Below are positions 1-64,000 of a DNA stretch of 64,000 nucleotides, piece by piece. The position numbers were made by a program, and so were the translations under genes. Position 1 is the first letter of the stretch; each line of letters opens with the position of its first letter. Where the stretch lies: the NCBI RefSeq assembly GCF_002760615.1, contig NZ_AWWI01000181.1, positions 1 to 64,000 of the forward strand. The letters run 5' to 3'. The notes beneath the pieces are model-generated. The model was not told where the DNA came from and ran no database searches. It was given only the letters and a program-made list of their open reading frames with translations. This DNA is from Puniceibacterium antarcticum. GTDB lineage: Bacteria > Pseudomonadota > Alphaproteobacteria > Rhodobacterales > Rhodobacteraceae.

Positions 1-59
1 GGTATTTTCATGGAGTACGCCATAGCCCGATTAGGCCAGCCAGACAATTTGGCAATGCC
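1..59 (+). mobile_element. possible right end of an IS6-like element extending left of the window
   Basis: Bases 43-59 read GACAATTTGGCAATGCC. The same 17-mer with one mismatch occurs at 8614-8630, just after an IS6-type transposase C-terminus. If that motif is a right terminal repeat, the first 59 bases are the tail of an element whose body lies outside the window. This is inference from one shared motif; no diagnostic protein stretch can be read here. Confidence 0.25.
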
Positions 60-229
60 CCACCGCTTCATCAAGAAGCTGACCCGGTCGATGCAGGGCT
101 TTTAATCTTTCGCTGCTGCGCAGGCGACCCCCGCCGGGATCGAGACCGCGCATATGATCCGAAAGGGTCAGCTTGCCGACAACGGTGGCACCGCCTTTCA
201 ACAGTTCGCGGCGCTGGCAGGATAACTGT

Positions 230-790
230 GTCCAGCAAAACGCTTGCGTTTAGCCTGCGGATAGCCTTGCATCACCCGCTCTCGTTTTCACAAGGGCAAG
301 TGGCTGTTCTCTGCACGGTTTTTGAGACCATTGCGGGACCAAGGATCAAGGCCAGGCGCGACCTCGCGCTTGGCGGCTGCGCAGGAGCGCAGTTTGTCCG
401 TAATGATCCTCTTGGGCATGAAGCCCCAGCGGATCATCAGCTTGACCAAAAGCCGTTTTGCAGCGCGCTTGTCTCGTCTCGATTGAACGATTTTCTCAAG
501 AACAACACCGTTTTGGTCGACAGCCCGCCACAGCCAGAAAGACCGGCCAGTAATCTTCACGAAGACTTCGCCGATATGCCAGACATCGCCGGGGCGCAGC
601 TGCCATCGCCTTAGAATGTGGGCGATCAGGGGGCCGAACTTGACGATCCAGCGTCGGAGCGTCTCGTACTAACGTCCACGCCACGTTACAGCATCAACTC
701 CTCAACCTCGCGCAGGCTCAAGTTGAATCGGACGTAGAGCCAGACAACGTGAGCGATGATCTGGGTGGAAAGCGGTGGCGTTTGCAGATG
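230..790 (-). pseudogene. decayed IS6-family transposase
   Basis: On the minus strand the pieces read, in order, an N-terminal block (LSLREVEELML near 750-700), a middle block (RRWIVKFGPLIA) and a DDE core with GEVFVKITGR, FWLWRAVDQ, QSRRDKRAAK and RIITDKLRS. These are hallmarks of IS6 (IS26/IS240-type) transposases. A stop and several frame changes separate the blocks, and the C-terminal part below about 290 is scrambled, so the gene is dead. The tract GTTAACGTGACAACGCCC just before 871 may be the element end; it lies directly after the stop codon of the neighbouring lyase gene. Confidence 0.75.
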
Positions 791-870
791 ATTTTCAATG
801 TCTGAGTCGACACCGCCTACGCCCAGATCAATGAACCGACAACCTCAGGCCAGTTAACGTGACAACGCCC

Positions 871-1743
871 TCAAAGTGCGTAACGCTTCTCAAGTTCGTC
901 GAATAGGTCTTTGCGCACCATCCGTTGGCGCTCCATGAAGCTGGCCAGAGGACCGCTTTCATCCATCTTGCCCGTATCCTTGAGCTGACCCAATGCCATC
1001 TGCATGCCATAGACCGCCGACTGAAGCGCCACATTGGCATAGAGGATAAGGGAAAAGCCCATCTCGCCCAACTCATCCAAACCCAGGATTGGTGTCTTCC
1101 CGCCTACCACCAAATTAACCAGCTGAGGCGTGCCTTTCAGTGTCGCAGGGATGGCGCGCATCTCTTCTTCCGATTGCGGTGCCTCGACAAATGTGATGTC
1201 GGCTCCTTCCTCAATGAATGCAGAAGCCCGGTCCATTGCTTCGGTATATCCGTCCGTTGCTCGGGCATCTGTACGCGCGACAATCAGCGTGTTCTCATTC
1301 TGCCGCGCATCAACCGCCGCGCGGATGCGCATCCGCGCCTCCGCAATCGGCACAACTTCCTTTCCGGAAAAGTGCCCGCAGCGCTTGGGGATTTTCTGAT
1401 CTTCGAGCTGAATGGCGCTGGCACCTGCGCGTTCGAGCGTGCGGATGGTGTGACGCACGTTCAGTGAGTTGCCAAAACCGTTATCGGCATCAACGACGAT
1501 GGGCAATTCGGTAGCGTCGCGGATAGTGGAAGTGTGCTGCGCTATTTCGGACAGGCCGACAAAGCCTAGATCAGGCATGCCCAGATAGGTGTTGGTAAGT
1601 CCAGCACCCGAGAGATAGATGGACTCGAACCCTTGATCCTCTATGACACGTGCGGCCAGCGCGTTGGCGGCGCCGGGCATCAAGAGAGGCCCGCCGGTGA
1701 GGATGCGTTTTTTGAAGGCACTGTTTATTTCGTGGTTGAGCAT
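871..1743 (-). CDS. isocitrate lyase/PEP mutase superfamily lyase
   Basis: This 290-residue protein belongs to the TIM-barrel family that includes methylisocitrate lyase (PrpB), 2,3-dimethylmalate lyase and oxaloacetate decarboxylase. Visible landmarks are the metal-binding DADNGFGN (about residue 85), the catalytic-loop motif KRCGH (about 140) and ARTDA. The family cleaves a C-C bond next to a carboxylate with Mg2+. It overlaps the 3' end of the PrpF-like gene by 19 bases, so the two are probably cotranscribed and translationally coupled. NGFGN rather than TGFG argues mildly against a standard PrpB; a dimethylmalate-lyase-like or related activity on branched dicarboxylates is possible. The substrate is inference. 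Confidence 0.85.
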   Translation of the reverse strand: MLNHEINSAFKKRILTGGPLLMPGAANALAARVIEDQGFESIYLSGAGLTNTYLGMPDLGFVGLSEIAQHTSTIRDATELPIVVDADNGFGNSLNVRHTIRTLERAGASAIQLEDQKIPKRCGHFSGKEVVPIAEARMRIRAAVDARQNENTLIVARTDARATDGYTEAMDRASAFIEEGADITFVEAPQSEEEMRAIPATLKGTPQLVNLVVGGKTPILGLDELGEMGFSLILYANVALQSAVYGMQMALGQLKDTGKMDESGPLASFMERQRMVRKDLFDELEKRYAL

Positions 1744-2930
1744 GGGATTTTTTCTTTCTTGAAGTCTGATCGCCGGGATTTGAGAGTGCTTTGAAGCGGC
1801 GCATAGACATGCCCATCCATGAGGCGGCGCTGGGTGCGAAGGATACGCGCGGCGGATATGCCTCCACCTTCCGCATCGCGGGTCGCCCCGACGGTAATGA
1901 TGCCGCTGGGTGTGCCGATGCGCAGATTGAGCGGATCAGCATCTGGTGCCAGAACAGTCGCTACCACCGAACCCTTGACTACCGCAGCACAGGCAAGCGC
2001 CAGTGCACCAGTGACCGGAACTGCACGATGTGCCTGCCCGGCAGAGATCATGCGGATCTGGAGATCCTGTGCCTGTGGCGCATGACTTTGGCCGGACAGA
2101 TCTTCATAGTGTGCAGTGGTGCCGACCATGGCGACCTTGGGCGTAGCGATGCGGCGGGCGGCGCTGTCGGCATCCGCGGTAAGGCCTATGACGACTGAGG
2201 CCTGTCTACGGATCTCTTCCAGGCGCGTCATAAGCGCGATATCATTGTCGAGTTCTGATGGATGGGCACAGGTGTCCCCATCGACATCTGAGGCCGCAAC
2301 AAAGACCGACGGCACGGCGGCGTCGATCATGGTGACGTTCACCTCGCGTCCGTCCTGCAGCGTGAAGCAGTCAATCTGCTGACCGCTTGGCAGTAGGCCA
2401 CGTCCAAATGTGTCAGTAGGGTCGAGGAAATCCAGCACGACGGGTGCGCCGGTGCCGTGGACCCCCGGTATTGTCAGATCTCCCGCAACCAAAGCCCGTC
2501 CACTGGCAACCCTAAAGCGCGCCGCAATGATCTTGCCAGAATTCGTGTTGTGAATCCGGACGATGGCCTGTCCGTTCAGCGGTCCATCAACCAACCCCTC
2601 GTCATAGGCAAAGGGTCCCATCGCAGAGCTCATGTTTCCGCAATTGCTGCTGAAATCGACGGCGTCATTCACCACTCCGACCTGCGCAAAGGTATAATCT
2701 ATATCCGCGTCGGGCCGCGTGGATGGTCCGATGACGCAGATCTTGCTAAGCGACGAAATCCCTCCGCCCATTCCATTGAGTTGGCGCATGTTGGGATCTG
2801 GGCTGCCAAGGATTGCGGCGAATAGCGTCGGCCACTCGGCCTCGTTACCCGGCAGGTCAGCGCGTTTCAGCACTACGGCCTTGGACGTGCCGCCACGGAT
2901 AAAGGCTGCTGGCAGACGATGCTGGGTCAT
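1725..2930 (-). CDS. PrpF-family 2-alkylaconitate/itaconate-type isomerase
   Basis: The 401-residue protein begins with the family's RGGTSKAV motif (about residues 12-19) and carries SSNCGNMSSA around residue 95, the Cys-containing site of the PrpF/diaminopimelate-epimerase fold. Family members shift the double bond of 2-methylaconitate, methylitaconate or 4-oxalomesaconate. Its start overlaps the GntR stop by four bases (ATGA) and its end overlaps the downstream lyase gene, so all three form one operon. Together with the lyase and the divergent Tct transporter it suggests use of a methylated or unsaturated di- or tricarboxylate. No hydratase (AcnD or DmdAB type) is present in the window, so any pathway would need one elsewhere. 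Confidence 0.85.
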   Translation of the reverse strand: MTQHRLPAAFIRGGTSKAVVLKRADLPGNEAEWPTLFAAILGSPDPNMRQLNGMGGGISSLSKICVIGPSTRPDADIDYTFAQVGVVNDAVDFSSNCGNMSSAMGPFAYDEGLVDGPLNGQAIVRIHNTNSGKIIAARFRVASGRALVAGDLTIPGVHGTGAPVVLDFLDPTDTFGRGLLPSGQQIDCFTLQDGREVNVTMIDAAVPSVFVAASDVDGDTCAHPSELDNDIALMTRLEEIRRQASVVIGLTADADSAARRIATPKVAMVGTTAHYEDLSGQSHAPQAQDLQIRMISAGQAHRAVPVTGALALACAAVVKGSVVATVLAPDADPLNLRIGTPSGIITVGATRDAEGGGISAARILRTQRRLMDGHVYAPLQSTLKSRRSDFKKEKIPCSTTK

Positions 2931-3601
2931 TCGGTAGCCTCCTCCGCTTCAGAAAGCTGCGCTTCGAGCGCGGTCCAACTGTTTTGGACATGACGGCGCA
3001 TAAGCAGTCCCGCTACCTCTGGATCCCCGTCAGAAATTGCAGCGGCGATGCGTTCGTGCTCGCGTAGCGCCGCAGTTCCACGCCCCGTAACATTGCGATG
3101 CTTGACCCGAAGCAACGACAACTGCGGATACAATTCCCGGGTGAGGTAGCGTAGAATGATCGGGTTTGCCGCCATTTGCGCAGTCACCATATGGAAATCG
3201 CGATCGCCCGGCGCTTGCAGGTATGCACCATCGGGATGAGCCGCCACTTCGCCCGCATGCTGATCCAGCAACTGACTAAATTGGCGCGCCGTATCCGGGC
3301 CTGCCTTTGCCGCCGCCAACATTGCGGCCTCTCCCTCAAGGGCAGCACGCACCTCGTACAGGGCGCGCGCATCCTCTCGCCGCATCACCCGTACCCTGGC
3401 GCCGCTGTTGGGAACAATTGTCACGATACCGGATTCACTCAGCAAGTTCAGCGCCGCCCGCACTGGTCCGCGGCTCACGTCAAACCTTTCGGCCAACGCA
3501 ATCTCCCCCAGTCGGGCGCCAGGCTCCAACAGTCCGGAAAGGATGTCCTCACGTAATTCTGTCAGGATCCGGTCCGGGACAGTTCCCCGCGTATCATCCA
3601 T
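2927..3601 (-). CDS. GntR/FadR-type (FCD) transcriptional regulator
   Basis: The protein has an N-terminal winged helix (LGEIALAERFDVSRGPVRAAL) followed by an FCD ligand-binding domain with an ALYEVRAALEGEAA opening and late histidines. FCD domains usually bind small carboxylates through a metal. I chose the ATG at 3601 (MDDTRG, 224 aa); an upstream ATG at 3643 would add 14 residues but place the TTGTTGACAA inverted repeat inside the gene. It heads the lyase operon and faces the tct operon across about 200 bases, so it probably controls both in response to the imported acid. Confidence 0.85.
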   Translation of the reverse strand: MDDTRGTVPDRILTELREDILSGLLEPGARLGEIALAERFDVSRGPVRAALNLLSESGIVTIVPNSGARVRVMRREDARALYEVRAALEGEAAMLAAAKAGPDTARQFSQLLDQHAGEVAAHPDGAYLQAPGDRDFHMVTAQMAANPIILRYLTRELYPQLSLLRVKHRNVTGRGTAALREHERIAAAISDGDPEVAGLLMRRHVQNSWTALEAQLSEAEEATE

Positions 3602-3603
3602 GT

Positions 3604-3613
3604 TTGTTGACAA
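3604..3613. promoter_or_regulatory. candidate GntR operator
   Basis: TTGTTGACAA is an inverted repeat (TTGT, two-base spacer, ACAA) lying two bases upstream of the preferred regulator start. FCD-type GntR proteins often bind TTGT-N2-ACAA-like sites. Position suggests autoregulation. Seen directly; function inferred. Confidence 0.35.
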
Positions 3614-3703
3614 TCTGTGCATCCACATTCTGTGACTCCACAAGGAGCATTCTACAATTTCCGTAGAAAAGCCATATAAATAACTTGTTTGTCAATGGAC
3701 CTT

Positions 3704-3742
3704 TAACACTTGACAGAAAAACTCCTGCCCCGTTAACACTTG
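3704..3742 (+). promoter_or_regulatory. tct promoter with a repeated TTAACACTTG motif
   Basis: TTGACA at 3710-3715 and TTAACA at 3733-3738 are separated by 17 bases, a good sigma-70-type promoter reading towards tctC. The decamer TTAACACTTG occurs twice (3704-3713 and 3733-3742), 29 bases apart, about three helical turns, so each copy overlaps one promoter hexamer. This could be a tandem regulator site. Confidence 0.45.
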
Positions 3743-3803
3743 TGACCACACATGATTGTAGTTCAATTATGTGAGATTTGTTTCCAAGGGAGGAACCTTT
3801 TCC

Positions 3804-4793
3804 ATGAAGAGACGCCTGTTTACCGCCGCTGTGCTGAGCCTGTCGCTTGCCGCTAGTCTGCAGCCTATGAGGGCAGCAGCGCAGGACGCCTGGCCGCCGC
3901 AAAAGATCAACTTTGTCGTAGCGTTGGGGCCCGGAGGCTCGGCTGACCGGACCGCTCGCGCGCTCGCACAGCGCCTCCAGCAAGAGCTGGGCGTGCCGAT
4001 CAGCGTCATCAATCAGGAAGGCGGCGGCGGACATGTGGGGCACACTTATTTTACGCAAATGCCCACCGATGGCAGCTATTTCCTGGCCACCTCGATCCAC
4101 CCCTACATCTCGAACGCGATCCTGCGGTTTGATGCGGATTATACGCTCGCCGACTTTGCGTTCATCAACGGGCAATGGAACGATTATGACCTTTTCGCGG
4201 TAAACGCGGATACGTCATATCAGACACTGGCAGACTTCATGGAGGCGGCAAAGGCCAACCCCGGAGCGCTCAAGGTTTCGGTCGTGCCGGGTTCGACCGG
4301 GGCAATCAATCTTGAGCTGGCGCTCGAGGCATATGGCCTCGACAACAGCGCTGTCAGCATCGTGACCTACGAATCCGGCGGAGCAGCCCGAACTGCCGTC
4401 GCCGGGGGACAGGTGGACATGACCGTTCTGGCAGCCGATGGGACGCTGTCCATTCAGGAATATGTGCGCCCACTTGCGGTAGCGGCTGATGCAGCCGATG
4501 CCAATTGGGATGCACCGACACTCAACACGGCCCTGACGGAGGCGGGATTGGAGGCAGTTCCAGTTCTGCCGGGTTCTATGCGTGGGCTTGCCGCTCATGC
4601 GGCGTTCAAGAAAGAGAACCCTGAAGGATTTCAGAAGATGGTCGAAGCCTACAAGACCGTCCTAGAAGATGAAGAGTTCGTGGCCATGCTTGAAGCCCAA
4701 GAAATCGGCGCAGAGTGGCTCGGGCCGGAGCGTACGACCGAAATCATTGAGTCGAATTTCGAAGTCCTCAAACGCTACGAACCCGACCAGTGA
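3804..4793 (+). CDS. tctC: TctC/Bug-family periplasmic tricarboxylate-binding protein
   Basis: The ATG at 3804 follows an AGGGAGGA ribosome site and gives a 329-residue protein with a signal peptide (KRRLF..., cleaved after AAAQD or nearby). The mature part starts WPPQKINFVVALGPGGSADRTAR, the usual opening of Bug/TctC proteins, which bind di- and tricarboxylates for secondary transporters. An upstream ATG at 3771 would mask the signal peptide. It is the first gene of tctC-tctB-tctA-abrB. The ligand is unknown; the divergent lyase/isomerase genes suggest a branched or unsaturated carboxylate. Confidence 0.88.
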   Translation: MKRRLFTAAVLSLSLAASLQPMRAAAQDAWPPQKINFVVALGPGGSADRTARALAQRLQQELGVPISVINQEGGGGHVGHTYFTQMPTDGSYFLATSIHPYISNAILRFDADYTLADFAFINGQWNDYDLFAVNADTSYQTLADFMEAAKANPGALKVSVVPGSTGAINLELALEAYGLDNSAVSIVTYESGGAARTAVAGGQVDMTVLAADGTLSIQEYVRPLAVAADAADANWDAPTLNTALTEAGLEAVPVLPGSMRGLAAHAAFKKENPEGFQKMVEAYKTVLEDEEFVAMLEAQEIGAEWLGPERTTEIIESNFEVLKRYEPDQ

Positions 4794-4801
4794 TGCGGGG
4801 C

Positions 4802-4823
4802 TGCAGGGGCCGCGGCCCCTGCA
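4802..4823 (+). terminator. intercistronic hairpin between tctC and tctB
   Basis: A perfect 22-base palindrome (arm TGCAGGGGCCG and its complement) lies nine bases after the tctC stop, with no T-run. Such stems after binding-protein genes usually protect the upstream mRNA or attenuate transcription so that the binding protein exceeds the membrane subunits. That role is inferred. Confidence 0.5.
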
Positions 4824-4860
4824 TTTCATGAACACCTAACATCTTTTCGGGGGGACAGAC

Positions 4861-5301
4861 GTGACAGGTAAAATATCCGCGACCCATGCCGCTTTGCTCG
4901 GCATCATCATGGCCATCTCTGGCTTCATCACCTGGAGCGCTCTCTCTGCCTCCACCAAGCTCAACAACCTCGTGGTTGTTGCCCCGGTCGCGGCAGCTCT
5001 GCTGCTGCTCACCGTGACGATTGTCGTCGGCGCGCTGCGCAAACCAATGTCGGCAGAAACCGAGACGCACAGCGCCGTCTGGGGTGATCTGCTCTTGCTT
5101 TCCGGGTTTGCAGCCTTCTGTTTTGCGCTGACCTATATCGGCTTTGATGTCGCTACTTTCCTCTTCGTCTGGGCTGGCGTCGTCATGAGCGGCGGTAAGG
5201 GCCTGTGGCAGCCGCCATTGTTCGCCGCGATTTTTACCCTGCTTCTGGTCAAGGGGTTCGGTTCGCTCTTCCCTTATCCGATGCTCACGCTGGTGCTTTG
5301 A
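4861..5301 (+). CDS. tctB: TctB-family small membrane subunit
   Basis: This 146-residue protein with about four hydrophobic segments matches the small subunit of tripartite tricarboxylate transporters. It begins with GTG preceded by a TTCGGGGGGAC ribosome site. It lies immediately upstream of tctA, one base separating stop and start, so the membrane subunits are probably coupled. Sequence conservation in TctB is low, so the call leans on size, membrane segments and position. Confidence 0.8.
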   Translation: MTGKISATHAALLGIIMAISGFITWSALSASTKLNNLVVVAPVAAALLLLTVTIVVGALRKPMSAETETHSAVWGDLLLLSGFAAFCFALTYIGFDVATFLFVWAGVVMSGGKGLWQPPLFAAIFTLLLVKGFGSLFPYPMLTLVL

Positions 5302-5302
5302 C

Positions 5303-6823
5303 ATGATCGACCAATTTGCCCTGTCTCAGGCCATGGGCCTTCTGTTTACCAGCTTCGATCCGTGGATCTGGGTCATCCCGGGGTTGCTGATCGGGCTGAT
5401 CTTCGGCTCGATCCCTGGGTTGCAGATTTCCATGGCCATGGCCGTCTTTCTACCGGTGACATTTGGCATGGAGTTTCTTCAGGCCATGCTGTTTCTCACC
5501 TCCATCTTCACCGGCGGCGCCTATGGCGGCGGTGTCACAGCTATTCTGATGAATATTCCCGGCTCTTCATCGTCCATCGCCACCGCCTTTGATGGCTATC
5601 CCATGGCGCGGCAGGGCAAGCACAACGAGGCACTTGGCCTCGGCCTTGCCGCGTCGGTGGTTGGTGCCTTCTTCGGATATCTGCTCCTGCTTCTCCTCAT
5701 CGAGCCGCTTGCTGCCTTTGTGCTCAAGATCGGACCGATGGAGATGGTGGTGGTTGTGCTCTGGGGGCTGACGCTGATAGCCACGCTGAACGACAGCAGC
5801 TTGTCGAAAGGGCTGATGGCGGGGTTCTTTGGGCTGATCCTCAGCCAGATCGGTATGTCCACCACAGGCATCATGCGCACCACGGTTGGCAACCCGCATC
5901 TGCTTGACGGCATTCCGGTGGTACCGGCGATGATCGGCATTTTTGCGGCATCGGAACTGCTGCGCCTGCGCGGCAGCACGTATTTGGTGCAGGACAAGGC
6001 GCAGCGCGACATTTCAATTCCGAGGATCCTCAAAGGTGTCGTCGAAACCTTCCGCTATCCTGGCGTTCTGATCCGCGGGAGCCTCATCGGTGCGGTAATT
6101 GGGGCAATCCCCGGCGTGGGGTCATCTGTCGCGAACCTCGTTTCTTACGGAGAGGCAAAGCGTACCTCGAAGACTCCCCAAGCCTTTGGTAAAGGCGCGC
6201 CAGAGGGCGTGACCGCGGCGGAATCCGCCAATAGCAGCTCGGAAGGCGGGTCAATGACCGCGCTGCTTGCGCTTGGTATCCCCGGTGGCGCTGCCACTGC
6301 AGTGCTGCTCGCCGCGTTTTCCTTTCACAACATCATTGGTGGCCCATCCTTTATCCGCAATCAAACCGACATCGTCTACTCAATCATCTTGGGTAATCTG
6401 GGGCAGGTGGTGCTTCTGGCAGTGATAGGCCTGCTGATGCTACGCGTGCTTGGCATGGTGGTGCGGGTGCCGCTGTCTTATCTGGTGCCCAGCGTTCTGG
6501 CGATGTGTGCCTGGGGTGGCTACGGGATCACTGGCACGATTGCGGGGCCCCTGACGGTTGCGGCCTTCTCCGGGCTTGGCTGGCTGATGCGCCGGAGCGA
6601 CTATCCGGTCGCGGCCACGGTGATCGGCCTACTGCTCGGGCGGATGATGGAAGGAGAACTCGTGCGCACGTTGCAGATCTCGGGCGGTCACCCGATGAAT
6701 TATCTGCTGGAACGTCCGATTGCGCTGACGCTTTTTATCATCATGATCCTTGTACTTGTCGGCGCGCCGGTCCTTAAGGCAGTGCGCAAACGCAAACAGG
6801 CCTCGGCAGAACACACCTCATGA
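5303..6823 (+). CDS. tctA: TctA-family large membrane subunit
   Basis: The 506-residue, highly hydrophobic protein is the length typical of TctA. Family landmarks include the N-terminal GLIFGSIPGLQISMAMAVFLP stretch, GGAYGGGVTAILMNIPG near residue 70, and a second copy of the pattern at ESANSSSEGGSMTALLALGIPGG near residue 310. TctA forms the translocation path and moves the acid with cation symport. Its stop overlaps the next start (ATGA). Confidence 0.93.
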   Translation: MIDQFALSQAMGLLFTSFDPWIWVIPGLLIGLIFGSIPGLQISMAMAVFLPVTFGMEFLQAMLFLTSIFTGGAYGGGVTAILMNIPGSSSSIATAFDGYPMARQGKHNEALGLGLAASVVGAFFGYLLLLLLIEPLAAFVLKIGPMEMVVVVLWGLTLIATLNDSSLSKGLMAGFFGLILSQIGMSTTGIMRTTVGNPHLLDGIPVVPAMIGIFAASELLRLRGSTYLVQDKAQRDISIPRILKGVVETFRYPGVLIRGSLIGAVIGAIPGVGSSVANLVSYGEAKRTSKTPQAFGKGAPEGVTAAESANSSSEGGSMTALLALGIPGGAATAVLLAAFSFHNIIGGPSFIRNQTDIVYSIILGNLGQVVLLAVIGLLMLRVLGMVVRVPLSYLVPSVLAMCAWGGYGITGTIAGPLTVAAFSGLGWLMRRSDYPVAATVIGLLLGRMMEGELVRTLQISGGHPMNYLLERPIALTLFIIMILVLVGAPVLKAVRKRKQASAEHTS

Positions 6824-7881
6824 CACTCTCACCTCTCTCCCGCGGCACTGTCACACTGATTGTCGGCGCGGCGGGTGGACTTGCATTTTTTCTGCTGAAT
6901 CTGCCGCTCCCCTGGGTTTTGGGCAGTCTCGCGGCCTCTGCGCTCGTGACCCAGATTTCAGGCTTTCAGCCGACATTGCCGCCGAGTTGGCGCAGCTATG
7001 CGATGGTGGCGATCGGCACGATGCTTGGGACTGGCTTTACGCAGGATGTCGTCGCCCGTTCCGGCACCTGGGTGTTCAGTCTGTTCGCAATGTCCCTGCT
7101 GTCCTTGGGGTTCGGTGTCTTTGCCTATGTTATTTTCCGGCGCTGGGGCGGAATGGACCGCAACACGGCGCTCTTTGCGGCGATGCCCGGGGGGCTCTCC
7201 GTCGTGTCGATGCTGGCCGAAGAGTACAAGACCGAGGTCAACCGCGTGGTCCTTTGTCATACTGCGCGGCTGGTCGTCCTGCTGGTGTCCGCGCCCATCG
7301 TGATCCAGATGATCTCTGGCATAGACCTCGCCGATGCAAACCGTGCCGCCTATACCCATCCCGAGGCGATTGATCCGCTAAACCACAGCATTCTCGCGCT
7401 TGCCGCGGTCGCAAGCTGGTTCATTGCAAGCCGGATCAGGTTTCCGTCGGCAATGCTGCTTTTGCCATTGCTGACCTCGGCATTGCTGCACGCGACAGGG
7501 CTGCTGACTGTCCATGTGCCGCTCGTGTTGTCAACGCTGGCGCAGATTGTCATTGGGGCAAGCGTTGGCGCCCGTTTCGCCAGCTACACTATGATCCAGA
7601 TCTTCCGCGACGGCTGGCTTGCGGCCCTCGTGGGCGTCTTTCTGGCCGTCGGCTCGCTGGCGGGCGCAGTTCTTGTGGCACCGCTTGTCGACGGCGAAAT
7701 TGCCCCCCTGTTTCTGGCATATCTGCCCGGTGGCGCGCCCGAGCTCGGGGTCGTTGCACTGGCACTCATGATCGACCCGGCGATGGTCGCCGCACATCAT
7801 GTGCTTCGGGTGTTTCTGATCGTTGCGATCCTTCCTGTTCTTGCCAGCTGGGCGGGGGAGCGCAAGACACGCCAATTTTAG
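6820..7881 (+). CDS. AbrB-family (duplicated AbrB) membrane protein
   Basis: This 353-residue protein has about ten membrane segments arranged as two similar halves, with GAAGGLAFFLLNLPLPWVLG in the first and a matching GASVGARF/LPGGAPELGVVAL region in the second. It is often misnamed ammonia monooxygenase. Family members commonly follow tctBA genes, as here with a four-base overlap, but the biochemical role is not established. It may assist or substitute in carboxylate transport. Confidence 0.8.
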   Translation: MTLSPLSRGTVTLIVGAAGGLAFFLLNLPLPWVLGSLAASALVTQISGFQPTLPPSWRSYAMVAIGTMLGTGFTQDVVARSGTWVFSLFAMSLLSLGFGVFAYVIFRRWGGMDRNTALFAAMPGGLSVVSMLAEEYKTEVNRVVLCHTARLVVLLVSAPIVIQMISGIDLADANRAAYTHPEAIDPLNHSILALAAVASWFIASRIRFPSAMLLLPLLTSALLHATGLLTVHVPLVLSTLAQIVIGASVGARFASYTMIQIFRDGWLAALVGVFLAVGSLAGAVLVAPLVDGEIAPLFLAYLPGGAPELGVVALALMIDPAMVAAHHVLRVFLIVAILPVLASWAGERKTRQF

Positions 7882-8089
7882 GTTTCAGATGACCGGGCCA
7901 CAGTGGGCCTAGGCAGGCTTTCACTCCGGCTCACTTGTATAGAGCCGCCATGCCTTTGCGGAGCATCCAGTCGTTCACATTTTGCCTCCGTCCTGGCTGT
8001 CATACACACCGCCGGTAGCCTCCGCGTATGAGAGACTGATTTGAAACTGAGTGAGTGAGTTCAGCAGGTTGTGCTTCTGCTCGGTTGCG

Positions 8090-8335
8090 AAGCTGAATGG
8101 AAATCCCATGGCCATGCCCGTCGCCAACATGACCGGGCAGGCAAGCGATATGCAAGTGATTTGACCGATGCGGAACGGGCGGTGATCGATGCGGTGCTCC
8201 CTGCGCGCAAGACAACCGGCAGGCCGCGCACGACAGGCATGCGCGATGTCGGCGATGGCATTCTCCGCATCGCCAGTACCGGCTGTCAGTGGCGGATGCT
8301 ACACAAAGCCGATCGCGGGTTTCGCATCGGGTGCT
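8090..8335 (+). pseudogene. N-terminal fragment of an IS5-family transposase
   Basis: The frame reads HRRQHDRAGKRYASDLTDAE, then RAVIDAVLPARKTTGRP and ILRIASTGCQWRML, the N-terminal domain of IS5-group (DUF4096-type) transposases. It breaks off after about 80 residues, directly against an IS6-type C-terminus, so the element is a recombination remnant. The preceding stretch 7882-8089 holds no gene that I can support. Confidence 0.7.
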
Positions 8336-8580
8336 GACCACCGGGCCCACAAGGGCCTCAACGAAAGGATCGAGGGCAGTCACAGGCCGACCCGAAGACG
8401 CGAAAAATCATGAGACGGTACAAGTCCCCTAGGCAGGCGCAACGTTTTCTCGCAGCCCACGATCAGATCAACACCGTTTTCAAACCTCGCCGCTATCGCC
8501 TCGCCGCCCCGTCCTATCACCACGCTCGGGCAGATGCATTCGAGCCATGGGAAGACTATGTTCTCGAGATCAGGCCATGA
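8336..8580 (+). pseudogene. C-terminal fragment of an IS6-family transposase
   Basis: The translation reads DHRAHKGLNERIEGSHRPTR, then after a frame change near 8400 MRRYKSPRQAQRFLAAHDQI, NTVFKPRRYRL and ADAFEPWEDY to a stop at 8578-8580. This is the IS6-family C-terminus; the catalytic core is missing and replaced by the IS5 fragment to the left. It is not the missing end of the 230-790 remnant, which lies in the opposite orientation. Confidence 0.7.
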
Positions 8581-8613
8581 GACGGCAACCGTCAGGAGCC
8601 ACAGCCTTATCCT

Positions 8614-8630
8614 GACAACTTGGCAATGCC
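8614..8630 (+). repeat. putative IS6-like terminal repeat
   Basis: GACAACTTGGCAATGCC matches 43-59 at 16 of 17 positions and lies 33 bases after the IS6-type stop codon, where a right inverted repeat would be expected. Confidence 0.35.
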
Positions 8631-8654
8631 GACCAGTGTGTCAAATGAATTGGT

Positions 8655-9569
8655 CTACTCTTTTTTCAGGTGATCGATCTTAAGAAGGCCTGCCAGCTCT
8701 TCCTGCGTCGGGAAAGCCGCAACTGTCCCGAAACGCGATACGGTGATAGCTGCGGCATTGGCGGCAATCCCAAGGTCACGGGCATCAATCCTGCTCTCCC
8801 TCAACAAGGCAGATCCGATGGCGACGCTTTGGAACGTATCGCCCGCGCCAGTGCTGTCCATGACATGACAACTTCGGGCAGGCACGGAAACGAGACCATC
8901 CTCTGTACCAAGCAGTGCTCCGCGCGACCCCAGTGTCAGAACGACTGTGCCGATCCCCAACGCCAGAAGTCGCGTGACTGCAGCTTCATCCTGCGTGCCA
9001 GTGATCTGCTCGGCCTCGTGCTCATTCAGGAAGAGAATGTCTAGTCCTGGGAGCAATGAGGTTATCATGGCATCGAAGGGCGACGGGTTGAGCACGATGC
9101 GCACGCCCTTTCGGCGGGCCTCTTCCATGATCCCGGCAGTCGTGGTCAAGCTCAGATTACCTTGCAGGACCAGCATATCGCCCCGCGTGGCATCGGCGAT
9201 CATCGGCCTTACATCCGCAGGCTCTAGGCGCCGAGCACAGTCAACAGTCGTGATGTTCGCGTTCCCACCTGCAGCATCCTTAAGGACAATCGTGCTGTCG
9301 CTCGCGCAATCAGGAAGTTCCAGCAATCGCCCAATGACCGGTTCGCGTTCAAGCAAGTCTCTCATCTGCCTGCCCTGAACATCCGCGCCGATCCCGGCGA
9401 CAAGGATCGTCCGGATGCCACATCTGGCCAACACGATTGCCTGGTTTGTTCCCTTGCCGCCCAGATCACTTGAGACTCGGACTCCGAAGATCGAAGCACC
9501 TTCGCGGGGCATCTGATCAATGGCGAGGGTCTGATCCATCGCGATATTGCCGACGACAAAAACCTTCAT
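8655..9569 (-). CDS. PfkB-family (ribokinase-like) carbohydrate kinase
   Basis: The start at 9569 (MKVFVVGN, 304 aa) has a GGAAAGGA ribosome site; the longer frame to 9668 would run through the shared promoter. Landmarks are DLGGKGTNQAIVLARCG near residue 35, the substrate and dimer region of ribokinases, and DSTGAGDTF near residue 245 with the catalytic Asp and anion hole. It phosphorylates a sugar or sugar-like hydroxyl with ATP in the cytoplasm. It is divergent from the LacI regulator and ABC operon and probably acts on the imported compound. The substrate cannot be read from sequence. Confidence 0.85.
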   Translation of the reverse strand: MKVFVVGNIAMDQTLAIDQMPREGASIFGVRVSSDLGGKGTNQAIVLARCGIRTILVAGIGADVQGRQMRDLLEREPVIGRLLELPDCASDSTIVLKDAAGGNANITTVDCARRLEPADVRPMIADATRGDMLVLQGNLSLTTTAGIMEEARRKGVRIVLNPSPFDAMITSLLPGLDILFLNEHEAEQITGTQDEAAVTRLLALGIGTVVLTLGSRGALLGTEDGLVSVPARSCHVMDSTGAGDTFQSVAIGSALLRESRIDARDLGIAANAAAITVSRFGTVAAFPTQEELAGLLKIDHLKKE

Positions 9570-9670
9570 TCTGTTTTCCTTTCCCCAGGCATGCCCAACT
9601 TTTGGGCGGAGCATCAGCCCGATCAGAATATTTTTCATGAGCTTGATTGACAGAATCAGAAAAGACAATT

Positions 9671-9697
9671 GTAAAAGGGTTTAGTAAAGCCATTTAC
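9671..9697. promoter_or_regulatory. LacI-type operator between the kinase and regulator genes
   Basis: A 27-base imperfect palindrome is centred at 9684 (arms GTAAAAGGGTTTA and TAAAGCCATTTAC; 22 of 26 arm positions pair). It lies in the 165-base gap between the divergent starts, so one LacI-family dimer here could control both directions. The match to the regulator is inferred from position. Confidence 0.5.
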
Positions 9698-9734
9698 TTG
9701 ATCGATACTTGACTATGAACACGAAAGCCAGAAA

Positions 9735-10766
9735 ATGAAATTGCGGCACAGTCTCAAGGATGTAGCAACGGAAGCGGGCGTTTCGGCGGCCACGATATCG
9801 CGCTATCTGAATGGCTCTCTGGACCTGCCCGAAGCAACCCGTACACGCATAGACGCCGCCGTCGAAAAACTCAGCTACCACCCTAACCCGCATGCACGCC
9901 GGCTCAGCCTTGGGCGGTCGGACACAATTGCCCTGATCCTGCCAGATATCGCGAACCCGTTCTTTGCAAAACTCGCCGCAGCGATCGAACTCGCCGCGGC
10001 CGCCCACAAATCGATGGTCCTCCTCCATGCGACCTTCAACAAAAGTGAGCGAGAGCTGGCCGCTCTGAAACGTGCCGCCCAGAACCGTGTCGATGGCGTT
10101 ATCTTTATCACCAACCGCTCCCCCGAGGCTCAGGTCGCCCAAGAGCTCAACGAATTTACCCGCGCCGTGATCCTTGACGAAGATGTGCCTGGCGGTATGG
10201 CGCCAAGGCTCTTGTGCGACAACGAGATGGGCGGCGTCCTCGCTGGACGACACCTGCGTGAAGCAGGGCATTCTCATATCGCCTATTTCGGTGGTGGAAG
10301 CGATCTGCATAGCACCCAGACACGTCTGGCCGGCCTGCGATTGGGACTGGCGGAAAATAGTGAGACAGGGATAGAACCGACGCTATTCGTCGGTGATCAC
10401 TCTCCCACGTCAGGTCGCGAACTGGCCAAGCGCTTTCTCGCCCAGGCAGATCAGGAAACGGCGATCTTTTCGGGCTCTGATGAGCTGACCGTCGGAACCA
10501 TCGAAGTCTTCAATGAACAAGGGGTGCGCATCCCCGAGGACTTTTCTCTCATCAGTTTTGATGATGCCCGGTCGCTTCATCTTTTCGCGCCTCCAATCAC
10601 TTCGGTCCGCCAGCCGGTCGATCAGCTTGGCGCGCGCGCCGTAGACATCCTTTTCAGCGATACTTGGGATCAACCCGATTTCAGATCCCTCATCGAACGC
10701 ATGCCAGTGACCCTGATCGAGCGCAGCTCGGTTACGGCACCGGCCAAAAACAAGAACCGGATCTGA
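9735..10766 (+). CDS. LacI-family transcriptional regulator
   Basis: The 343-residue protein opens with a LacI helix-turn-helix and hinge (SLKDVATEAGVSAATISRYLN, then YHPNPHARRLS) followed by a periplasmic-binding-protein-like effector domain with the typical IALILPDIANPFFAKLA. It is the first gene of the plus-strand cluster, 44 bases before the binding-protein gene. It presumably represses the cluster until the imported substrate or its phosphate appears. The ribosome site is weak. Confidence 0.9.
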   Translation: MKLRHSLKDVATEAGVSAATISRYLNGSLDLPEATRTRIDAAVEKLSYHPNPHARRLSLGRSDTIALILPDIANPFFAKLAAAIELAAAAHKSMVLLHATFNKSERELAALKRAAQNRVDGVIFITNRSPEAQVAQELNEFTRAVILDEDVPGGMAPRLLCDNEMGGVLAGRHLREAGHSHIAYFGGGSDLHSTQTRLAGLRLGLAENSETGIEPTLFVGDHSPTSGRELAKRFLAQADQETAIFSGSDELTVGTIEVFNEQGVRIPEDFSLISFDDARSLHLFAPPITSVRQPVDQLGARAVDILFSDTWDQPDFRSLIERMPVTLIERSSVTAPAKNKNRI

Positions 10767-10810
10767 GACCGGACGATCAAGAAACTGCCCCCAACCCAAC
10801 GGAGATGACA

Positions 10811-11743
10811 ATGACACGTTTCAGAAAAACCGCTCTTTTGTCGGCCACCGCAGGCGCATGCCTGATGGCGACATCCGCATTTGCCGAAACCTTCGCGCTG
10901 GTGCAAATCAACCAGCAGGCCCTGTTCTTCAACCAGATGAACGCTGGTGCCACAGCCGCGGCAGAGGCCGCAGGTGACGAGCTGGTCATCTTCAACGCCA
11001 ACAACGATCCAGCCGCACAGAACAGCGCGATCGAGACCTACATTCAGCAAGGTGTCGACGGCATCATCGTTGTCGCGATCGATACCAACGGCATCATGCC
11101 CGCCGTTCAGCAGGCGGCTGATGCAGGCATACCCGTCGTCGCCGTCGACGCCGTTCTGCCGGAAGGGCCGCAAGCCGCTCAGGTTGGTGTCAACAACAAG
11201 AGTGCTGGAGCCGACATGGGGAAATTCTTCCTCGACTACCTGGCTTCTGACATGGGCGGAACGGCCAAGATCGGTATCGTCGGCGCGTTGAACTCGTCGA
11301 TCCAGAACATCCGGCAGGCGGGCTTTGTCGAAACCATTTCAGGCGCCGAAGGCGTGAGCGAAGCCGGTGTTGTGGATGGTCAGAATGTTCAGGATCTGGC
11401 GCTGTCCGCAGCCGAGAACCTGATCACGGCCAATCCAGACCTGACTGCGATTTACGCCACGGGTGAACCCGCGCTTCTTGGTGCCGTCGCAGCTGTCGAA
11501 AGCCAAGGCAAACAGGACAGCATCGAGATCTTTGGCTGGGACCTGACAGCTCAGGCGATCCGTGGCATCGACCAAGGCTATGTCGCGGCCGTAATCCAGC
11601 AGGACCCGGCAGGCATGGGCGCCGCAGCGGTTGATGCGCTCAAGACCCTCAGCGGCGGTGGCAGTGTCGAGTCCACAATCGCCGTGCCGGTCACCATCGT
11701 TACCGGTGCCAACGTCGATGACTTCCGGAGCATGTTCGAGTGA
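10811..11743 (+). CDS. sugar-type ABC transporter periplasmic binding protein (FrcB/RbsB class)
   Basis: I chose the ATG at 10811, six bases after GGAG; an ATG at 10805 is possible. The 310-residue product has a signal peptide (MTRFRKTALLSATAG..., cleavage near SAFAETF) and a type I sugar-binding fold with NNDPAAQNSAIETYIQQGVDG and AVDAVLPEG. The stop overlaps the ATPase start by four bases. The family imports ribose, fructose, autoinducers or polyols; this cluster encodes no clear pentose or hexose pathway, so the ligand is open. Confidence 0.88.
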   Translation: MTRFRKTALLSATAGACLMATSAFAETFALVQINQQALFFNQMNAGATAAAEAAGDELVIFNANNDPAAQNSAIETYIQQGVDGIIVVAIDTNGIMPAVQQAADAGIPVVAVDAVLPEGPQAAQVGVNNKSAGADMGKFFLDYLASDMGGTAKIGIVGALNSSIQNIRQAGFVETISGAEGVSEAGVVDGQNVQDLALSAAENLITANPDLTAIYATGEPALLGAVAAVESQGKQDSIEIFGWDLTAQAIRGIDQGYVAAVIQQDPAGMGAAAVDALKTLSGGGSVESTIAVPVTIVTGANVDDFRSMFE

Positions 11744-12546
11744 CATCCACGCCAGCACACCACCTGGCCGAACCGTCGGAGGGCTCTGTGCCCTCCGACA
11801 CCGCGGCCGCCCCCGTCCCGCGCATCTCGCTACGCGGCATCCGCAAGACCTTTGGCTCTATCGAGGCGCTGCGCGGTGTCGATCTGGACGTCGCACCTGG
11901 CGAATGCCTCGGGCTTATCGGCGACAATGCGGCGGGCAAATCCACACTCACCAAGATTATCTCGGGGACATACATTCCCGACAGTGGCACCATTTCCATC
12001 GATGGAGAGCAGGTGCGCTTTTCCAATCCCGCAGACGCGCGCGCCCGGTCCATCGAGATGGTGTTCCAGGACCTGAGCCTGTGCGACCATATCGACGTGA
12101 TGGGCAACCTGTTCCTGGGTCGCGAGATGACGAACTGGTCCTTTCTCGACAGTGCCCGGATGCGTGCCAAGGCGCGCGACATGCTTGATGACCTCGACAT
12201 CCGTATTCCCAAGCTGAACGCCAAGGTAGCCCAGCTGTCCGGTGGCCAGCGGCAGGCCATCGCTATCGCCCGTGCCGCATCCTTCAACCCGCGCGTCCTA
12301 ATCATGGACGAGCCTACCTCGGCCCTCGCCGTTGCTGAAGTCGAGGCCGTGCTGCGCTTGATCAACCGGGTCAAGGCCCGTGGCGTGTCGGTCATACTGA
12401 TCACCCACCGCCTGCAGGACCTTTTCCGCGTCTGCGACAAGATCGCCGTCATGTACGAAGGCACCAAGGTCGCTGAACGCGAGATAAGCACCACCAGCCT
12501 TGAGGATCTCGTCAAGCTGATCGTCGGCAAGGGAGAAGAGATATGA
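11740..12546 (+). CDS. single-domain sugar ABC transporter ATPase (FrcA-like)
   Basis: This 268-residue protein starts with GTG inside the previous stop (GTGA). It has Walker A GDNAAGKST (about residue 62), signature LSGGQRQAI and Walker B VLIMDEPTSAL. Unlike RbsA/XylG-type proteins of about 500 residues it has one nucleotide-binding domain, so it would act as a homodimer, as FrcA of rhizobial fructose importers does. It couples ATP hydrolysis to the adjacent permease. Confidence 0.9.
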   Translation: MTSTPAHHLAEPSEGSVPSDTAAAPVPRISLRGIRKTFGSIEALRGVDLDVAPGECLGLIGDNAAGKSTLTKIISGTYIPDSGTISIDGEQVRFSNPADARARSIEMVFQDLSLCDHIDVMGNLFLGREMTNWSFLDSARMRAKARDMLDDLDIRIPKLNAKVAQLSGGQRQAIAIARAASFNPRVLIMDEPTSALAVAEVEAVLRLINRVKARGVSVILITHRLQDLFRVCDKIAVMYEGTKVAEREISTTSLEDLVKLIVGKGEEI

Positions 12547-13544
12547 GTGCAGCCTACACCGAACGCGGACAGGGTTCCACCATCGCGGACTTTCTGAGCG
12601 AACATGCGCAGGTGCTGTCCATCGCCTTTTTCTTTGCCGTCTGCGTCCTCTTCTTTTCGCTCGCGACCGACGTGTTCTTCAGCGTTGGCAACATCCTCAA
12701 CATCCTGCGGCAGGCGGCCCCGATCCTGATCGTCGCGGTGGCCATGACTTTCGTCATCATCACGGCCGGCATCGATCTTTCGGTCGGTTCTCAGGTTGCG
12801 CTGATCAATGCCTCTGCGGCGATCATCCTGTCTTTCGGGGTGCCGTGGCCTATCGTGGTTCTTGCCATGCTGGCCTTTGGTGCGCTCATCGGTCTCGCGC
12901 AGGGCTGGTTTATCGCCTATCAAGGCATTCCGGCCTTCATCGTCACACTTGCGGGCCTGTCGATCCTGCGCGGCTTTGCCCTTTACATGACGCAAGGCTA
13001 CTCTATCCCGATCAATGATGTGCCGGGGTTCTTTGCTCTTGGGCGCGGCACTTTGTTGGGCTTTCCGGTACCTGCGGTCATCGCCTTGCTGATCGCGGCT
13101 GTCGCAGCCATCGTGATCAGCCGTCAGATGTATGGCCGTCAGGTCGTCGCCGTCGGTTCCAACCCCGAAGCGGCACGGCGGGTCGGCATGCCGTCGAAAT
13201 GGATCATCGCGTCTGTCTACATGCTGTCAGGCATCGCCTGCGCCGTGGCCGGTTTGCTGATCGCGGCTCGGCTCGGCTCGGGATCGTCCAATGCGGCGGT
13301 TGGGTTCGAACTGCAGGTGATCGCAGCTGTGGTTCTGGGGGGCACGTCGCTGTTCGGGGGACGCGGGTCAATCCTCGGCACACTGCTGGGCACCCTGACC
13401 ATCGCCGTGATCGGAAACGGGCTGATCCTCATGCACATCTCGCCGTTCTTCACGCAGATCGTGACAGGGGCGATCATCCTCATCGCGATCTGGCTCAACA
13501 CCCGGATCTTCACCGCTAACTTCAAGATCTCGCGCAAGACTTAA
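12543..13544 (+). CDS. sugar ABC transporter permease (FrcC/RbsC class)
   Basis: The 333-residue integral membrane protein has about ten hydrophobic segments and class hallmarks: FVIITAGIDLSVGSQVAL, FIVTLAGLSILRG, GSNPEAARRVGMPSK (the ATPase-contact EAA-like loop) and VVLGGTSLFGGRGSILGTLLG. It overlaps the ATPase gene by four bases and probably forms a homodimeric channel. Confidence 0.92.
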   Translation: MSAAYTERGQGSTIADFLSEHAQVLSIAFFFAVCVLFFSLATDVFFSVGNILNILRQAAPILIVAVAMTFVIITAGIDLSVGSQVALINASAAIILSFGVPWPIVVLAMLAFGALIGLAQGWFIAYQGIPAFIVTLAGLSILRGFALYMTQGYSIPINDVPGFFALGRGTLLGFPVPAVIALLIAAVAAIVISRQMYGRQVVAVGSNPEAARRVGMPSKWIIASVYMLSGIACAVAGLLIAARLGSGSSNAAVGFELQVIAAVVLGGTSLFGGRGSILGTLLGTLTIAVIGNGLILMHISPFFTQIVTGAIILIAIWLNTRIFTANFKISRKT

Positions 13545-13612
13545 ACCGCCAGATACCGTTGCTGCGGTCCTTATAAGGAACCGACTGCAACGGCCACGGA
13601 ACAGGACCAGAC

Positions 13613-14455
13613 ATGCAAACCATCTCCGACAATTCCGCAAACGCCATCGAACAGATTTTTGGCCGCCCGAAGGCCCTGATCGGCATGATCCACTGCCCAC
13701 CATTTCCGGGGGCACCGCGCTATCGCGGTGAAACTCTGGATCAAATCTATGACGCCTGCTTGCGCGATGCAGAGCGGCTGATCGGGAACGGATTGCATGG
13801 CCTGATCGTCGAAAACCATGGCGATGTCCCGTTTTCAAAACCTGACGACATCGGCCCCGAAACAGCAGCCTTCATGTCCATCGTGGTCGACCGGATCAAG
13901 CGTGAATTCGACGTTCCTGTGGGGATAAACGTGCTGGCAAACGCCCCGATCCCGGCATTTGCCATAGCACGGGCGACCGGCGCGGCTTTCATCCGCGTCA
14001 ATCAATGGGCCAATGCCTATGTGGCGAACGAAGGATTCATGGAGGGCCGGGCGGCCGAGGCGATGCGCTATCGGTCTGCCTTGCGCGGCGAGAGCATAAA
14101 GGTTTTCGCCGACAGCCATGTCAAACACGGCAGTCACTCTATCACCGCTGATCGCAGCGTTGCGGAACTGACCCGTGACCTTGCCTTCTTCGATGTTGAC
14201 GCCGTCATCGCGACAGGACAGCGTACCGGCAACAGTGCGTCGATGGAGGAAATCTCCGAGGTCGCAGAGGCCACGAACCTTCCGGTTCTTGTCGGTTCGG
14301 GTGTCACTGCAGACAACATCGCGGAAATCCTCACCCTTGCCAGTGCCGTGATCGTCGCATCTTCGCTCAAGGAGGGAGGCGTCTGGTGGAATCCCGTTGA
14401 CCCCGCCCGAGTACGCGATTTTGTCGCCGCAGCCACACCTGCCCTTGGCGCCTGA
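13613..14455 (+). CDS. BtpA/SgcQ-family TIM-barrel protein
   Basis: The 280-residue protein matches the BtpA family: GMIHCPPFPGAPRY (about 24-37), GLIVENHGDVPF, GINVLANAPIPAFAIA, FIRVNQWANAYVANEGFMEG and the C-terminal VGSGVTADNIAEIL phosphate-binding-like loop followed by VIVASSLKEGG. BtpA was first linked to photosystem I stability in cyanobacteria, but relatives such as SgcQ sit in sugar-catabolic clusters and their reaction is not known. The barrel resembles phosphate-binding enzymes, so a phosphorylated substrate from the PfkB kinase is plausible. It follows the permease by 68 bases and precedes tenA by three bases. Confidence 0.85.
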   Translation: MQTISDNSANAIEQIFGRPKALIGMIHCPPFPGAPRYRGETLDQIYDACLRDAERLIGNGLHGLIVENHGDVPFSKPDDIGPETAAFMSIVVDRIKREFDVPVGINVLANAPIPAFAIARATGAAFIRVNQWANAYVANEGFMEGRAAEAMRYRSALRGESIKVFADSHVKHGSHSITADRSVAELTRDLAFFDVDAVIATGQRTGNSASMEEISEVAEATNLPVLVGSGVTADNIAEILTLASAVIVASSLKEGGVWWNPVDPARVRDFVAAATPALGA

Positions 14456-14458
14456 TCC

Positions 14459-15109
14459 ATGCTGCTTTCGGACAAGATACTGTCGGCTAACGAGGCGGTT
14501 CTGGATGAGATGCTTGCACATCGCTTCGTCGCGGATATCCATGCGGATCGGCTCGCGGATGTGGTCTTCCACCGCTACCTGGCCTATGAGGGCAAGTTCG
14601 TTACAACTGCCATTTCAATCTTTGCCCATGCGGTCACAAGCGCGCCAGACATAAAGGCGCAGCGTTGGCTGATCGGCGTCCTCGACGCGCTTGCAAATGC
14701 GCAGGTCCCCTATTTCGAAGACGTCTTCGCGCGCCTTTGCATCGCTCCGCCCGACCAGGTGCCGCAGGAGGTGACCGCCTTTGACGTCAGCATGCTCGAC
14801 ATCGCTCGAACGGGCCGTTTTACGGATATACTCACGGCAATGTTTGCCGCCGAATGGATGTACTGGACATGGTGCAGCTCTGCGGCAGCAAGGCAGATCA
14901 GCGATCCTGATCTGCGCGCCTGGGTCGATCTGCATGCCGATAGAGGCTTTGCAGATCAGGCTCTCTGGCTGAAAGAAGCCATCGACACATATGGCGAAGC
15001 TTCGGAGACCAATCGTCTCTCCGCCATCTTCGAGCACGTGATGCGGCTCGAAGTTGCCTTTCACTCTGCCGCTTATGACGCGGCTCCGCTACGCGAAGGA
15101 TCTTCTTGA
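14459..15109 (+). CDS. TenA-family (thiaminase II-like) protein
   Basis: This 216-residue all-helical protein belongs to the TenA/heme-oxygenase-like fold. TenA hydrolyses aminopyrimidine breakdown products of thiamine. The usual active-site Cys position (Cys135 of Bacillus TenA, in a PCxWxY context) reads MFAAEWMYWTW here, so that Cys is Ala, while the C-terminal conserved Glu is kept (IFEHVMRLEVAFHSAAYD). This resembles the Cys-less TenA_E group. No thiamine gene is nearby; the protein is embedded in the sugar-type operon and overlaps the next gene by four bases, so a different amine or glycosylamine substrate is possible. Confidence 0.75.
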   Translation: MLLSDKILSANEAVLDEMLAHRFVADIHADRLADVVFHRYLAYEGKFVTTAISIFAHAVTSAPDIKAQRWLIGVLDALANAQVPYFEDVFARLCIAPPDQVPQEVTAFDVSMLDIARTGRFTDILTAMFAAEWMYWTWCSSAAARQISDPDLRAWVDLHADRGFADQALWLKEAIDTYGEASETNRLSAIFEHVMRLEVAFHSAAYDAAPLREGSS

Positions 15110-16176
15110 TGAGCGCCCCCTTTGAAGACACCGTGATGACCGTCCTCGGGCCTGTGCCTCTTGACCGCCTTGGTGTCACCTTGATGCACGAGCATATCCT
15201 GAACGACTGCAAATGCTGGTGGCGCGGGCACGATCCCGCGTTCAGCTCCCCTATCCGCGACGTGCCGATCACCCCGGACATGCTGTCACAACTGCGCCAC
15301 GATCCTTTCGCAAACCTCGAAAATTGCGGCTTGGATGACGAGGCGCTCGCCGTAAAGGAGCTGATGCTTTTTGTTGCCGAAGGTGGTGCCACTGTGGTTG
15401 ATCCCACCTGCAAGGGCATAGGTCGCAATCCCGAAGCGCTGACCCGCATTGCCCGCGAAACCGGCCTGAACATCGTGATGGGCGCAGGATATTACCTGCA
15501 CTCCTCTCACCCCGACTACCTTGAGGCCATGTCAGAACGTGACATCACCGATGAGCTGATCTCGGAAGCGCGCGACGGTATCGGTGAGCACAATACCAAA
15601 ATCGGCCTCATTGGGGAAATTGGTGTCAGTTCGGACTTTACCGCGGCCGAACGCAAGGTCCTTGCCGCATCCGCTGCAGCAGCGGCCGAAACCGGCCTGC
15701 CGCTGATGATCCATCTTCCCGCATGGTTCCGTCTGGCTCATGATGTCCTTGATCTCGTTGCGCAGAATGGTCAGCAACTCGATCGGGTGATCCTTTGCCA
15801 CATGAACCCCTCGTTTAAGGATGTGGCCTACCAGCGAAGCCTTGCCGATCGCGGCGCCTTTCTGGAATACGATATGCTTGGCATGGATTTTTGGTACGCT
15901 GATCAGGGGGTCCAATGCCCCTCGGACGAAGACTGCGCGACCGCGATTGCAAATCTTTTTTCTCTCGGCTACGGCGAGCAGATCCTTCTGTCGCAGGACG
16001 TTTTCATCAAGATGATGCTCTGTGAGTACGGCGGAAACGGCTACGCCCATGTCCAGCGCCACTTTCTGCCACGCCTGCTGCGCCATGGCCTGACACAGGC
16101 CGATCTCTCGATGCTTGTCGTCGACAATCCACGCCGCGCACTGGCGCGCAAAATCATTCCGGGACATCACACATGA
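15106..16176 (+). CDS. phosphotriesterase-family metal-dependent hydrolase
   Basis: The 356-residue amidohydrolase-superfamily protein has the binuclear-metal motif LMHEHILND (about 25-33), the Lys or bridging-residue region IGLIGEIGVSSDFTAAERKVL, the His motifs MIHLPAW and VILCHMNPS and a late Asp in LSQDVFIK. Family members are lactonases, phosphotriesterases and esterases. It overlaps tenA and the following GATase gene by four bases each, so it is a committed member of this operon. A lactone or cyclic ester intermediate is a reasonable guess. Confidence 0.85.
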   Translation: MMSAPFEDTVMTVLGPVPLDRLGVTLMHEHILNDCKCWWRGHDPAFSSPIRDVPITPDMLSQLRHDPFANLENCGLDDEALAVKELMLFVAEGGATVVDPTCKGIGRNPEALTRIARETGLNIVMGAGYYLHSSHPDYLEAMSERDITDELISEARDGIGEHNTKIGLIGEIGVSSDFTAAERKVLAASAAAAAETGLPLMIHLPAWFRLAHDVLDLVAQNGQQLDRVILCHMNPSFKDVAYQRSLADRGAFLEYDMLGMDFWYADQGVQCPSDEDCATAIANLFSLGYGEQILLSQDVFIKMMLCEYGGNGYAHVQRHFLPRLLRHGLTQADLSMLVVDNPRRALARKIIPGHHT

Positions 16177-16940
16177 AAAAAGTACTTCTCGTCGGCGAAA
16201 GCTGGGTCAGCTCCTCCACACATTTCAAAGGCTTCGACCAGTTCGGCAGTGTCACCTTCCACACTGGCAACAAACGCTTCATGGAGGGCATGAAAAACGG
16301 CGCATACGCGGTCACCCATATGCCTGCCCACGAAGCCGCCGCAGATTTTCCCACGACGATGGAAGGTCTTGCCGAATATGACGTGGTCATCCTCTCCGAC
16401 ATCGGTGCCAACACACTGCTGCTGCACCCCGACGTCTGGCTGCGCGGCGAACGTGTCGCGAACCGCATAAATCTGCTGGCAGACTGGACAAGGCAGGGTG
16501 GCGGTCTGATCATGATCGGGGGCTACTTCTCGTTTCAGGGTATCGACGGCAAGGCCCGCTGGCATAACACCAAGGTTGAAACCGCTCTGCCCGTCACTTG
16601 CCAGACCTGCGATGACCGCGTCGAAATTCCCGAAGGCTGCACGCCCGTCGTCAACGCGGCGGATCATCCGATCCTTGGCGGCATTTCAGGTGACTGGCCC
16701 TATCTGCTTGGCGTCAACGAAGTGACCCTGAAACCAGAGGCTGACGTCCAGCTCATCCTGTCGCTTCCCGAAGATCAGCGCGGGCTGCCGCTTCTTGCCA
16801 CCGGTACCTACGGAGCAGGCCGTACCGTGGCCTGGACATCCGACATGAGCGAGCACTGGTTGCCGCCCGCTTTCTTGGCTTGGAGCGGTTACAACACCTT
16901 GTTCAGCAACATGGTGGCCTGGGCGGCCGACGATCTTTGA
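16173..16940 (+). CDS. GATase1-like protein of the STM3548/DUF1355-like group
   Basis: This 255-residue cytosolic protein matches the putative glutamine-amidotransferase-like family (GATase1_like, ThuA/Class I GATase fold): KKVLLVGESWVSSSTHFKG, TTMEGLAEYDVVILSDIGANT, GGGLIMIGGYFSFQG, then TYGAGRTVAWTSDMSEHW. No GATase nucleophile Cys elbow is evident. Homologues often sit with phosphotriesterase-like and sugar-transport genes, but no reaction is established. It is the last gene of the operon; a terminator-like stem follows. Confidence 0.8.
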   Translation: MKKVLLVGESWVSSSTHFKGFDQFGSVTFHTGNKRFMEGMKNGAYAVTHMPAHEAAADFPTTMEGLAEYDVVILSDIGANTLLLHPDVWLRGERVANRINLLADWTRQGGGLIMIGGYFSFQGIDGKARWHNTKVETALPVTCQTCDDRVEIPEGCTPVVNAADHPILGGISGDWPYLLGVNEVTLKPEADVQLILSLPEDQRGLPLLATGTYGAGRTVAWTSDMSEHWLPPAFLAWSGYNTLFSNMVAWAADDL

Positions 16941-17000
16941 AAGCCGCCCGCTGGAGCGCCCAAACCGCGCTCTAATCTAAGTAATAAATAAATTTCACGG

Positions 17001-17030
17001 GTGCTGTCATTTGTGGGCAGCACTCGTTTT
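17001..17030 (+). terminator. terminator-like hairpin after the GATase gene
   Basis: GTGCTG and CAGCAC arms (extended by G-U pairs) enclose a short loop and are followed by CGTTTTG, about 60 bases downstream of the last stop codon. It plausibly ends the operon. Confidence 0.5.
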
Positions 17031-17052
17031 GCAAGATTCTTCTATACCTCTG

Positions 17053-18176
17053 CTACTTCAAAACCCGAAAGTTCTCGTGGGTTATGACGCGGAAGTTGTC
17101 TGAGACCTTGTCGCGGAATTTCGTCCACTCCTGCGGGATGGTTTCACGCATGAATGCAAGGATGGCGTCGGCGAACTGCTTCTGACTTGGGTAGTAGCGA
17201 TTGTGGGTCACGTATTGGTGCAGGACGGCCCAAAGTCGCTCAATCGGATTGAGATGAGGGCAGTAGGGCGGCAGCTGAATCAGATGGATACGGCAAGCTG
17301 CCCTGGCGAGGAAAGCTCTGACATCGGGCCCTTTGTGGTAGGCAGCGTTATCCCAGATGACATGAACGATGCGCTTATCGGGGTTGCGCGCTTCGATCTT
17401 GGTCAGCAGTTGCACGGCGCTGACCCCATCAACAGTTGTGGGCTCGACAAAGGGTGCATCGAAGGTTTCGAGGTTACAGCCCCATGAATGTTCACACGAC
17501 CGCGCCCTGCCGTGCTGAGAACCGCTGGATTTGTTCCAATCTTCACCCAGCCAAATGCAGGCTTGGTCTGGTATTCCGGATGCACCGCATCCATTGCCCG
17601 GCAGGCGATTGCTTGCAATCGCTGAGAGGGGGCGAAGTATACGGCTTCATCTGCCGGTAACTCACGCATCAAGCGTTCATAGGCTGCGATGAAAGCTGTC
17701 TGCTTTTCCGCCGATGCCACGCGCGGCAGGGGCTTGGGCTTGCGGTATTCAAAGCCCAGTCGGGCCAGAAGTTTGATGCAGCCAGAATGGGAATAGTGCA
17801 GACTGCACTCAGCTGCGAGGTGGGCCCTGATCTCGACCGTCGAGCGACAGAAGCGGGCTTCTAGCCAAGCGCATAACGCAACCTCCTGTGCCTGCGTCAT
17901 ACGGGACTGACCACCCTTCCAGCTGTCGTAGGCAAGCGCATCCCAACCATCCCGCAGGAAGGTTTTATGCCAGCCCCGAATGGTATCGTCGTCCAGATAC
18001 AGGAAATCCGAAATCTCTTTGCAGGATTTGCCGTCGTCGAGCAGCAGGATCGCATTTGCCCGGCGGGCAATACCGTGGTCTTCGCGCTGGCGACGAACGC
18101 AAGCCTCAAGCTCGAGGCGGTCTGCTGAGGAAAGAAAACCGGCGCGGATCATAGGCATAGCTGAATCGTTCCACAC
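17053..18176 (-). pseudogene. IS630-family transposase, frameshifted and with an internal insertion
   Basis: The N-terminal part (18176 to about 17490) has a helix-turn-helix (RRANAILLLDDGKSCKEIS) and the C-terminal part (17415-17053) carries the DDE core (HVIWDNAAYHKG, LIQLPPYCPHLNPIERLW). Between them the frame shifts by one base after VNIHGAV near 17488. The expected EAVYFADAVHPEYQ is split into EAVYFA and MDAVHPEYQ by 13 extra codons (about 17594-17632). Both lesions fall in the catalytic half, so the product should be inactive. Confidence 0.85.
17605..17622. repeat. small inverted repeat inserted in the IS630 transposase
   Basis: GCGATTGC-TT-GCAATCGC is an 8-base inverted repeat with a two-base loop in the centre of the 39-base in-frame insertion described for the transposase. 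It looks like a miniature palindromic element, but only one copy was noticed. Confidence 0.5.
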
Positions 18177-18225
18177 CCAGCCGTCAAGTAAACAAATTCG
18201 GCTTCCGCAGGACTCCGAGTATAAC

Positions 18226-18483
18226 TCACAAAAGATAACCCAGTCGCACCTTGCGTTTTACTACCTCTGCTAGAGCATCAACCGCTTGTCCCTCGTCAGG
18301 AAAAAACCGGGTTGTGGTTGATCCTGGGCAACCGAGCTGACCAGACTCAACGACAAGAGCGGCCCCTCCGAAGAGATCGGGTTGGACTGTCACAAGATAG
18401 AACCGGCGGACAGCCCCCTCGGGGTCCGTTCGCCGCAAACGCAGAACGGTGGGAAACATCTCGATCTGCTGCTGGTCGGTCAT
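18226..18483 (-). CDS. WGR domain protein
   Basis: The 85-residue protein is essentially one WGR domain: LRLRRTDPEGAVRRFYLVTV, QPDLFGGAALV in place of the usual WGR stretch, then TRFFPDEGQAVDALAEVVKRKVRLGY. I chose ATG 18483 because it overlaps the stop of the upstream small gene as ATGA. WGR domains occur in PARPs and in small Rhodobacteraceae proteins that probably bind nucleic acids; function is unproven. Confidence 0.75.
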   Translation of the reverse strand: MTDQQQIEMFPTVLRLRRTDPEGAVRRFYLVTVQPDLFGGAALVVESGQLGCPGSTTTRFFPDEGQAVDALAEVVKRKVRLGYLL

Positions 18484-18632
18484 TCTGACGGGCTCCATTT
18501 GGCGCTGTCATTCAAGAAGTGTTCGTAGCGCTGCGTGGTGATCTGCATTTCCTGAAACACTCTCAGGCGCTCGGCGTCAAGGCAGGCGGTATAGAGCGAT
18601 GCGTCAAGAAAATAACGTTCAAACTCAGCCAC
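18480..18632 (-). CDS. small hypothetical protein coupled to the WGR gene
   Basis: A 50-codon frame starts with GTG at 18632 (an in-frame TAA lies directly upstream) and reads VAEFERYFLDASLYTACLD to KWSPSE. Its TGA overlaps the WGR ATG. The composition is protein-like and the coupling argues it is translated. I do not recognise a family. Confidence 0.5.
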   Translation of the reverse strand: MAEFERYFLDASLYTACLDAERLRVFQEMQITTQRYEHFLNDSAKWSPSE

Positions 18633-18876
18633 TTATCCTGACAGTCAAGTTCGAAATGTGCCCTGTCGGTCACTGCCAACATTCGAGCGAGCCGCAGCGA
18701 AGGCCCGTGGCGGGCTCAAACTGACCGATGCTGCGCCATGCGTATTTCTACATGAAGGGCGGAGAACGGACCTTCGCTGCGCCCGCAAACTAAAATGGGG
18801 AAGCCGCGGCCTTATGTATCAAGCGCACCAACAGGAATACTAGATTTCCAGCCCGTTGTGAATCACTCTACGGCGC

Positions 18877-19320
18877 ATGGGACAATCAATCGTAATCCAC
18901 GGACTGATCAAGAAGCGCGCTGAGATAGCAGGCCAGCACAGGGCAGCAATCAAAGCCGCTGATGCGATCAAGGACGACCTTGCCGCCATAGATCGCGCTT
19001 TGCTCTTGTGCGGCTACAAGGACGACCCGAAGGGCATCGCACCACGTGGCAAGTACAAGCAGCTATTCGGGCGAAATGAGTTGAAGCTGACAATCATCAA
19101 CGCGCTACGGGTGGCCCCTGCGGATGATGAAACGATAGCGGCGCAGATCATGGCCGCGAAGGGCTGGGGCGATGATATTCACGCCGATGTGTTAAAGCGG
19201 GTGCGTGACGCGCTACAGAGGGCGCAGACGGCGGGGCAAGTGGTGCAGGACTTCGGGCCGGATGGGTGTTTGTGGACAATTGCAGAACGCGCGACCCAGC
19301 CTGCTGAAACGGGCTCATAA
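18877..19320 (+). CDS. hypothetical protein, coiled coil plus winged-helix-like tail
   Basis: The 147-residue protein has an N-terminal helical segment (KKRAEIAGQHRAAIKAADAIKDDLAAIDRALLL) predicted as a coiled coil, then a basic linker (GKYKQLFGRNELK) and a C-terminal region (INALRVAPADDETIAAQIM, VRDALQRAQTAGQVVQDFG, LWTIA) that looks like a small winged helix. Similar proteins occur on alphaproteobacterial mobile DNA as far as I recall. No function is known to me. The 244 bases upstream contain no other supported gene. Confidence 0.6.
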   Translation: MGQSIVIHGLIKKRAEIAGQHRAAIKAADAIKDDLAAIDRALLLCGYKDDPKGIAPRGKYKQLFGRNELKLTIINALRVAPADDETIAAQIMAAKGWGDDIHADVLKRVRDALQRAQTAGQVVQDFGPDGCLWTIAERATQPAETGS

Positions 19321-19444
19321 CGCCCTTTTAGCTCTTTGGCTACCCTCGGTGCTAAAATGCAGAGATGGGCCTGTAAGGGGCTATTTGGCGCGCCTCATGG
19401 CGAATAAGTCTTGCTATGTCGTTGGGATGATTCTAAAAGTAGAA

Positions 19445-19474
19445 AGCCACGAAGCCCGGCAAGGCTTCGTGGCT
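19445..19474. terminator. strong hairpin, possible bidirectional terminator
   Basis: AGCCACGAAGCC and GGCTTCGTGGCT form a perfect 12-base stem with a six-base loop. A short A-run lies on each side (AGAAAG before, AAAATC after). It lies 125 bases after the 18877 gene and 110 bases before the small HTH gene. Confidence 0.55.
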
Positions 19475-19583
19475 AAAATCCAACGCCGTTACGGGGCGAA
19501 AGACTGCATTTTGCACGGACGTTATGTCCATATGTTATCTTTCATGTCAAGTCCTGTGACGGCTCCAAATTTGTGGAGTTGCT

Positions 19584-19760
19584 ATGCGAAATGACAACAG
19601 ACGACCAAGCAAAAAACTAACTGCGGAAGATGCTAAAGTCATCAAGGAACGTTTAAAAAGGGGAGATATGCAGAGTCGTATCGCCGCTGACTTTGACGTT
19701 AACCTTGGCCGTATAAGCGAGATCAATACTGGTAAGAAATTTGCCGATGTTAGGATTTAA
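19584..19760 (+). CDS. small helix-turn-helix protein
   Basis: A 58-residue basic protein: RRPSKKLTAEDAKVIKERLK, then GDMQSRIAADFDVNLGRISE and NTGKKFADV. The central part is a classical HTH (QSRIAADFDVNLGRISEI). Proteins of this shape are common small genes in Rhodobacteraceae; target unknown. An intrinsic terminator follows its stop by six bases. Confidence 0.7.
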   Translation: MRNDNRRPSKKLTAEDAKVIKERLKRGDMQSRIAADFDVNLGRISEINTGKKFADVRI

Positions 19761-19766
19761 GGATTA

Positions 19767-19786
19767 GGGGGCTTCGGCCCCCTTTT
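19767..19786 (+). terminator. intrinsic terminator
   Basis: GGGGGC-TTCG-GCCCCC followed by TTTT, just after the small HTH gene. It also lies right at the 3' end of the convergent IS1595 transposase gene. Confidence 0.85.
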
Positions 19787-19787
19787 C

Positions 19788-20750
19788 TTATGCCGCCCGC
19801 TGCCAGTAGCCCTTCCAGTTGCGGCTGACCGGTGCGCCCATGGCGTTGCTAACCATGATATGCGTCAGTGTGCCGTTGTCGGTACGGCGGTTATCCTCAA
19901 GCCATGCCGCATGGTTCGCGTACTGGTGCAGGTACTGCGGCGAAACGTGGTGGTGCTGACCGTCAACCATGCGGCGCAGGCGGGAAAAGTAGCTTTCCGC
20001 CATGTTGGTGTGCTTGCCATGGTCGCTGTAGATTTCCGAGTGGTTCACGCGGTCAACGTTCCAGCCCGCATGAAGCGCATCCCAATGGCTTGCCTCATCT
20101 GCTGACATGGTGGCTGTGCGGCTGACGATCTCTTGTGCCAGCGCAACGCCTTCACCTTCTGTCATGGTCACGGTGGGCAGGGTGCGGCCTTCACGCTCAC
20201 GCATGACGATCACAACGCGGCGTTTGCCGGTCTGGTTCTCTTTCAAGCGGCGGTCTTTGCGGTCTGCCTTGGCATTCTCGGGGCGAACATGACCGCCAAA
20301 ATAGGCACCATCGATTTCAACGTGACCCTCCAGCGCAACGCCGGTCTGAATTTCCTGCGTCATCGCTTCGCGCAGTTTGTGGGAGAGGACAAATGCGGTC
20401 TTGTACTGGCAGTCCAGATCGCGGGAAAGCTGCACCATGGACACGCCCTTGGATGCGTTTACGATGATGCAGATTGCCGCCAGCAGATCCACAAAGTCCA
20501 TCTTGCGGCTGGCAAAGATTGTACCGCTGGTGACGCTGAACTGATGCGCACATGCCTTGCACTTGAACTTGCGGCGGGTGGTGATCTTGTAGGTTTCGAA
20601 GCAGCCGCAGCGCGGGCAGATCGCTTCGCCGTCCGTCTTGGGCCAGCGCATCTCGCAGAACACTTTGTAAGCAGCGTCTTCGCCAGCCTTGTAGATCGCG
20701 CGAAGGCTGAGGGTGCGGGATGCTGCTGAGAGAAGGAAGTGCTGTGCCAT
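19788..20750 (-). mobile_element. IS1595-family transposase (apparently intact)
   Basis: The 320-residue protein has an N-terminal zinc ribbon (CPRCGCFETYKI, then FKCKACAHQFS), the middle GTIFASRKMDFVDLLAAI and an ISXO2-like DDE domain (EGHVEIDGAYFGG, HGKHTNMAESYFSRLRR), the pattern of IS1595 transposases. No stops or frame changes are visible. Terminal repeats could not be identified by eye. It faces the DUF6471 gene across a 100-base AT-rich gap. Confidence 0.9.
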
Positions 20751-20850
20751 TTTATACCGTATCCGATGATTACATATCGAATATAGTATGCTGACATACT
20801 GCCTGCAATAGGTTACATACTAAATAAGATAACTTTTTAACGGAGGCGAT

Positions 20851-21075
20851 ATGCCTACACAGACAGAATGGGAAAAGCAGGCTGCAAACCTGCTCAAAGC
20901 AGAGTTGAAGCGAAAGGGCGTGACTTACGCGCAGCTTGTTGAAAGGCTGGCGGGCATTGGAATCAGTGAGAAAGAGGTGAACGTTGCCAACAAGCTATCC
21001 CGAGGGAAGTTTTCAGCGGCGTTTATGTTGCAATGTCTATCAGCCGTTGGATCATCGCAATTGCATTTGGATTGA
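20851..21075 (+). CDS. DUF6471 protein
   Basis: The 74-residue protein reads WEKQAANLLKAELKRKGVTY, then AQLVERLAGIGI and NKLSRGKFSAAFMLQCLSAVG, which fits DUF6471, a small XRE-like HTH family. It has a good ribosome site (GGAGGCG). It is divergent from the IS1595 transposase and overlaps the next gene by 43 bases in another frame. I recall the DUF6471/IS1595 pairing from Rhodobacteraceae genomes, so it may be a regulator or passenger of that element; this is recollection, not computed. Confidence 0.75.
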   Translation: MPTQTEWEKQAANLLKAELKRKGVTYAQLVERLAGIGISEKEVNVANKLSRGKFSAAFMLQCLSAVGSSQLHLD

Positions 21076-21980
21076 TCGCCTGCCTAGGGGCGGCTCAGGA
21101 ACAACCCACTCCCAAAGATCAGCCAGGGCAAAGCGAGAGCGCTACCAATGCCGGTGACGGTGGCCAAGAAAATCAGTACAAGACCATAGAGCTTACGTCC
21201 GCGCTCGACCGCATAGAGGCCGCGATCCGCGACCTGATAGCCGAAGAAGACAAGATAGAGCAGGAGCGCGCCAGAGAGCAGGCCTCCCGCGATCTTAATG
21301 CCCAAGAGGGCATGGCGTGGTGGGCGGAGTTGATGTTCTACGCAACTGCTGCGACGGTCGCCCTTACCTTCGTTGCGCTTTTTGCAATCATACGAACGCT
21401 GTTTCACACTAAACGTGCTGCTGACGCGGCTCATGATATGGTCGATGAGGCGCGAGCGACTACTACCGCTGCCGAAAGGGGCGCTCTGGTCGCCCGCGAG
21501 ATAGGCGAGGCGCAGGTCAGAGCTTACGTTTCTGTTGATGAAATATCCATTTCCGAGAGCCCCGATGCACAAGGAAGATATGAGGCTCGTGTTACCCTGA
21601 AGAATACTGGGCAAAGCCCCGCTTGGGAGGTGCACAACGAATTGCAGGTTGCCTTTGCGGCAACATTTCCCCCAACCATCATAAGAGCGAATAGCATTCC
21701 GCTTCCACCTGTCAAGGCTCAAGCAGGAAGCGCTAAAAACGATATACCTGCGGGGAATTTTCTTCATGCAAAATCGCATACTCCGGTCGGTATGTGTAAC
21801 CAAAATTCCAAAGATTTGATCGCTAAAGGATATGCAGTTTTGTTCGCTAGAGGGTGGGTTGAGTATAAAGACGTGTTCGGAGGGCTTCATCGAACTGAAT
21901 ATACTTGGCACCGCGATAGAGAAACGATTGATGCGGGCTTCAGCATCGCGGCCTCCGAAAATGGCAACAAATCCACATAG
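21033..21980 (+). CDS. membrane protein with coiled coil and beta-rich C-terminus
   Basis: This 315-residue protein has an N-terminal signal or membrane segment (SRWIIAIAFGLIACLGAA), an acidic linker, a helical coiled-coil stretch (DRIEAAIRDLIAEEDKIEQERAREQ, residues about 60-90, shown only in part), a membrane helix (LMFYATAATVALTFVALFAI, about 105-124) and then a helical neck ending in QVRAYVSVDEI and a beta-rich domain. This layout matches a widespread but uncharacterised proteobacterial membrane family. It overlaps the DUF6471 gene, so expression may be linked. Confidence 0.6.
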   Translation: MSISRWIIAIAFGLIACLGAAQEQPTPKDQPGQSESATNAGDGGQENQYKTIELTSALDRIEAAIRDLIAEEDKIEQERAREQASRDLNAQEGMAWWAELMFYATAATVALTFVALFAIIRTLFHTKRAADAAHDMVDEARATTTAAERGALVAREIGEAQVRAYVSVDEISISESPDAQGRYEARVTLKNTGQSPAWEVHNELQVAFAATFPPTIIRANSIPLPPVKAQAGSAKNDIPAGNFLHAKSHTPVGMCNQNSKDLIAKGYAVLFARGWVEYKDVFGGLHRTEYTWHRDRETIDAGFSIAASENGNKST

Positions 21981-22235
21981 AGCTACCGGAAGGATCAATC
22001 TAACCATTGACCGCACCTTTGGTGCGTTTGCTACATAAGGCCGGGAAGCCGAACAAAGCGGCCGCTCGGGGCCGCCGCGCAATATTTTTCGGGGTGCATC
22101 TGCAGCGAAGGTCGGCAGTGAGCCCACTTTACCACATGCTGCATCTCGGCGAATGTCTGCTATCGCGGATGAGGCAAGCTGTCACGCGCAGAGCCGAAGC
22201 CTTTCACACTGAACGCTCCGGTGAGAGGGTACTAC
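21981..22235. other. intergenic stretch without recognisable content
   Basis: No frame with a supportable start, no IS motif and no clear hairpin was seen here. Confidence 0.5.
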
Positions 22236-22454
22236 ATGAGCCAGCCCTTTTCGGGGCGGATCGTAGCCCTTGCGAAGGCAGGCGCGAACACGCAAATCTC
22301 GATTCAGCTGGATGAACCTGTGGACACGGTGAAGTTTGAGAGTTTCTCGAACTTGAGGCACCATATCAGAGGTGTAGTCGGCCCTGACGGTCATTCCCCG
22401 CGCCAGACGTCAGATGGCACGCCGCATCTCATTATAGATATGCCGAGCGGTTGA
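22236..22454 (+). CDS. small hypothetical protein
   Basis: ATG 22236 follows GAGAGGG and gives 72 residues (MSQPFSGRIVALAKAGANTQ to LIIDMPSG). The first part resembles a short beta strand pair; no family is recognised. Isolated between IS-rich segments. The 226 bases that follow hold nothing I can support. Confidence 0.4.
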   Translation: MSQPFSGRIVALAKAGANTQISIQLDEPVDTVKFESFSNLRHHIRGVVGPDGHSPRQTSDGTPHLIIDMPSG

Positions 22455-22680
22455 TCCGAAATGCGTGATCAATTTCAAACTCGTAAAAATGCTATGCAGG
22501 GCATTTCAAAAACTCTCATTTTTGAGCACCACACCCTTCCGCTTTGGGAAAGCTGACATTTATGCAGATGGCAGCATCACGCAATATGGGCTCAAGCAGC
22601 CTTGCGGGGCAACAGCATCTGCACCGGCCTCAGCCGATCCGCAGCCCCTGCCATGCCAAAATTGTCACCATTGTTCGCAT

Positions 22681-23112
22681 CTAGGTTACATTCAGCACGC
22701 GTAAATCGGCCTTCTTCGCTCCGCGCTTACCCATAATGCCGACAAGACGCCTGAACGTTGGGCATTCCAAGTGCGACGGGGCCGGACAGTCAGCAACATG
22801 CCGCAATGTATCTCGAAGTGCGCTCAACTCTCGAATCTGCCGGTCCAGATCATCTGCGCGGTCCTGCAACTCCTCGCGGGGCAGATCCGGTTTCCCATCT
22901 CTACCGAACATCCCCGAAATTTCCTTGAGCGAGAACCCCGCCGACTTACCCATCGAGATCAAAGCAAGTTGCAGCAAGACGTCCGGTGCGAATTGTCTTC
23001 GAAGTCCGTGGCGACCGATCGAGGAGATCAGTCCGATTTCCTCATAATAGCGCAGCGTCGAAGCCGGAATTTTGGCTTTCTGCGACACCTCGCCAATATC
23101 GAGTATCTTCAT
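22681..23112 (-). CDS. MerR-family transcriptional regulator
   Basis: The 143-residue protein (start MKILDIGEV at 23112) has a MerR winged helix (KIPASTLRYYEEIGLISSIGR), a coiled-coil dimerisation helix (LQDRADDLDRQIRELSALRD) and a C-terminal pair of cysteines in DCPAPSHLECPTFRRL. The cysteines are not the SoxR CxGCxxC cluster, so this is not SoxR itself. It faces an MFS transporter and the intergenic region has a MerR-type promoter. It probably activates that transporter in response to an electrophile or drug. Confidence 0.85.
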   Translation of the reverse strand: MKILDIGEVSQKAKIPASTLRYYEEIGLISSIGRHGLRRQFAPDVLLQLALISMGKSAGFSLKEISGMFGRDGKPDLPREELQDRADDLDRQIRELSALRDTLRHVADCPAPSHLECPTFRRLVGIMGKRGAKKADLRVLNVT

Positions 23113-23114
23113 GC

Positions 23115-23145
23115 TTGACCTCAAGTTGACTTGAATTCGTAGAGT
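23115..23145 (+). promoter_or_regulatory. MerR-type promoter and operator
   Basis: TTGACC (23115-23120) and TAGAGT (23140-23145) are separated by 19 bases, the long spacer that MerR proteins underwind. The operator CCTCAAGTTGACTTGA (23119-23134) lies in the spacer and closely resembles the SoxR-type box. It reads towards the MFS gene. Confidence 0.7.
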
Positions 23146-23182
23146 GACGGCGCACAGCGATTCTGACAAGTGGAGGCCAAAA

Positions 23183-24418
23183 TTGACGTACAAGAAATCA
23201 CCGCAGCCAAGGACCGCAAGAATTGGCGCATTGCTATGCCTGTCTCTCTCCATGCTACTGGCTTCGCTGGGAACCAGCATTGCCAATATAGCTTTGCCAA
23301 CCCTCGCACTGTCCTTCGATGCGCCATTCCATCGGGTGCAGTGGGTCGTGATCTCTTATCTCGCGGCCCTCACACTCTTCGTTGTGCTTGCCGGCAGACT
23401 TGGTGATCAGTTCGGACGGCAACGGATGCTTGTGCTGGGGCTTGTCTTGTTTTCGCTGACATCCGCGCTCTGTGGCCTGGCGTCCAGCCTCTGGATGCTG
23501 ATCGCAGCACGGGCTCTTCAAGGCGTTGGCGCAGCCTTTCTGATGACGTTGACCATAGCGCTGGTACGCGAAACGGTTGGTGGCGCACGGGTTGGGCGCA
23601 CCATGGGGCTGCTCGGAACCATGTCTGCGGTCGGAACAGCGCTTGGCCCATCGCTCGGTGGCTTGTTGATCGGACAGTTTGGGTGGCCCTCGGTCTTCCT
23701 TGTTCTCGCACCAATCAGCCTGTTGGCGGCTGGCCTAGCACACAGTTCTTTGCCCGCAGGTCCGCCGAGCGTAAAATCACCACGGATCGGACCTTTCGCG
23801 CTGCGTGCAAACGACATCATCCCCCACTTAACCGCAAATTTTCTCGCGGCGAACATGATGATGGCAACGTTGCTGCTGGGCCCGTTCTATCTGGGCTTCG
23901 CCCTTGGTCTTCCCCCCGCAATGGTCGGTCTGGTCATGTCGATTGGACCCGCGATTTCTATTTGCACCGGGGTGCCGTCGGGGCGGGTCGTGGATACGTG
24001 GGGTTCCCCGCGCATTCTTTTGATCGGACTTCTCGCGCTGGCCGCCGGTTCTTTTGCCCTGTCTGCACTGCCTGTGATGTTCGGGGTCGGCGGTTACATC
24101 ACAGCCATCGTGATTTTGACGCCGGGCTACCAGTTGTTCCAGTCAGCCAACAACACATTGGTCATGGCAGATGTCCCAGAAGATCAGCGTGGAGCGGTGT
24201 CAGGTCTGCTTGGCCTATCGCGCAACCTCGGTCTCATCTTCGGGGCGTCCGTGATGGGCAAGGTATTTTCCTTTGGTGCCGGAGCCGACCACATCGAAAA
24301 CGCGACGTCGGGTTCGATAGCCCATGGCATGCAGCTTACATTCGTGATCGCCGGGACCTCAGTGGTCGCTGCGCTGTGGTATATGCGTCGTTTCCCGCCA
24401 AATCGCGTGGAATACTAG
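23183..24418 (+). CDS. MFS drug-efflux-type transporter (DHA2-like)
   Basis: I place the start at TTG 23183 because it follows GGAGG by six bases and lies downstream of the MerR-type -10 box; the GTG at 23144 lies inside that -10 box. The 411-residue protein has about 12 membrane segments with MFS motif A (GRLGDQFGRQRML) and motif C-like GTALGPSLGG. Family members export drugs or metabolites with proton antiport. The MerR regulator divergent to it likely controls its induction. Confidence 0.85.
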   Translation: MTYKKSPQPRTARIGALLCLSLSMLLASLGTSIANIALPTLALSFDAPFHRVQWVVISYLAALTLFVVLAGRLGDQFGRQRMLVLGLVLFSLTSALCGLASSLWMLIAARALQGVGAAFLMTLTIALVRETVGGARVGRTMGLLGTMSAVGTALGPSLGGLLIGQFGWPSVFLVLAPISLLAAGLAHSSLPAGPPSVKSPRIGPFALRANDIIPHLTANFLAANMMMATLLLGPFYLGFALGLPPAMVGLVMSIGPAISICTGVPSGRVVDTWGSPRILLIGLLALAAGSFALSALPVMFGVGGYITAIVILTPGYQLFQSANNTLVMADVPEDQRGAVSGLLGLSRNLGLIFGASVMGKVFSFGAGADHIENATSGSIAHGMQLTFVIAGTSVVAALWYMRRFPPNRVEY

Positions 24419-24884
24419 CCGAACAGCGTCAGCAAAACGCCATCGCCGTCATTAACTGCGCGGCAAAGCTGACAGAAAGGTCTCAGTGCCGCCTTGCGGC
24501 GGCGCTGCACGAAGTCATCGGCCCACCACCGCCTCAGGGTTGGATGCAGCCGACGGCAGCCTTCGCTTTGCTGCCGGTCGAACGCTCTGCAGCAACATCG
24601 TGCCCGTAAGCCGCGTTCTGTGCGTCCGCTTCCGGGAAGCTGGCCTCGGGATGTCGCGCCTGCAGCAGAGCGGTTGCTGCGCCTGGCATAATGTCGTGAA
24701 AGGGCTGGCTGCCGTCGGCGGCTCCGGGCCTTTTGTGCCATTATTCTGTAGGGCGGCGCTTGGCCGATTTTGAGCATCTACACCCGTGAATGGTTTTTAT
24801 GCGACTTCACGATGTATCGCTCCGGCCCCTATCATTCCTCGCCGCTTAGCTTAAGGGAGGGTGGGACGCTACGGAGAATGAACG
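24419..24884. other. intergenic stretch without recognisable genes
   Basis: Open frames exist on both strands but none has a family-like sequence, ribosome site or conserved motif. I see no hairpin-T terminator. GGGAGGGTGGGACG at 24856-24869 is G-rich but too far from the next ATG to be its ribosome site. Confidence 0.5.
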
Positions 24885-25397
24885 ATGACTACGTTACAGG
24901 ATGTACCGACACTGATTGGGGCCGCCAAGGCCAAGGCAAAGAGGTCCAAAGATAGAATTTCCAAAATTCGGGAACATTTGGAAGGGCAGCCAGGATCCGA
25001 ATCTCAGGTTGAAGAGCTTCACGCGGCGAATGTCGAGCTTGAATTGGTTGCGGTTGATATCTTCACTCTTTTCGAGGTGCGCATGCAAAACCACTTTAAA
25101 CGGGGTCCGTTTTCGCGAAAACTAAGATCAGCTCTTTTAGAAACTGGGCACACTGATCTCGTCGATGGAATTCAAAAATGTTATCTGGCAATCAACGTGC
25201 TCAAACACGGAAAAGGCGCGAGCTACCGGGAATTGCTCAAAACTCCGACCACACTTTTTCATGTGAAGCCTGCCGAAAGCACCACGTCACAAGATGAAAA
25301 CGCGCCTTCAGGCCTTATAGATATTGGTGTGCCGGGCTTTTTTGATGGGCTCGCCGCGACACTTCTTCAGGCTCACCAATTTCTTGAAAATCGGTAG
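24885..25397 (+). CDS. hypothetical protein
   Basis: This 170-residue protein has a basic helical N-terminus (AAKAKAKRSKDRISKIREHL), a central helical part (NVELELVAVDIFTLFEVRMQ, then GPFSRKLRSALLETGHTDL) and VLKHGKGASYRELL, and an acidic tail. The gene is noticeably more AT-rich than its neighbours, suggesting recent transfer. No family recognised. Confidence 0.55.
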   Translation: MTTLQDVPTLIGAAKAKAKRSKDRISKIREHLEGQPGSESQVEELHAANVELELVAVDIFTLFEVRMQNHFKRGPFSRKLRSALLETGHTDLVDGIQKCYLAINVLKHGKGASYRELLKTPTTLFHVKPAESTTSQDENAPSGLIDIGVPGFFDGLAATLLQAHQFLENR

Positions 25398-25493
25398 TTT
25401 TCCGAACTCTATTTACGAGAAAGATTATGCGGTGCATTGCGAATGCGGCGTCACAAAATGAGAAAGTCCACACATCCTATGTCTGAGCCGTGC

Positions 25494-25952
25494 ATGAAAC
25501 TTGTGTTGGTCACACCCGAAATTCCGTACAATACGGGCGCTATTGGCCGGACCTGCGTTGCGTTGAACCTCGAGCTGATTTTGATTAAACCTTACGGGTT
25601 TTCCCTTACTGAGAAAGCCGTGCGGAGGGCCGGAACGGACTACTGGAAGTATGTTCACCTCAGCGAATATGACAGTTGGAAACACTTTCTGGATGATCGC
25701 AAGCCACGCCCCGAAAGCCTATTCTTCTTCGAAGAACACGGCGAACAAACTCTTTACGATGCTGACTATCAACCGGATGCTTATTTGGTATTCGGTTGTG
25801 AATCAAAAGGCTTGCCATTGGCGATACTCAATGGGATGGAAGATCAGACATTCAGTTTGCCCATGCTCGATTCACGCGTTCGATCGCTCAATCTGGCAAA
25901 TGTAGCTACAGCAGTTATCTATCAAGCTATGCGCACTCAGCTAGGCGGCTGA
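25494..25952 (+). CDS. trmL: tRNA (cytidine/uridine-34-2'-O)-methyltransferase, TrmL-like SPOUT family
   Basis: From MKLVLVTPEIPYNTG the 152-residue protein matches TrmL length and shows the three SPOUT motifs: PEIPYNTGAIGRTC (motif 1), YLVFGCESKGLP (motif 2) and SLNLANVATAVIYQAM (motif 3, knot and AdoMet site). TrmL 2'-O-methylates the wobble base of leucine tRNAs. Upstream ATGs at 25479 and 25437 are possible starts but add non-conserved residues. Its AT-rich composition and sequence differ from what I expect for a Rhodobacteraceae core trmL, so it may be an acquired extra copy. Confidence 0.8.
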   Translation: MKLVLVTPEIPYNTGAIGRTCVALNLELILIKPYGFSLTEKAVRRAGTDYWKYVHLSEYDSWKHFLDDRKPRPESLFFFEEHGEQTLYDADYQPDAYLVFGCESKGLPLAILNGMEDQTFSLPMLDSRVRSLNLANVATAVIYQAMRTQLGG

Positions 25953-26477
25953 AAGCGGCGATTGGCGACATGGTTGACTGTACCTGCAAAGTCCGCAGTG
26001 CTGCTGGTTGTCTGTGATTGGATGATGCACTTGCTGCGAACGGTAGCTCCCGAGCGCGGCAGCGCAGCGTAAAAACTCCGCTACGCAAAATCTCCTCGGA
26101 AAATTGGGACGCTGTTTTTGCTATTGGTCACTTGCCAAACACAGTTTTCAAAAGAGCGCTTTTGCGGTACGTTATTCTGGTGAAACGGCTCGGTCGGGGG
26201 GGAGATGAGTTTTTCAACGGAATAAGCTGACTACGGATCTCGTTGCTGCGTCTGGTTCGAGGGTCTGGGGAGCTACTGTGATCTTCCCTATTCAATGGTG
26301 TCTCTCGCTCCGTATACGTGACAAGTTCACTGGACCGAGATTGGCTGAAGCTGGACGTCGGTGTCGAGCTTTAACCCGGCTTATTCATCCAAATCATTTC
26401 GTCAAGGTTGCGTGCGCCTGAAAGCGGCGTAGAATCAGGCTGTTGAGACAAAATCCGCAGCAGCCACGGACGAACGC
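25953..26477. other. intergenic stretch without recognisable genes
   Basis: No supportable coding frame; an ATG frame at 26018 gives 70 residues without family features. The right part probably contains the outer end of the IS1380 remnant that follows. Confidence 0.5.
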
Positions 26478-26900
26478 ATGGGTGAAACGTTACGACCGGT
26501 CGCGACCAGATTCAACCGCTCTCTGACGATCAAAACGCGGGCGGAAATGTTGACCGGCGACCCCGGCGCAGTGCTGCTTCGGGAGGTGCTTGACGCCACC
26601 GGTATCGTGCCGTGGATGGCGGCGCGGATGAAGGACGATCGCCGCTAGGCCGATGTAATCCACGATCTACCGTCTCTGGTGCGGACCATGTTGCTTTTGG
26701 TGGCGCAGGGTTCCCGCCGAACATGGCGTTCGCTGCGCCAGCGCCATCCAAATTTTTGCAATGGCAGCGAACGGCAGAAAGGTCCGCTCACCGGACCCTG
26801 GTGCAGGGCACAGCGAAGGTCCGGTCCGAGCCCTCTTTACCGAATGCCGTCCCGCAGCATTCTGCGAGTGCAGAAAATCCAGCCTGTCGCGAACGGCCCA
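26478..26900 (+). pseudogene. IS1380-family transposase remnant
   Basis: The start reads GETLRPVATRFNRSLTIKTR, then AEMLTGDPGAVLLREVLDA and TGIVPWMAARMKDDRR, the N-terminus of IS1380 transposases. A TAG at 26646 interrupts it; the same frame continues IHDLPSLVRTMLLLVAQG, then shifts to give PGAGHSEGP-like sequence around 26790-26820. About 140 of some 450 residues are left. Confidence 0.75.
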
Positions 26901-26981
26901 CAGCATGCGTAATTGGGCTGCCCCTATTCAGAGGTCGAGCTCCTGTTAAAATCACAGTCAGACTGTGAACAAGGGAGATGA

Positions 26982-27152
26982 ATGATGGAATATTTTGCCG
27001 GTTTGGATGTGTAACTTCGCTCATGTGCCATCTGTGTCGTCGATGCCAAAGGCAAGGTGATGCTCGAAAAGGAACTACCCTGTGAAGTTGGCGATATCGC
27101 CGATTGCCTGAACAGCTCCGGTTACCTGACTATTATAGCGGCGAATGTCTGA
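26982..27152 (+). pseudogene. IS110-family transposase N-terminal remnant
   Basis: MMEYFAGLDV, a stop codon, then LRSCAICVVDAKGKVMLEKE and VGDIADCLNSSGY match the RuvC-like start of IS110 transposases. The stop replaces the Ser usually following GLDV. The frame ends after about 55 residues. Confidence 0.7.
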
Positions 27153-27282
27153 TGGCGCTCAGGTTCAATTAAGCCTGCCAAAGACGTAAAAGATTTTTCC
27201 GAGAACTTCTGTCACATCGAGGTTTTAATTCTTACTCATCAGGACACGCAGAAACGACCAAAAAAGACCAAAGCTCCGCCCT

Positions 27283-27645
27283 CTATGTGAGAAGCTGTGT
27301 GAGCGCGGTGGTCAGATCAGCGTCTCTGAACGGCTTGTTAAGTACGATGTGGTCACGAAAGCCCTCCCTCATCTCAGGTCTGTCATTTCCGGTGCAGAAG
27401 ATGAAGGGGACGCCGCTTTTCAACAGAGCGTCGGCTACGCTGCTGCTGTCGTCTCCACCCAGGTTCATGTCCAGCGTCGCTGCGTCGAAAAATTCAGATT
27501 CGATGAGAGAAACTGCCTTTTTGACCGTGGCGGCGCTGGTCACTGACCGGCATCCGAGGTCTTCCAGGATACCCTCGACCATCATCAAGATCAGCATCTC
27601 GTCCTCGACGACGAGGATGCGGCGACCGGACAGCAATTCACTCAT
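27283..27645 (-). CDS. single-domain response regulator
   Basis: This 120-residue receiver-only protein has the acidic pair in RRILVVEDEMLIL, the phosphoacceptor Asp in AATLDMNLGGD (about residue 59), FCTGND and the conserved Lys in VLNKPF. There is no output domain. It overlaps the upstream histidine-kinase gene by eight bases, so the two form a pair. Stand-alone receivers next to HWE/HisKA2 kinases in alphaproteobacteria often relay to other proteins in general-stress signalling. Confidence 0.9.
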   Translation of the reverse strand: MSELLSGRRILVVEDEMLILMMVEGILEDLGCRSVTSAATVKKAVSLIESEFFDAATLDMNLGGDDSSSVADALLKSGVPFIFCTGNDRPEMREGFRDHIVLNKPFRDADLTTALTQLLT

Positions 27646-28783
27646 GGTCGGACACGGGGGCGGGTATTTTCATCGTGCAGACCACCCCTTCAGTACGATA
27701 ATCGAGTTGCACCGTACCATCCAACTCATGCGCAAGGCCTCGTTCCAGCACATGCGAGCCGAACCCTTTGCGCAACGGCGATGTCACAACCGGTCCTTCC
27801 TTTTCCGTCCAGATCAAAACCAGCCGCCGACCCGTTGGTGATGACTCGACCGACCACTCGATCCGGATCGATCCATACTCGTTGGAGAAGGCCCCGTACT
27901 TGATGGCATTGGTTGCCAACTCGTTAAAAGCGATGCCAAGTGCCAGCGCCGCTTTTGGTGCGAACCGGATGTTCTCGCCGCTGATCGCGACGCGTCCAGA
28001 CCGTTCGTCAAGCCCGCCAAACGGCTCCAACGCGTCGCGGAGCACATCCAAAAGACCGGCGCTGTGCCATTTCTCGCGGCTCAGAAGATCGTGTGACCGG
28101 GAGAGGGCAAACAGGCGGCTTTCCACGGCTTTCCGCATCTCCTTCGGGTCGGCGTTCGCCCGCGCCGCCTGCGACACGATCGATTGAACGGTCGCCAGGG
28201 TGTTCTTCACGCGGTGGCTCAGCTCATCGATAAGCATCCGGGAATGGGCCTGTTCGTTCTTGTAAGAGGTCAGATCGACGAAGGACGCGAAGTACTGGAT
28301 TATGTCGCCATCATCGTTCCTGACCGGACTGACGAAGAGGGTCGCCCAGAACTTGCTGCCGTCCTTGCGGCGGTAGTGGATTTCGAAATCGACCTCAGAC
28401 AGCCCTTCGAACGCCTCGCGGATGAGCGCCAGCGCCTCTTCATCGTCAACATGGGCCATGAAGAAGTTGAAGCTCTGGCCTAGAACATCCTCGCGGATAT
28501 AACCGGTCAACTCGAGAAAGGCGTCGTTGGCAAAGATGATCGGATGATCCGTTTCGCAGGCATCCGCGAACACCATCGCCATCCGCGTCGTCTCGGCTGC
28601 GACGACAAACGGCCCGAGGTCGTCCTGAAAGCCCTCGACTTTGCCTTCGGCAGACTTCTGATCTTTGGACTTGCTGTCGTGGTTCGGCACTTGGAGATCC
28701 CCCGTGAAAGCTTGGCCGAAACCCGCAAATGCGGAACACCTGTTGACCGTGTCCTTGGTCGAGTAAAACGAAGGTCGACTCAA
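27638..28783 (-). CDS. HWE-family sensor histidine kinase with a LOV-like PAS domain
   Basis: The 381-residue cytosolic protein has a PAS domain (residues about 65-180: HPIIFANDAFLELTGY, then REDVLGQSFNFFMA) and a kinase core with the phosphoacceptor His in LIDELSHRVKNTLATVQSIV, N-box GIAFNELATNAIKYGAFS and the W-x-E of LIWTEKEGP that defines HWE kinases. The PAS sequence is close to LOV photosensors, but the flavin-adduct Cys of GRNCRF is Phe (GQSFNF), so blue-light adduct chemistry is not expected. The true start may be internal, for example GTG at residue 32. It is paired with the adjacent response regulator. Confidence 0.88.
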   Translation of the reverse strand: MSRPSFYSTKDTVNRCSAFAGFGQAFTGDLQVPNHDSKSKDQKSAEGKVEGFQDDLGPFVVAAETTRMAMVFADACETDHPIIFANDAFLELTGYIREDVLGQSFNFFMAHVDDEEALALIREAFEGLSEVDFEIHYRRKDGSKFWATLFVSPVRNDDGDIIQYFASFVDLTSYKNEQAHSRMLIDELSHRVKNTLATVQSIVSQAARANADPKEMRKAVESRLFALSRSHDLLSREKWHSAGLLDVLRDALEPFGGLDERSGRVAISGENIRFAPKAALALGIAFNELATNAIKYGAFSNEYGSIRIEWSVESSPTGRRLVLIWTEKEGPVVTSPLRKGFGSHVLERGLAHELDGTVQLDYRTEGVVCTMKIPAPVSDHE

Positions 28784-29004
28784 GTTTTATTGCTTTGATC
28801 ATTGATTGCCAGCATCAGCGCTTCGCAAATGGAAAGTACGGCCATACCGCAATATTTTCCCTTGTCGGTTGCAGCGAGATCACCCTTCATCCTGGCCTCT
28901 TCCATCATTGAATGAACGACAGAAAAAATTGGTACCCTGCCTTTGACTTCCAATGTCATGAACCGGTGTCGGTTGATTTGATCTGGATCAGTGTCGTTGA
29001 CTTA

Positions 29005-29388
29005 TCAGGTTGGAATTTCTGATGAGTGCCAGCCCCAGATAAGGTAGACCCCCGTCAGCATCACGTAGGCCGCGCCGAAAACGGTACCGCCAACCAGCGT
29101 GGGGACGGGGCCAAGTCCGAGGCCGACCGACAGGATGCTGGCCGCCATCAAGCCTAAAAAGGCCCAGTGAACGCGGTCGAGAACAAACTTTCCGACGAGT
29201 GTTCCTGCCAAGGCTCCAACAAGCCCACCGACACCGATACAAGTCCAGAGAAGGCCAGTTCCGGTTGTTCCCCAGTCCAGCTGGTTCGCGACGAGCTGGC
29301 CGCCGAAGGACCAGAGGGCCGTGCTCGCGGCCCCCATCAGGAGAGATGCCGAGATCAGTCGTAGGACCGGCCCCGTCATCGGGGGCAG
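29005..29388 (-). pseudogene. fragment of an MFS transporter
   Basis: The minus frame reads TGPVLRLISASLLMGAASTA, LLWTCIGVGGLVGALAGTLV and GAAYVMLTGVYLIWGWHSSE, three to four membrane helices of an MFS permease of the arabinose-efflux-like type. Both ends are missing: upstream sequence changes at about 29390 and the C-terminus stops early. Confidence 0.65.
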
Positions 29389-29404
29389 ACCACCTGAGCG
29401 GCCG

Positions 29405-29745
29405 CTGAAAGCCGCAAGGAACAGGGCCTCGTGTTGGGCATGAACTGCAAGGACAATATGACCCTCCCGCAGGTGGGCGATCTGACCGCCGGGCCGTTTG
29501 TATCTGACGGGGCCGAGATCGCCATTTTCGACCAGTACCGCGACAAGCTGTCGATCAAGGCCCCGGGCTGGCGGCAGAAGGTCGGCAACCTTTCGGGCGG
29601 CAACCAACAGAAGATCGTGATCGGCAAATGGCTGTCGATGCAGCCCAAGGTTCTGATCGTGGACGAACCCACGCGCGGCATCGATGTTGGGTCTAAATCC
29701 GAGATCCACAACCTTATCCGCGACTTGGCTAAACAGGGCTATTGT
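29405..29745 (+). pseudogene. C-terminal fragment of an RbsA/XylG-like sugar ABC ATPase
   Basis: RKEQGLVLGMNCKDNMTLP, VGNLSGGNQQKIVIGKWL (signature) and VLIVDEPTRGIDVGSKSEIH (Walker B and D-loop) come from the second nucleotide-binding domain of a two-domain sugar ATPase. Homology begins in mid-protein at about 29405 and ends at LAKQGY near 29742. It is more similar to ribose/xylose-type ATPases than to the LsrA gene of this window by inspection. Confidence 0.8.
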
Positions 29746-29981
29746 CCGGACGGAGTTGTTGGCGCTTGATGCAGCGAAGGACCCGTTCGAGCGCGCGCGA
29801 TCAAGACGGGAGCCCAGATCATCCGCTGTGACGCTGCAACCACTTTCCGTAATCTCTCAGCCCGTCGTGGATACCCTGGGGTAGCTGCACCGGCGTAATT
29901 TGAACGACATAGCATCCTATCCCTTTGGGGGAATTGGCCGGAATTTAGGTGTGGCAAATGCAGCGGCTTCAAGTTGAGCGG

Positions 29982-30281
29982 CTACGAACCTTGTACCAGA
30001 ACTGGGCTGAAATAGGTTTTGGTCCGCCCGCCAATTGTGATTGGGTCGATCATCCTGACGCAGGTCTGATAATGCTCTGTCTTGCGGTGCTCATCCAGCG
30101 CCGCATCGCTTTCAAAGATTTCATAGACGAAAAAGTTGTTATTGTTCTCGGGGTCATGGAGCAGGTCAAACCGGATATTTCCGGGCTCCTTGCGGGTGCC
30201 TTCGCAGTTGATAGTGAAGGCTTCGAGGAATGTGTCCCGCGTGCCGTCCTGAACCTGAATGTTCACGAGTTGAATGAGCAT
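29982..30281 (-). CDS. lsrG: LsrG, phospho-AI-2 isomerase
   Basis: From MLIQLVNIQVQDG the 99-residue protein is an antibiotic-biosynthesis-monooxygenase-fold protein: EAFTINCEGTRKEPGNIRFD, FVYEIFESDAALDEHRKTEHY. This is the pattern of LsrG, which isomerises phosphorylated autoinducer-2 (P-DPD) to 3-hydroxy-5-phosphonooxypentane-2,4-dione. It follows lsrK by 35 bases. Longer frames to 30404 overlap lsrK and lack homology. Confidence 0.85.
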   Translation of the reverse strand: MLIQLVNIQVQDGTRDTFLEAFTINCEGTRKEPGNIRFDLLHDPENNNNFFVYEIFESDAALDEHRKTEHYQTCVRMIDPITIGGRTKTYFSPVLVQGS

Positions 30282-30316
30282 GAGCGTATCCTTTCGAGGG
30301 AAGAGGTCAAAGAGTG

Positions 30317-31852
30317 TCAGAGCTGTGTGCCAGGGGCCTGCCACATGGAGGTGGTGACGCCGGAGGCGACCAGTGCGCGTTGCAGGGCATATGCCTTTGC
30401 CCATCGGTCACCGGCGTCGTCGTACATATCCTTCAGCGCGGTGTTTGGCGTGAATTCTCTCTCAATCGCAGACCATGCAGCGCCGGCTTCTTGCAGGGTT
30501 GCGAACAGACCTGCGCCTGTCGCCGCTGCTGCAGCACAGCCTTGTGCGGTGGCTTCCTTGACACGGGGCGTGGCGACAGTGAGTCCGGTCACATCGGCAA
30601 GGATCTGCGCCCAATGCGGTGACCTGGATGCGCCACCGGCAAAGACGATCCGATCCGGTCGCTTGCCCGTCAGGTCAAACACGGCCTGGAGGTTGCGATG
30701 CGCCACGATGGCGGCGTTTTCCTGCAGCGCGCGAAAGATCGCGGCAGGGCCAGAGGCCGTGGGGTCAATCGAGAGGTTGAGAAGCGATGGCGCGGCGTGG
30801 AACCATTCACCATAGCGCATCACATCGGAAAAGATCGGTATGATGCCATGGGCCCCCGGCGGCACGTCTTTTGATGCGGCCTCAAGCTCGGTATAGCCTT
30901 TGCCTTGGCCGAAAGCGTCCCGGAACCAGCGCATCACCGCACCGGTGAAAAAGCTGATGGCTTCGGCCTGATTTAGGTCTGGTACAACATGCGGATTGAT
31001 CCGCAGATTCATCGTGGGATCGGTGAGCGTCAGCGGCACATTGACCACCTGTTGCCAGAAGGTGCCGCCCAGAACGGCACAGTCCCCGTCCTGCACGACC
31101 CCAAGGCCAAGCGCGCCGGTCTGGCAATCGCCGCCGCCCGCGACGACAAGCGTGCCTGGCGCAAGGCCTGTCGCCTCGGCTGCCGCGTCGTGGACATGGC
31201 CGATCGGCTCGCCGGTGTGGACCGAGCGGGGAAAGAGATCCATGGGCAGGCCGACGGTTTCAAGCGCATCTGACAGGGGTTTGCGATCCTTCAGGCCGAT
31301 CAGACCGGTGGTGCCCGCGTTGGATGGCTCGGAGGTCAGTTCGCCAGAGAGGCGATAAAGCACCCAGTCCGACAGCATCGTCAACGCGCGTGCACGGTCC
31401 AGCACCTCTGGCATGTGCGTGCGCAGCCAGATCAGGCGGGGCAGGGCGCCAAGGGCATAGGTCTGGCCGGATCTGGCGTAGATATCCTCCTCCAGCCCGG
31501 GGTGGCCCGCCTTGAGGGCGCGCACCTCTGCATCCGCGCGCGCGTCCACATTGGCACAGGCCCAGATTTCCGCACCGCTTTCGTCATGGAGCACGAAGGC
31601 CTCGCGCATGGCAGTCGCGCTCACCGCCTTGATGTCTTTGGGATCAACGCTGGTCGTTGCAATCACCTCGCGGCAGCAGCGGGCCAAGGCCGCCCAGTTT
31701 CCGGCCGTGTCAAAATCCATCGATCCGGGATAGCGCGGGTCGCTGGCATGCCACCATTCCTGCCCCGAGGCGCCGATTTCCGCGCCCGTTTCGTCAAAAA
31801 GCACCGCGCGTCCGCTGCCTGTGCCTGCATCAATGGCCATAAAATACTGCAT
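30317..31852 (-). CDS. lsrK: LsrK, autoinducer-2 kinase
   Basis: The 511-residue FGGY kinase opens with FMAIDAGTGSGRAVLFDETG and shows SMDFDTAGNW, KAVSATAMREAF, GGGDCQTGALGLG and FAGGASRSPHWAQILADVTG, matching LsrK rather than xylulo- or glycerol kinases. It phosphorylates cytoplasmic AI-2, trapping it and making the LsrR inducer. Three bases separate it from lsrR, with lsrG next, so the three genes form one minus-strand operon. Confidence 0.92.
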   Translation of the reverse strand: MQYFMAIDAGTGSGRAVLFDETGAEIGASGQEWWHASDPRYPGSMDFDTAGNWAALARCCREVIATTSVDPKDIKAVSATAMREAFVLHDESGAEIWACANVDARADAEVRALKAGHPGLEEDIYARSGQTYALGALPRLIWLRTHMPEVLDRARALTMLSDWVLYRLSGELTSEPSNAGTTGLIGLKDRKPLSDALETVGLPMDLFPRSVHTGEPIGHVHDAAAEATGLAPGTLVVAGGGDCQTGALGLGVVQDGDCAVLGGTFWQQVVNVPLTLTDPTMNLRINPHVVPDLNQAEAISFFTGAVMRWFRDAFGQGKGYTELEAASKDVPPGAHGIIPIFSDVMRYGEWFHAAPSLLNLSIDPTASGPAAIFRALQENAAIVAHRNLQAVFDLTGKRPDRIVFAGGASRSPHWAQILADVTGLTVATPRVKEATAQGCAAAAATGAGLFATLQEAGAAWSAIEREFTPNTALKDMYDDAGDRWAKAYALQRALVASGVTTSMWQAPGTQL

Positions 31853-31855
31853 GTT

Positions 31856-32794
31856 TCAGCCTTCTGCCGCGTCAAGAAGTGCAAGCGCGGTTGGTTCGTC
31901 TGTGATCAGAATGTCGAGAATATTGCCGCGCAAGGCCGCAAGGATAGGGGTCGTCTTGGTCGGCCCGCCGGCCGCGCCGATGACTTTGTCCGAGGCGCGC
32001 AGTTGTGTCAGATCGACGCCGACCACGCGGTCATGCAGCGGCAGTGCAATGTCCTGACCATTGCGGTCAAAGAACCGGCAGAGGATATCCCCCCGGGCCC
32101 CGCCACGCCGCAGCGGGTCGATATCCCCCGGCGAAAGATAGTCCTGTTTGAAGACGGTTGCGCCCTCGCTTACCCCACCGATGCCCACAAGCTTGTATTC
32201 AGCCTCAAGCGCCTTTGTCATGAGCGAGGCGACAGAGGGTTCCTGCATCAGGGCCTTGGCGAGTTCCGGGGTCGACACTACAAGAGGGGCGGGAATGATG
32301 TTGACGTTCTTGTGCCAGTTCGCCTCGCGCATCCCTTCGACATAGGTTTGCACGCCGCCGGTCAGCGCATAAAGACCGATGCCACGTTCCTTGGCGGTAT
32401 ATCCAAGCATGCGGACGGAATGGGTGATCGTCTCGCCCCAGCCCACGGACAGGCTGTCGCCCGGCGCCAGCTTTTGCATAAGGTATTGCGCCGCGGCCTG
32501 ACCGATCCGCATGTTGGCATCTTCGACCGTGCTTTCGGGGATGACGCGGCAATCGCTGAGCCCGAACTGCTGCTTCATGCGGCTTTCCAGCGCAAGACAG
32601 CCTTGCTGGCGGGAATTGATGCGCAGCTGGATAAAGCCCGAGGTGCGCCCGACATCGAGCAGGCGCGACACCTTGATGCGCGACAGGTTGAGGATCTCGC
32701 CCACTTCGCTCTGGGTTAGGCCGTCATTGTAATAGAGCCATGCCACGCGCGCGAGCAGGGCCTCGTCCGTTTCGTCCGGCGCTGTGTCTGCCAT
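31856..32794 (-). CDS. lsrR: LsrR, SorC/DeoR-type repressor of the lsr genes
   Basis: This 312-residue protein has the SorC-family helix-turn-helix (VAWLYYNDGLTQSEVGEILN, then LSRIKVSRLLD) and the sugar-binding domain with SVGWGETI, GVVGVGG-like VGIGGVSEGA and GDILCRFFD. LsrR represses the lsr operons until phospho-AI-2 binds. It is divergent from lsrA, and repeated TGAACA motifs lie in the gap. Confidence 0.92.
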   Translation of the reverse strand: MADTAPDETDEALLARVAWLYYNDGLTQSEVGEILNLSRIKVSRLLDVGRTSGFIQLRINSRQQGCLALESRMKQQFGLSDCRVIPESTVEDANMRIGQAAAQYLMQKLAPGDSLSVGWGETITHSVRMLGYTAKERGIGLYALTGGVQTYVEGMREANWHKNVNIIPAPLVVSTPELAKALMQEPSVASLMTKALEAEYKLVGIGGVSEGATVFKQDYLSPGDIDPLRRGGARGDILCRFFDRNGQDIALPLHDRVVGVDLTQLRASDKVIGAAGGPTKTTPILAALRGNILDILITDEPTALALLDAAEG

Positions 32795-32851
32795 GATTTA
32801 TCCTCCCGCTCGCACAACTGTGCGGATCATTTAAGTAATCACAAATACATT

Positions 32852-32963
32852 TGAACAAGTCAATATCTGTATTTACCGGACAAATTTCCGATAATGATAG
32901 CATGAATCGGTTGACATGAAGGTAGAGTGGTGAACAAATGAACATGTAATATGCATATGAACG
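32852..32963. promoter_or_regulatory. lsr intergenic control region with repeated TGAACA
   Basis: The 221-base gap between lsrR and lsrA is AT-rich and holds TGAACA at 32852-32857, 32931-32936 and 32939-32944, plus TGAACG at 32958-32963. The eight-base spacing of the middle pair is suggestive of a regulator array. A TTGACA (32911-32916) could be a -35 box for lsrA. Assignment to LsrR is inferred. Confidence 0.4.
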
Positions 32964-33015
32964 CGACACGGGAGGCTGCGGGAAGATGCATGACGAATGA
33001 CGTTGAGGAGGCGTT

Positions 33016-34491
33016 ATGGACCCTGTGCTTGCCGAGCTGACCTCTGTTTCAAAGAGTTATGGCCCTGTTTCCGTACTCAAGAAGGTGGATTTCTCAGTGC
33101 GTGCCGGCGAGGTTCATGCGCTTCTGGGCGGGAACGGGGCGGGCAAATCGACTCTGATGAAGATTCTTGTGGGGCTGGTTCCGGCAACCGACGGACAGGT
33201 GCACATCGGCGGTCAGCCCTTGTCGCCCGTCACACCGGCGCAGGCACAGGCGATGGGGCTCTATCTTGTGCCACAAGAGGCACATATCTTTCCCAATCAG
33301 TCCGTTCTTGAAAACATCTGTGTCGGGCTGTCGAAACCGGCCGCCGCCTATCGCGCGCGGATCGAGGCATTGATCGCCCAGATCGGCGTTGCGCTTTCTC
33401 CCGACACAAAGGCCGCAACCCTCGAGATTGCGGATCGTCAGATCGTTGAGATCCTGCGCGGGCTGGTGCGCGAGGCAAAGGTTCTCATCCTCGATGAACC
33501 CACATCAGCCCTGACCCCTCATGAGGTGGACACGCTGTTTTCCCGGATGCGGGCGCTGCGCGAGTCGGGGCACGGGCTGGTGTTCATTTCTCACAAGTTG
33601 CACGAATTGCGCGCCGTCTCGGACAGGATCACCGTCTTGCGCGACGGCTATGTCGTGTTCAGCGAAATGATGTCCGACAGCGCCGATGCCGATATTCTGG
33701 CCGCGATGAGCCCAGGCGTGACCGCCCTTGATGCGCGCGTTGCAGGCAAGGCGCAATCCAAGGATATCCTCTTGTCCCTCAAAGGGATGAGCGGCGAAGG
33801 CTTTGTCGACATCTCGTTTGATATCCACAAGGGCGAGGTTCTTGGCCTGACCGGTGTGGTCGGGGCGGGCCGCACGGAGCTTGCAGAAACGCTGGTCGGC
33901 TTGCGGATGCGCAGTCAGGGCAAGGTGACGCTGGACGGAACACCCTTTGTCGCCAAAAGCCCGAGCGAGGCCGTGCGGCAGGGCGTCGTTCATCTGTCGG
34001 AAGACCGCCAGCAATACGGCCTGTTTCTGGACGCGCCGCTGTTCTGGAATACATCCTCTTTTGTCTATGACAGGCTGCCTTTTTTCCTGCGCCCGGGCCG
34101 GGAACGCGCGCGTTTCGACAGCTATCGCGACATGCTGGGCATCAAATGCGCGAGTCCCGACCAGCCTGTGAGCAGCCTGTCAGGCGGCAACCAGCAAAAG
34201 GTGCTGCTGTCCAAATGTCTGGTGGCCAAGCCAAAGCTGCTGATCTTAGATGAACCCACGCGCGGCGTCGATGTTGGTGCCCGCAACGACATCTACCGCA
34301 TCATCGAAACGCTGGCGGCCGAGGGCACCTCGGTTTTGCTGATCTCGTCAGATTTTGACGAAGTTGTCCGGCTGTCGGACCGGATTGCCGTGATGGCTGG
34401 CGGCTATCTTGCAGGCGCGCTGCCGGGCGGTGCCTCGACCGATGAAATTGCTGAATTGGCCTTTGAGGCCGGGGGACTGGCGCATGCTTGA
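33016..34491 (+). CDS. lsrA: LsrA, AI-2 ABC importer ATPase
   Basis: The 491-residue protein has two nucleotide-binding domains: GGNGAGKSTLMKIL, then LILDEPTSALTPHEV in the first, and TGVVGAGRTELAETL, SLSGGNQQKVLLSK, LILDEPTRGVDVGARNDIY in the second. The first-domain signature is reduced (EIADRQIVEILRG), as is usual for LsrA/RbsA proteins. GAGGAGG precedes the ATG. It powers AI-2 uptake with LsrC, LsrD and LsrB. Confidence 0.92.
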   Translation: MDPVLAELTSVSKSYGPVSVLKKVDFSVRAGEVHALLGGNGAGKSTLMKILVGLVPATDGQVHIGGQPLSPVTPAQAQAMGLYLVPQEAHIFPNQSVLENICVGLSKPAAAYRARIEALIAQIGVALSPDTKAATLEIADRQIVEILRGLVREAKVLILDEPTSALTPHEVDTLFSRMRALRESGHGLVFISHKLHELRAVSDRITVLRDGYVVFSEMMSDSADADILAAMSPGVTALDARVAGKAQSKDILLSLKGMSGEGFVDISFDIHKGEVLGLTGVVGAGRTELAETLVGLRMRSQGKVTLDGTPFVAKSPSEAVRQGVVHLSEDRQQYGLFLDAPLFWNTSSFVYDRLPFFLRPGRERARFDSYRDMLGIKCASPDQPVSSLSGGNQQKVLLSKCLVAKPKLLILDEPTRGVDVGARNDIYRIIETLAAEGTSVLLISSDFDEVVRLSDRIAVMAGGYLAGALPGGASTDEIAELAFEAGGLAHA

Positions 34492-35494
34492 ACGGATTGC
34501 CCGCGACCGGATCGCGACACTTTTCCTTGTGACCGTTGCCGTGCTGCTGGCCGTGGGATTGGCGGCGCCGGGGTTCCTTGCGCCGCGCACGGCGTCGATC
34601 ATCTGGTCGAACGGTCTGGTGCTGATGCTGGTGGCGCTGGGGATTTTCCCAGTCATCCTCACCCGCAACATTGACGTCTCTGGCGGGTCCATTCTGGGCC
34701 TGTCTGCGGTGACACTTGGCCTGTCCCTGAACGCGGGGATTGCCATGCCGGTCGCCATTTCCATGGCGCTGGGGGCCGGGATCGCGGCGGGCGCGCTGAA
34801 CGGTTTTCTGGTGGCGGTTCTGGGCGTGCCCTCGATCGTTGCAACCCTTGGCACGCTTGGGCTGTTTCGCGGTGTGATGCTGATCACAACCGGCGGCGAA
34901 TGGATCGAGGATTTGCCCGAGCCGCTCAAGATGCTGGGTGCGCGGTCTTTTGCAGGACTGTCTGTCGTAGGTATCGTGGCCGCCGTTGCGATCCTCGTCG
35001 TCTGGCTCTTTCTGCGTTCGCGACGCGGACGTTGGGTGATGGTGACGGGCGACAACCGCGCCGCGGCGCGCCACCTTGGGCTGCCGGTCAAACGGATCGA
35101 GTTTCTGGCCTTTGTCTGGGCCGGGGTTATGGCGTCCGTGGCCGGGATCACCTTTGCGGCGCAGATCGGGTTCGTGCCCAATCAGGCGGGCAGCGGAATC
35201 GAACTGCGCGCCATTGCGGCACTGGTTCTGGGGGGCGTGAGCCTGCTCGGCGGCGTCGGGTCTGTGGCAGGTGTCGTGATCGGGGTCATCTTCTTCACTT
35301 CAATCGACACAACGCTCGTGTTTCTGAAGATCCCCGCCTACTGGAACGACCTGATCGGCGGCGCCATGCTCTTGGGTGTGCTGCTGATCGACGGACGCCT
35401 GCGCATCGCGCTTGAGGCACGGGATCGCGCCGCCCGCTACAGGCGCGGCGATCAGACATCTTCGACAACGCGCAAGCTGGAGGACGCTGCATGA
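34484..35494 (+). CDS. lsrC: LsrC, AI-2 ABC importer permease
   Basis: The ATG at 34484 overlaps the lsrA end by eight bases and gives 336 residues; an upstream start at 34409 would overlap far more. It has about nine membrane helices and sugar-permease motifs (VILTRNIDVSGGSILGL, GVPSIVATLGTLGLFRGVML, GDNRAAARHLGLPVK, VLGGVSLLGGVGSVAGVVIG). Confidence 0.9.
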   Translation: MLERIARDRIATLFLVTVAVLLAVGLAAPGFLAPRTASIIWSNGLVLMLVALGIFPVILTRNIDVSGGSILGLSAVTLGLSLNAGIAMPVAISMALGAGIAAGALNGFLVAVLGVPSIVATLGTLGLFRGVMLITTGGEWIEDLPEPLKMLGARSFAGLSVVGIVAAVAILVVWLFLRSRRGRWVMVTGDNRAAARHLGLPVKRIEFLAFVWAGVMASVAGITFAAQIGFVPNQAGSGIELRAIAALVLGGVSLLGGVGSVAGVVIGVIFFTSIDTTLVFLKIPAYWNDLIGGAMLLGVLLIDGRLRIALEARDRAARYRRGDQTSSTTRKLEDAA

Positions 35495-36474
35495 AACGGT
35501 ATCTGATGCGGTGGGAGGTTCTTCTTCTCGGGTTACTGGTGCTTGAGCTGCTGGTCTTCGGGTTCATAAATCCGCGCTTTCTGCGCCCAAGTTCGATGTT
35601 GTTCGGGACCTCCGATTTCGTGCAGGTCGGCATCGTGGCGGTTCCGCTGACCTTCGTGATCATCGCGGGCGGTATTGATGTCAGCTTTGCCTCTACCGTC
35701 GGGCTGTGCGCAATCACCTTCGGCATCGCCAACTTCTTTGGCCTGCCTCTGCCCGTAGCACTCTTGGTGGGGTTTGCGACTGGGGCGCTGGCCGGTCTCC
35801 TGAACGCCACGATCATCCGTTTGACGGGGCTGCAGCCCTTGGTGGTTACGCTTGGCTCACTCTACATGTTTTCCGGGGCGGCAACGGTGCTGTCCGGTGT
35901 TGTCGGCGCGAACGGGTATGAAGGCATCGGCGGCTTTCCGGCAGCCTTCACGGCGCTGGGATATGCGCAGATCTTTGGTCTGCCTATGCCACTTTTTGTG
36001 TTTCTGAGCTTTTCGGCGGTGCTGCTGGTGTTGCTGCATCTGACTCGCTTTGGCCGATTGGTGTTCCAGATCGGTCAGAACGAAAACGCGGCACGCCATT
36101 CGGGGATGCCCGTGGCCCGCGTGCAGATGCTGACCTATGTCATGACCGGTGTTGCTGCCGCGCTCGCCGGCGTGATGCTGTCGGCCTATTTCGGATCGGC
36201 CCGCGTTGATCTGGGCAGTGCCACGCTGTTGCCTGCGATCACGGCGGCGGTCCTGGGCGGCGCGTCGATCTATGGCGGGCAGGGATCGGTTCTGGGCACG
36301 ATCATCGCCACGTTCATCATCGGATATCTCCAGCAGGGTCTGCAGATGAGCGGTGTTCCAAGTCAGATTTCCAGCGCGCTGTCCGGGGCGCTGCTGGTTC
36401 TTGTCGTGGCCTTGCGCCACGGCGCTGCGCTCTTGCGCGATATTATTCCGGTTCGAACGCGTCAGATCGACTGA
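35491..36474 (+). CDS. lsrD: LsrD, AI-2 ABC importer permease
   Basis: The 327-residue permease starts within the lsrC stop (ATGA). Motifs are FVIIAGGIDVSFASTVGL, QPLVVTLGSLYMFSGAATVL, GQNENAARHSGMPVARVQ and AVLGGASIYGGQGSVLGTII. It pairs with LsrC as the second half of the channel. Confidence 0.9.
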   Translation: MKRYLMRWEVLLLGLLVLELLVFGFINPRFLRPSSMLFGTSDFVQVGIVAVPLTFVIIAGGIDVSFASTVGLCAITFGIANFFGLPLPVALLVGFATGALAGLLNATIIRLTGLQPLVVTLGSLYMFSGAATVLSGVVGANGYEGIGGFPAAFTALGYAQIFGLPMPLFVFLSFSAVLLVLLHLTRFGRLVFQIGQNENAARHSGMPVARVQMLTYVMTGVAAALAGVMLSAYFGSARVDLGSATLLPAITAAVLGGASIYGGQGSVLGTIIATFIIGYLQQGLQMSGVPSQISSALSGALLVLVVALRHGAALLRDIIPVRTRQID

Positions 36475-36506
36475 GGCGGAACAGAGTTCTTTAGGGAGGA
36501 ACGACT

Positions 36507-37523
36507 ATGCGTAAGACACTGAAATTTGTGGGCACCGTGGCCGCAGGGCTGATGATGGCGAATGTTGCCGTCGCTCAGGACATAGCCTTTATTCCGAAAC
36601 TTGTCGGCGTGGGCTTTTTCACGTCCGGCGGCAAGGGCGCCGTGGACATGGGCAAGGAACTGGGCGTCAACGTCACCTATGACGGCCCGACCGAACCGAG
36701 CGTTTCCGGTCAGGTGCAATTCGTGAACAACTTTGTTAATCAGGGCTACGGCGCGGTGATCCTGTCATCCGTTTCCCCGGACGGTCTGTGCCCGGCGCTG
36801 AAACAGGCGATGGCGCGCGGTGTGCTTGTCATGACCTGGGATTCCGACGTGAACCCTGAATGCCGGTCCTACTATGTGAACCAGGGCACGCCGGACCAGC
36901 TGGGTGGCCTGCTGGTGGACATGGCGAATGACGGGCTTGAGGGCAAAGAAAAGGCAAAGGTTGCGTTCTTCTATTCCTCGCCGACCGTGACCGACCAGAA
37001 CGCCTGGGCCGAAGCCGCCAAGGCGAAGATTGCGGCCGAGCATCCGAGCTGGGAAGTCGTGACGACCCAATACGGATACAACGACGCGCAGAAGTCCCTG
37101 CAGACCGCCGAAAGCATCCTGTCCGCCTATCCCGACCTCGACGCCATCATTGCGCCCGATGCCAACGCGCTTCCGGCGGCGGCTCAGGCGGCGGAAAACC
37201 TTGATCGTGCAGGCAATCTCACCATCGTCGGCTTTTCCACCCCGAACGTGATGCGCTCCTACGTCCAGCGCGGCACGGTCAAACGGTTTGGTCTTTGGGA
37301 CGTGACACAACAGGGCGCGATCTCGGTAGCTGTGGCGGCGCATGTGCTTGAAAACGGGCCGCTGAATGTCGGCGACAAGATCGACGTTCCGGGCATCGGT
37401 GAAGTCGAAGTCTCGCCCAACTCGGTGCAGGGCTATGACTATGAAGCCGAGGGCAACGGCATCGTGCTTTTGCCGGAACGCACCGTGTTCACCGCCGAGA
37501 ATATCGACAATTTCGATTTCTGA
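36507..37523 (+). CDS. lsrB: LsrB, AI-2-binding periplasmic protein
   Basis: The 338-residue precursor has a signal peptide ending VAVAQD. The residues that contact AI-2 in Salmonella LsrB have counterparts in place: Lys in FIPKLVG (residue 31), Asp in WDSDVNPE, Asp-Gln in VTDQNAW, and Pro and Ala in [10 protein letters not shown]. This supports a real AI-2 receptor rather than a ribose or rhamnose binder. It has a strong AGGGAGGA ribosome site, 32 bases after lsrD. Confidence 0.92.
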
Positions 37524-37586
37524 CCCCAACACCTCTTCAAAAGCGGGGGCGTTCGCGCCTCCGCCGATCCAACAAGGAGCCTCCTC

Positions 37587-38828
37587 ATGCAATCTCGCTG
37601 GAACGACACTGACGCCCAGAGCTTTGTCGACGCCGCCAAGGCGCAGGGTCAGCCCGCTGCGCTGGGTCTGCGGATATACACTTCGCGTCTGATTGGGCAG
37701 GATCCAGACCTTGTTCTGCATGGGGGAGGGAATACGTCGGTCAAGGTTCCAGAGGCAGCGGGTGGGGCCGTTATCCACGTCAAAGGCTCTGGCTGGGACC
37801 TCAGCGATATCGAGGCGCCCGGACTCCCGGCGATGCGCCTTGAGCCGCTTCTGGCAAGTAAAGACATCCCCCATATGTCTGACGAGGATATGGTGGCCTT
37901 TCTGCGGTCCCATCTGCTGGAACCGTCAGCCCCGAACCCATCTACCGAAGCGCTGCTGCATGCCTACATGCCGCATGCGTTCGTCGACCACACACATGCC
38001 ACGGCCACACTTGTCCTTGCCGACCAGGCGGACATGCGGGGCGTGGTCCAGAGAATCTATGGCGGACGCGTCGGTTTCGTGCCCTACGTCATGCCGGGCT
38101 ATGCCTTGAGCCACGCCTGCAACGAAGCACTTAATCGTGATCCAAGCGTTCAGGGGCTCTGGCTAGAACAGCACGGTCTGTTCACCTTTGCCGAGACCGG
38201 GCGTGCGAGCTATGAGCTGATGATTGAGTTTGTCACGATGGCCGAAGAGTTTCTGTCTTCTCGTGGAGTGGCGGTGCCGGGACCAGAGCAGACTGACCGC
38301 GAGGCGCCGGCTTCTCTTAGTCTCGCTCTCGCTGACGCGCTTGGAGCACATGGCGGCCTTGGCACGGCGCCGGTGCTGGATTTTCGCACAACACCCTCCA
38401 TCCGGGCCTATCTCGACCGGGACAATATGTTCGAGTTGTCTGGACGTGGGACTGTGACACCTGACCATGTGATCCGGATCAAGCCGTTCCCAATGATCCT
38501 GTCAGCTAATGATGCCCGGGACGAGGTCGATGCGACCCTCGCCAAATATGCTGCACGCTATCATGCGTATTTTGACCGCAACGCGCTCAATACGGCAGAG
38601 CTAAAAGTGATGCTCGACCCGCTTCCACGGGCAGTGCTGGTGCCGGGTGTTGGGCTTTACGGTGTTGGTAATACAGAAAAGTCGGCGCATGTCGCCGGCG
38701 ATCTGCTTGAACAGACCACACGGATCGTCAACGCTGCAGAGGATTACGGACAATTCACACCGATTTCCGAATTCGATCTTTTTAATATGGAATACTGGTC
38801 TCTCGAACAGGCCAAACTAAAAAAATAA
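37587..38828 (+). CDS. class II aldolase/adducin-family protein in the lsrF position
   Basis: This 413-residue protein matches the aldolase half of bifunctional rhamnulose-1-phosphate aldolase/short-chain dehydrogenase proteins (about 690 residues): LVLHGGGNTSVKV, HVKGSGWDL, the metal ligands VDHTHATAT and LWLEQHGLFTF, and the end FNMEYWSLEQAKLKK. In the bifunctional family EYWSLEQAK is followed by the dehydrogenase domain, which is absent; the stop comes two codons later and an IS3 remnant begins about 40 bases on. It lies where lsrF normally stands and no LsrF is present in the window, so it may replace LsrF in phospho-AI-2 breakdown. That role is inference. Confidence 0.8.
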   Translation: MQSRWNDTDAQSFVDAAKAQGQPAALGLRIYTSRLIGQDPDLVLHGGGNTSVKVPEAAGGAVIHVKGSGWDLSDIEAPGLPAMRLEPLLASKDIPHMSDEDMVAFLRSHLLEPSAPNPSTEALLHAYMPHAFVDHTHATATLVLADQADMRGVVQRIYGGRVGFVPYVMPGYALSHACNEALNRDPSVQGLWLEQHGLFTFAETGRASYELMIEFVTMAEEFLSSRGVAVPGPEQTDREAPASLSLALADALGAHGGLGTAPVLDFRTTPSIRAYLDRDNMFELSGRGTVTPDHVIRIKPFPMILSANDARDEVDATLAKYAARYHAYFDRNALNTAELKVMLDPLPRAVLVPGVGLYGVGNTEKSAHVAGDLLEQTTRIVNAAEDYGQFTPISEFDLFNMEYWSLEQAKLKK

Positions 38829-38864
38829 GTTAAAATGGGTCTCGTTTGACGTTGCCCCCAACTT

Positions 38865-39163
38865 TTATCCAGCGTGAGCGAGACTCCGGGTTTGAGTTTT
38901 GCCGATTTGGGCGGGTTGGGCAACGGGGTCTGGCGCGGAGCTTTGCGGATTGCGCAGCGTCAGGCCCCGTTGCGGGGCGAAGGTCTTGGCAAACTCGGCT
39001 GGGGTCTGCCAGCCGAGGCGGGAGTGGGGGCGTTCGGTGTTATAGTCCTTGCGCCAGGCGGCCAGCGTCACGCGGGCATGGTGCAACGACGGGAACAGGG
39101 TCTCGTTCAGCAGCTCATCGCGCACGCGGCCGTTGAAGCTTTCGATGAAGGCATTCTGGGTTG
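38865..39163 (-). pseudogene. C-terminal fragment of an IS3-family transposase
   Basis: The minus frame reads QNAFIESFNGRVRDELLNET, LAAWRKDYNTERPHSRLGW and TPAEFAKTF, the last third of an IS3 OrfB with its final acidic residue. The tail lies next to the aldolase gene; the element end, near 38845, is where the aldolase-dehydrogenase sequence is lost. The rest of the IS is missing beyond about 39163. Confidence 0.8.
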
Positions 39164-39491
39164 TGTGATCTACTCTTTAATGCTTGGCCAGTAATTGACG
39201 CGCTTAATCTGCACCCGGCCCTCGCGTCCGCAGGCGATGCTCTTTCCGGCGCGGTAAGCGGCAGCAGGCGGCGACGCGCTTCACGAACTACGAAGAGATG
39301 GTATCTGGCCATGTAACCTACCTGCGCCGCGACCCGCACATCTTCACGGAGCGCTCCGCTGCAGATCAAAGAATACGCTGTTATTTCATGCGAGCTTACA
39401 ACCAAAAGCTTCCATGAAATGGTCTCAAAAAACATGATGAACATTCGGCGCCCACGGTGAGGTGAATTCGGGAGCGCCGAAGATCTGTGGA
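39164..39491. other. intergenic stretch with unassigned coding-like fragment
   Basis: A plus frame around 39270-39415 reads TRFTNYEEMVSGHVTYLRRD then PHIFTERSAADQR, which looks protein-like but has no start and no family I can name. No other feature seen. Confidence 0.3.
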
Positions 39492-39815
39492 TCACTTGAT
39501 TAACATGCTTTCAGCTGGCGTGCCTGCATCGACAGCCTCTTGGAACCAGTTCGGCTTGCGACCACGACCGGTCCAAGTCAGAGCAGGGTTCTCCGGATGC
39601 TGGTACTTGGGGGCTGAAACAGTCGCCTTTCCCTTGGCTTTGCTATCACCGGTCAGCTCAGCGATCGTAAAGCCCATCTCACGGGCTTTGGCTTCTACCG
39701 CTGCCAAAGCTTCGCTTTTCCGCCGCGCCTCAAAGTTTTTGATTGCCTTGGTAACATCCTTCTCAAGCTGCTTCAGCTCGTCGAGCGATAGTTGGTCTAA
39801 GTCTACTCTTGCCAT
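39492..39815 (-). CDS. H-NS family nucleoid protein (HvrA-like)
   Basis: The 107-residue protein has an N-terminal coiled-coil oligomerisation part (SLDELKQLEKDVTKAIKNFE) and the H-NS C-terminal DNA-binding core, YQHPENPALTWTGRGRKPNW, where GRGRKP is the AT-hook-like minor-groove motif. Such proteins silence AT-rich acquired DNA. Start MARVDLDQL has a GGAGAAG site. Isolated gene in an IS-rich segment. Confidence 0.9.
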   Translation of the reverse strand: MARVDLDQLSLDELKQLEKDVTKAIKNFEARRKSEALAAVEAKAREMGFTIAELTGDSKAKGKATVSAPKYQHPENPALTWTGRGRKPNWFQEAVDAGTPAESMLIK

Positions 39816-40139
39816 TGGGCTTCTCCTGGCCGTTGTTTATACTGAAGCCGTTGTATCTTAAGAGAGAAGTGGGCGCCAGATCGGTCAAAAGTTAGGCGAA
39901 AAACTTTTGAATCTGATAATTTTCATTATGTGATCAAGCGAGTTCAAAGTTGGGCTAGTTTGGCAAGAGTCTATTGGGACATTTCAACAACTCACAGCAC
40001 TCGTTGGATAGCTTTATCCAAAACTATGAGTCATACCAGCGTGCTCAGAAGTTTGCGTCAGAACCCTGCCACGATCCGGCACTTTATCTTTTTTCTACGC
40101 ATTCAGACTGGAGGCTTACGGTGCCGCAATTCAAAGGGA
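39816..40139. other. intergenic region upstream of the H-NS gene
   Basis: AT-rich; it should contain the H-NS promoter on the minus strand. A plus frame from 39930 lacks family features. Nothing else identified. Confidence 0.5.
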
Positions 40140-40169
40140 GGGACCCCAGGATTGTGTTCCTGGGGTCCC
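40140..40169 (-). terminator. terminator of the PAP2-autotransporter gene
   Basis: GGGACCCCAGGA and TCCTGGGGTCCC form a perfect 12-base stem with a six-base loop, 16 bases after the stop codon; on the minus strand it is followed by TCCCTTTG. Confidence 0.75.
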
Positions 40170-40184
40170 GTACCGTCAGATCAA

Positions 40185-43100
40185 TCAGAACCGGAGGCTG
40201 AAGTCTGCCTTGAGGCCGTTACTCGACATGTCGTTAGAGAACTGACCTTGATAGGAGACGCCAAAATCAGTGTTGTCGCTGATCTTTATGTCGACCCCAA
40301 AAGAGATCCGGGCTGCATCGCGGCCAATCGGTGCACCTGCGACCAGGAAGCTTCCACCATTGGCAAAAGCCATCTCGCTTTCGGGTGTCGCATCGCCAAA
40401 CACATGCTGCCAGCTGGCCATTGCGTTCCAGCGCAGCGCGGTCTTGTCCTGATCAAAGTTCCCTGACGCCCTGACACCTGCAGTCGTAAAGGTGGCTTCG
40501 GATGTGTTGTCATCGGCCGAAAGTGCTGCCGCTCCACCATTTTCCGAGAAGCTGTCCGTCGAAAGAATGGCATGCGATAGGTTTGCGAAGGGCGACATCT
40601 GGATCTGATTGCCGAGCTCCAGAGCATAGCTGGCCTCCCCAAAGAACTGGGTCAGGCCAGAGTCATAATCGGCCTTCAGAGTGTCGGAGAAGCTGCCGAT
40701 GTTAACAGACCGCTTTGTTTCCAGCTGGTTCAGGCTGTATGCTGCGCCTGCCCTGAGCGAGAGTTTCCCGATCTCGGTGCCGCCATAAACGCCGACATGA
40801 TAGCTTTCGATGTCGACCGATCCGGTGGTACGATCACTGTCAACTGAGGATTTTCCCCAGCCGGTCAGGACACCAAGACGCAGATCGCCGGATACAAGTC
40901 CGTCAGCGCCAAAGAAGACTCCGCCGCCGTTTACGTCATAGGACGCCGCATTGTCATCGCTGTCAAACTTCGTGCGTGCGCCGTAACCAGAGGTCCAGAC
41001 GCCGTCACCCTGAGAGTTCAGACGTTCCAGAGCCATGTCGCTGACAACGCGGGAATTGCCGAGCAGAGCAGATTGGGCGCTGGCATGCTCTTCCCCGGAG
41101 ACCTGATCGAAAGCCTTGCTCGCCGTTTCATCATCGCTGAAAAGGAAGCCATTGAACAGAGACAGGCTGCCGGATCCCGCAGTCTGATCGAGCAGGTCAA
41201 GCGCTGCGGCGGCAGCGCGCTGGTTGTTTGTCTGCGCCGCAGCGGTAAAGGAGCGGGCACCATTCGTGGTCAGCTGCAAGGTCACGTCGGTCGAGGTGTA
41301 GAAGAGCTGTGACCTGATGAACGCAGAGTCGATCTGCAGATCGCTGAACTGCCCGGTCACATTGTCCGCCGTCAGGAAGGTGTAACTTTGTCCATTGCTG
41401 TAGCTGACGTTTGAATCAAGGGCGATCGCGTTGACTGTCGCGCCCTCAATGGCCGCAGTGCCGCTGACGAGGGTGCGGTCCGAGCTGCCATTGTTGGAGA
41501 ATTCAAGATCATAGAATGACCCCGCCGCGAGCGTCAGATCGCCATTGACCGTGACCGTGCCGATCGACTCGCCGGGCGACAGACGGCCGTCCTTTTTCAC
41601 CAAGGTGCTGGCCACAGTGCCGTTACCCCCCAGGGTGCCCCCGCTTGCAATATCAAGCGCACTTCCCCAGCTGCCGTTGACCGCAAAACGCCCACCATTG
41701 ACGAAGGTCGTGCCGGTGAACTGCGAACCGTCGCCGGTGTAGACCAGACTGCCCTCGCCGCGCTTTTCAAAGCTGCCCGTGCCGGACACATCGTTGTCGA
41801 AGGTGCTGTCGATAAGGGTGTTCACCACCAGCTGACCTGTGGCATCGACCTCAATATCGCCGGTGCCGAAGGCCTTGCCGTGGGTACCGACAAGCATTCC
41901 CCCGCCGACAACCGTTCCACCCGCATAGCTGTTGAGGCCGGTGAGCATCAGCGTGCCGGTACCCAATTTTGTCAGCTTGCCCGCGCCGGAAATATCGTTG
42001 TTCCACGAATCGAAGGCATTGAAGCCATCAAGGCTCTTGTCCATGGTGACCGTGACATCGTCCCAGAAGGCTCCGTAACCGTCCGCTGCCGCATAGAGGT
42101 TCAGACGACCGTAGCCTTCTGCGTCATCCATCACGGGATATCCCGACGCCAGAGCGGTTGTCGCCAGAATGGCGCGGCGCTGATCCGCGGTCAGATAGGG
42201 CATGCGGGTTTCAAGCAGCACCTCAGCGCCCTTGGGGACATAAACCGGCTTGTCGGTGGCATTGATCTGCGTAAACCCATAAGTCAGCCGATCTGCCACA
42301 TAGGCGGCATTTGCCTCGCGGTCCGCAAAACGGTCGACCGAAAGGTCACCTGAATGGGCCGCGACGTAAAGATCGGACGCCGTCGCGGAATCTGTCTCTT
42401 TCATCAGCCAGGCTTGGGCCTGAGTGTAGGCGTCTTTCTTGAGGGTCTGCCAGTCAAAGCCGTCGTCGCCATTCTCACGATTGAGGTTGAAGACGACGGA
42501 TGCGGTCCCGAGCATGCGCCCACCGATGACATCAAGCGGCGAGTGCATGCCGGCAAGAATGCGGCTGTCACCCATCGAGATCGCACGCGTCACAAGCTCC
42601 TGAAAACGCTGCGGCACCATATAGGCCAGGGCAAGGGCATCACGCCAGGCTTCTGCGGTATGGCCGCTCGGGAAACCGCCGTCCTTGATTGGCGTCGTGC
42701 TCTTGGCGGGCTCAAGCGTCGGTACGACGACAACATCTCCGGACCACCGCCAGGGGCGGGCGTATTTGAAATACCGCTTCGCAGGCTCTGTCGAGGCGCT
42801 GTAACCCATTCGGCCGACGAGTTCGACGGCAAGGCCGAGATCCTCGTTACCTTCCCACCAGCCGGCGCCATTGTTGTTGCCACCATCATCGTATTTTACG
42901 GTTGTGGCATCCTCTGCGACGTCGAGAATGGTTGTGAACTGTTTTGTGCCCTTCACCCAGGCATCCTGCAGTGACCCCAGTCCGGTCAACACGCTGTAAC
43001 CCTTGGCACGGCGGTCATCCAGATAGGCTTCCTTCGCTTCCTGTTCTGTGCGGTTGCGGGTGATGTCAACAACATATTGAATATTGTGGTCGTGCACGGC

Positions 43101-43439
43101 CTGGTTCAGGATCTTGCCATCTGTGGCGCTGCCCGGGATGCCGTCCCAGTCGGTCTTTACCACTGCGGGGAAGTCACCGACCGCCGGAGCGCTTACATCA
43201 GCATCGACATAAGGCGTGCGGGGTTCCCAGATTTCCAGAAAGCCACTGAGCAACCTGACGCCCGCATTGGTTTCCTTTGTTGCATAGCGGGCATCGCCCC
43301 GCTCGTTCGTGAAACCGGTGTCCATATAGGCCGGAACGTCTTTGTTTAGATAGGCTTCCTGCGCCGTTCCCACGGCAGGGCAGGCGATAAATACAGCTAG
43401 TGCAGTGGAAACTTTCAATTTCGATTTCATGTCAGACAC
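40185..43439 (-). CDS. PAP2 acid phosphatase fused to an autotransporter
   Basis: This 1084-residue protein has a signal peptide (cleavage near VGTAQE), a class A acid phosphatase/PAP2 domain with the full catalytic set KRYFKYARP (KX6RP, 221-229), FPSGH (256-260) and SRILAGMHSPLD (SRX5HX3D, 292-303), then autotransporter beta-strand repeats (GAGKLTKLGTGTLMLTGLNS near 485, a second set near 555-590) and a C-terminal beta-barrel (about 815-1084) ending in FSLRF, the outer-membrane assembly signal. The phosphatase would be exposed on or released from the cell surface and could free phosphate from organic esters. A start at MKSKLK, three codons later, is equally possible. Confidence 0.9.
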   Translation of the reverse strand: MSDMKSKLKVSTALAVFIACPAVGTAQEAYLNKDVPAYMDTGFTNERGDARYATKETNAGVRLLSGFLEIWEPRTPYVDADVSAPAVGDFPAVVKTDWDGIPGSATDGKILNQAVHDHNIQYVVDITRNRTEQEAKEAYLDDRRAKGYSVLTGLGSLQDAWVKGTKQFTTILDVAEDATTVKYDDGGNNNGAGWWEGNEDLGLAVELVGRMGYSASTEPAKRYFKYARPWRWSGDVVVVPTLEPAKSTTPIKDGGFPSGHTAEAWRDALALAYMVPQRFQELVTRAISMGDSRILAGMHSPLDVIGGRMLGTASVVFNLNRENGDDGFDWQTLKKDAYTQAQAWLMKETDSATASDLYVAAHSGDLSVDRFADREANAAYVADRLTYGFTQINATDKPVYVPKGAEVLLETRMPYLTADQRRAILATTALASGYPVMDDAEGYGRLNLYAAADGYGAFWDDVTVTMDKSLDGFNAFDSWNNDISGAGKLTKLGTGTLMLTGLNSYAGGTVVGGGMLVGTHGKAFGTGDIEVDATGQLVVNTLIDSTFDNDVSGTGSFEKRGEGSLVYTGDGSQFTGTTFVNGGRFAVNGSWGSALDIASGGTLGGNGTVASTLVKKDGRLSPGESIGTVTVNGDLTLAAGSFYDLEFSNNGSSDRTLVSGTAAIEGATVNAIALDSNVSYSNGQSYTFLTADNVTGQFSDLQIDSAFIRSQLFYTSTDVTLQLTTNGARSFTAAAQTNNQRAAAAALDLLDQTAGSGSLSLFNGFLFSDDETASKAFDQVSGEEHASAQSALLGNSRVVSDMALERLNSQGDGVWTSGYGARTKFDSDDNAASYDVNGGGVFFGADGLVSGDLRLGVLTGWGKSSVDSDRTTGSVDIESYHVGVYGGTEIGKLSLRAGAAYSLNQLETKRSVNIGSFSDTLKADYDSGLTQFFGEASYALELGNQIQMSPFANLSHAILSTDSFSENGGAAALSADDNTSEATFTTAGVRASGNFDQDKTALRWNAMASWQHVFGDATPESEMAFANGGSFLVAGAPIGRDAARISFGVDIKISDNTDFGVSYQGQFSNDMSSNGLKADFSLRF

Positions 43440-43646
43440 TGTGTGATCTTTCGTCTTTTGGGCATCATTCGAAGATGGCGCTCACAAATTTGTGTTTTTG
43501 GGGGATCGTCCGGAGGAAGGCCTTAGGTGGCGTGCGTGACGGTCGCGTGACAAAATCACTCGGAAATCTCACCGGGCGGGCCTTTCCGCGAGCAAATCCC
43601 GGATGCCGTTGCGTTAGGTTACTAAATTCAAAATGACTTAATTAGA
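43440..43646. other. upstream region of the PAP2-autotransporter gene
   Basis: About 200 bases with no gene; it should contain the minus-strand promoter. No Pho-box-like tandem repeat was evident by eye. Confidence 0.4.
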
Positions 43647-44053
43647 TTATTGCGCCGATCTGCCCCGCTTGCGAAGGATCAGTCGTTGCCAATGAGGCTG
43701 GAAAGCCTCGCCCTTGAAAGCGGCATGGGGCTGCTTGACGCTGCGGAGTGATGCGTTCAGGGGCGTTACGCTGAGACGGGGCGCTGAGAAATGGCGCGTC
43801 GGCCTGATCGCGTCTTCGTTTCTTTGGGGCTGCGCCGCTTCGGTCCACCAATCCAGCCGTTCCAGCGTGCGGCCAAGATATCCGTCCCACTGCTCCGCAT
43901 CGCCGCACCATGTTCCGTCTCCGGCCAGAACCTCTTGCAGCTTGGGGATATGGACCATGGCCAAAACCGGCAGGCAGCCGAGTTCGGACAGAAAACCCCG
44001 CATACCCATTGTGGCCCTCGCACTGCCCAATAGGTCATGATGGCGGACGGTTT
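43647..44053 (-). pseudogene. C-terminal part of an NAD(P)H-dependent FMN reductase-like protein
   Basis: The frame reads LLGSARATMGMRGFLSELGC, LPVLAMVHIPKLQEVLAGDG and WDGYLGRTLERLDWWTEAA, close to the second half of flavodoxin-like FMN reductases, where GGARAAMALRPFLSELG is usual. The N-terminal half is gone; homology starts at the end of an IS5-type element. Identification rests on these motifs only. Confidence 0.45.
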
Positions 44054-44056
44054 GAA

Positions 44057-44200
44057 GGGACTCTGTTGCACAAAGTCGTTTCTGAACGGACTCCCCCTTT
44101 CCCGAGACGCAGTTATCCCACGGTTTCCGTGATGGGTATGCCGAGCGCAGTGTAGCCGTTCATGACTGCGATACGGACCTGGACACCTTGGACAGGATGG
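44057..44200 (-). mobile_element. right end of an IS5-type (IS903-like) element
   Basis: GGGACTCTGTTGCACAAAG (44057-44075) looks like a terminal inverted repeat, and the minus frame ending at 44113 reads QVRIAVMNGYTALGIPITET, a typical C-terminus of this transposase group. The rest of the gene is absent. The tip abuts the FMN reductase fragment, so insertion or later deletion truncated that gene. Confidence 0.5.
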
Positions 44201-44250
44201 CCCACGCCGTCAGTGTCAGATTTCAGACAAGGTGCAGTCGACGTTGAAAA

Positions 44251-44817
44251 TCACGAAATCCATTGTGTGTCTTTCTTGTCGAGCAGGAGTTCGTGCCAGC
44301 CCTCTGGGCGGGGCGTAAAAAGGTAGGGTGTGGTGTTGGCAGGTGACGGGCCATCTGCGGACCCGCCGGTCAACTGGCGTACCGCCCGAATGACGCCGGA
44401 ATGCGCGACACAGACCGGTGTTTTCCCCGCCGAGCGTTTTTGCGCCTCCGTGATGGCATCACAAACGCGGTCAAGCATGTCTGACCATGGTTCGCCCGTA
44501 CTCGGCGTCTGATCGCGTGGTGGAATCTCGCTGACAGGGCGGCCCTCGAAAAGACCCCAGTCGCGTTCACGCAATCCCTCCAGAAGGATGGATGTGTAGC
44601 CCGGAAACGCCAGACGCGCCGTGGCCTGCGCCCGCTGCTGAGGGCTGGAGAACAGCAAAATGTCGTCCGAAGGCCACGCCCAGTCCGATAGCGCGCGGGC
44701 CGAATGAAGGCCCAATTCAGTCAATCGTGCCTCTGTCTTGCCAGCGATGCGCTGATCACGATTGGCATCGGTTTGTCCATGGCGGATCATAACAAAAGCG
44801 AGGTCGGGCAGCTTCAT
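44251..44817 (-). CDS. histidine phosphatase family protein
   Basis: Start at ATG 44817, which overlaps the upstream stop (ATGA) and follows GGGAGG by eight bases, gives 188 residues. The RHG motif is FVMIRHGQTDANRD, with a later catalytic Glu in RERDWGLFEGR and His in VCVAHSGVIRAV, the pattern of phosphoglycerate-mutase-like phosphatases. It is the last gene of the ABC operon, so it may dephosphorylate the imported compound or a breakdown product. Confidence 0.88.
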   Translation of the reverse strand: MKLPDLAFVMIRHGQTDANRDQRIAGKTEARLTELGLHSARALSDWAWPSDDILLFSSPQQRAQATARLAFPGYTSILLEGLRERDWGLFEGRPVSEIPPRDQTPSTGEPWSDMLDRVCDAITEAQKRSAGKTPVCVAHSGVIRAVRQLTGGSADGPSPANTTPYLFTPRPEGWHELLLDKKDTQWIS

Positions 44818-45905
44818 AATATGCACCTCCCGTTCAGCAAAAGCTCTGCCTGAAAGCGAGGCTCCAGCAAGTAGTCTTCAGGTTGAGAACAGAACAGAGG
44901 CGCATAACGGCGTGCCCCAAGGCGGCGCACCATTGCGATCTGATCGGACAGGGGCGGATGCACGTTCCAGCGCAAGAACTGCCCGCCCTCGGCCGCAATG
45001 ACGCGGGCATGGGCCGTCATGTGCCCAGTGAAGAGAACCATCGCCTCGTGACCCAGTCGATCAGTATCATGCCAGTCCCTTACGAGCTGCGCGGCCGTAC
45101 CCGCATCTGCATTCGGTGTGTCGCAAATCAGAAAGCGTGCCGTCGGATCAAACCCGCGATCCAGAAGTGGAAAAAGCTGGTCTGCCATGCGGCTCAGACT
45201 ACCGCTTTGCAGTGCCCGTTTGATGGCCAGCCTGCAGGTGTCATCAACTGTGACCTCTCCGTGGCGCATCAGATGCAGCGCCAGTTCACCAGCGCGCCCG
45301 GAGGGCGGCACAGGAAAAAGGATCTGCCGTCCTCCATTTTCAACAAGCATCTGGTCAAGCGCTGCGGCGCGCTGCACCTGCCGGACATCATCCAGATGAT
45401 ATGAGGAATCGATCAGGGCGGTCTGTGCAGGAGGTGGCGGGTCAAAGGCGAACCATGTGCTTTCCTCGGACCAGTCCCCGGAAAAGAACAGTCCGCCCCC
45501 CAGATCGAAATGCAGCCAGACCCCGCCCAGAGCGTGACCGTTGCGCCCGGTTGTGACGGTCACGTCGTCGATGACGGTGCGGCCGCTTTCTGGGAGAACG
45601 GTGACATCGCTGCCTGGCGGCAGGGCACGAGCGGTCTGTGCAGTGCAATGTATCGTCAGGCCGGCCGTTACCGCATACGCGGCGCCACCGATGTGGTCGA
45701 TGTGATCATGGGTTATGAACACGCGCTCTGCACCCTCAAGCCAGGCTGGATTGAACGGCGAGGTGGCTTCGGGGCCAATACCGACGTCCAGCACCCACAA
45801 TGCGCGCCCAGTCCAAAGACGTATGCAGGCCGGTCCCTTTTCGCCAAGCCCAGAGAGAACCTCGATCCAGGCTGTGGTGAGATAGCTGTCGTCACGCATA
45901 TGCAA
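44814..45905 (-). CDS. metallo-beta-lactamase-fold hydrolase with beta-CASP-like features
   Basis: The 363-residue protein has the metal motif THDHIDHIGGAAY (about residue 85), further ligands in GRNGHALGG and FFSGDWSEE, and in the C-terminal half FPVPPSGRAGELAL and VLFTGHMTAHA, which resemble beta-CASP inserts of RNA/DNA or phosphodiester hydrolases. It overlaps the ATPase gene by 14 bases and the phosphatase by four. Linked with an ABC importer and a phosphatase, a phosphodiesterase role on a small imported substrate seems more likely than nucleic acid processing; this is inference. Confidence 0.8.
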   Translation of the reverse strand: MHMRDDSYLTTAWIEVLSGLGEKGPACIRLWTGRALWVLDVGIGPEATSPFNPAWLEGAERVFITHDHIDHIGGAAYAVTAGLTIHCTAQTARALPPGSDVTVLPESGRTVIDDVTVTTGRNGHALGGVWLHFDLGGGLFFSGDWSEESTWFAFDPPPPAQTALIDSSYHLDDVRQVQRAAALDQMLVENGGRQILFPVPPSGRAGELALHLMRHGEVTVDDTCRLAIKRALQSGSLSRMADQLFPLLDRGFDPTARFLICDTPNADAGTAAQLVRDWHDTDRLGHEAMVLFTGHMTAHARVIAAEGGQFLRWNVHPPLSDQIAMVRRLGARRYAPLFCSQPEDYLLEPRFQAELLLNGRCIL

Positions 45906-46968
45906 GCACCTTTTCCATCAGTACTGTGCCGTCGGGGTCGCGAAACGCCCAGAGATCCTGCAGCTTGATTCCGACAGTTTCGCCGATCGTGGCCCGCTGG
46001 CGGGCAAAAGCCACCAGCGTTTCTCCCGCCGCATCCAAAGACAGACGGAAGCGACCTCCAAGATAGGTGCAGCCGGTGACACGTGCGCGCAGAGGTGCAT
46101 CATCGCTAAGCGTGATCGACTCGGGCCGGATGCTCACATGGCTGGGCTCTGCCGTCGCACTGCGCGACAGAACCTCCTGCCCAAGCACTTTCAGCATCAG
46201 CCCGTTTCTGTCGACCTGCCCGGTTGGCCGCACAGATACGACGGCGCCGTCCCCGACAAACCCTGCAACGAAACAATCGACCGGTTCGCGATACAGCACT
46301 TCGGGGGCGGCGAATTGCCGGATTTTTCCGGATTCCATCACCGCGACTCGATCGGCCAGCGCCAGCGCCTCACCCTGATCATGGGTGACGTAAAGCATGG
46401 TCGCCCCAGTCCGGCGGTGGAACATGGAAAACACCTCGTGCATGGACGCGCGTAGAGCCAGATCAAGATTGGCAAGCGGCTCATCCAGCAGAACGGCACG
46501 CGGATCGAACACCAGACAGCGTGCAAGGGCGACGCGCTGGCGCTGGCCACCGGACAGCTGCGCAGGCATGCGCTGTGCAAAATCGCTGAGGCCCGTCAAT
46601 GACAGCGCTTCGTTCACGCGCGCCTGACGTTCCACACGAGGGACGCGCCGCACCTCCAGCGGGTAGGACACGTTTGCGGACACGCTCTTGTGTGGCCAAA
46701 GTGCATAGGATTGGAAAACGATGCCGATCCCGCGCTCCTCGGGGGGTACGAACTGGCCGCCACCGGCAACACTCTGTCCCCCGATCCGGATCTCGCCCGC
46801 GCTTGGGTGTTCAAAGCCTGCGGTCAGACGCAACAGTGTTGTCTTGCCGCAACCCGAGGGTCCCAGCAACGCCACGAATTCCCCAGACTTGATCTGCGCG
46901 TTGATGCGATCCAGCGCTGGCGCACCGTCGAATTGTTTGGAAAGGTTGGAAAAGATCAGCTCTGCCAT
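45892..46968 (-). CDS. ABC transporter ATPase (PotA/FbpC/AfuC-like)
   Basis: The 358-residue protein has Walker A LLGPSGCGKTTLLRL, signature QLSGGQRQRVALARCL, Walker B AVLLDEPLANLDLALR and a C-terminal TOBE domain (SHVSIRPESITLSDD). It overlaps the permease gene by 13 bases. Ligands of this class include polyamines, iron and hexose phosphates. Confidence 0.9.
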   Translation of the reverse strand: MAELIFSNLSKQFDGAPALDRINAQIKSGEFVALLGPSGCGKTTLLRLTAGFEHPSAGEIRIGGQSVAGGGQFVPPEERGIGIVFQSYALWPHKSVSANVSYPLEVRRVPRVERQARVNEALSLTGLSDFAQRMPAQLSGGQRQRVALARCLVFDPRAVLLDEPLANLDLALRASMHEVFSMFHRRTGATMLYVTHDQGEALALADRVAVMESGKIRQFAAPEVLYREPVDCFVAGFVGDGAVVSVRPTGQVDRNGLMLKVLGQEVLSRSATAEPSHVSIRPESITLSDDAPLRARVTGCTYLGGRFRLSLDAAGETLVAFARQRATIGETVGIKLQDLWAFRDPDGTVLMEKVLAYA

Positions 46969-48662
46969 GGGATGACACCTTTTGGAAGACGCTTTGCCCC
47001 GGCCTGAACCAGCCCCATGAGCAGAACGATGAGAAGCACAATCGACATCGCCAAGGCCGAGGCCATGACGGTTTCGCCACTGTCTTCGAGATTGTAGATC
47101 ACGACGCCAAGCGTTTCCGTCCCTGATGACCAGAGCAGCGCCGATACGGTAAGTTCGTTGACCGCAGTCAGGAAAACGAGGATCGCACCCGCGGCTGCGG
47201 ACGGTGCTGCGAGTGGAAGAACAACATCGCGCAGACGCCGCCCCAACCGCGCACCGACGCTGGCAGCGGCCTCTTCCATGGCCGGGTCAAGTTGCGCGAT
47301 ACTGGCCTGGATCGGGCGCAACATGACCACGAAGAACCGGGCCAGGTAAGCCAGCAGGATGATCCATATCGTACCGTAAAGCGTGAGTTCCGTGAACGGC
47401 AGGTTCAGGAAAGTCAGGATGCAGGCAATCGACAGCACGACACCCGGCAAGGCATAGGGCAGGTCAATGAGCGCGTCCAGAATGCGGCTCAGCCGGTTGG
47501 GCCGGCGTTGTATAAGCCAGGCCAGAGGCAGGCTGATGAGCAGCAGGATGGTAGCGGCAGAGGTCGCAAGCATCAGAGAGTTGCCATAGGCGCGGCGCGT
47601 GCCCGGCTGGATGAGCAGCACTTCCTTCCAAGCGTCAAAGGTCGCGGTGTTGAATGTCAGCGGCACGCCATATGCGGGGATAAGGGATGTCGCCAGCAGC
47701 GCAAATAAAGGCAGGGCAAGGATAACAAAGATGAATGCCCAGAGGGCCATTTCGACCGCACCCCGTACACGTCCAAGCGAGAGCGCAAGCGGTGTTCCGG
47801 ACAACCCGACAAGCCCAAAACCTTTGCGTGACAGGACGGATCGGCTGAACAGAACGCCCATGATCGCAATCGCTCCGATCAGAAGCGACAGAACGGCAAC
47901 TTCCGGCAGGACAGAGGGGCCCATGCCGACAAGACGCTGGTAGATAAGAGTTGGCAGGGTCGCGTAGCCCGCCGGAATGCCAAGCATCGCGGGAATGCCG
48001 AAATTCCCCAAAGCCGTAACAAAGGCCATCGCGCCCCCCGCAATCAGCGCTGGCATCGAAAGCGGCAGCACGATTTGCGCCCAGACACGTAAGGAGCCAG
48101 CCCCAGACATCCGCGCTGCTTCGACCAGATCGGCCGGTATCATCCGAAGTCCAGCGCGCAGTGTCAGAAAAACCAGAGACGCATGTTGAATGCCAAGGAG
48201 CAGAATGATGCCACCGGGAGAATGAAGTGGCTGCGGGCTGCCAAGCGGCGGGGCCAGCCCCAGCAGTTTCAGCAGCGTCGAAGACGGACCCGCCATCTGC
48301 ATCCACGCCAGCGCGGTGATCTGCGGCGGAATCATCATCGGAACCATGAGGCAAAAGACCAAAGCTCCCTTGCCCCTAATATCCGTAAGCGCGACGAGAA
48401 AGGCAAATGTCGCCCCGATCAGCACCGATAATAGGGTTCCGCCACCCGCAGTGACCAGCGAATTCATCAACGCCGTGCCGGTCGACGGGCGCGTAAGGAC
48501 CTTGGTGAGATGGTCTGTGGTAAATCCATCGCCAAATCCGATCCCCTCAAGCAGAAGCCGTACAACCGGGCCAAGCGCGATCAGCGCAACGGGCAGCAGA
48601 ATAAGAGGCAGCAGCCGGTCGAGGGACCGGCTGCTGCCTTTGGCGAAGAACGTCTTTGTCAT
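46956..48662 (-). CDS. fused two-domain ABC permease (AfuB/FbpB-like)
   Basis: The 568-residue protein has about twelve membrane helices and two binding-protein-dependent permease domains, each with an EAA loop: LVEAARMSGAGSLRVWAQIVL (shown only to its core AARMSGAG) in the first half and MEEAAASVGARLGRRLRDVV in the second. It starts inside the binding-protein stop (ATGA). Fused permeases are typical for ferric ion, hexose-phosphate and 2-aminoethylphosphonate importers. Confidence 0.9.
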   Translation of the reverse strand: MTKTFFAKGSSRSLDRLLPLILLPVALIALGPVVRLLLEGIGFGDGFTTDHLTKVLTRPSTGTALMNSLVTAGGGTLLSVLIGATFAFLVALTDIRGKGALVFCLMVPMMIPPQITALAWMQMAGPSSTLLKLLGLAPPLGSPQPLHSPGGIILLLGIQHASLVFLTLRAGLRMIPADLVEAARMSGAGSLRVWAQIVLPLSMPALIAGGAMAFVTALGNFGIPAMLGIPAGYATLPTLIYQRLVGMGPSVLPEVAVLSLLIGAIAIMGVLFSRSVLSRKGFGLVGLSGTPLALSLGRVRGAVEMALWAFIFVILALPLFALLATSLIPAYGVPLTFNTATFDAWKEVLLIQPGTRRAYGNSLMLATSAATILLLISLPLAWLIQRRPNRLSRILDALIDLPYALPGVVLSIACILTFLNLPFTELTLYGTIWIILLAYLARFFVVMLRPIQASIAQLDPAMEEAAASVGARLGRRLRDVVLPLAAPSAAAGAILVFLTAVNELTVSALLWSSGTETLGVVIYNLEDSGETVMASALAMSIVLLIVLLMGLVQAGAKRLPKGVIPWQS

Positions 48663-49630
48663 TGAACGCCAAACACCTCGGCGAAACGCGCCTTGTTGGC
48701 ATCCGTGTCGGCTAGAGCCTGGGCGGCATCGAAATCCATCAGCTTAATCTCATCGCGCGTCGGGAAACCTTCGGGGCTGGCCACGCCGTTGCGCGCAGGG
48801 ATGTACCCCATATTAACAACAAGGTTCTGGCCCTCTTCGCTCAGGACGAAATCGACGAATTTCTGCGCAGCGCCCATATGCTCGGTACCCGCCATGATGG
48901 CGACCGGTTCGGTCACGTAGGATACGCCCTCTTCGGGAAACACGAATGCGATGGGTGATCCGTCCGCCTTGGCCCGCACCGCCATAAAGTCGACAAGCAC
49001 GCCGTAAGGCTTTTCACCCGAAGCGACGGCTTTGAAGGTCCCGCCATTGCCCCCTTCTGCGCGGGTGTTATTGGCCGCAAGGGCCTTGTAGTAGTCCCAG
49101 CCCAGACCATCGGTTCCGGTAAGGGTGGCGAGATGGATCAAGGCGGCGCCAGAATAGAGCGGCGACGGCATCGCGACAAGATTTGCCATTTCCGGCTTGG
49201 CAAGGTCGGCCCAAGATGTCGGCACGATCTGCGCACCGGTGTTGTAGACGATGCCCGTAGTGATCAGCTTGGTCGAATGGTAGTACCCATCGGCGCTATA
49301 AAGCGACACATCGTATGCCGCATCTTCAGGCGAGCTGTAAGCCGCAAGCTGACCCGCCTGCGCCAAGCCTTCAAGTGTCACTGTATCTGCGATCAGCAAG
49401 ACATCGGCTTGCGGCTGGCCCGCTTCGATCTCGGCAGCGACGCGAGCCATCAGTTTGGTTGTGCCATCGCGGACCCAATCGACTTCGATTTCAGGATTGG
49501 CTGCCATGAAGGCATCCACGGTCTGCTGGGCGTCTGCATTGGGTTGGGACGTATAGAGCGTCAGTGTTTCAGCGGTTGTAAGGGACGGCAGAGCCAGTGC
49601 AAGGGTAGCAGCCAAAAGGGAACGGGACAT
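48659..49630 (-). CDS. ABC transporter substrate-binding protein (family 1, AfuA/PhnS/FutA-like)
   Basis: The 323-residue precursor has a signal peptide (cleavage near TTAET) and a type II binding fold: LTLYTSQPNADAQQTVDAF, GQPQADVLLIADTVTLEG, FVFPEEGVSYVTEPVAIMAG. The iron-binding tyrosine pair of FbpA/FutA proteins is not evident in its usual place, so iron is not favoured. With a phosphatase and a hydrolase in the operon and a DeoR regulator, an organophosphate or phosphonate ligand is plausible. Confidence 0.85.
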   Translation of the reverse strand: MSRSLLAATLALALPSLTTAETLTLYTSQPNADAQQTVDAFMAANPEIEVDWVRDGTTKLMARVAAEIEAGQPQADVLLIADTVTLEGLAQAGQLAAYSSPEDAAYDVSLYSADGYYHSTKLITTGIVYNTGAQIVPTSWADLAKPEMANLVAMPSPLYSGAALIHLATLTGTDGLGWDYYKALAANNTRAEGGNGGTFKAVASGEKPYGVLVDFMAVRAKADGSPIAFVFPEEGVSYVTEPVAIMAGTEHMGAAQKFVDFVLSEEGQNLVVNMGYIPARNGVASPEGFPTRDEIKLMDFDAAQALADTDANKARFAEVFGVQ

Positions 49631-49653
49631 CAGATTCTCCTGATAGAGTTAAT

Positions 49654-49665
49654 TTTCGTTCGAAA
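49654..49665. promoter_or_regulatory. candidate DeoR operator
   Basis: TTTCG-TT-CGAAA is an inverted repeat in the 171-base gap between the binding-protein gene and the DeoR gene. TTTCG half-sites are common for DeoR/GlpR-family operators. Confidence 0.4.
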
Positions 49666-49801
49666 GATCAAATCATCGATTCGACGCTCCTATCGGCTTC
49701 CTAACTCCTGCACGTGACAGTAATATTACGAACTAAAGATTAGAATAATTGCCAATTTTATTGGCTTTCTAAAAGGGCATCTGTAAGCTTGCCGTGGAGA
49801 A

Positions 49802-50587
49802 ATGAGGGTTCGATCGAAAATGCTACCTAGCGAAACAGAGCGGCGCCGGGATCTTATTGTTAACCTGTTGTCGAGCTATGGAGAGCTGTCTGCCTCTGCC
49901 TTGGCCGAAATGCTGGACGTGACGGTTCAGACGCTTCGCGCAGACCTGCGCGCCTTGGATGAGCTGCGGATTGTCCGGCGTCGTCATGGCGGTGCAATGC
50001 TGGCGGCGGCTAGCGATAATATAGATTATCAACCTCGGCTGGCCGTCTCGCGAGATGAAAAGAACAGGATCGCGGCAGCAGTTGCCAAAATGATACCGAA
50101 CGGTGCCACCGTTGCCCTAGGAACCGGCACCACGATCGAGGCAGTTGCGCGCGCCCTTGTCGGGCACGAAGGACTGACCGTCGCGACCAATAATATTCAT
50201 GTGGTCCTTGCTTTGCGAATGGCGGAACATATCACCATTCTCTTGGCCGGAGGAAAAGTGCGCCTGCGGGATCTCGACCTGATCGGCGCCGAAAGCAGCG
50301 AGTTTTTCGGCGGCCTTCGGTTCGATCATGCGGTTTTTTCTGTTGGAGGCGTTTCAGAGACAGGCGACCTGCTTGATTTCAATCTCGATGAGATTCGCGC
50401 CCGTCAGGCCATTTCGTGTTGTGCCCGCGAGCGCACATTGGTGATTGATCACGCAAAAATTGGTCGCCTCGCCCCGCACTGCTGGGGAAGCATTCAGGGC
50501 CTCGATCGCATCATCTGCGGGGGGCCACTTGCTAAGAGCTTGAAAATGGCCGGAAGAGCGAGTGGGTGCGAGCTCATCGAGCTCTAG
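49802..50587 (+). CDS. DeoR/GlpR-family transcriptional regulator
   Basis: The protein has a DeoR helix-turn-helix (LLSSYGELSASALAEMLDVT, then VQTLRADLRAL) followed by the sugar-phosphate sensor domain with RRRHGGAML, GATVALGTGTTIEAVARAL, VATNNIHVVLAL and LIGAESSEFF. These regulators usually sense phosphorylated sugars or glycerol phosphate. A start at ATG 49820 (MLPSETERRR) is as likely as 49802. It is divergent from the ABC/phosphatase operon. Confidence 0.88.
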   Translation: MRVRSKMLPSETERRRDLIVNLLSSYGELSASALAEMLDVTVQTLRADLRALDELRIVRRRHGGAMLAAASDNIDYQPRLAVSRDEKNRIAAAVAKMIPNGATVALGTGTTIEAVARALVGHEGLTVATNNIHVVLALRMAEHITILLAGGKVRLRDLDLIGAESSEFFGGLRFDHAVFSVGGVSETGDLLDFNLDEIRARQAISCCARERTLVIDHAKIGRLAPHCWGSIQGLDRIICGGPLAKSLKMAGRASGCELIEL

Positions 50588-50588
50588 G

Positions 50589-50612
50589 CTCCAGCCGGCG
50601 AACCGGCTGGAG
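50589..50612 (+). terminator. hairpin after the DeoR gene
   Basis: CTCCAGCCGG-CGAA-CCGGCTGGAG starts two bases after the stop codon; flanking GG/CC extend the stem to 12. No T-run follows, so termination may be factor-assisted. Confidence 0.55.
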
Positions 50613-50852
50613 CCCGCAACGTCCCGGCCCATCCTCCCTGTCCGATTGGCCCGCGCCCTGTCTCTCCGAGCCAGGGCGTGAACCTACGGCCATGGTTGTC
50701 TTATTCCGTGCCGATGCGGCCTTGTGAGTAACGTTATCTGGGGCAGGATGATAAATATCTAAGGTCTGGGCCAGCGACGTGACAGGAATGTCAATTTTGA
50801 TTGAAGTCTGACAGGAGCAGTGATTGAGCGATCAGCGCCGGACGATCAAACG

Positions 50853-51872
50853 TCAACGCAACGTGACGACGATCTTCTCAGCAGAGACGCCTGCTTTCTG
50901 CGTATCGAGCGCTGCCTGTAGCGCGTCGAGGCCGTCACCAACGATGCGCGCCGCCGGAGCAGGTTTGAGATTGCCATCTCTGAGAGCCGCCGGCAAATAC
51001 TCCTCGTAGATCGCTTTCCCCACCTCGTTATCCCTCAGCGTCAGCCCGAAAATCTGCTTTGCTGTGACGGTCTCCGGCTTATCCTCCGGGATGGGCAGCG
51101 TCGAGGTGACGGTGCGGTTCCCTTTAAGGCGGCTGACGGCGTCATAGCACGGTCCGGTCTCGCCGACTGTGAATATGGCCCCGGCAAGATTATAGCCGTC
51201 GAACGCGGCAACAACCGCACCGACAACATCGCAGCGGTGATAGTCGATCACCACACGTGCACCCAAGGCCTTCAACGCTTCGGCGTTCTTTGGCGAGGCC
51301 GTGGTGACGACATCGTAGCCCGCAGCGACCGCGAGCTGGATCGCGCAAGAGCCGACGCTGGACGCACCGCCCCAGACCAGGACCGCCAAGCCGGTCTTGC
51401 CCGCCCCTATGCGCGGGTGGTTCAGTCCAAGCTGGTCGGTCTGGAACAGACCGCAGGCGGCAGTGCCGATACCGAGAGGCAAAACGCAGGCGTCGGTATA
51501 CGTCATGCCGTCCGGGATCGGAGAAGCCAAGTTAGCGTCCAGAATTGTACGGGTCTGGAAACCGCCTTTCGCCGGAGTATTTGTCCAGCAGCCGACCGCC
51601 TGACCCAGCACCCGGTCGCCTACGGCGAACCGCGTGACGCCGGGGCCTATGGCGACAACCTCTCCCGCAACGTCGTTGCCGAGGATCATCGGATATTGCA
51701 TCCAATCGCCGACAGGCTGCGCCTGAAGAATCCAGTCGGCCGGATTGATGGCAAGTGCGGCATTGCGCACCGCGATCTCGTTCTCGCCGGGTGTTGTCTC
51801 GTCGACCGCCTTGACGCTCAGCGGTGCGCCGGGCGCGGGCTGCCAGGCGGCCATCTGAAGTGTATCCGTCAT
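50853..51872 (-). CDS. zinc-independent MDR-family oxidoreductase (quinone/enoyl reductase-like)
   Basis: The 339-residue medium-chain dehydrogenase has a GroES-like N-terminus (NPADWILQ, PMILGNDVAGEVVAIGPGV), the nucleotide-binding VWGGASSVGSCAIQLAVAAGY and a C-terminal GVSAEKIVVTL. The catalytic zinc ligands of alcohol dehydrogenases are absent, which points to quinone or enoyl reductases. It is divergent from the XRE regulator 302 bases away, which may control it. Confidence 0.85.
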   Translation of the reverse strand: MTDTLQMAAWQPAPGAPLSVKAVDETTPGENEIAVRNAALAINPADWILQAQPVGDWMQYPMILGNDVAGEVVAIGPGVTRFAVGDRVLGQAVGCWTNTPAKGGFQTRTILDANLASPIPDGMTYTDACVLPLGIGTAACGLFQTDQLGLNHPRIGAGKTGLAVLVWGGASSVGSCAIQLAVAAGYDVVTTASPKNAEALKALGARVVIDYHRCDVVGAVVAAFDGYNLAGAIFTVGETGPCYDAVSRLKGNRTVTSTLPIPEDKPETVTAKQIFGLTLRDNEVGKAIYEEYLPAALRDGNLKPAPAARIVGDGLDALQAALDTQKAGVSAEKIVVTLR

Positions 51873-52137
51873 GGTTTGTCTCCTTGAAACCGTTCGCTAC
51901 TCAAATAGCCCCCAATTTACACAACAGGAGCCGTGATCGTATCCCGGTATGATCCTTACCCCGCTATACGGACAAGCCAGACAGCGATCTGCACCGTGGC
52001 AAACGCCGCGAGCACGCCCGCGACGTCGGTGGCCGGGGTCATCGGATAATGCCATTCGAAAGCTTCAGGTAGGTCACGCAAACTGTATTCCTTGCGTGTT
52101 CGATGCCTAACACTCGCTGGAAATCATTTGATAAGGC

Positions 52138-52150
52138 GGTATATTATACC
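52138..52150. promoter_or_regulatory. operator palindrome upstream of the XRE regulator
   Basis: GGTATATTATACC is a perfect palindrome around a central T, flanked further out by TTGATA and TATCAA. It overlaps TATATT/TATTAT, a likely -10 region, 25 bases before the ATG; a related CCCGGTATGATCC lies at 51942-51954 nearer the divergent oxidoreductase. Autorepression is likely. Confidence 0.5.
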
Positions 52151-52174
52151 GGTATCAAGAGGAGGCTGCCGACC

Positions 52175-53005
52175 ATGGCGCGTGACGAGAAAAACAGGCT
52201 TGGCAGTTATCTCAAGGATCGTCGCAGCAAGCTCGACCCGGCGGCGTTCGGTTTTCCACTGGCGCGCCGGCGCACGCCGGGGCTGCGTCGCGAGGAGGTC
52301 GCGCTGCGTGCCAATGTCAGTTCGACTTGGTACACATGGCTCGAACAGGGCCGTGGCGGCGCACCATCGGCCGACGTGCTCGACCGTATTTCGCGCGCCC
52401 TCGTCCTGACCCCGGGCGAGCGGGAACATCTTTTCCTGATCGCTCAGGATCGGCCCCCCAAGGCGAAGTATACCGTGCCAGAAGCAATCTCTGAACAGCT
52501 CCAGCGCGTTCTCGATTCATTCGTGTCCAGTCCCGCAGTCATTCGCTCCGCGATCTGGGATGTCGTCGCTTGGAACAGGGCCGCAACGCTGATCCTGAGC
52601 GACTATTCCGCGATGGAGCCGGGCGAGCGCAACATTCTGCGCATCTTCTTCACCGACCCCCATATCCGTAACGGGATGCTGGACTGGGAGCAGGAAGCCC
52701 GCTTCATGGTCGCCGCCTTCCGGGCCGACGTCGCGCGAGCAGGCGCTTCGCAGGCCACCAAGGAGCTGGTGGCACAGCTCTCCGAGGCAAGTCCCGAGTT
52801 CGGGGCGATGTGGCAAGACAACGAGGTCGCGTCCTACGGCGAAGGGTACAAGAACATCGTCACGGGTACCCTCGGGCCGCTGACTTTGGAATATTCGTCG
52901 TTCACCGTCGACGGCCATCCGGACCTAGGCCTGATGATCTACACGCCTGCATCGCGGGACATGGCTTCGCGGATCGAGCGGCTGGTAGCCGGATCGACGG
53001 ATTAG
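52175..53005 (+). CDS. XRE-family regulator with MmyB-like ligand domain
   Basis: Start ATG 52175 with AGAGGAGG upstream gives 276 residues. The N-terminal HTH (LGSYLKDRRSKLDPAAFGF, then GLRREEVALRANVSSTWYTW) and the C-terminal domain (VVAWNRAATLILSDYSAMEP, MLDWEQEARFMVAAFRADVA) match the MmyB-like regulator group, whose ligand domain binds fatty-acid-like molecules in known structures. It probably represses itself and the divergent oxidoreductase gene. Confidence 0.88.
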   Translation: MARDEKNRLGSYLKDRRSKLDPAAFGFPLARRRTPGLRREEVALRANVSSTWYTWLEQGRGGAPSADVLDRISRALVLTPGEREHLFLIAQDRPPKAKYTVPEAISEQLQRVLDSFVSSPAVIRSAIWDVVAWNRAATLILSDYSAMEPGERNILRIFFTDPHIRNGMLDWEQEARFMVAAFRADVARAGASQATKELVAQLSEASPEFGAMWQDNEVASYGEGYKNIVTGTLGPLTLEYSSFTVDGHPDLGLMIYTPASRDMASRIERLVAGSTD

Positions 53006-53075
53006 GGACTTCCGGGCGGAGGCTGTGAGGGGGCATACCCTGATAAGGTCACGTATTGTTCGAAGCATCTGATGG

Positions 53076-54176
53076 ATGGAAAGACGTCTCCAGACATCAA
53101 TGAAGATATCGATGACCTGTTTCACATCCAGACCAAGCGCCATGACCGCCATCCTGATCTCGTGTTCCGCATCCACCCTCTCGGCGCAGGAGACCGACAT
53201 AGGCCCGCGTGATGTTCCTGCCCGCATCATCCCTACACCGGAAGGCCTCAGCAAAGCCGGAAGGGCGTTGATCGCGCAGCCGTTCTGGCTGGCGTTCTGG
53301 AACGAACATCCAGCATCGGCTGATGTCTGGAAAGCCTATGAGGCCGGGTCCGTGGAGCAGATAGAGGTGGTGCTGGCTGATCTTCGCGAGAGTCTGGGCG
53401 TAACTATGAAGCAGGTCGAAATGGGCGGCGTCAACGCTTACATCCTGACGCCCGAGACAATTCCTGCCGCGCATGAAGGGCAGCTGATCGTGAATGCGCA
53501 TGGCGGAGCCTACGTCTTCGGAAGCGGCGCATCCGGGACCTTTGAGGCGACACTGATGGCGGCCTATGGAGGATACCGCGTGCTGGCGTTCGACTACAGC
53601 ATGGCCCCTGAAGCCCCCTACCCTGCGGCGCTGGACGACGATGCCGCCGCATGGGAAGCCGTGCTGGAGCATCATGAACCCGAACAGGTCGCGTTCACCG
53701 GCACCTCAGCCGGCGGCGCGCTGATCGTGGCGATGACGCAGCGGCTCGTGGCCGAAGGCCTGCCGGTTCCTGCCGCCGTGGCCGTGAATACCCCATGGGT
53801 GGACCTGACCGGAAGCGGCGACAGCCTTTCCGTCAATGAGGGCGTGGACAACGTCCTAGTAAGCTATGATGGGTTTCTATCGGACGCGGCGCGCATCTAT
53901 GCGGGCGACACCGCACTGACCGTACCGGGCGTCTCACCGATCTATGGCAATTTTGCGGGATTCCCGCCGACGCTGCTCATTACCGGCACGCGCGACTTGC
54001 TGCTGTCGGATACTGTGCGGACCCAGCGGGCGCTTCGACAAGCGGGTGTCGAGGCGAACATACAGATCTTCGAGGCCTTCTCCCACGAGCAGTATCTCTT
54101 CGATCCTGTGGCGCCTGAAACGCTGGAGATCTTTGCGGAGATCACCGGTTTTCTCGACGCGCATCTCGCACCGTAA
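53076..54176 (+). CDS. alpha/beta hydrolase of the hormone-sensitive lipase type
   Basis: The mature part starts around QETDIGPRDVPARI after a possible signal peptide (MTAILISCSASTLSAQ); the true start may be 53076, 53100 or 53142, none with a good ribosome site. HSL hallmarks are NAHGGAYVFGS (oxyanion hole), the nucleophile elbow FTGTSAGGALIV, Asp in GTRDLLLSD and His in FSHEQYL. The elbow has Thr where GDSAGG is usual. Likely an esterase acting on short-chain or polymer-derived esters, perhaps periplasmic. Confidence 0.8.
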   Translation: MERRLQTSMKISMTCFTSRPSAMTAILISCSASTLSAQETDIGPRDVPARIIPTPEGLSKAGRALIAQPFWLAFWNEHPASADVWKAYEAGSVEQIEVVLADLRESLGVTMKQVEMGGVNAYILTPETIPAAHEGQLIVNAHGGAYVFGSGASGTFEATLMAAYGGYRVLAFDYSMAPEAPYPAALDDDAAAWEAVLEHHEPEQVAFTGTSAGGALIVAMTQRLVAEGLPVPAAVAVNTPWVDLTGSGDSLSVNEGVDNVLVSYDGFLSDAARIYAGDTALTVPGVSPIYGNFAGFPPTLLITGTRDLLLSDTVRTQRALRQAGVEANIQIFEAFSHEQYLFDPVAPETLEIFAEITGFLDAHLAP

Positions 54177-54328
54177 GATGATCGCGGATACAGTTTCAAT
54201 TAAGCCCGTCTCCGACTCTGTCGGACTGTTGCTTCGCGAGGCACTACCCCCCTCAGTGGATTGATATCCGGATGTTTTACGGGGTGTTCCGGCCCTATCC
54301 TCCGCAATTATAACGCGACTATCTCGCG

Positions 54329-55213
54329 CTATTTGCTTAACAGGTTACTGATCTCAGCCGACAGGAAATCGGCTACACGGCGGATGCGGGCATTGCTGCG
54401 GACGTCCTCGCTCATCACCAACCACACGGGCAATGCACTCAGTTTGATGCATTCTGCCTGCTCAAGTTGGTCGTTGCGCCTGGCGAGGACGAGCTGACCG
54501 ACGCCGACGCCGGCACCGGCAAGCAGCAAATTCCAATTCATCATGACGTCATCGGTCCGGATCGAGAACTCTTCACGCGTCAGGTCGATGCCATAGGTCG
54601 CGAAGGCCCGAACCAGGAAATCATTGCGATCGAGGCCAATCAGGTCGTGGTGGCGCAGATCGTCCTTCGACGTGATCCGACCGTACCGGTCGAAGTAGCT
54701 GCGCGTGGCAAACAGGCCAAGCGGTGTGTCACCAAGTTTGCGGGCGATCAGCGCGTTTTGCGTCGGTTTGGCCATGCGGATGGCGATATCGGCGTCACGA
54801 CGCAGAAGATTCTGGTTCGTGTCGGAGGCGACGATCTCGATCTGAATGCTCTGTTCAGCTTGCCGCAGCGCCGCGAGCATCGGAGGCAGTATCAGATTGG
54901 CGGCGATCACTGACGCGGTGATCCGCACCGTGCCCTGCAATTGCTGCGACCGTCCCTGCGCCTTCAGGTTCAGCGCCTCGGCAGCCGCGCCCATGGTGCG
55001 GGCGTCTTCGACGAGGCCCAGTGCCGCATGTGTCGGGTCCAGCCCCTGCGCCGAGCGGGTGAAGAGGATCACGCCGAGCGCTGTCTCCAGCTCGCGGATG
55101 TGACGGCTCAAAGTCGGCTGGGTGGAGCCGATGTTTCTGGCTGCGGTCGAAAGCGAGCCTCCCTCGACGACGGCGAGGAACGAACGGAGCAGCGCCCAGT
55201 CAAGACTATTCAT
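54329..55213 (-). CDS. LysR-family transcriptional regulator
   Basis: Start at MNSLDWALLRSFLAVVEGGS gives 294 residues. The winged helix (SLSTAARNIGSTQPTLSRHI) and the LysR effector domain (QSIQIEIVASDTNQNLLRRD) are clear. It is divergent from the alpha/beta hydrolase at 55336 and so probably regulates it; a T/A-rich gap of 122 bases separates them. Confidence 0.88.
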   Translation of the reverse strand: MNSLDWALLRSFLAVVEGGSLSTAARNIGSTQPTLSRHIRELETALGVILFTRSAQGLDPTHAALGLVEDARTMGAAAEALNLKAQGRSQQLQGTVRITASVIAANLILPPMLAALRQAEQSIQIEIVASDTNQNLLRRDADIAIRMAKPTQNALIARKLGDTPLGLFATRSYFDRYGRITSKDDLRHHDLIGLDRNDFLVRAFATYGIDLTREEFSIRTDDVMMNWNLLLAGAGVGVGQLVLARRNDQLEQAECIKLSALPVWLVMSEDVRSNARIRRVADFLSAEISNLLSK

Positions 55214-55335
55214 TTTCGGAATGGCCCTATCGTTTATTGGCCAATTATCATCCAGAAATATGACAGCTACCTTGGTGAGGTCAATAGCAAGATCGCGGCC
55301 CAGCACGGCGGTCTACCAATCAGGAGAAACCAATC

Positions 55336-56190
55336 ATGACAATCACCAGCATACAGACCCAGTTCATCACCACCGAGGGCGGCCGTGTCGCGTTCGAGGA
55401 TACCGGCGACAACGGCCCCGCCATCCTCGCCATTCCCGGCATGGGCGATCTGCGCTCGGAGTACCGGATGCTCCGCCCGGTCCTGCAGCAGGCCGGCTAC
55501 CGCGTCATCACCATGGATGCCCGTGGCTTCGGTGAAACCTCCGCCACGTGGCGCGACTACTCGGCCCGTGCCGTAGGCCAGGACGCAGTGGCCGTTCTCA
55601 AGCACCTCCGTGTCGGACCGGCCACGATCATGGGCAACTCCTTCGCCGCCGGATCGGCGCTCTGGGCTGCGCAGGATGCAGCGGAGAGCGTCAACGGCGT
55701 CGTGCTGCTGGGCCCGATCGTGCGCGATCTCGAGGCCTCCTTCCTCCAGAAGCTGTCTCTCAAGATCGGATTTTCCGGCCCTTGGAAGGTCGGGTTCTGG
55801 ACCATGTACTGGAACACCCTGTTCCCGACCGTCAAGCCCGCCGACCATGCTGCAGTGAGGGCCGAAATCACCCGGAACCTGCACGAACCCGGACGCATAG
55901 ATGCTCTCAAGGCGATGATCTCACTCTCCAAGGCCGATACTGCAGCCATCCTCGGCAAAACGACCGTCCCCGCACTGATCGTTATGGGCACCAAGGACCC
56001 GGATTTTGCCGATGCAGTCGAGGAAGCGCGTATGCTTGCCGGCCAGCTGAAGGCGGAGACCATCATCGTCGAGGGTGCCGGGCATTACCCCCATACCGAA
56101 ATGCCCGAAATTGTCGCGCCGAAGCTCCTGTCCTTTCTTGATGGCCTCAAGGGCAACGGTTCCAAGTCCAGCCTGCGTGCCGTTGCCTAA
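55336..56190 (+). CDS. alpha/beta hydrolase
   Basis: The 284-residue protein shows the fold's order: oxyanion region AILAIPGMGDLRSEYRML, nucleophile elbow IMGNSFAAGSA (Ser about residue 103), acid region IVMGTKDPDFADAV and catalytic His in GAGHYPHTEMPE. It has a GGAGAAACC ribosome site. No signal peptide, so cytosolic. Substrate unknown; haloalkane-dehalogenase-like and esterase members share these motifs. Confidence 0.88.
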   Translation: MTITSIQTQFITTEGGRVAFEDTGDNGPAILAIPGMGDLRSEYRMLRPVLQQAGYRVITMDARGFGETSATWRDYSARAVGQDAVAVLKHLRVGPATIMGNSFAAGSALWAAQDAAESVNGVVLLGPIVRDLEASFLQKLSLKIGFSGPWKVGFWTMYWNTLFPTVKPADHAAVRAEITRNLHEPGRIDALKAMISLSKADTAAILGKTTVPALIVMGTKDPDFADAVEEARMLAGQLKAETIIVEGAGHYPHTEMPEIVAPKLLSFLDGLKGNGSKSSLRAVA

Positions 56191-56329
56191 AGCGACATCC
56201 AGTCCGATGCAGACCGCCACTCAGCAAGAGCGGCGGCGCAGGCGAAACCCTTAGAGAACTGGGCCATGAGCATCGTGATCAAAACCGCAATCGATATCCA
56301 GGTTGTCTACGGCATTGTAGCGGACCTCG

Positions 56330-56625
56330 ACAAGAAGACGGCACTTTTGCAGCGGTTCCTAAAACTGCTCGCCACGCTTGCACTCTGGTCGACGTTGCCG
56401 AACGGCAGGCGTGCGATGTTCTATGACTTCTGACAAGGCATGACGACCGGTGCGGCAGCGGCAAAAAAACTTCGCTGCGAGGATATGACAAAGGTGATGG
56501 CCCGACTCGCGACAGGTGCGATCAAACCGATGATCGCGGCAACCTTCCCGCTGAACGAAGCAGCCGCGGCAATGGGAAAATCCGAGGCGCGCGGCCTGTT
56601 CGGCAAATTAGTTATCGTAACGTAA
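56330..56625 (+). pseudogene. C-terminal remnant of an MDR oxidoreductase
   Basis: LPNGRRAMFYDF, a TGA at 56431, then QGMTTGAAAAKKLRCEDMTK, ATGAIKPMIAATFPLNEAAA and FGKLVIVT match the last 90 residues of a quinone-reductase-like protein. The N-terminal two thirds are missing. It is distinct in sequence from the intact gene at 50853. Confidence 0.65.
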
Positions 56626-56906
56626 GATATGTCGCCCGCGGGGTGAGGAAAATTCCGGAATTTTAAGTGTTTGGAAAAAATGTGAGCCGCACTTTATTAA
56701 CGGCAATTGCATCAGCTTTTGACCCTATTCGTCGATGCCTGTGGTCTGGTCGATAAATAAAGACGAACGATCCTCACTGTATGCCAGCAAATCGAAAGGG
56801 CCCATATTGTCCATAAAACGTACAATTTACGAGCTTCCAGATCACGGGGTATCGGGAGTACAAAAGTACTCCGTCATGTTTGCAGGCCGTGATGCCAGTA
56901 TGATGA

Positions 56907-57345
56907 TCAAGCGGCCAGAGCGCGTAACGCGGCCCAGTCTAAGAAGGAATCCGATGTGTGGCGGATCAATGCGGGGTCATGGCTGACCAGCAGAATAGCG
57001 GTGCCTTCATCCCGTGCCAGATCATGCAGTAGGTCGATCACCTGTTTTTGCGTGACGGGATCCAGCCTAGACGTCGGTTCGTCAGCAAATATGAACCGGG
57101 GCTTGACCAGCATCAGTCGCAGGATCGAGAGACGCTGCAGCTCTCCGCCCGAAACATCAGCCGGACGTCGGGTCAACAGCTCGGATCTTAGCGCAAATTG
57201 GTCCATCAGGGCTGCGATACGCTCCTTCTTTTGTCCGGCCCGTTTAGCGACGTCACCAAGGGTCTGCGCAAGGAAGCGGCGTGGGGGGAAGGCCGCAACC
57301 GGATCCTGATGCAGTTTCTGAAATGCGGTGGCAGACAGGCCGGGT
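56907..57345 (-). pseudogene. C-terminal half of a DppF/OppF-like ABC ATPase
   Basis: The frame reads QKLHQDPVAAFPPRRFLAQT, VSGGELQRLSILRLMLVKPR (signature) and FIFADEPTSRLDPVTQKQVI (Walker B) to a stop at 56907. Walker A and everything before the Q-loop are gone. The missing end meets the FecB-type gene head to head near 57330-57345, so one recombination event probably cut both genes. Confidence 0.8.
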
Positions 57346-58338
57346 GCTCGGATTGCCACAGCCGCGCTGGCCGAGCCAACAGCCTATCCTCTCAAGATCC
57401 AGAATTGCGGACAGGAGGTCACTTTTGCCAAGGCTCCTGAACGCACAGTTGCCCTCGGCCAAAACAGTGCCGAGATCATGTTCCTGTTGGGTTTGGAGGA
57501 AAGGATGGTGGGCACTGCCTTTTGGCCAAACAAGGTACTGCCCGAACTGGAGGCGGCCAACGCTAAGGTCGACGTTCTGACCGTAGAATTCCCGACCCTG
57601 GAATCGGTTCTTTCCAAGCAGCCTGATTTCGTCGCGGCGATGATCGTGACGTTGATGGGCCCCGACAGCAAAGTGGCAAAGCGCGAGGATTTCGAGAAGC
57701 TCGGGATAGCGACGTATCTGTCGCCGAGTGCTTGCACCACCGAGGCGGACACGCAAAATACGAGTGGCAGCAAGGCGACGGGTGTCTATGGCATTCGGAA
57801 GAATCTTTGGACGATGGACCTGCTGTATCAGGAAATCGACGACCTTGCGCGTATCTTTGATGTGCAGGATCGAGGGCAGGCGCTGATCGCTGACTTCAAA
57901 AGGCGCGAGGCCAAATTGCGCGCCGAGTTCGCCAAGCGCGACGATCTGACATTCCTGTTCTGGTTCTCCTCCCCCTCCCCCGCCGACGATGCCTATCTGA
58001 CCGGAGGCAATGGTCCTTCGGCCTACATCGCCGATCTGCTCGGGGGATCGAACGCGCTGAAGACCGAAGCAGAATGGCCCGCTCTTGGCTGGGAAGGCAT
58101 CATGGCCACGAACCCTACGGTCATCGTCGCGGCACAAGTTGACCGAGCCCGTTGGGGCCTCGACGACGCTCAGAACAAGATCGATTTTCTGAAGTCGGAT
58201 CCAGCAGTCAGCCAGATGGAAGCGGTGAAAGCAGGTAGGATTGCGGTCATCAGTGGCGCGTCGATGAACCCTTCGATCGATACGATTTACGGCGCAGAGC
58301 AACTGGCCGAGCAGCTCAAAACCTTTGACCTTGAATGA
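57328..58338 (+). CDS. FecB/BtuF-type periplasmic binding protein, signal peptide truncated
   Basis: The protein matches helical-backbone metal-chelate binding proteins (FecB/FepB/BtuF or the F420-0-like group): AKAPERTVALGQNSAEIMFL, GIATYLSPSACTTEAD and GGSNALKTEAEWPALGWEGI. The N-terminus is only MADRPGARIATAALAEPTAY; IATAALA resembles the last residues of a signal peptide, but the charged N-region and most of the hydrophobic core are missing at the junction with the DppF-like fragment. Unless translated from a longer alternative frame it would stay in the cytoplasm. It overlaps the permease start (ATGA). Confidence 0.8.
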   Translation: MADRPGARIATAALAEPTAYPLKIQNCGQEVTFAKAPERTVALGQNSAEIMFLLGLEERMVGTAFWPNKVLPELEAANAKVDVLTVEFPTLESVLSKQPDFVAAMIVTLMGPDSKVAKREDFEKLGIATYLSPSACTTEADTQNTSGSKATGVYGIRKNLWTMDLLYQEIDDLARIFDVQDRGQALIADFKRREAKLRAEFAKRDDLTFLFWFSSPSPADDAYLTGGNGPSAYIADLLGGSNALKTEAEWPALGWEGIMATNPTVIVAAQVDRARWGLDDAQNKIDFLKSDPAVSQMEAVKAGRIAVISGASMNPSIDTIYGAEQLAEQLKTFDLE

Positions 58339-59375
58339 AGATCGCGGACCGCAACGAGGCCGGGGCAGGATGGCTTGCCATTCTTCTCGGCATTTCCATG
58401 ATCGTACTTGTCGTCTCGGTGGCACTTGCGGCCGCGATTGGCGACTACAGCATCGGGGTAGACACTGTATTTCTTGCGGTCACCAATGGGCTGGGTCTGA
58501 CACACGCTGACATCCCGCCGATCGAACAAAGCGTCGTGTGGGACCTGCGACTGAGCCGAGCCCTGGTCGCAGCACTCGCAGGGGCAGGTTTAGCGATTTG
58601 CGGCGTGATCCTGCAGGCGCTGTTGCGGAATGCGCTGGCTGAACCCTTTGTCCTGGGGGTGTCAGCTGGCGCATCCACTGGGGCGGTTGCTGTGATCGTC
58701 CTCGGCATCGGGGCGGGAAGCGTATCATTGTCGTTAGGCGCCTTTGCGGGCGCTTTTTGCGCCTTCGGGATGGTTGCACTGCTGTCGAACGGCGCCACGA
58801 GCGGGCCAAATCACACCATCCTAGCGGGGGTCGCGGCATCACAGCTGTTCAACGCACTGACCGCCTATATCGTCACGACGTCGGGCAATGCCCAGCAAGC
58901 ACGCGATGTGATGTTTTGGCTTCTGGGCAGCTTCGGCGGTGTGCGCTGGCCGGACTTTCAACTTCTGGTCATCGTGGTGTTTCTGGGCCTTGTAATCTGC
59001 CTGCTGATGGCGCGGTCTCTGGATGCCTTCACCTTTGGCGACGAAGATGCGGCGGCCCTTGGCGTGCCGGTGGCGCGCATCCGTCTGATCCTGTTCGGCG
59101 TGACGGCGATGGTGACAGCCACGATCGTCAGCATGGTCGGGACAATCGGATTTGTGGGCCTCGTGGTGCCGCATGCCGCGCGCTATTTGGTCGGCCCCTT
59201 GCACCTGCGCCTGCTCCCCGCCTCTGCGGCGATCGGGGCCATCTTTCTGGTATTGGCCGACATCGCCTCACGCGTGGTGGCTGACCAGCAGACCATCCCC
59301 ATCGGCGTCGTGACCGCAATGGTCGGCGTGCCGTTCTTCGCCATAATCCTCTACCGGGCAAAACCGCAGCAATGA
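58335..59375 (+). CDS. FecCD-family ABC permease
   Basis: The 346-residue protein has about ten membrane helices and family motifs WDLRLSRALVAALAGAGLAI, NALAEPFVLGVSAGASTGAV, LLGSFGGVRW and VGTIGFVGLVVPHAARYLVG. It forms the homodimeric channel for siderophore, heme or cobalamin-type substrates. Both neighbours overlap it by four bases. Confidence 0.92.
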   Translation: MKIADRNEAGAGWLAILLGISMIVLVVSVALAAAIGDYSIGVDTVFLAVTNGLGLTHADIPPIEQSVVWDLRLSRALVAALAGAGLAICGVILQALLRNALAEPFVLGVSAGASTGAVAVIVLGIGAGSVSLSLGAFAGAFCAFGMVALLSNGATSGPNHTILAGVAASQLFNALTAYIVTTSGNAQQARDVMFWLLGSFGGVRWPDFQLLVIVVFLGLVICLLMARSLDAFTFGDEDAAALGVPVARIRLILFGVTAMVTATIVSMVGTIGFVGLVVPHAARYLVGPLHLRLLPASAAIGAIFLVLADIASRVVADQQTIPIGVVTAMVGVPFFAIILYRAKPQQ

Positions 59376-60133
59376 CCATCGTGGCAAAAGATCTGGTCTG
59401 GGGCGTGCGCCAGAAGACGATCGTGGATAGTGTCTCTCTTACAGTGGCGAAGGGGGAGACACTGGGCCTGATCGGACCGAACGGGTCGGGCAAGTCATCG
59501 CTGTTGCGGTTGCTGGCGGGGCTGAAACAGCCGCAGTCAGGACAGGTCGAAATCCTGGGGCAAGACATCGCCCGCGTGCCACGTCGCGCGCTGGCCCGCC
59601 AAGTGGCTTTCGTACAGCAGGACACGACAACAGATACCAATCTTTCGGTGCGCGACGTGGTGCGGCTCGGCCGGACACCGCATCGCTCGGCGCTTTCGGG
59701 TTGGACGGAGACGGACAGGGCCGTCGTGCTTGCCGCGCTGGAGCGCGTGAATATGAACGGTCACATAGCGCAAGGTTGGCAAACTCTCTCGGGTGGCGAG
59801 CGTCAGCGAGTCCACATAGCGCGGGCGCTGGCACAGACCCCGCAAGTGATGTTCCTTGACGAGCCGACGAACCACCTCGACATTCACCACCAGATCGAGA
59901 TCTTGCGCGTGATCCGCGATCTCGAACTGACAAGCGTGATTGCCCTGCATGACCTTAATCTTGCCGCCATGTTCTGCGACCGAATTGTGGTACTGGACGG
60001 AGGAACAGTCCGTGCCTGCGGGACCCCCGAAGCCGTGTTGACGCAACAGCTTTTGCGCGACGTTTTCAAGGTAGAGGCTGACGTGGAATGCTCATTGACC
60101 GGAAGTCCCCATATACGTTTCAGGGCACAATGA
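59372..60133 (+). CDS. FecE/BtuD-type ABC ATPase
   Basis: The 253-residue protein has Walker A LIGPNGSGKSSLLRLL, signature TLSGGERQRVHIARAL, Walker B VMFLDEPTNHLDIHHQ and the H-loop VIALHDLNLAAMFCD, matching iron-chelate/vitamin B12 importers. It starts in the permease stop (ATGA) and ends the transport operon. Confidence 0.92.
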   Translation: MTIVAKDLVWGVRQKTIVDSVSLTVAKGETLGLIGPNGSGKSSLLRLLAGLKQPQSGQVEILGQDIARVPRRALARQVAFVQQDTTTDTNLSVRDVVRLGRTPHRSALSGWTETDRAVVLAALERVNMNGHIAQGWQTLSGGERQRVHIARALAQTPQVMFLDEPTNHLDIHHQIEILRVIRDLELTSVIALHDLNLAAMFCDRIVVLDGGTVRACGTPEAVLTQQLLRDVFKVEADVECSLTGSPHIRFRAQ

Positions 60134-60230
60134 CCGGCTGGACGGTTTTCCAATCAGGCTCCACCGGTACTGACCCTCTCAGAACCGGCCCGGTGTCTGA
60201 CGTATCCTGCTACACCGAAAGGCCCGACCG

Positions 60231-61127
60231 GTGACTGTTGCTGCGCTTCCTGTGTTAAACGAACGCCTTGGTATCCTGCTTCGAATCCTGTCGACGCTGG
60301 CGTTCGCCACGATGGGTGTCTGCATCAAAGCCCTCGGAGATGTCGTTCCTCTCGGACAAGTCGTATTCTTTCGGTCGATATTTGCCCTAATGCCCCTTGT
60401 TGGCTTTTTGTGGTGGTGCGGCGACTGGCCCCGTGGATTGGTCACGCGTCATCGGGTGGGTCATGTCGTGCGATGCCTCCTTGGGGCGACGGCGATGTTT
60501 ACATCATTCGCCACCATCCGACTGCTGCCATTGGCCGAGGCGACAATGCTGTCATACTTGGCACCGGTGATGCTGGCGCTGCTCGGCTGGGCGTATTTAG
60601 GGGAGAGACTTACAACACGCAGGGTCGCTAGCATCGCGCTCGGTCTGTCAGGCGGTGCTGTGTTTTGCCTGCCAGCTTTTGCCTCAGTCGGCGCATTGTC
60701 TGATGGCGCCGCGTTGGGACTGGGACTTGGCCTGGTCACGGCTGCTCTGACCGCTGGCGCATTGGTCCAGGTCCGTAAACTAACGCTCGCGGGCGAAGGT
60801 GCCGGCGCGATCGCATTCTGGTTCGCGGTGACCTCAGCGCTGGGGGGGCTTGGGACGCTGCCCATGGGCTGGGTCTGGCCGGGTCCCGCTACAGGGGGTC
60901 TTTTGATATGCACAGGTCTCGCGGGCGGCATCGCGCACATTCTGATGACGCTGTCCTTCCGCCACGCCGGAGCCGTAGCGTTGGCCCCCTTTGAGTATAT
61001 CTCTGTCATTTGGGCAGTCGCATTCGGATTCCTGTTCTTCGCCGAAGTGCCAAGCGGGACCTTCCTCGCCGCGGGAACCCTGATTTTGGCGGGGGCTTAC
61101 GTCGCATTACCGTCAAAGACGAGGTAG
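60231..61127 (+). CDS. EamA/DMT-family transporter
   Basis: The 298-residue membrane protein has about ten helices in two EamA repeats: LRILSTLAFATMGVCIKALG with VFFRSIFALMPLVG in the first and FRHAGAVALAPFEYISVIWA with FLFFAEVPSGTFLAAGTLIL in the second. RhaT/YdcZ-like exporters of metabolites or amino acids share this pattern. It follows the ABC ATPase by about 100 bases and may be independent. Confidence 0.88.
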   Translation: MTVAALPVLNERLGILLRILSTLAFATMGVCIKALGDVVPLGQVVFFRSIFALMPLVGFLWWCGDWPRGLVTRHRVGHVVRCLLGATAMFTSFATIRLLPLAEATMLSYLAPVMLALLGWAYLGERLTTRRVASIALGLSGGAVFCLPAFASVGALSDGAALGLGLGLVTAALTAGALVQVRKLTLAGEGAGAIAFWFAVTSALGGLGTLPMGWVWPGPATGGLLICTGLAGGIAHILMTLSFRHAGAVALAPFEYISVIWAVAFGFLFFAEVPSGTFLAAGTLILAGAYVALPSKTR

Positions 61128-61472
61128 GTCGGCGAATTACTTGAATTTGGAGAGATGCGAACTCTCCTGCCAGTCTGGAAAGCATGCCTTCGATGGAACG
61201 CTCTTGTCCAAAAACGCTCGTTTTACGGATACATGTAAGCGCGGCGCCGGCCACCTCCGACCATTCTGCGCGAAGGTGTTGGATTTTGGAGCGAGACGGC
61301 AAAATGGGCGTCCATTTGGATGGCTTTACGGTTGTTAAGGTTTCCCCCCGCTTATCGGATCTTGCTGCCGTTCACTCCACAGTGAGCAAGGACCGATCCC
61401 AGCTTATTCCGTTGAAAAACTCGCCCCAGTGGCCGCGTTGAATACCTCACCGATTGAGCGTGCGTTGATCCC
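61128..61472. other. intergenic stretch without recognisable genes
   Basis: No frame with family features; several short open frames are interrupted. The right part may contain scrambled IS66 sequence. Confidence 0.5.
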
Positions 61473-62051
61473 TTGCGGTTGGCTTTCTGCTGGGCCCACG
61501 GACGGCGAAAGCTGATCAAGGCCAAGCCGAAAAAGGGCTCGCCCATCGTCGACGAGGCGCTGGTGCGCATCGCGGCGCTCTACAAGATCGAAGACGCGAT
61601 CCGCGGGTCAGCCCCAGATCATCGCCGTGCCGTCCGTCAGGACCTGTCGCGACCGTTGGTAGATCAGTTCTTCGCTTGGCTGGCCGCCCAAGCCGCACGC
61701 GTCTCGCGGAAATCCGACCTCGGTGAGGCGCTCGCATACATGCTGCGGCGCCAGCATGGCTTCCGGCTCTTCCTCGAGGATGGCCATGTCGACATGGACT
61801 CCAACTTGGTCGAGAACGCCATCCGCAGCCCGGCCATGAACCGCCGCAACGCGCTTTTTTCCGGGCACGATGAGGGTGGCCGTTCTTGGGCGCGCTTCGC
61901 CAGCCTGATCGGATCCTGCAAGATGAACGGCGTTGAACCCTATGGCTACCTGCGTAATCTCTTCACCAGGCTCGCCAATGGCCATCTCGACAAGGACATC
62001 GATGCGTTGATGCCATGGGCCTACGCTGAGACCCACATCCCCTCACAATGA
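61473..62051 (+). pseudogene. C-terminal fragment of an IS66-family transposase
   Basis: The frame reads FCWAHGRRKLIKAK, VRIAALYKIEDAIRG, LGEALAYMLRRQHGFRLFLE, DGHVDMDSNLVENAIRSPAM and SCKMNGVEPYGYLRNLFTRL, the final 190 of about 510 residues of IS66 TnpC. The upstream part with the first catalytic residues is missing. Confidence 0.85.
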
Positions 62052-62179
62052 GCTCATCCAGGAGTCCCCAGTGAGCTCATTCTGAGCGCTCACGAAGGCG
62101 AATATGTCACCCAGACGGGTCGTCCACGACCGCAAGTGAAAACTCAATGGGCCGGAACCGGCGCATACGTATTACCGCT

Positions 62180-64000
62180 CTATTGGGATGTATCCCGGCC
62201 AAGCAGAATAGCCCTACACGCGTCGTCCCAATCACTATCCTTGAGTTGTAACAAAAGGTTTTCTTTAGCGTTTGCAGCTGCTTCTGAGTGCGTACCGAAG
62301 GCGGCAAATACATCGGGTTGTGCTTCGAACTCAGCCAGTTCGGTCAGTACAAAATGAGCAAAGTCTTGAGGTTGCAATTTTTCTCGCGCTTTGTTCAGGA
62401 GGCCAGTGTGGACCCAATCTGATACCTGCTGGCCCTCATCCACGACAAACCGACCATCACGTCCGAACAGCAGGGCGTGCAAGATTGCCAAACGACAGAC
62501 GTCAGGACGCGCGAACTCCATCCGATCCAGATACGACCTGAGCACGGTGTCGCGTGAGTAGCTTTCGTGCTCCCCGTCGCGCAACAGGCAGTAATCGCGG
62601 AGTTGTTGAGAGCATTCGGAATTGCGTTCAGCAACATATTCCAAGAGATAACTTAAAGGCCCTGCGCCCTCATCGTTCCCAGAAAACACAAGGCAGTGCT
62701 GTCGTAGAGCAGCGCCCCAAGCGTCGATTACGTCTTTGGCTTCTTTGACGACATCGAGGTCCTTTTCGGATAGTTTCTGCACGAATTGTTTTTCACCGAG
62801 AAAACTGGACTGCACCTGAAAGACGAGGCTGATCCCTCGAGCCGTCAGGCTGAATATGTCCCGGCGAAGAATATCGGCCAAACTCTGCAAACCTGTCGCA
62901 ACATCATCCTGCTCCCATGACTTGACCCAGATCAGGCCTGGGATGTGGGGCGCAATGTCTTTGGCTGTGAGGTCTGGAATGCTGGTCACACTGATCAAAT
63001 CGTCTGTCAGCAATAAAGACGGTGCATCTGACATGGCGAGACTTTTGGGAAAACTGATGATGTTGCCATAGAAATTGACCTCTACCTTCGTTTTGCTTGT
63101 CCGTAGGGTTTTGATCAAAGGCATTGTTACCGCGGGGTAGACCTCACCAACACCTAGGTCGGTTCCCGGTGGTCTTTTATCCAAGATCTGCCGATGTTCA
63201 TCATTGAGAAATCGATCAAAAATCAACAATGGGCCCCGCCGACCATCGACAGTTATCCTGCGCAAACTATACCGGGTCGCAACCCAAACGGCCTCGCTAT
63301 TTTCTTCCCAATGTACTTCCAATTTTTTTCCGAGTAGTACGCGCAAGTCACGCAGCGCATCAAAGCCATCCCCCAGGTTCTCGACACCTGGTGGTTTGCT
63401 GGTCGGCATCCGGTACCTATCGCGGGTTTTTTGAGTCCAGGCAGCTAAACGCCGTAGATGGTTTTCTGTTTCTCTGCTGTCTTGACCAACATATTTGCTC
63501 ACAGGCGTATCGGATACATGCAGTCTGGTGATCGGTTTCTGATCGGAAACGGTCCATAAATCCAGGCTCTGGTGCCCTATCATCCAGACATATATGGAAG
63601 GATCATGGCCTGCGTCATATGCGGCCCCCAGTTCCGATTGAGGCGCTGGCCTGACAGCTATGCGCCCGTTCGGACTGGGAGCCATCAACGCCGGAGCACC
63701 CCATGCAGAAAACTCGATCGGGTGATAGAATTGCTTTTGCGCGGCCACGTCGAACGAGAAAAAGCCGGCGCTTGTCCCAAGAATCTCATGGTTTTTTCTA
63801 TCTCCCGAATGTGACGAACCGATCCCCCAAATTTGCCCGTCCGCATCTTCAAAGAGACGCCCCCTAACATAAGCACATCCCGGTGGATAAGGGCGCGTGT
63901 CAGGCGATATTTCGCGATACTCTCGCGCAACCGCACGCCAACCGAACCACCACTGTTTCCTGAGCTCAGGCGCAACGAGTGGTTCCGTTCGCCAAATAAC
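62180..64000 (-). CDS. large unknown protein, 5' end outside the window
   Basis: The minus frame ending at 62180 stays open to the right edge without a stop (at least 606 residues). The portion before the GTG at 63748 is clearly coding: PLVAPELRKQWWFGWRAVAR, YPPGCAYVRGRLFEDADGQI and NHEILGTSAGFFSFDV. The first third has strand-rich repeats such as YVWMIGHQSLDLWTVSDQ that hint at a propeller-like fold; the rest is helical with acidic stretches (VVKEAKDVIDAWGAALRQHC). No catalytic motif, signal peptide or membrane segment is evident. I do not recognise a family; position beside IS66 debris suggests mobile cargo. Confidence 0.6.
   Translation of the reverse strand, partial: VIWRTEPLVAPELRKQWWFGWRAVAREYREISPDTRPYPPGCAYVRGRLFEDADGQIWGIGSSHSGDRKNHEILGTSAGFFSFDVAAQKQFYHPIEFSAWGAPALMAPSPNGRIAVRPAPQSELGAAYDAGHDPSIYVWMIGHQSLDLWTVSDQKPITRLHVSDTPVSKYVGQDSRETENHLRRLAAWTQKTRDRYRMPTSKPPGVENLGDGFDALRDLRVLLGKKLEVHWEENSEAVWVATRYSLRRITVDGRRGPLLIFDRFLNDEHRQILDKRPPGTDLGVGEVYPAVTMPLIKTLRTSKTKVEVNFYGNIISFPKSLAMSDAPSLLLTDDLISVTSIPDLTAKDIAPHIPGLIWVKSWEQDDVATGLQSLADILRRDIFSLTARGISLVFQVQSSFLGEKQFVQKLSEKDLDVVKEAKDVIDAWGAALRQHCLVFSGNDEGAGPLSYLLEYVAERNSECSQQLRDYCLLRDGEHESYSRDTVLRSYLDRMEFARPDVCRLAILHALLFGRDGRFVVDEGQQVSDWVHTGLLNKAREKLQPQDFAHFVLTELAEFEAQPDVFAAFGTHSEAAANAKENLLLQLKDSDWDDACRAILLGRDTSQ

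What the first reader, a model, noticed from the sequence alone, without database searches (positions are those of the whole stretch)
29982..38828. AI-2 (Lsr) locus with class II aldolase in place of LsrF
lsrG, K, R, A, C, D and B are all present, and LsrB keeps the AI-2-contact residues. LsrF thiolase is missing; a class II aldolase gene occupies its place. Phospho-HPD made by LsrG could be cleaved by an aldolase rather than transferred to CoA, giving a different end of AI-2 catabolism.
Basis: partly seen in the sequence, partly recalled or inferred. Interest (0 to 1): 0.6.

Follow-up and report, generated by a model that had tools for sequence, protein, structure and literature searches.

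The report
Aldolase replaces LsrF in AI-2 breakdown
In many alphaproteobacteria, including the alfalfa symbiont Sinorhizobium meliloti, the gene cluster that imports and breaks down the bacterial signal AI-2 lacks the usual last enzyme (the thiolase LsrF) and has in its place a metal-type aldolase related to enzymes that salvage leftovers of S-adenosylmethionine, which probably cuts the signal molecule in a different way.

Summary
Window 29982-38828 is a complete Lsr (AI-2) locus, lsrG-lsrK-lsrR <> lsrA-C-D-B, ending in a 413-aa class II aldolase. LsrF was not found in the 5.5-Mb genome.

This is a conserved second type of lsr locus. Of 80 named LsrB loci (the best 80 of 326), 43 carry the aldolase, 33 LsrF, none both, 4 neither. 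S. meliloti 1021 is of this type.

The lsr-linked aldolases form one clade (SH-aLRT 100) and keep three metal histidines and the catalytic glutamate (47 of 47). Their nearest relatives are aldolase/SDR fusions, often beside mtnA/mtnP (20 of 32), as in the "DHAP shunt" that splits 5-deoxyribulose-1-phosphate. The LsrG product, phospho-HPD, has that skeleton with a ketone in place of the C4 hydroxyl.

Best reading: the aldolase replaces LsrF and releases DHAP without CoA, most likely with acetate; the lost SDR half fits a non-aldehyde product. The chemistry is inferred, and on the LsrK tree the swap is a single event. It makes a stated open question, AI-2's fate without LsrF, directly testable in alphaproteobacteria.

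The parts
29982..30281 (-). lsrG, phospho-DPD isomerase, 99 aa; beside lsrK as in the other aldolase-type loci
   Evidence: NCBIfam PRK10486.1 99.5 bits, below its cut-off of 135; 20 positions invariant in 53 aldolase-type and 36 LsrF-type sequences
30317..31852 (-). lsrK, AI-2 kinase
   Evidence: NCBIfam PRK10939.1 774.5 bits, cut-off 528; 51% identical to E. coli LsrK
31856..32794 (-). lsrR, repressor
   Evidence: NCBIfam PRK15418.1 277.4 bits, below cut-off 486; 40% identical to E. coli LsrR
32795..33015 (.). divergent intergenic region lsrR/lsrA
   Evidence: position between the two ORFs; no sigma-70 consensus found
33016..34491 (+). lsrA, ABC transporter ATPase
   Evidence: NCBIfam PRK15439.1 670.3 bits, cut-off 586
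34484..35494 (+). lsrC, permease
   Evidence: NCBIfam PRK15432.1 346.6 bits, below cut-off 388; start fitted to Alloyangia lsrC
35491..36474 (+). lsrD, permease
   Evidence: NCBIfam PRK15038.1 388.8 bits, below cut-off 500
36507..37523 (+). lsrB, AI-2 binding protein
   Evidence: NCBIfam PRK15408.1 619.9 bits, cut-off 384; 72% identical to E. coli LsrB; presumed AI-2 contact residues kept
37587..38828 (+). class II aldolase, 413 aa, in the place of lsrF; metal ligands H135, H137, H196 and catalytic E121; no SDR half
   Evidence: PF00596; residues invariant in 47 lsr-linked and 32 fusion sequences; AF2 model pLDDT 88.3 matched to class II aldolases; 63 bp behind lsrB, no terminator-like site between them

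Best explanation
The cluster is an AI-2 uptake and degradation system of a distinct 'aldolase type', in which a class II aldolase does the last, C-C bond-breaking step that LsrF does in E. coli. Shown by sequence: transporter, kinase, repressor and isomerase are present; LsrF is not found; the aldolase stands behind lsrB, has an intact metal site, and belongs to a clade of lsr-linked aldolases whose nearest relatives are the aldolase halves of aldolase/SDR fusions, many of them beside MTA-salvage genes. Inferred: LsrK makes phospho-DPD and LsrG turns it into phospho-HPD (3-hydroxy-2,4-pentanedione-5-phosphate), as in E. coli. Read from the phosphate end, phospho-HPD is a 5-deoxypentulose-1-phosphate with a ketone at C4. 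The aldolase holds the DHAP half on its metal, as DrdA does, and breaks the C3-C4 bond, giving DHAP. If the C4 ketone is hydrated, the same retro-aldol step releases acetate, with no CoA. That would explain why the SDR half, which in the fusions presumably handles an aldehyde product, is missing. I put about 0.75 on the aldolase being the functional replacement of LsrF, 0.6 on it acting on the LsrG product to give DHAP, and 0.42 on acetate as co-product.
For: Aldolase and LsrF exclude each other: 43 / 33 / 0 both / 4 neither of 80 loci. lsrG lies beside lsrK in 40 of 40 aldolase loci where both are seen and 0 of 33 LsrF loci. No LsrF in the own genome or in G290, G345, G528 beyond weak partial hits. 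39 complete aldolases of 410-419 aa in the 80 loci. One clade, SH-aLRT 100. Metal ligands and catalytic Glu invariant. mtn genes in reach in 20 of 32 fusion loci, in 7 of 7 read with 7-8 kb on each side. After 3m4r (Z 28.4) the model's top matches are DrdA with DHAP (6btg, Z 18.8), tied with FucA (18.7). LsrG constant residues the same in both locus types. DrdA splits 5-deoxyribulose-1-P to DHAP and acetaldehyde (PMC6079011, passages); LsrF gives DHAP and acetyl-CoA (PMC8016206, passages). No conserved dehydrogenase near the locus.
Against: No biochemical data. The swap is one event on the LsrK tree, so co-occurrence has little independent replication. Loci of this type with no intact aldolase exist: L077, L089, L099, and truncated or broken copies in L094 and L118, so it may be dispensable. 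12 of 32 fusion loci showed no mtn gene, two of them (L137, L138) with 8 kb read on each side and a different, glpD-containing context. The class II aldolase fold also holds epimerases, dehydratases and other enzymes, and the fold match does not separate DrdA from FucA. The exact sister of the lsr clade is unsure (long-branch warning). A hydrolytic cleavage of a 1,3-diketone is, to my knowledge, not described for this superfamily.
Confidence: 0.6

Rival explanations
1. Two steps: a separate reductase first turns phospho-HPD into a 5-deoxypentulose-1-phosphate, which the aldolase then splits in the classical way into DHAP and acetaldehyde.
For: This is the known reaction type of DrdA and Ald2 (PMC6079011 passages; PMC10986504 passages); nearest relatives are fused to an SDR (SDR domain shown for L017) and often beside mtn genes.
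Against: The lsr version has lost the SDR half; within 6 kb of the aldolase only 4 of 46 loci show a relative of that SDR, 3 of 46 of one ALDH, 2 of 46 of one Zn-ADH and 0 of 46 of another ADH, at scattered distances (only these four queries).
Confidence: 0.17
2. The aldolase serves another substrate of the same pathway or side products, for example an epimerase-, dehydratase- or decarboxylase-like step on phospho-DPD, and AI-2 breakdown ends at the LsrG product or goes on through a general enzyme.
For: The fold is shared with ribulose-5-P 4-epimerase (1jdi), the YgbL family (6vop) and the MTA-salvage enzyme APIP (4m6r); aldolase-less loci of this type exist (L077, L089, L099).
Against: Aldolase-type metal ligands and Glu are kept and the nearest relatives point to DHAP-forming cleavage, but that is indirect.
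Confidence: 0.13
3. The aldolase is a general 5-deoxypentulose-1-phosphate or sugar-phosphate aldolase that happens to be carried with the lsr genes and has no part in AI-2 breakdown.
For: Aldolases of this kind are promiscuous (PMC6079011, passages); relatives serve other sugars.
Against: No mtn gene in the lsr-linked loci (0 of 52 entries); rhamnulose-type fusions are only 27-30% identical; the place behind lsrB together with absence of LsrF holds across several families; own clade with eight positions fixed differently from the fusions.
Confidence: 0.1

Closest known systems
Canonical lsr operon (E. coli lsrK-lsrR / lsrACDBFG)
   Same: Transporter, kinase, repressor and isomerase are homologous gene by gene; LsrB 72%, LsrK 51% identical; divergent layout.
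   Different: No LsrF; class II aldolase behind lsrB; lsrG beside lsrK instead of behind lsrF.
LsrF, CoA-dependent thiolase (class I aldolase fold, TIM barrel)
   Same: Position behind lsrB and proposed substrate and DHAP product.
   Different: Different superfamily; no sequence match; metal-dependent class II aldolase fold; no CoA step expected (inferred).
DHAP-shunt aldolases DrdA / Ald2 (5-deoxyribulose-1-P and 5-methylthioribulose-1-P)
   Same: Same superfamily and metal-site type; DrdA with DHAP is among the best solved-structure matches (6btg, Z 18.8); fusion relatives often lie beside mtnA/mtnP.
   Different: DrdA is small (203-207 residues in the chains) and only 18% identical over the aligned part; the lsr aldolase has two halves (413 aa), sits with lsr genes and never with mtn genes in what I read.
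NCBIfam PRK08324 aldolase/SDR fusions
   Same: Aldolase part 42-49% identical in the 32 compared; same active-site residues.
   Different: SDR half lost; eight positions fixed differently; separate clade.
Rhamnulose-1-phosphate aldolase (RhaD; fusion TIGR02632)
   Same: Same superfamily, metal ligands and catalytic Glu align with E. coli RhaD.
   Different: 27-30% identity; two of three fetched rhamnulose-type fusions lie beside rhaS and a rhamnose isomerase; separate branch.

Membership tests
Lsr AI-2 uptake/processing system | LsrACDB transporter with AI-2-type LsrB | tested here: met
   NCBIfam hits, LsrA and LsrB above cut-off, LsrC and LsrD below; LsrB residues kept (contact list recalled)
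Lsr AI-2 uptake/processing system | LsrK kinase and LsrR regulator, divergent from the transporter genes | tested here: met
   LsrK above cut-off, LsrR best hit below cut-off; layout
Lsr AI-2 uptake/processing system | LsrG isomerase | tested here: met
   Best hit PRK10486.1 but below cut-off; constant residues shared with LsrF-type LsrG
Lsr AI-2 uptake/processing system | LsrF thiolase (canonical form) | tested here: not met
   No match in locus or own genome; known to be missing in some LsrB bacteria (PMC7828210, passages)
LsrF family | Sequence kinship with E. coli LsrF | tested here: not met
   The locus gives no hit in the own-genome search with LsrF; the gene is PF00596
Class II aldolase/adducin superfamily | Aldolase_II domain and fold | tested here: met
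   PF00596 74.6 bits; fold matches 3m4r, 6btg, FucA, RhaD
Class II aldolase/adducin superfamily | Three metal-binding His and catalytic Glu of the aldolases (roles recalled) | tested here: met
   H135, H137, H196, E121 aligned with E. coli FucA and RhaD, invariant
DHAP-shunt (5-deoxyribulose-1-P / MTRu-1-P) aldolase | Neighbouring mtnK/mtnP and mtnA | tested here: not met
   0 of 52 lsr-linked entries, although 20 of 32 fusion relatives have them
DHAP-shunt (5-deoxyribulose-1-P / MTRu-1-P) aldolase | Cleavage of 5-deoxyribulose-1-P or MTRu-1-P to DHAP and an aldehyde | not testable with these tools
   Needs an enzyme assay
Aldolase/SDR fusion (PRK08324 group) | C-terminal SDR domain | tested here: not met
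   413 aa, model matched to position 428 of 685; 39 complete lsr-linked ORFs are 410-419 aa
RhaD (rhamnulose-1-P aldolase) | Close sequence kinship and rhamnose gene neighbours | tested here: not met
   27-30% identity to rhamnulose-type fusions, separate branch, lsr neighbours instead

The most novel reading that the evidence does not exclude
A class II aldolase related to SAM-byproduct salvage enzymes catalyses a CoA-free cleavage of a 1,3-diketone: hydrated phospho-HPD is split by a retro-aldol step into DHAP and acetate. This would be a new reaction for the superfamily and a second, independently evolved end of AI-2 catabolism in many alphaproteobacteria, among them S. meliloti and the present bacterium, in whose genome no luxS was found, so that it probably feeds on or listens to AI-2 made elsewhere or formed without LuxS.
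Probability: 0.42. Interest if true: 0.75.

Novelty: new variant of a known kind. Interest (0 to 1): 0.62.

Why it matters
A 2021 paper states that the metabolic fate of AI-2 in bacteria without an LsrF homologue 'has yet to be determined' (PMC7828210, passage; its example is Clostridium). For the alphaproteobacterial part of that group, including S. meliloti, a species whose AI-2 response has been studied (named in PMC2728841, passage), this gives one candidate gene, a predicted product and a simple assay. It also links two SAM-byproduct pathways: AI-2 breakdown and the 5-deoxyribose/methylthioribose shunt. If the product is acetate rather than acetyl-CoA, the energy yield of AI-2 as food differs, while DHAP, reported to repress lsr in an LsrR-dependent way in E. 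coli (PMC2728841, passage), would still be made.

Tried and rejected
Considered and rejected: (a) LsrF elsewhere in the own genome: none. (b) A hidden LsrF in relatives: the 27-29% partial hits in G290, G345 and G528 also occur in the LsrF-bearing G462, so I take them as a background family; G774 and G776, whose loci lack an intact aldolase, have 31-32% hits over about 250 residues, which I did not identify further. (c) An artefact of one genome: rejected. (d) RhaD: rejected. (e) A conserved partner dehydrogenase for an aldehyde product: not found with four queries. (f) Many independent swaps: not supported; the LsrK tree shows one change. The Cardiobacteriaceae locus (L074) is not in either tree, because its lsrK is not on the contig and its aldolase is split over two contigs. 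(g) Promoters and terminators: no sigma-70 consensus; five terminator-like sites, fewer than in shuffles (mean 7.7), none between lsrB and the aldolase. (h) The careful aldolase tree did not finish; the quick tree is used, with the tool's warning that the long row L136 may be misplaced beside the lsr clade.

One search counted 52 lsr-linked entries, five of them these short copies. The 20 of 32 count rests for 29 of the 32 on 1.5 kb or less of flank; with the wider L141 in place of L019 it is 21. The exclusivity count covers 80 of the 326 loci that one search found (the tool kept the best 80), so more distant LsrB loci were not examined; one such, Lacticaseibacillus paracasei (L163), is annotated with lsrF. 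In one search loci with neither gene (L053/L099, L077, L089) were labelled aldolase type by their gene order. The genome of L077 is not held and was not searched. Paper searches: all in openly licensed PMC papers; Pereira et al. 2008 on S. meliloti AI-2 is not held and may mention the gene.
Full report
What is there. The window holds lsrG (29982-30281, -), lsrK, lsrR, then divergently lsrA, lsrC, lsrD, lsrB and a 413-aa class II aldolase (37587-38828, +). LsrK, LsrA and LsrB pass NCBI's cut-offs; LsrC, LsrD, LsrR and LsrG are best hits below them. The aldolase matches PF00596 and the N-terminal part of NCBIfam's aldolase/SDR fusion models; the SDR half is missing. E. coli LsrF has no real match in the own genome (best E 0.31). 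No luxS was found there (the control search rings in 5 of 14 named genomes). The own genome has four further Aldolase_II matches elsewhere.

A conserved second type of lsr locus. The order lsrG-K-R <> A-C-D-B-aldolase is annotated on plasmids of Alloyangia pacifica, Paracoccus aminophilus, Thalassospira marina, Ensifer canadensis and a record labelled Roseateles sp. XES5, and is present on pSymB of S. meliloti 1021, whose record carries no annotation here. In the window's family 6 of 394 genomes hold LsrB at E <= 1e-60; in a class-wide draw only the own genome did, 1 of 385, so the system is rare. Of the five other family members, G290 and G345 have the aldolase type; G528 has the same gene order but a CRISPR-like repeat array (seen by eye) behind lsrB and no aldolase there; G462 and G349 have the LsrF type. 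G290, G345 and G528 show only 27-29% partial hits to LsrF; G462 and G349 hold LsrF at 67-71%, and their best aldolase match lies in frames of 692-717 codons, as in the fusions.

A named sample. A scan of GTDB species genomes with an LsrB alignment found 326 loci and kept the best 80. By tblastn 43 hold the aldolase, 33 LsrF, 0 both, 4 neither. Of the 43, 39 are complete ORFs of 410-419 aa; two are cut by contig ends (L057, L075), one is a stub of about 51 residues (L094) and one is broken (L118). Of the 4 with neither, L074 (a Cardiobacteriaceae MAG, gammaproteobacterium) holds the start of the gene at its contig end; the rest lies on another contig of that genome, 54% identical over residues 15-413, with a 55-base overlap, and no LsrF was found in that genome. 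L099 (same contig as G528's) has the repeat array, L089 an ORF nearby that reads as a transposase (by eye), L077 nothing like an aldolase. lsrG lies beside lsrK in 40 of 40 aldolase loci where both are seen and in 0 of 33 LsrF loci. The gap from lsrB to the aldolase, by BLAST ends, is 66-177 bp. LsrF-type loci include Enterobacterales, Pasteurellaceae and the alphaproteobacteria Pleomorphomonas, Cohaesibacter and Pseudovibrio.

One swap. A LsrK tree puts the 52 rows labelled aldolase type on one side of a branch, SH-aLRT 100 (labels by gene order, so a few aldolase-less loci are included). The exchange thus looks like one event in this sample, then kept or passed on across Rhodobacterales, Hyphomicrobiales (Rhizobiaceae, Kaistiaceae, Devosiaceae, Aurantimonadaceae) and Thalassospira. 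The exclusivity count must be read with that in mind. The Cardiobacteriaceae locus could not be placed.

Where the aldolase comes from. In a class-wide search 47 of 240 genomes have a relative; 47 of the 49 places other than the window's gene lie in open frames of 660 codons or more. The 32 fusion-length relatives compared (671-689 aa) are 42-49% identical over the aldolase part; the SDR domain was shown by Pfam for one of them (L017) and is annotated in three plasmid ones. In 20 of the 32 an mtnP, mtnA or mtnK gene lies in reach, though for 29 of them at most 1.5 kb on each side was read. In seven read with 7-8 kb on each side all seven show mtnP and/or mtnA. Two fusions from Agrobacterium and Rhizobium sit in a glpD-containing cluster and show no mtn gene. 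No lsr-linked entry shows an mtn gene (0 of 52). The lsr-linked aldolases form one clade of 48 rows, SH-aLRT 100, apart from the 32 fusions and three rhamnulose-type fusions; this is the quick tree and the exact sister is unsure.

Active site and fold. H135, H137, H196 and E121 align with the metal ligands and catalytic Glu of E. coli FucA and RhaD (roles recalled) and are invariant in 47 lsr-linked and 32 fusion sequences. Eight positions are fixed differently in the two groups, one of them (L198 against I) two residues after the third histidine. The AF2 model (pLDDT 88.3, pTM 0.88, 28 sequences) matches the class II aldolase domain 3m4r (Z 28.4), then, tied, DrdA with DHAP (6btg, 18.8) and FucA (18.7), and RhaD (about 16). 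The fold does not decide the substrate, and residues beyond about 228 were barely tested by that comparison.

How it probably works. In E. coli LsrK and LsrG turn AI-2 into an isomerised phosphate, and LsrF moves its acetyl group to CoA, leaving DHAP (PMC8016206, passages). LsrG of both locus types shares 22 positions at 95% or more, 20 of them invariant (53 and 36 sequences), so the intermediate should be the same. Drawn from the phosphate end it is CH2OP-CO-CHOH-CO-CH3; 5-deoxyribulose-1-phosphate, which DrdA splits into DHAP and acetaldehyde (PMC6079011, passages), is CH2OP-CO-CHOH-CHOH-CH3. The aldolase would hold the DHAP part on its metal in the same way. With the far ketone hydrated, the retro-aldol step yields acetate instead of acetaldehyde. 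The authors of the LsrF structure once considered acetate plus DHAP for LsrF itself (PMC2728841, passage). Ketones as partners are reported for rhamnulose-1-phosphate aldolases (title of Laurent et al. 2018 in the reference list of PMC6302742) and mentioned in the abstract of PMC6202814 (listing only). The missing SDR half and the lack of a conserved dehydrogenase nearby fit a product that is not an aldehyde. Beyond the cited facts this paragraph is inference.

Novelty. Papers seen describe S. meliloti's lsr uptake genes and kinase (PMC2443158, passage) and transfer of lsr to R. sphaeroides, R. capsulatus and S. meliloti (PMC3420918, passages); one says LsrF is not present in all LsrB bacteria and AI-2's fate there is undetermined (PMC7828210, passages). 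None of ten searches listed a paper whose title, abstract start or read passages propose a class II aldolase for this step; subscription papers could not be searched. I class it as a new variant of a known kind.

Noticed in passing
window 40185-43439 (-): A 1084-aa protein joins a PAP2 phosphatase domain, a passenger repeat and an autotransporter beta-domain.
   Followed up: no
window 29431-29769 (+) and 29005-29709 (-): Fragments of a sugar ABC ATPase (GguA-like C-terminal part) and, by eye, of an MFS transporter lie just outside the lsr locus: possible gene remnants at its border.
   Followed up: no
window 39492-39815 (-): A 107-aa H-NS-like protein (PF00816) follows the aldolase on the other strand.
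   Followed up: no
window 27283-28783 (-): A PAS/HWE histidine kinase next to a single-domain response regulator.
   Followed up: no
L074:4425-7164: In the Cardiobacteriaceae locus a flavin-reductase-like gene (just below Pfam cut-off) and a TPP enzyme lie between lsrB and the aldolase; the TPP enzyme might act on a two-carbon product.
   Followed up: partly
L053:2900-6000 (same as L099): A CRISPR-like repeat array stands directly behind lsrB where the aldolase should be, next to a Cas1-like ORF (both by eye).
   Followed up: no
L136, L139-L145: Aldolase/SDR fusions beside mtnP/mtnA look like an uncharacterised fused form of the DHAP-shunt aldolase common in alphaproteobacteria.
   Followed up: partly
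L137, L138: Other fusions of this family sit in clusters with glpD, sn-glycerol-1-phosphate dehydrogenase, a HAD hydrolase and an ABC transporter: another substrate is likely.
   Followed up: no
L163: A Lacticaseibacillus paracasei plasmid carries an lsr-like locus with lsrF, a cupin gene and rbsD beside lsrK, and no gene annotated as lsrG.
   Followed up: no
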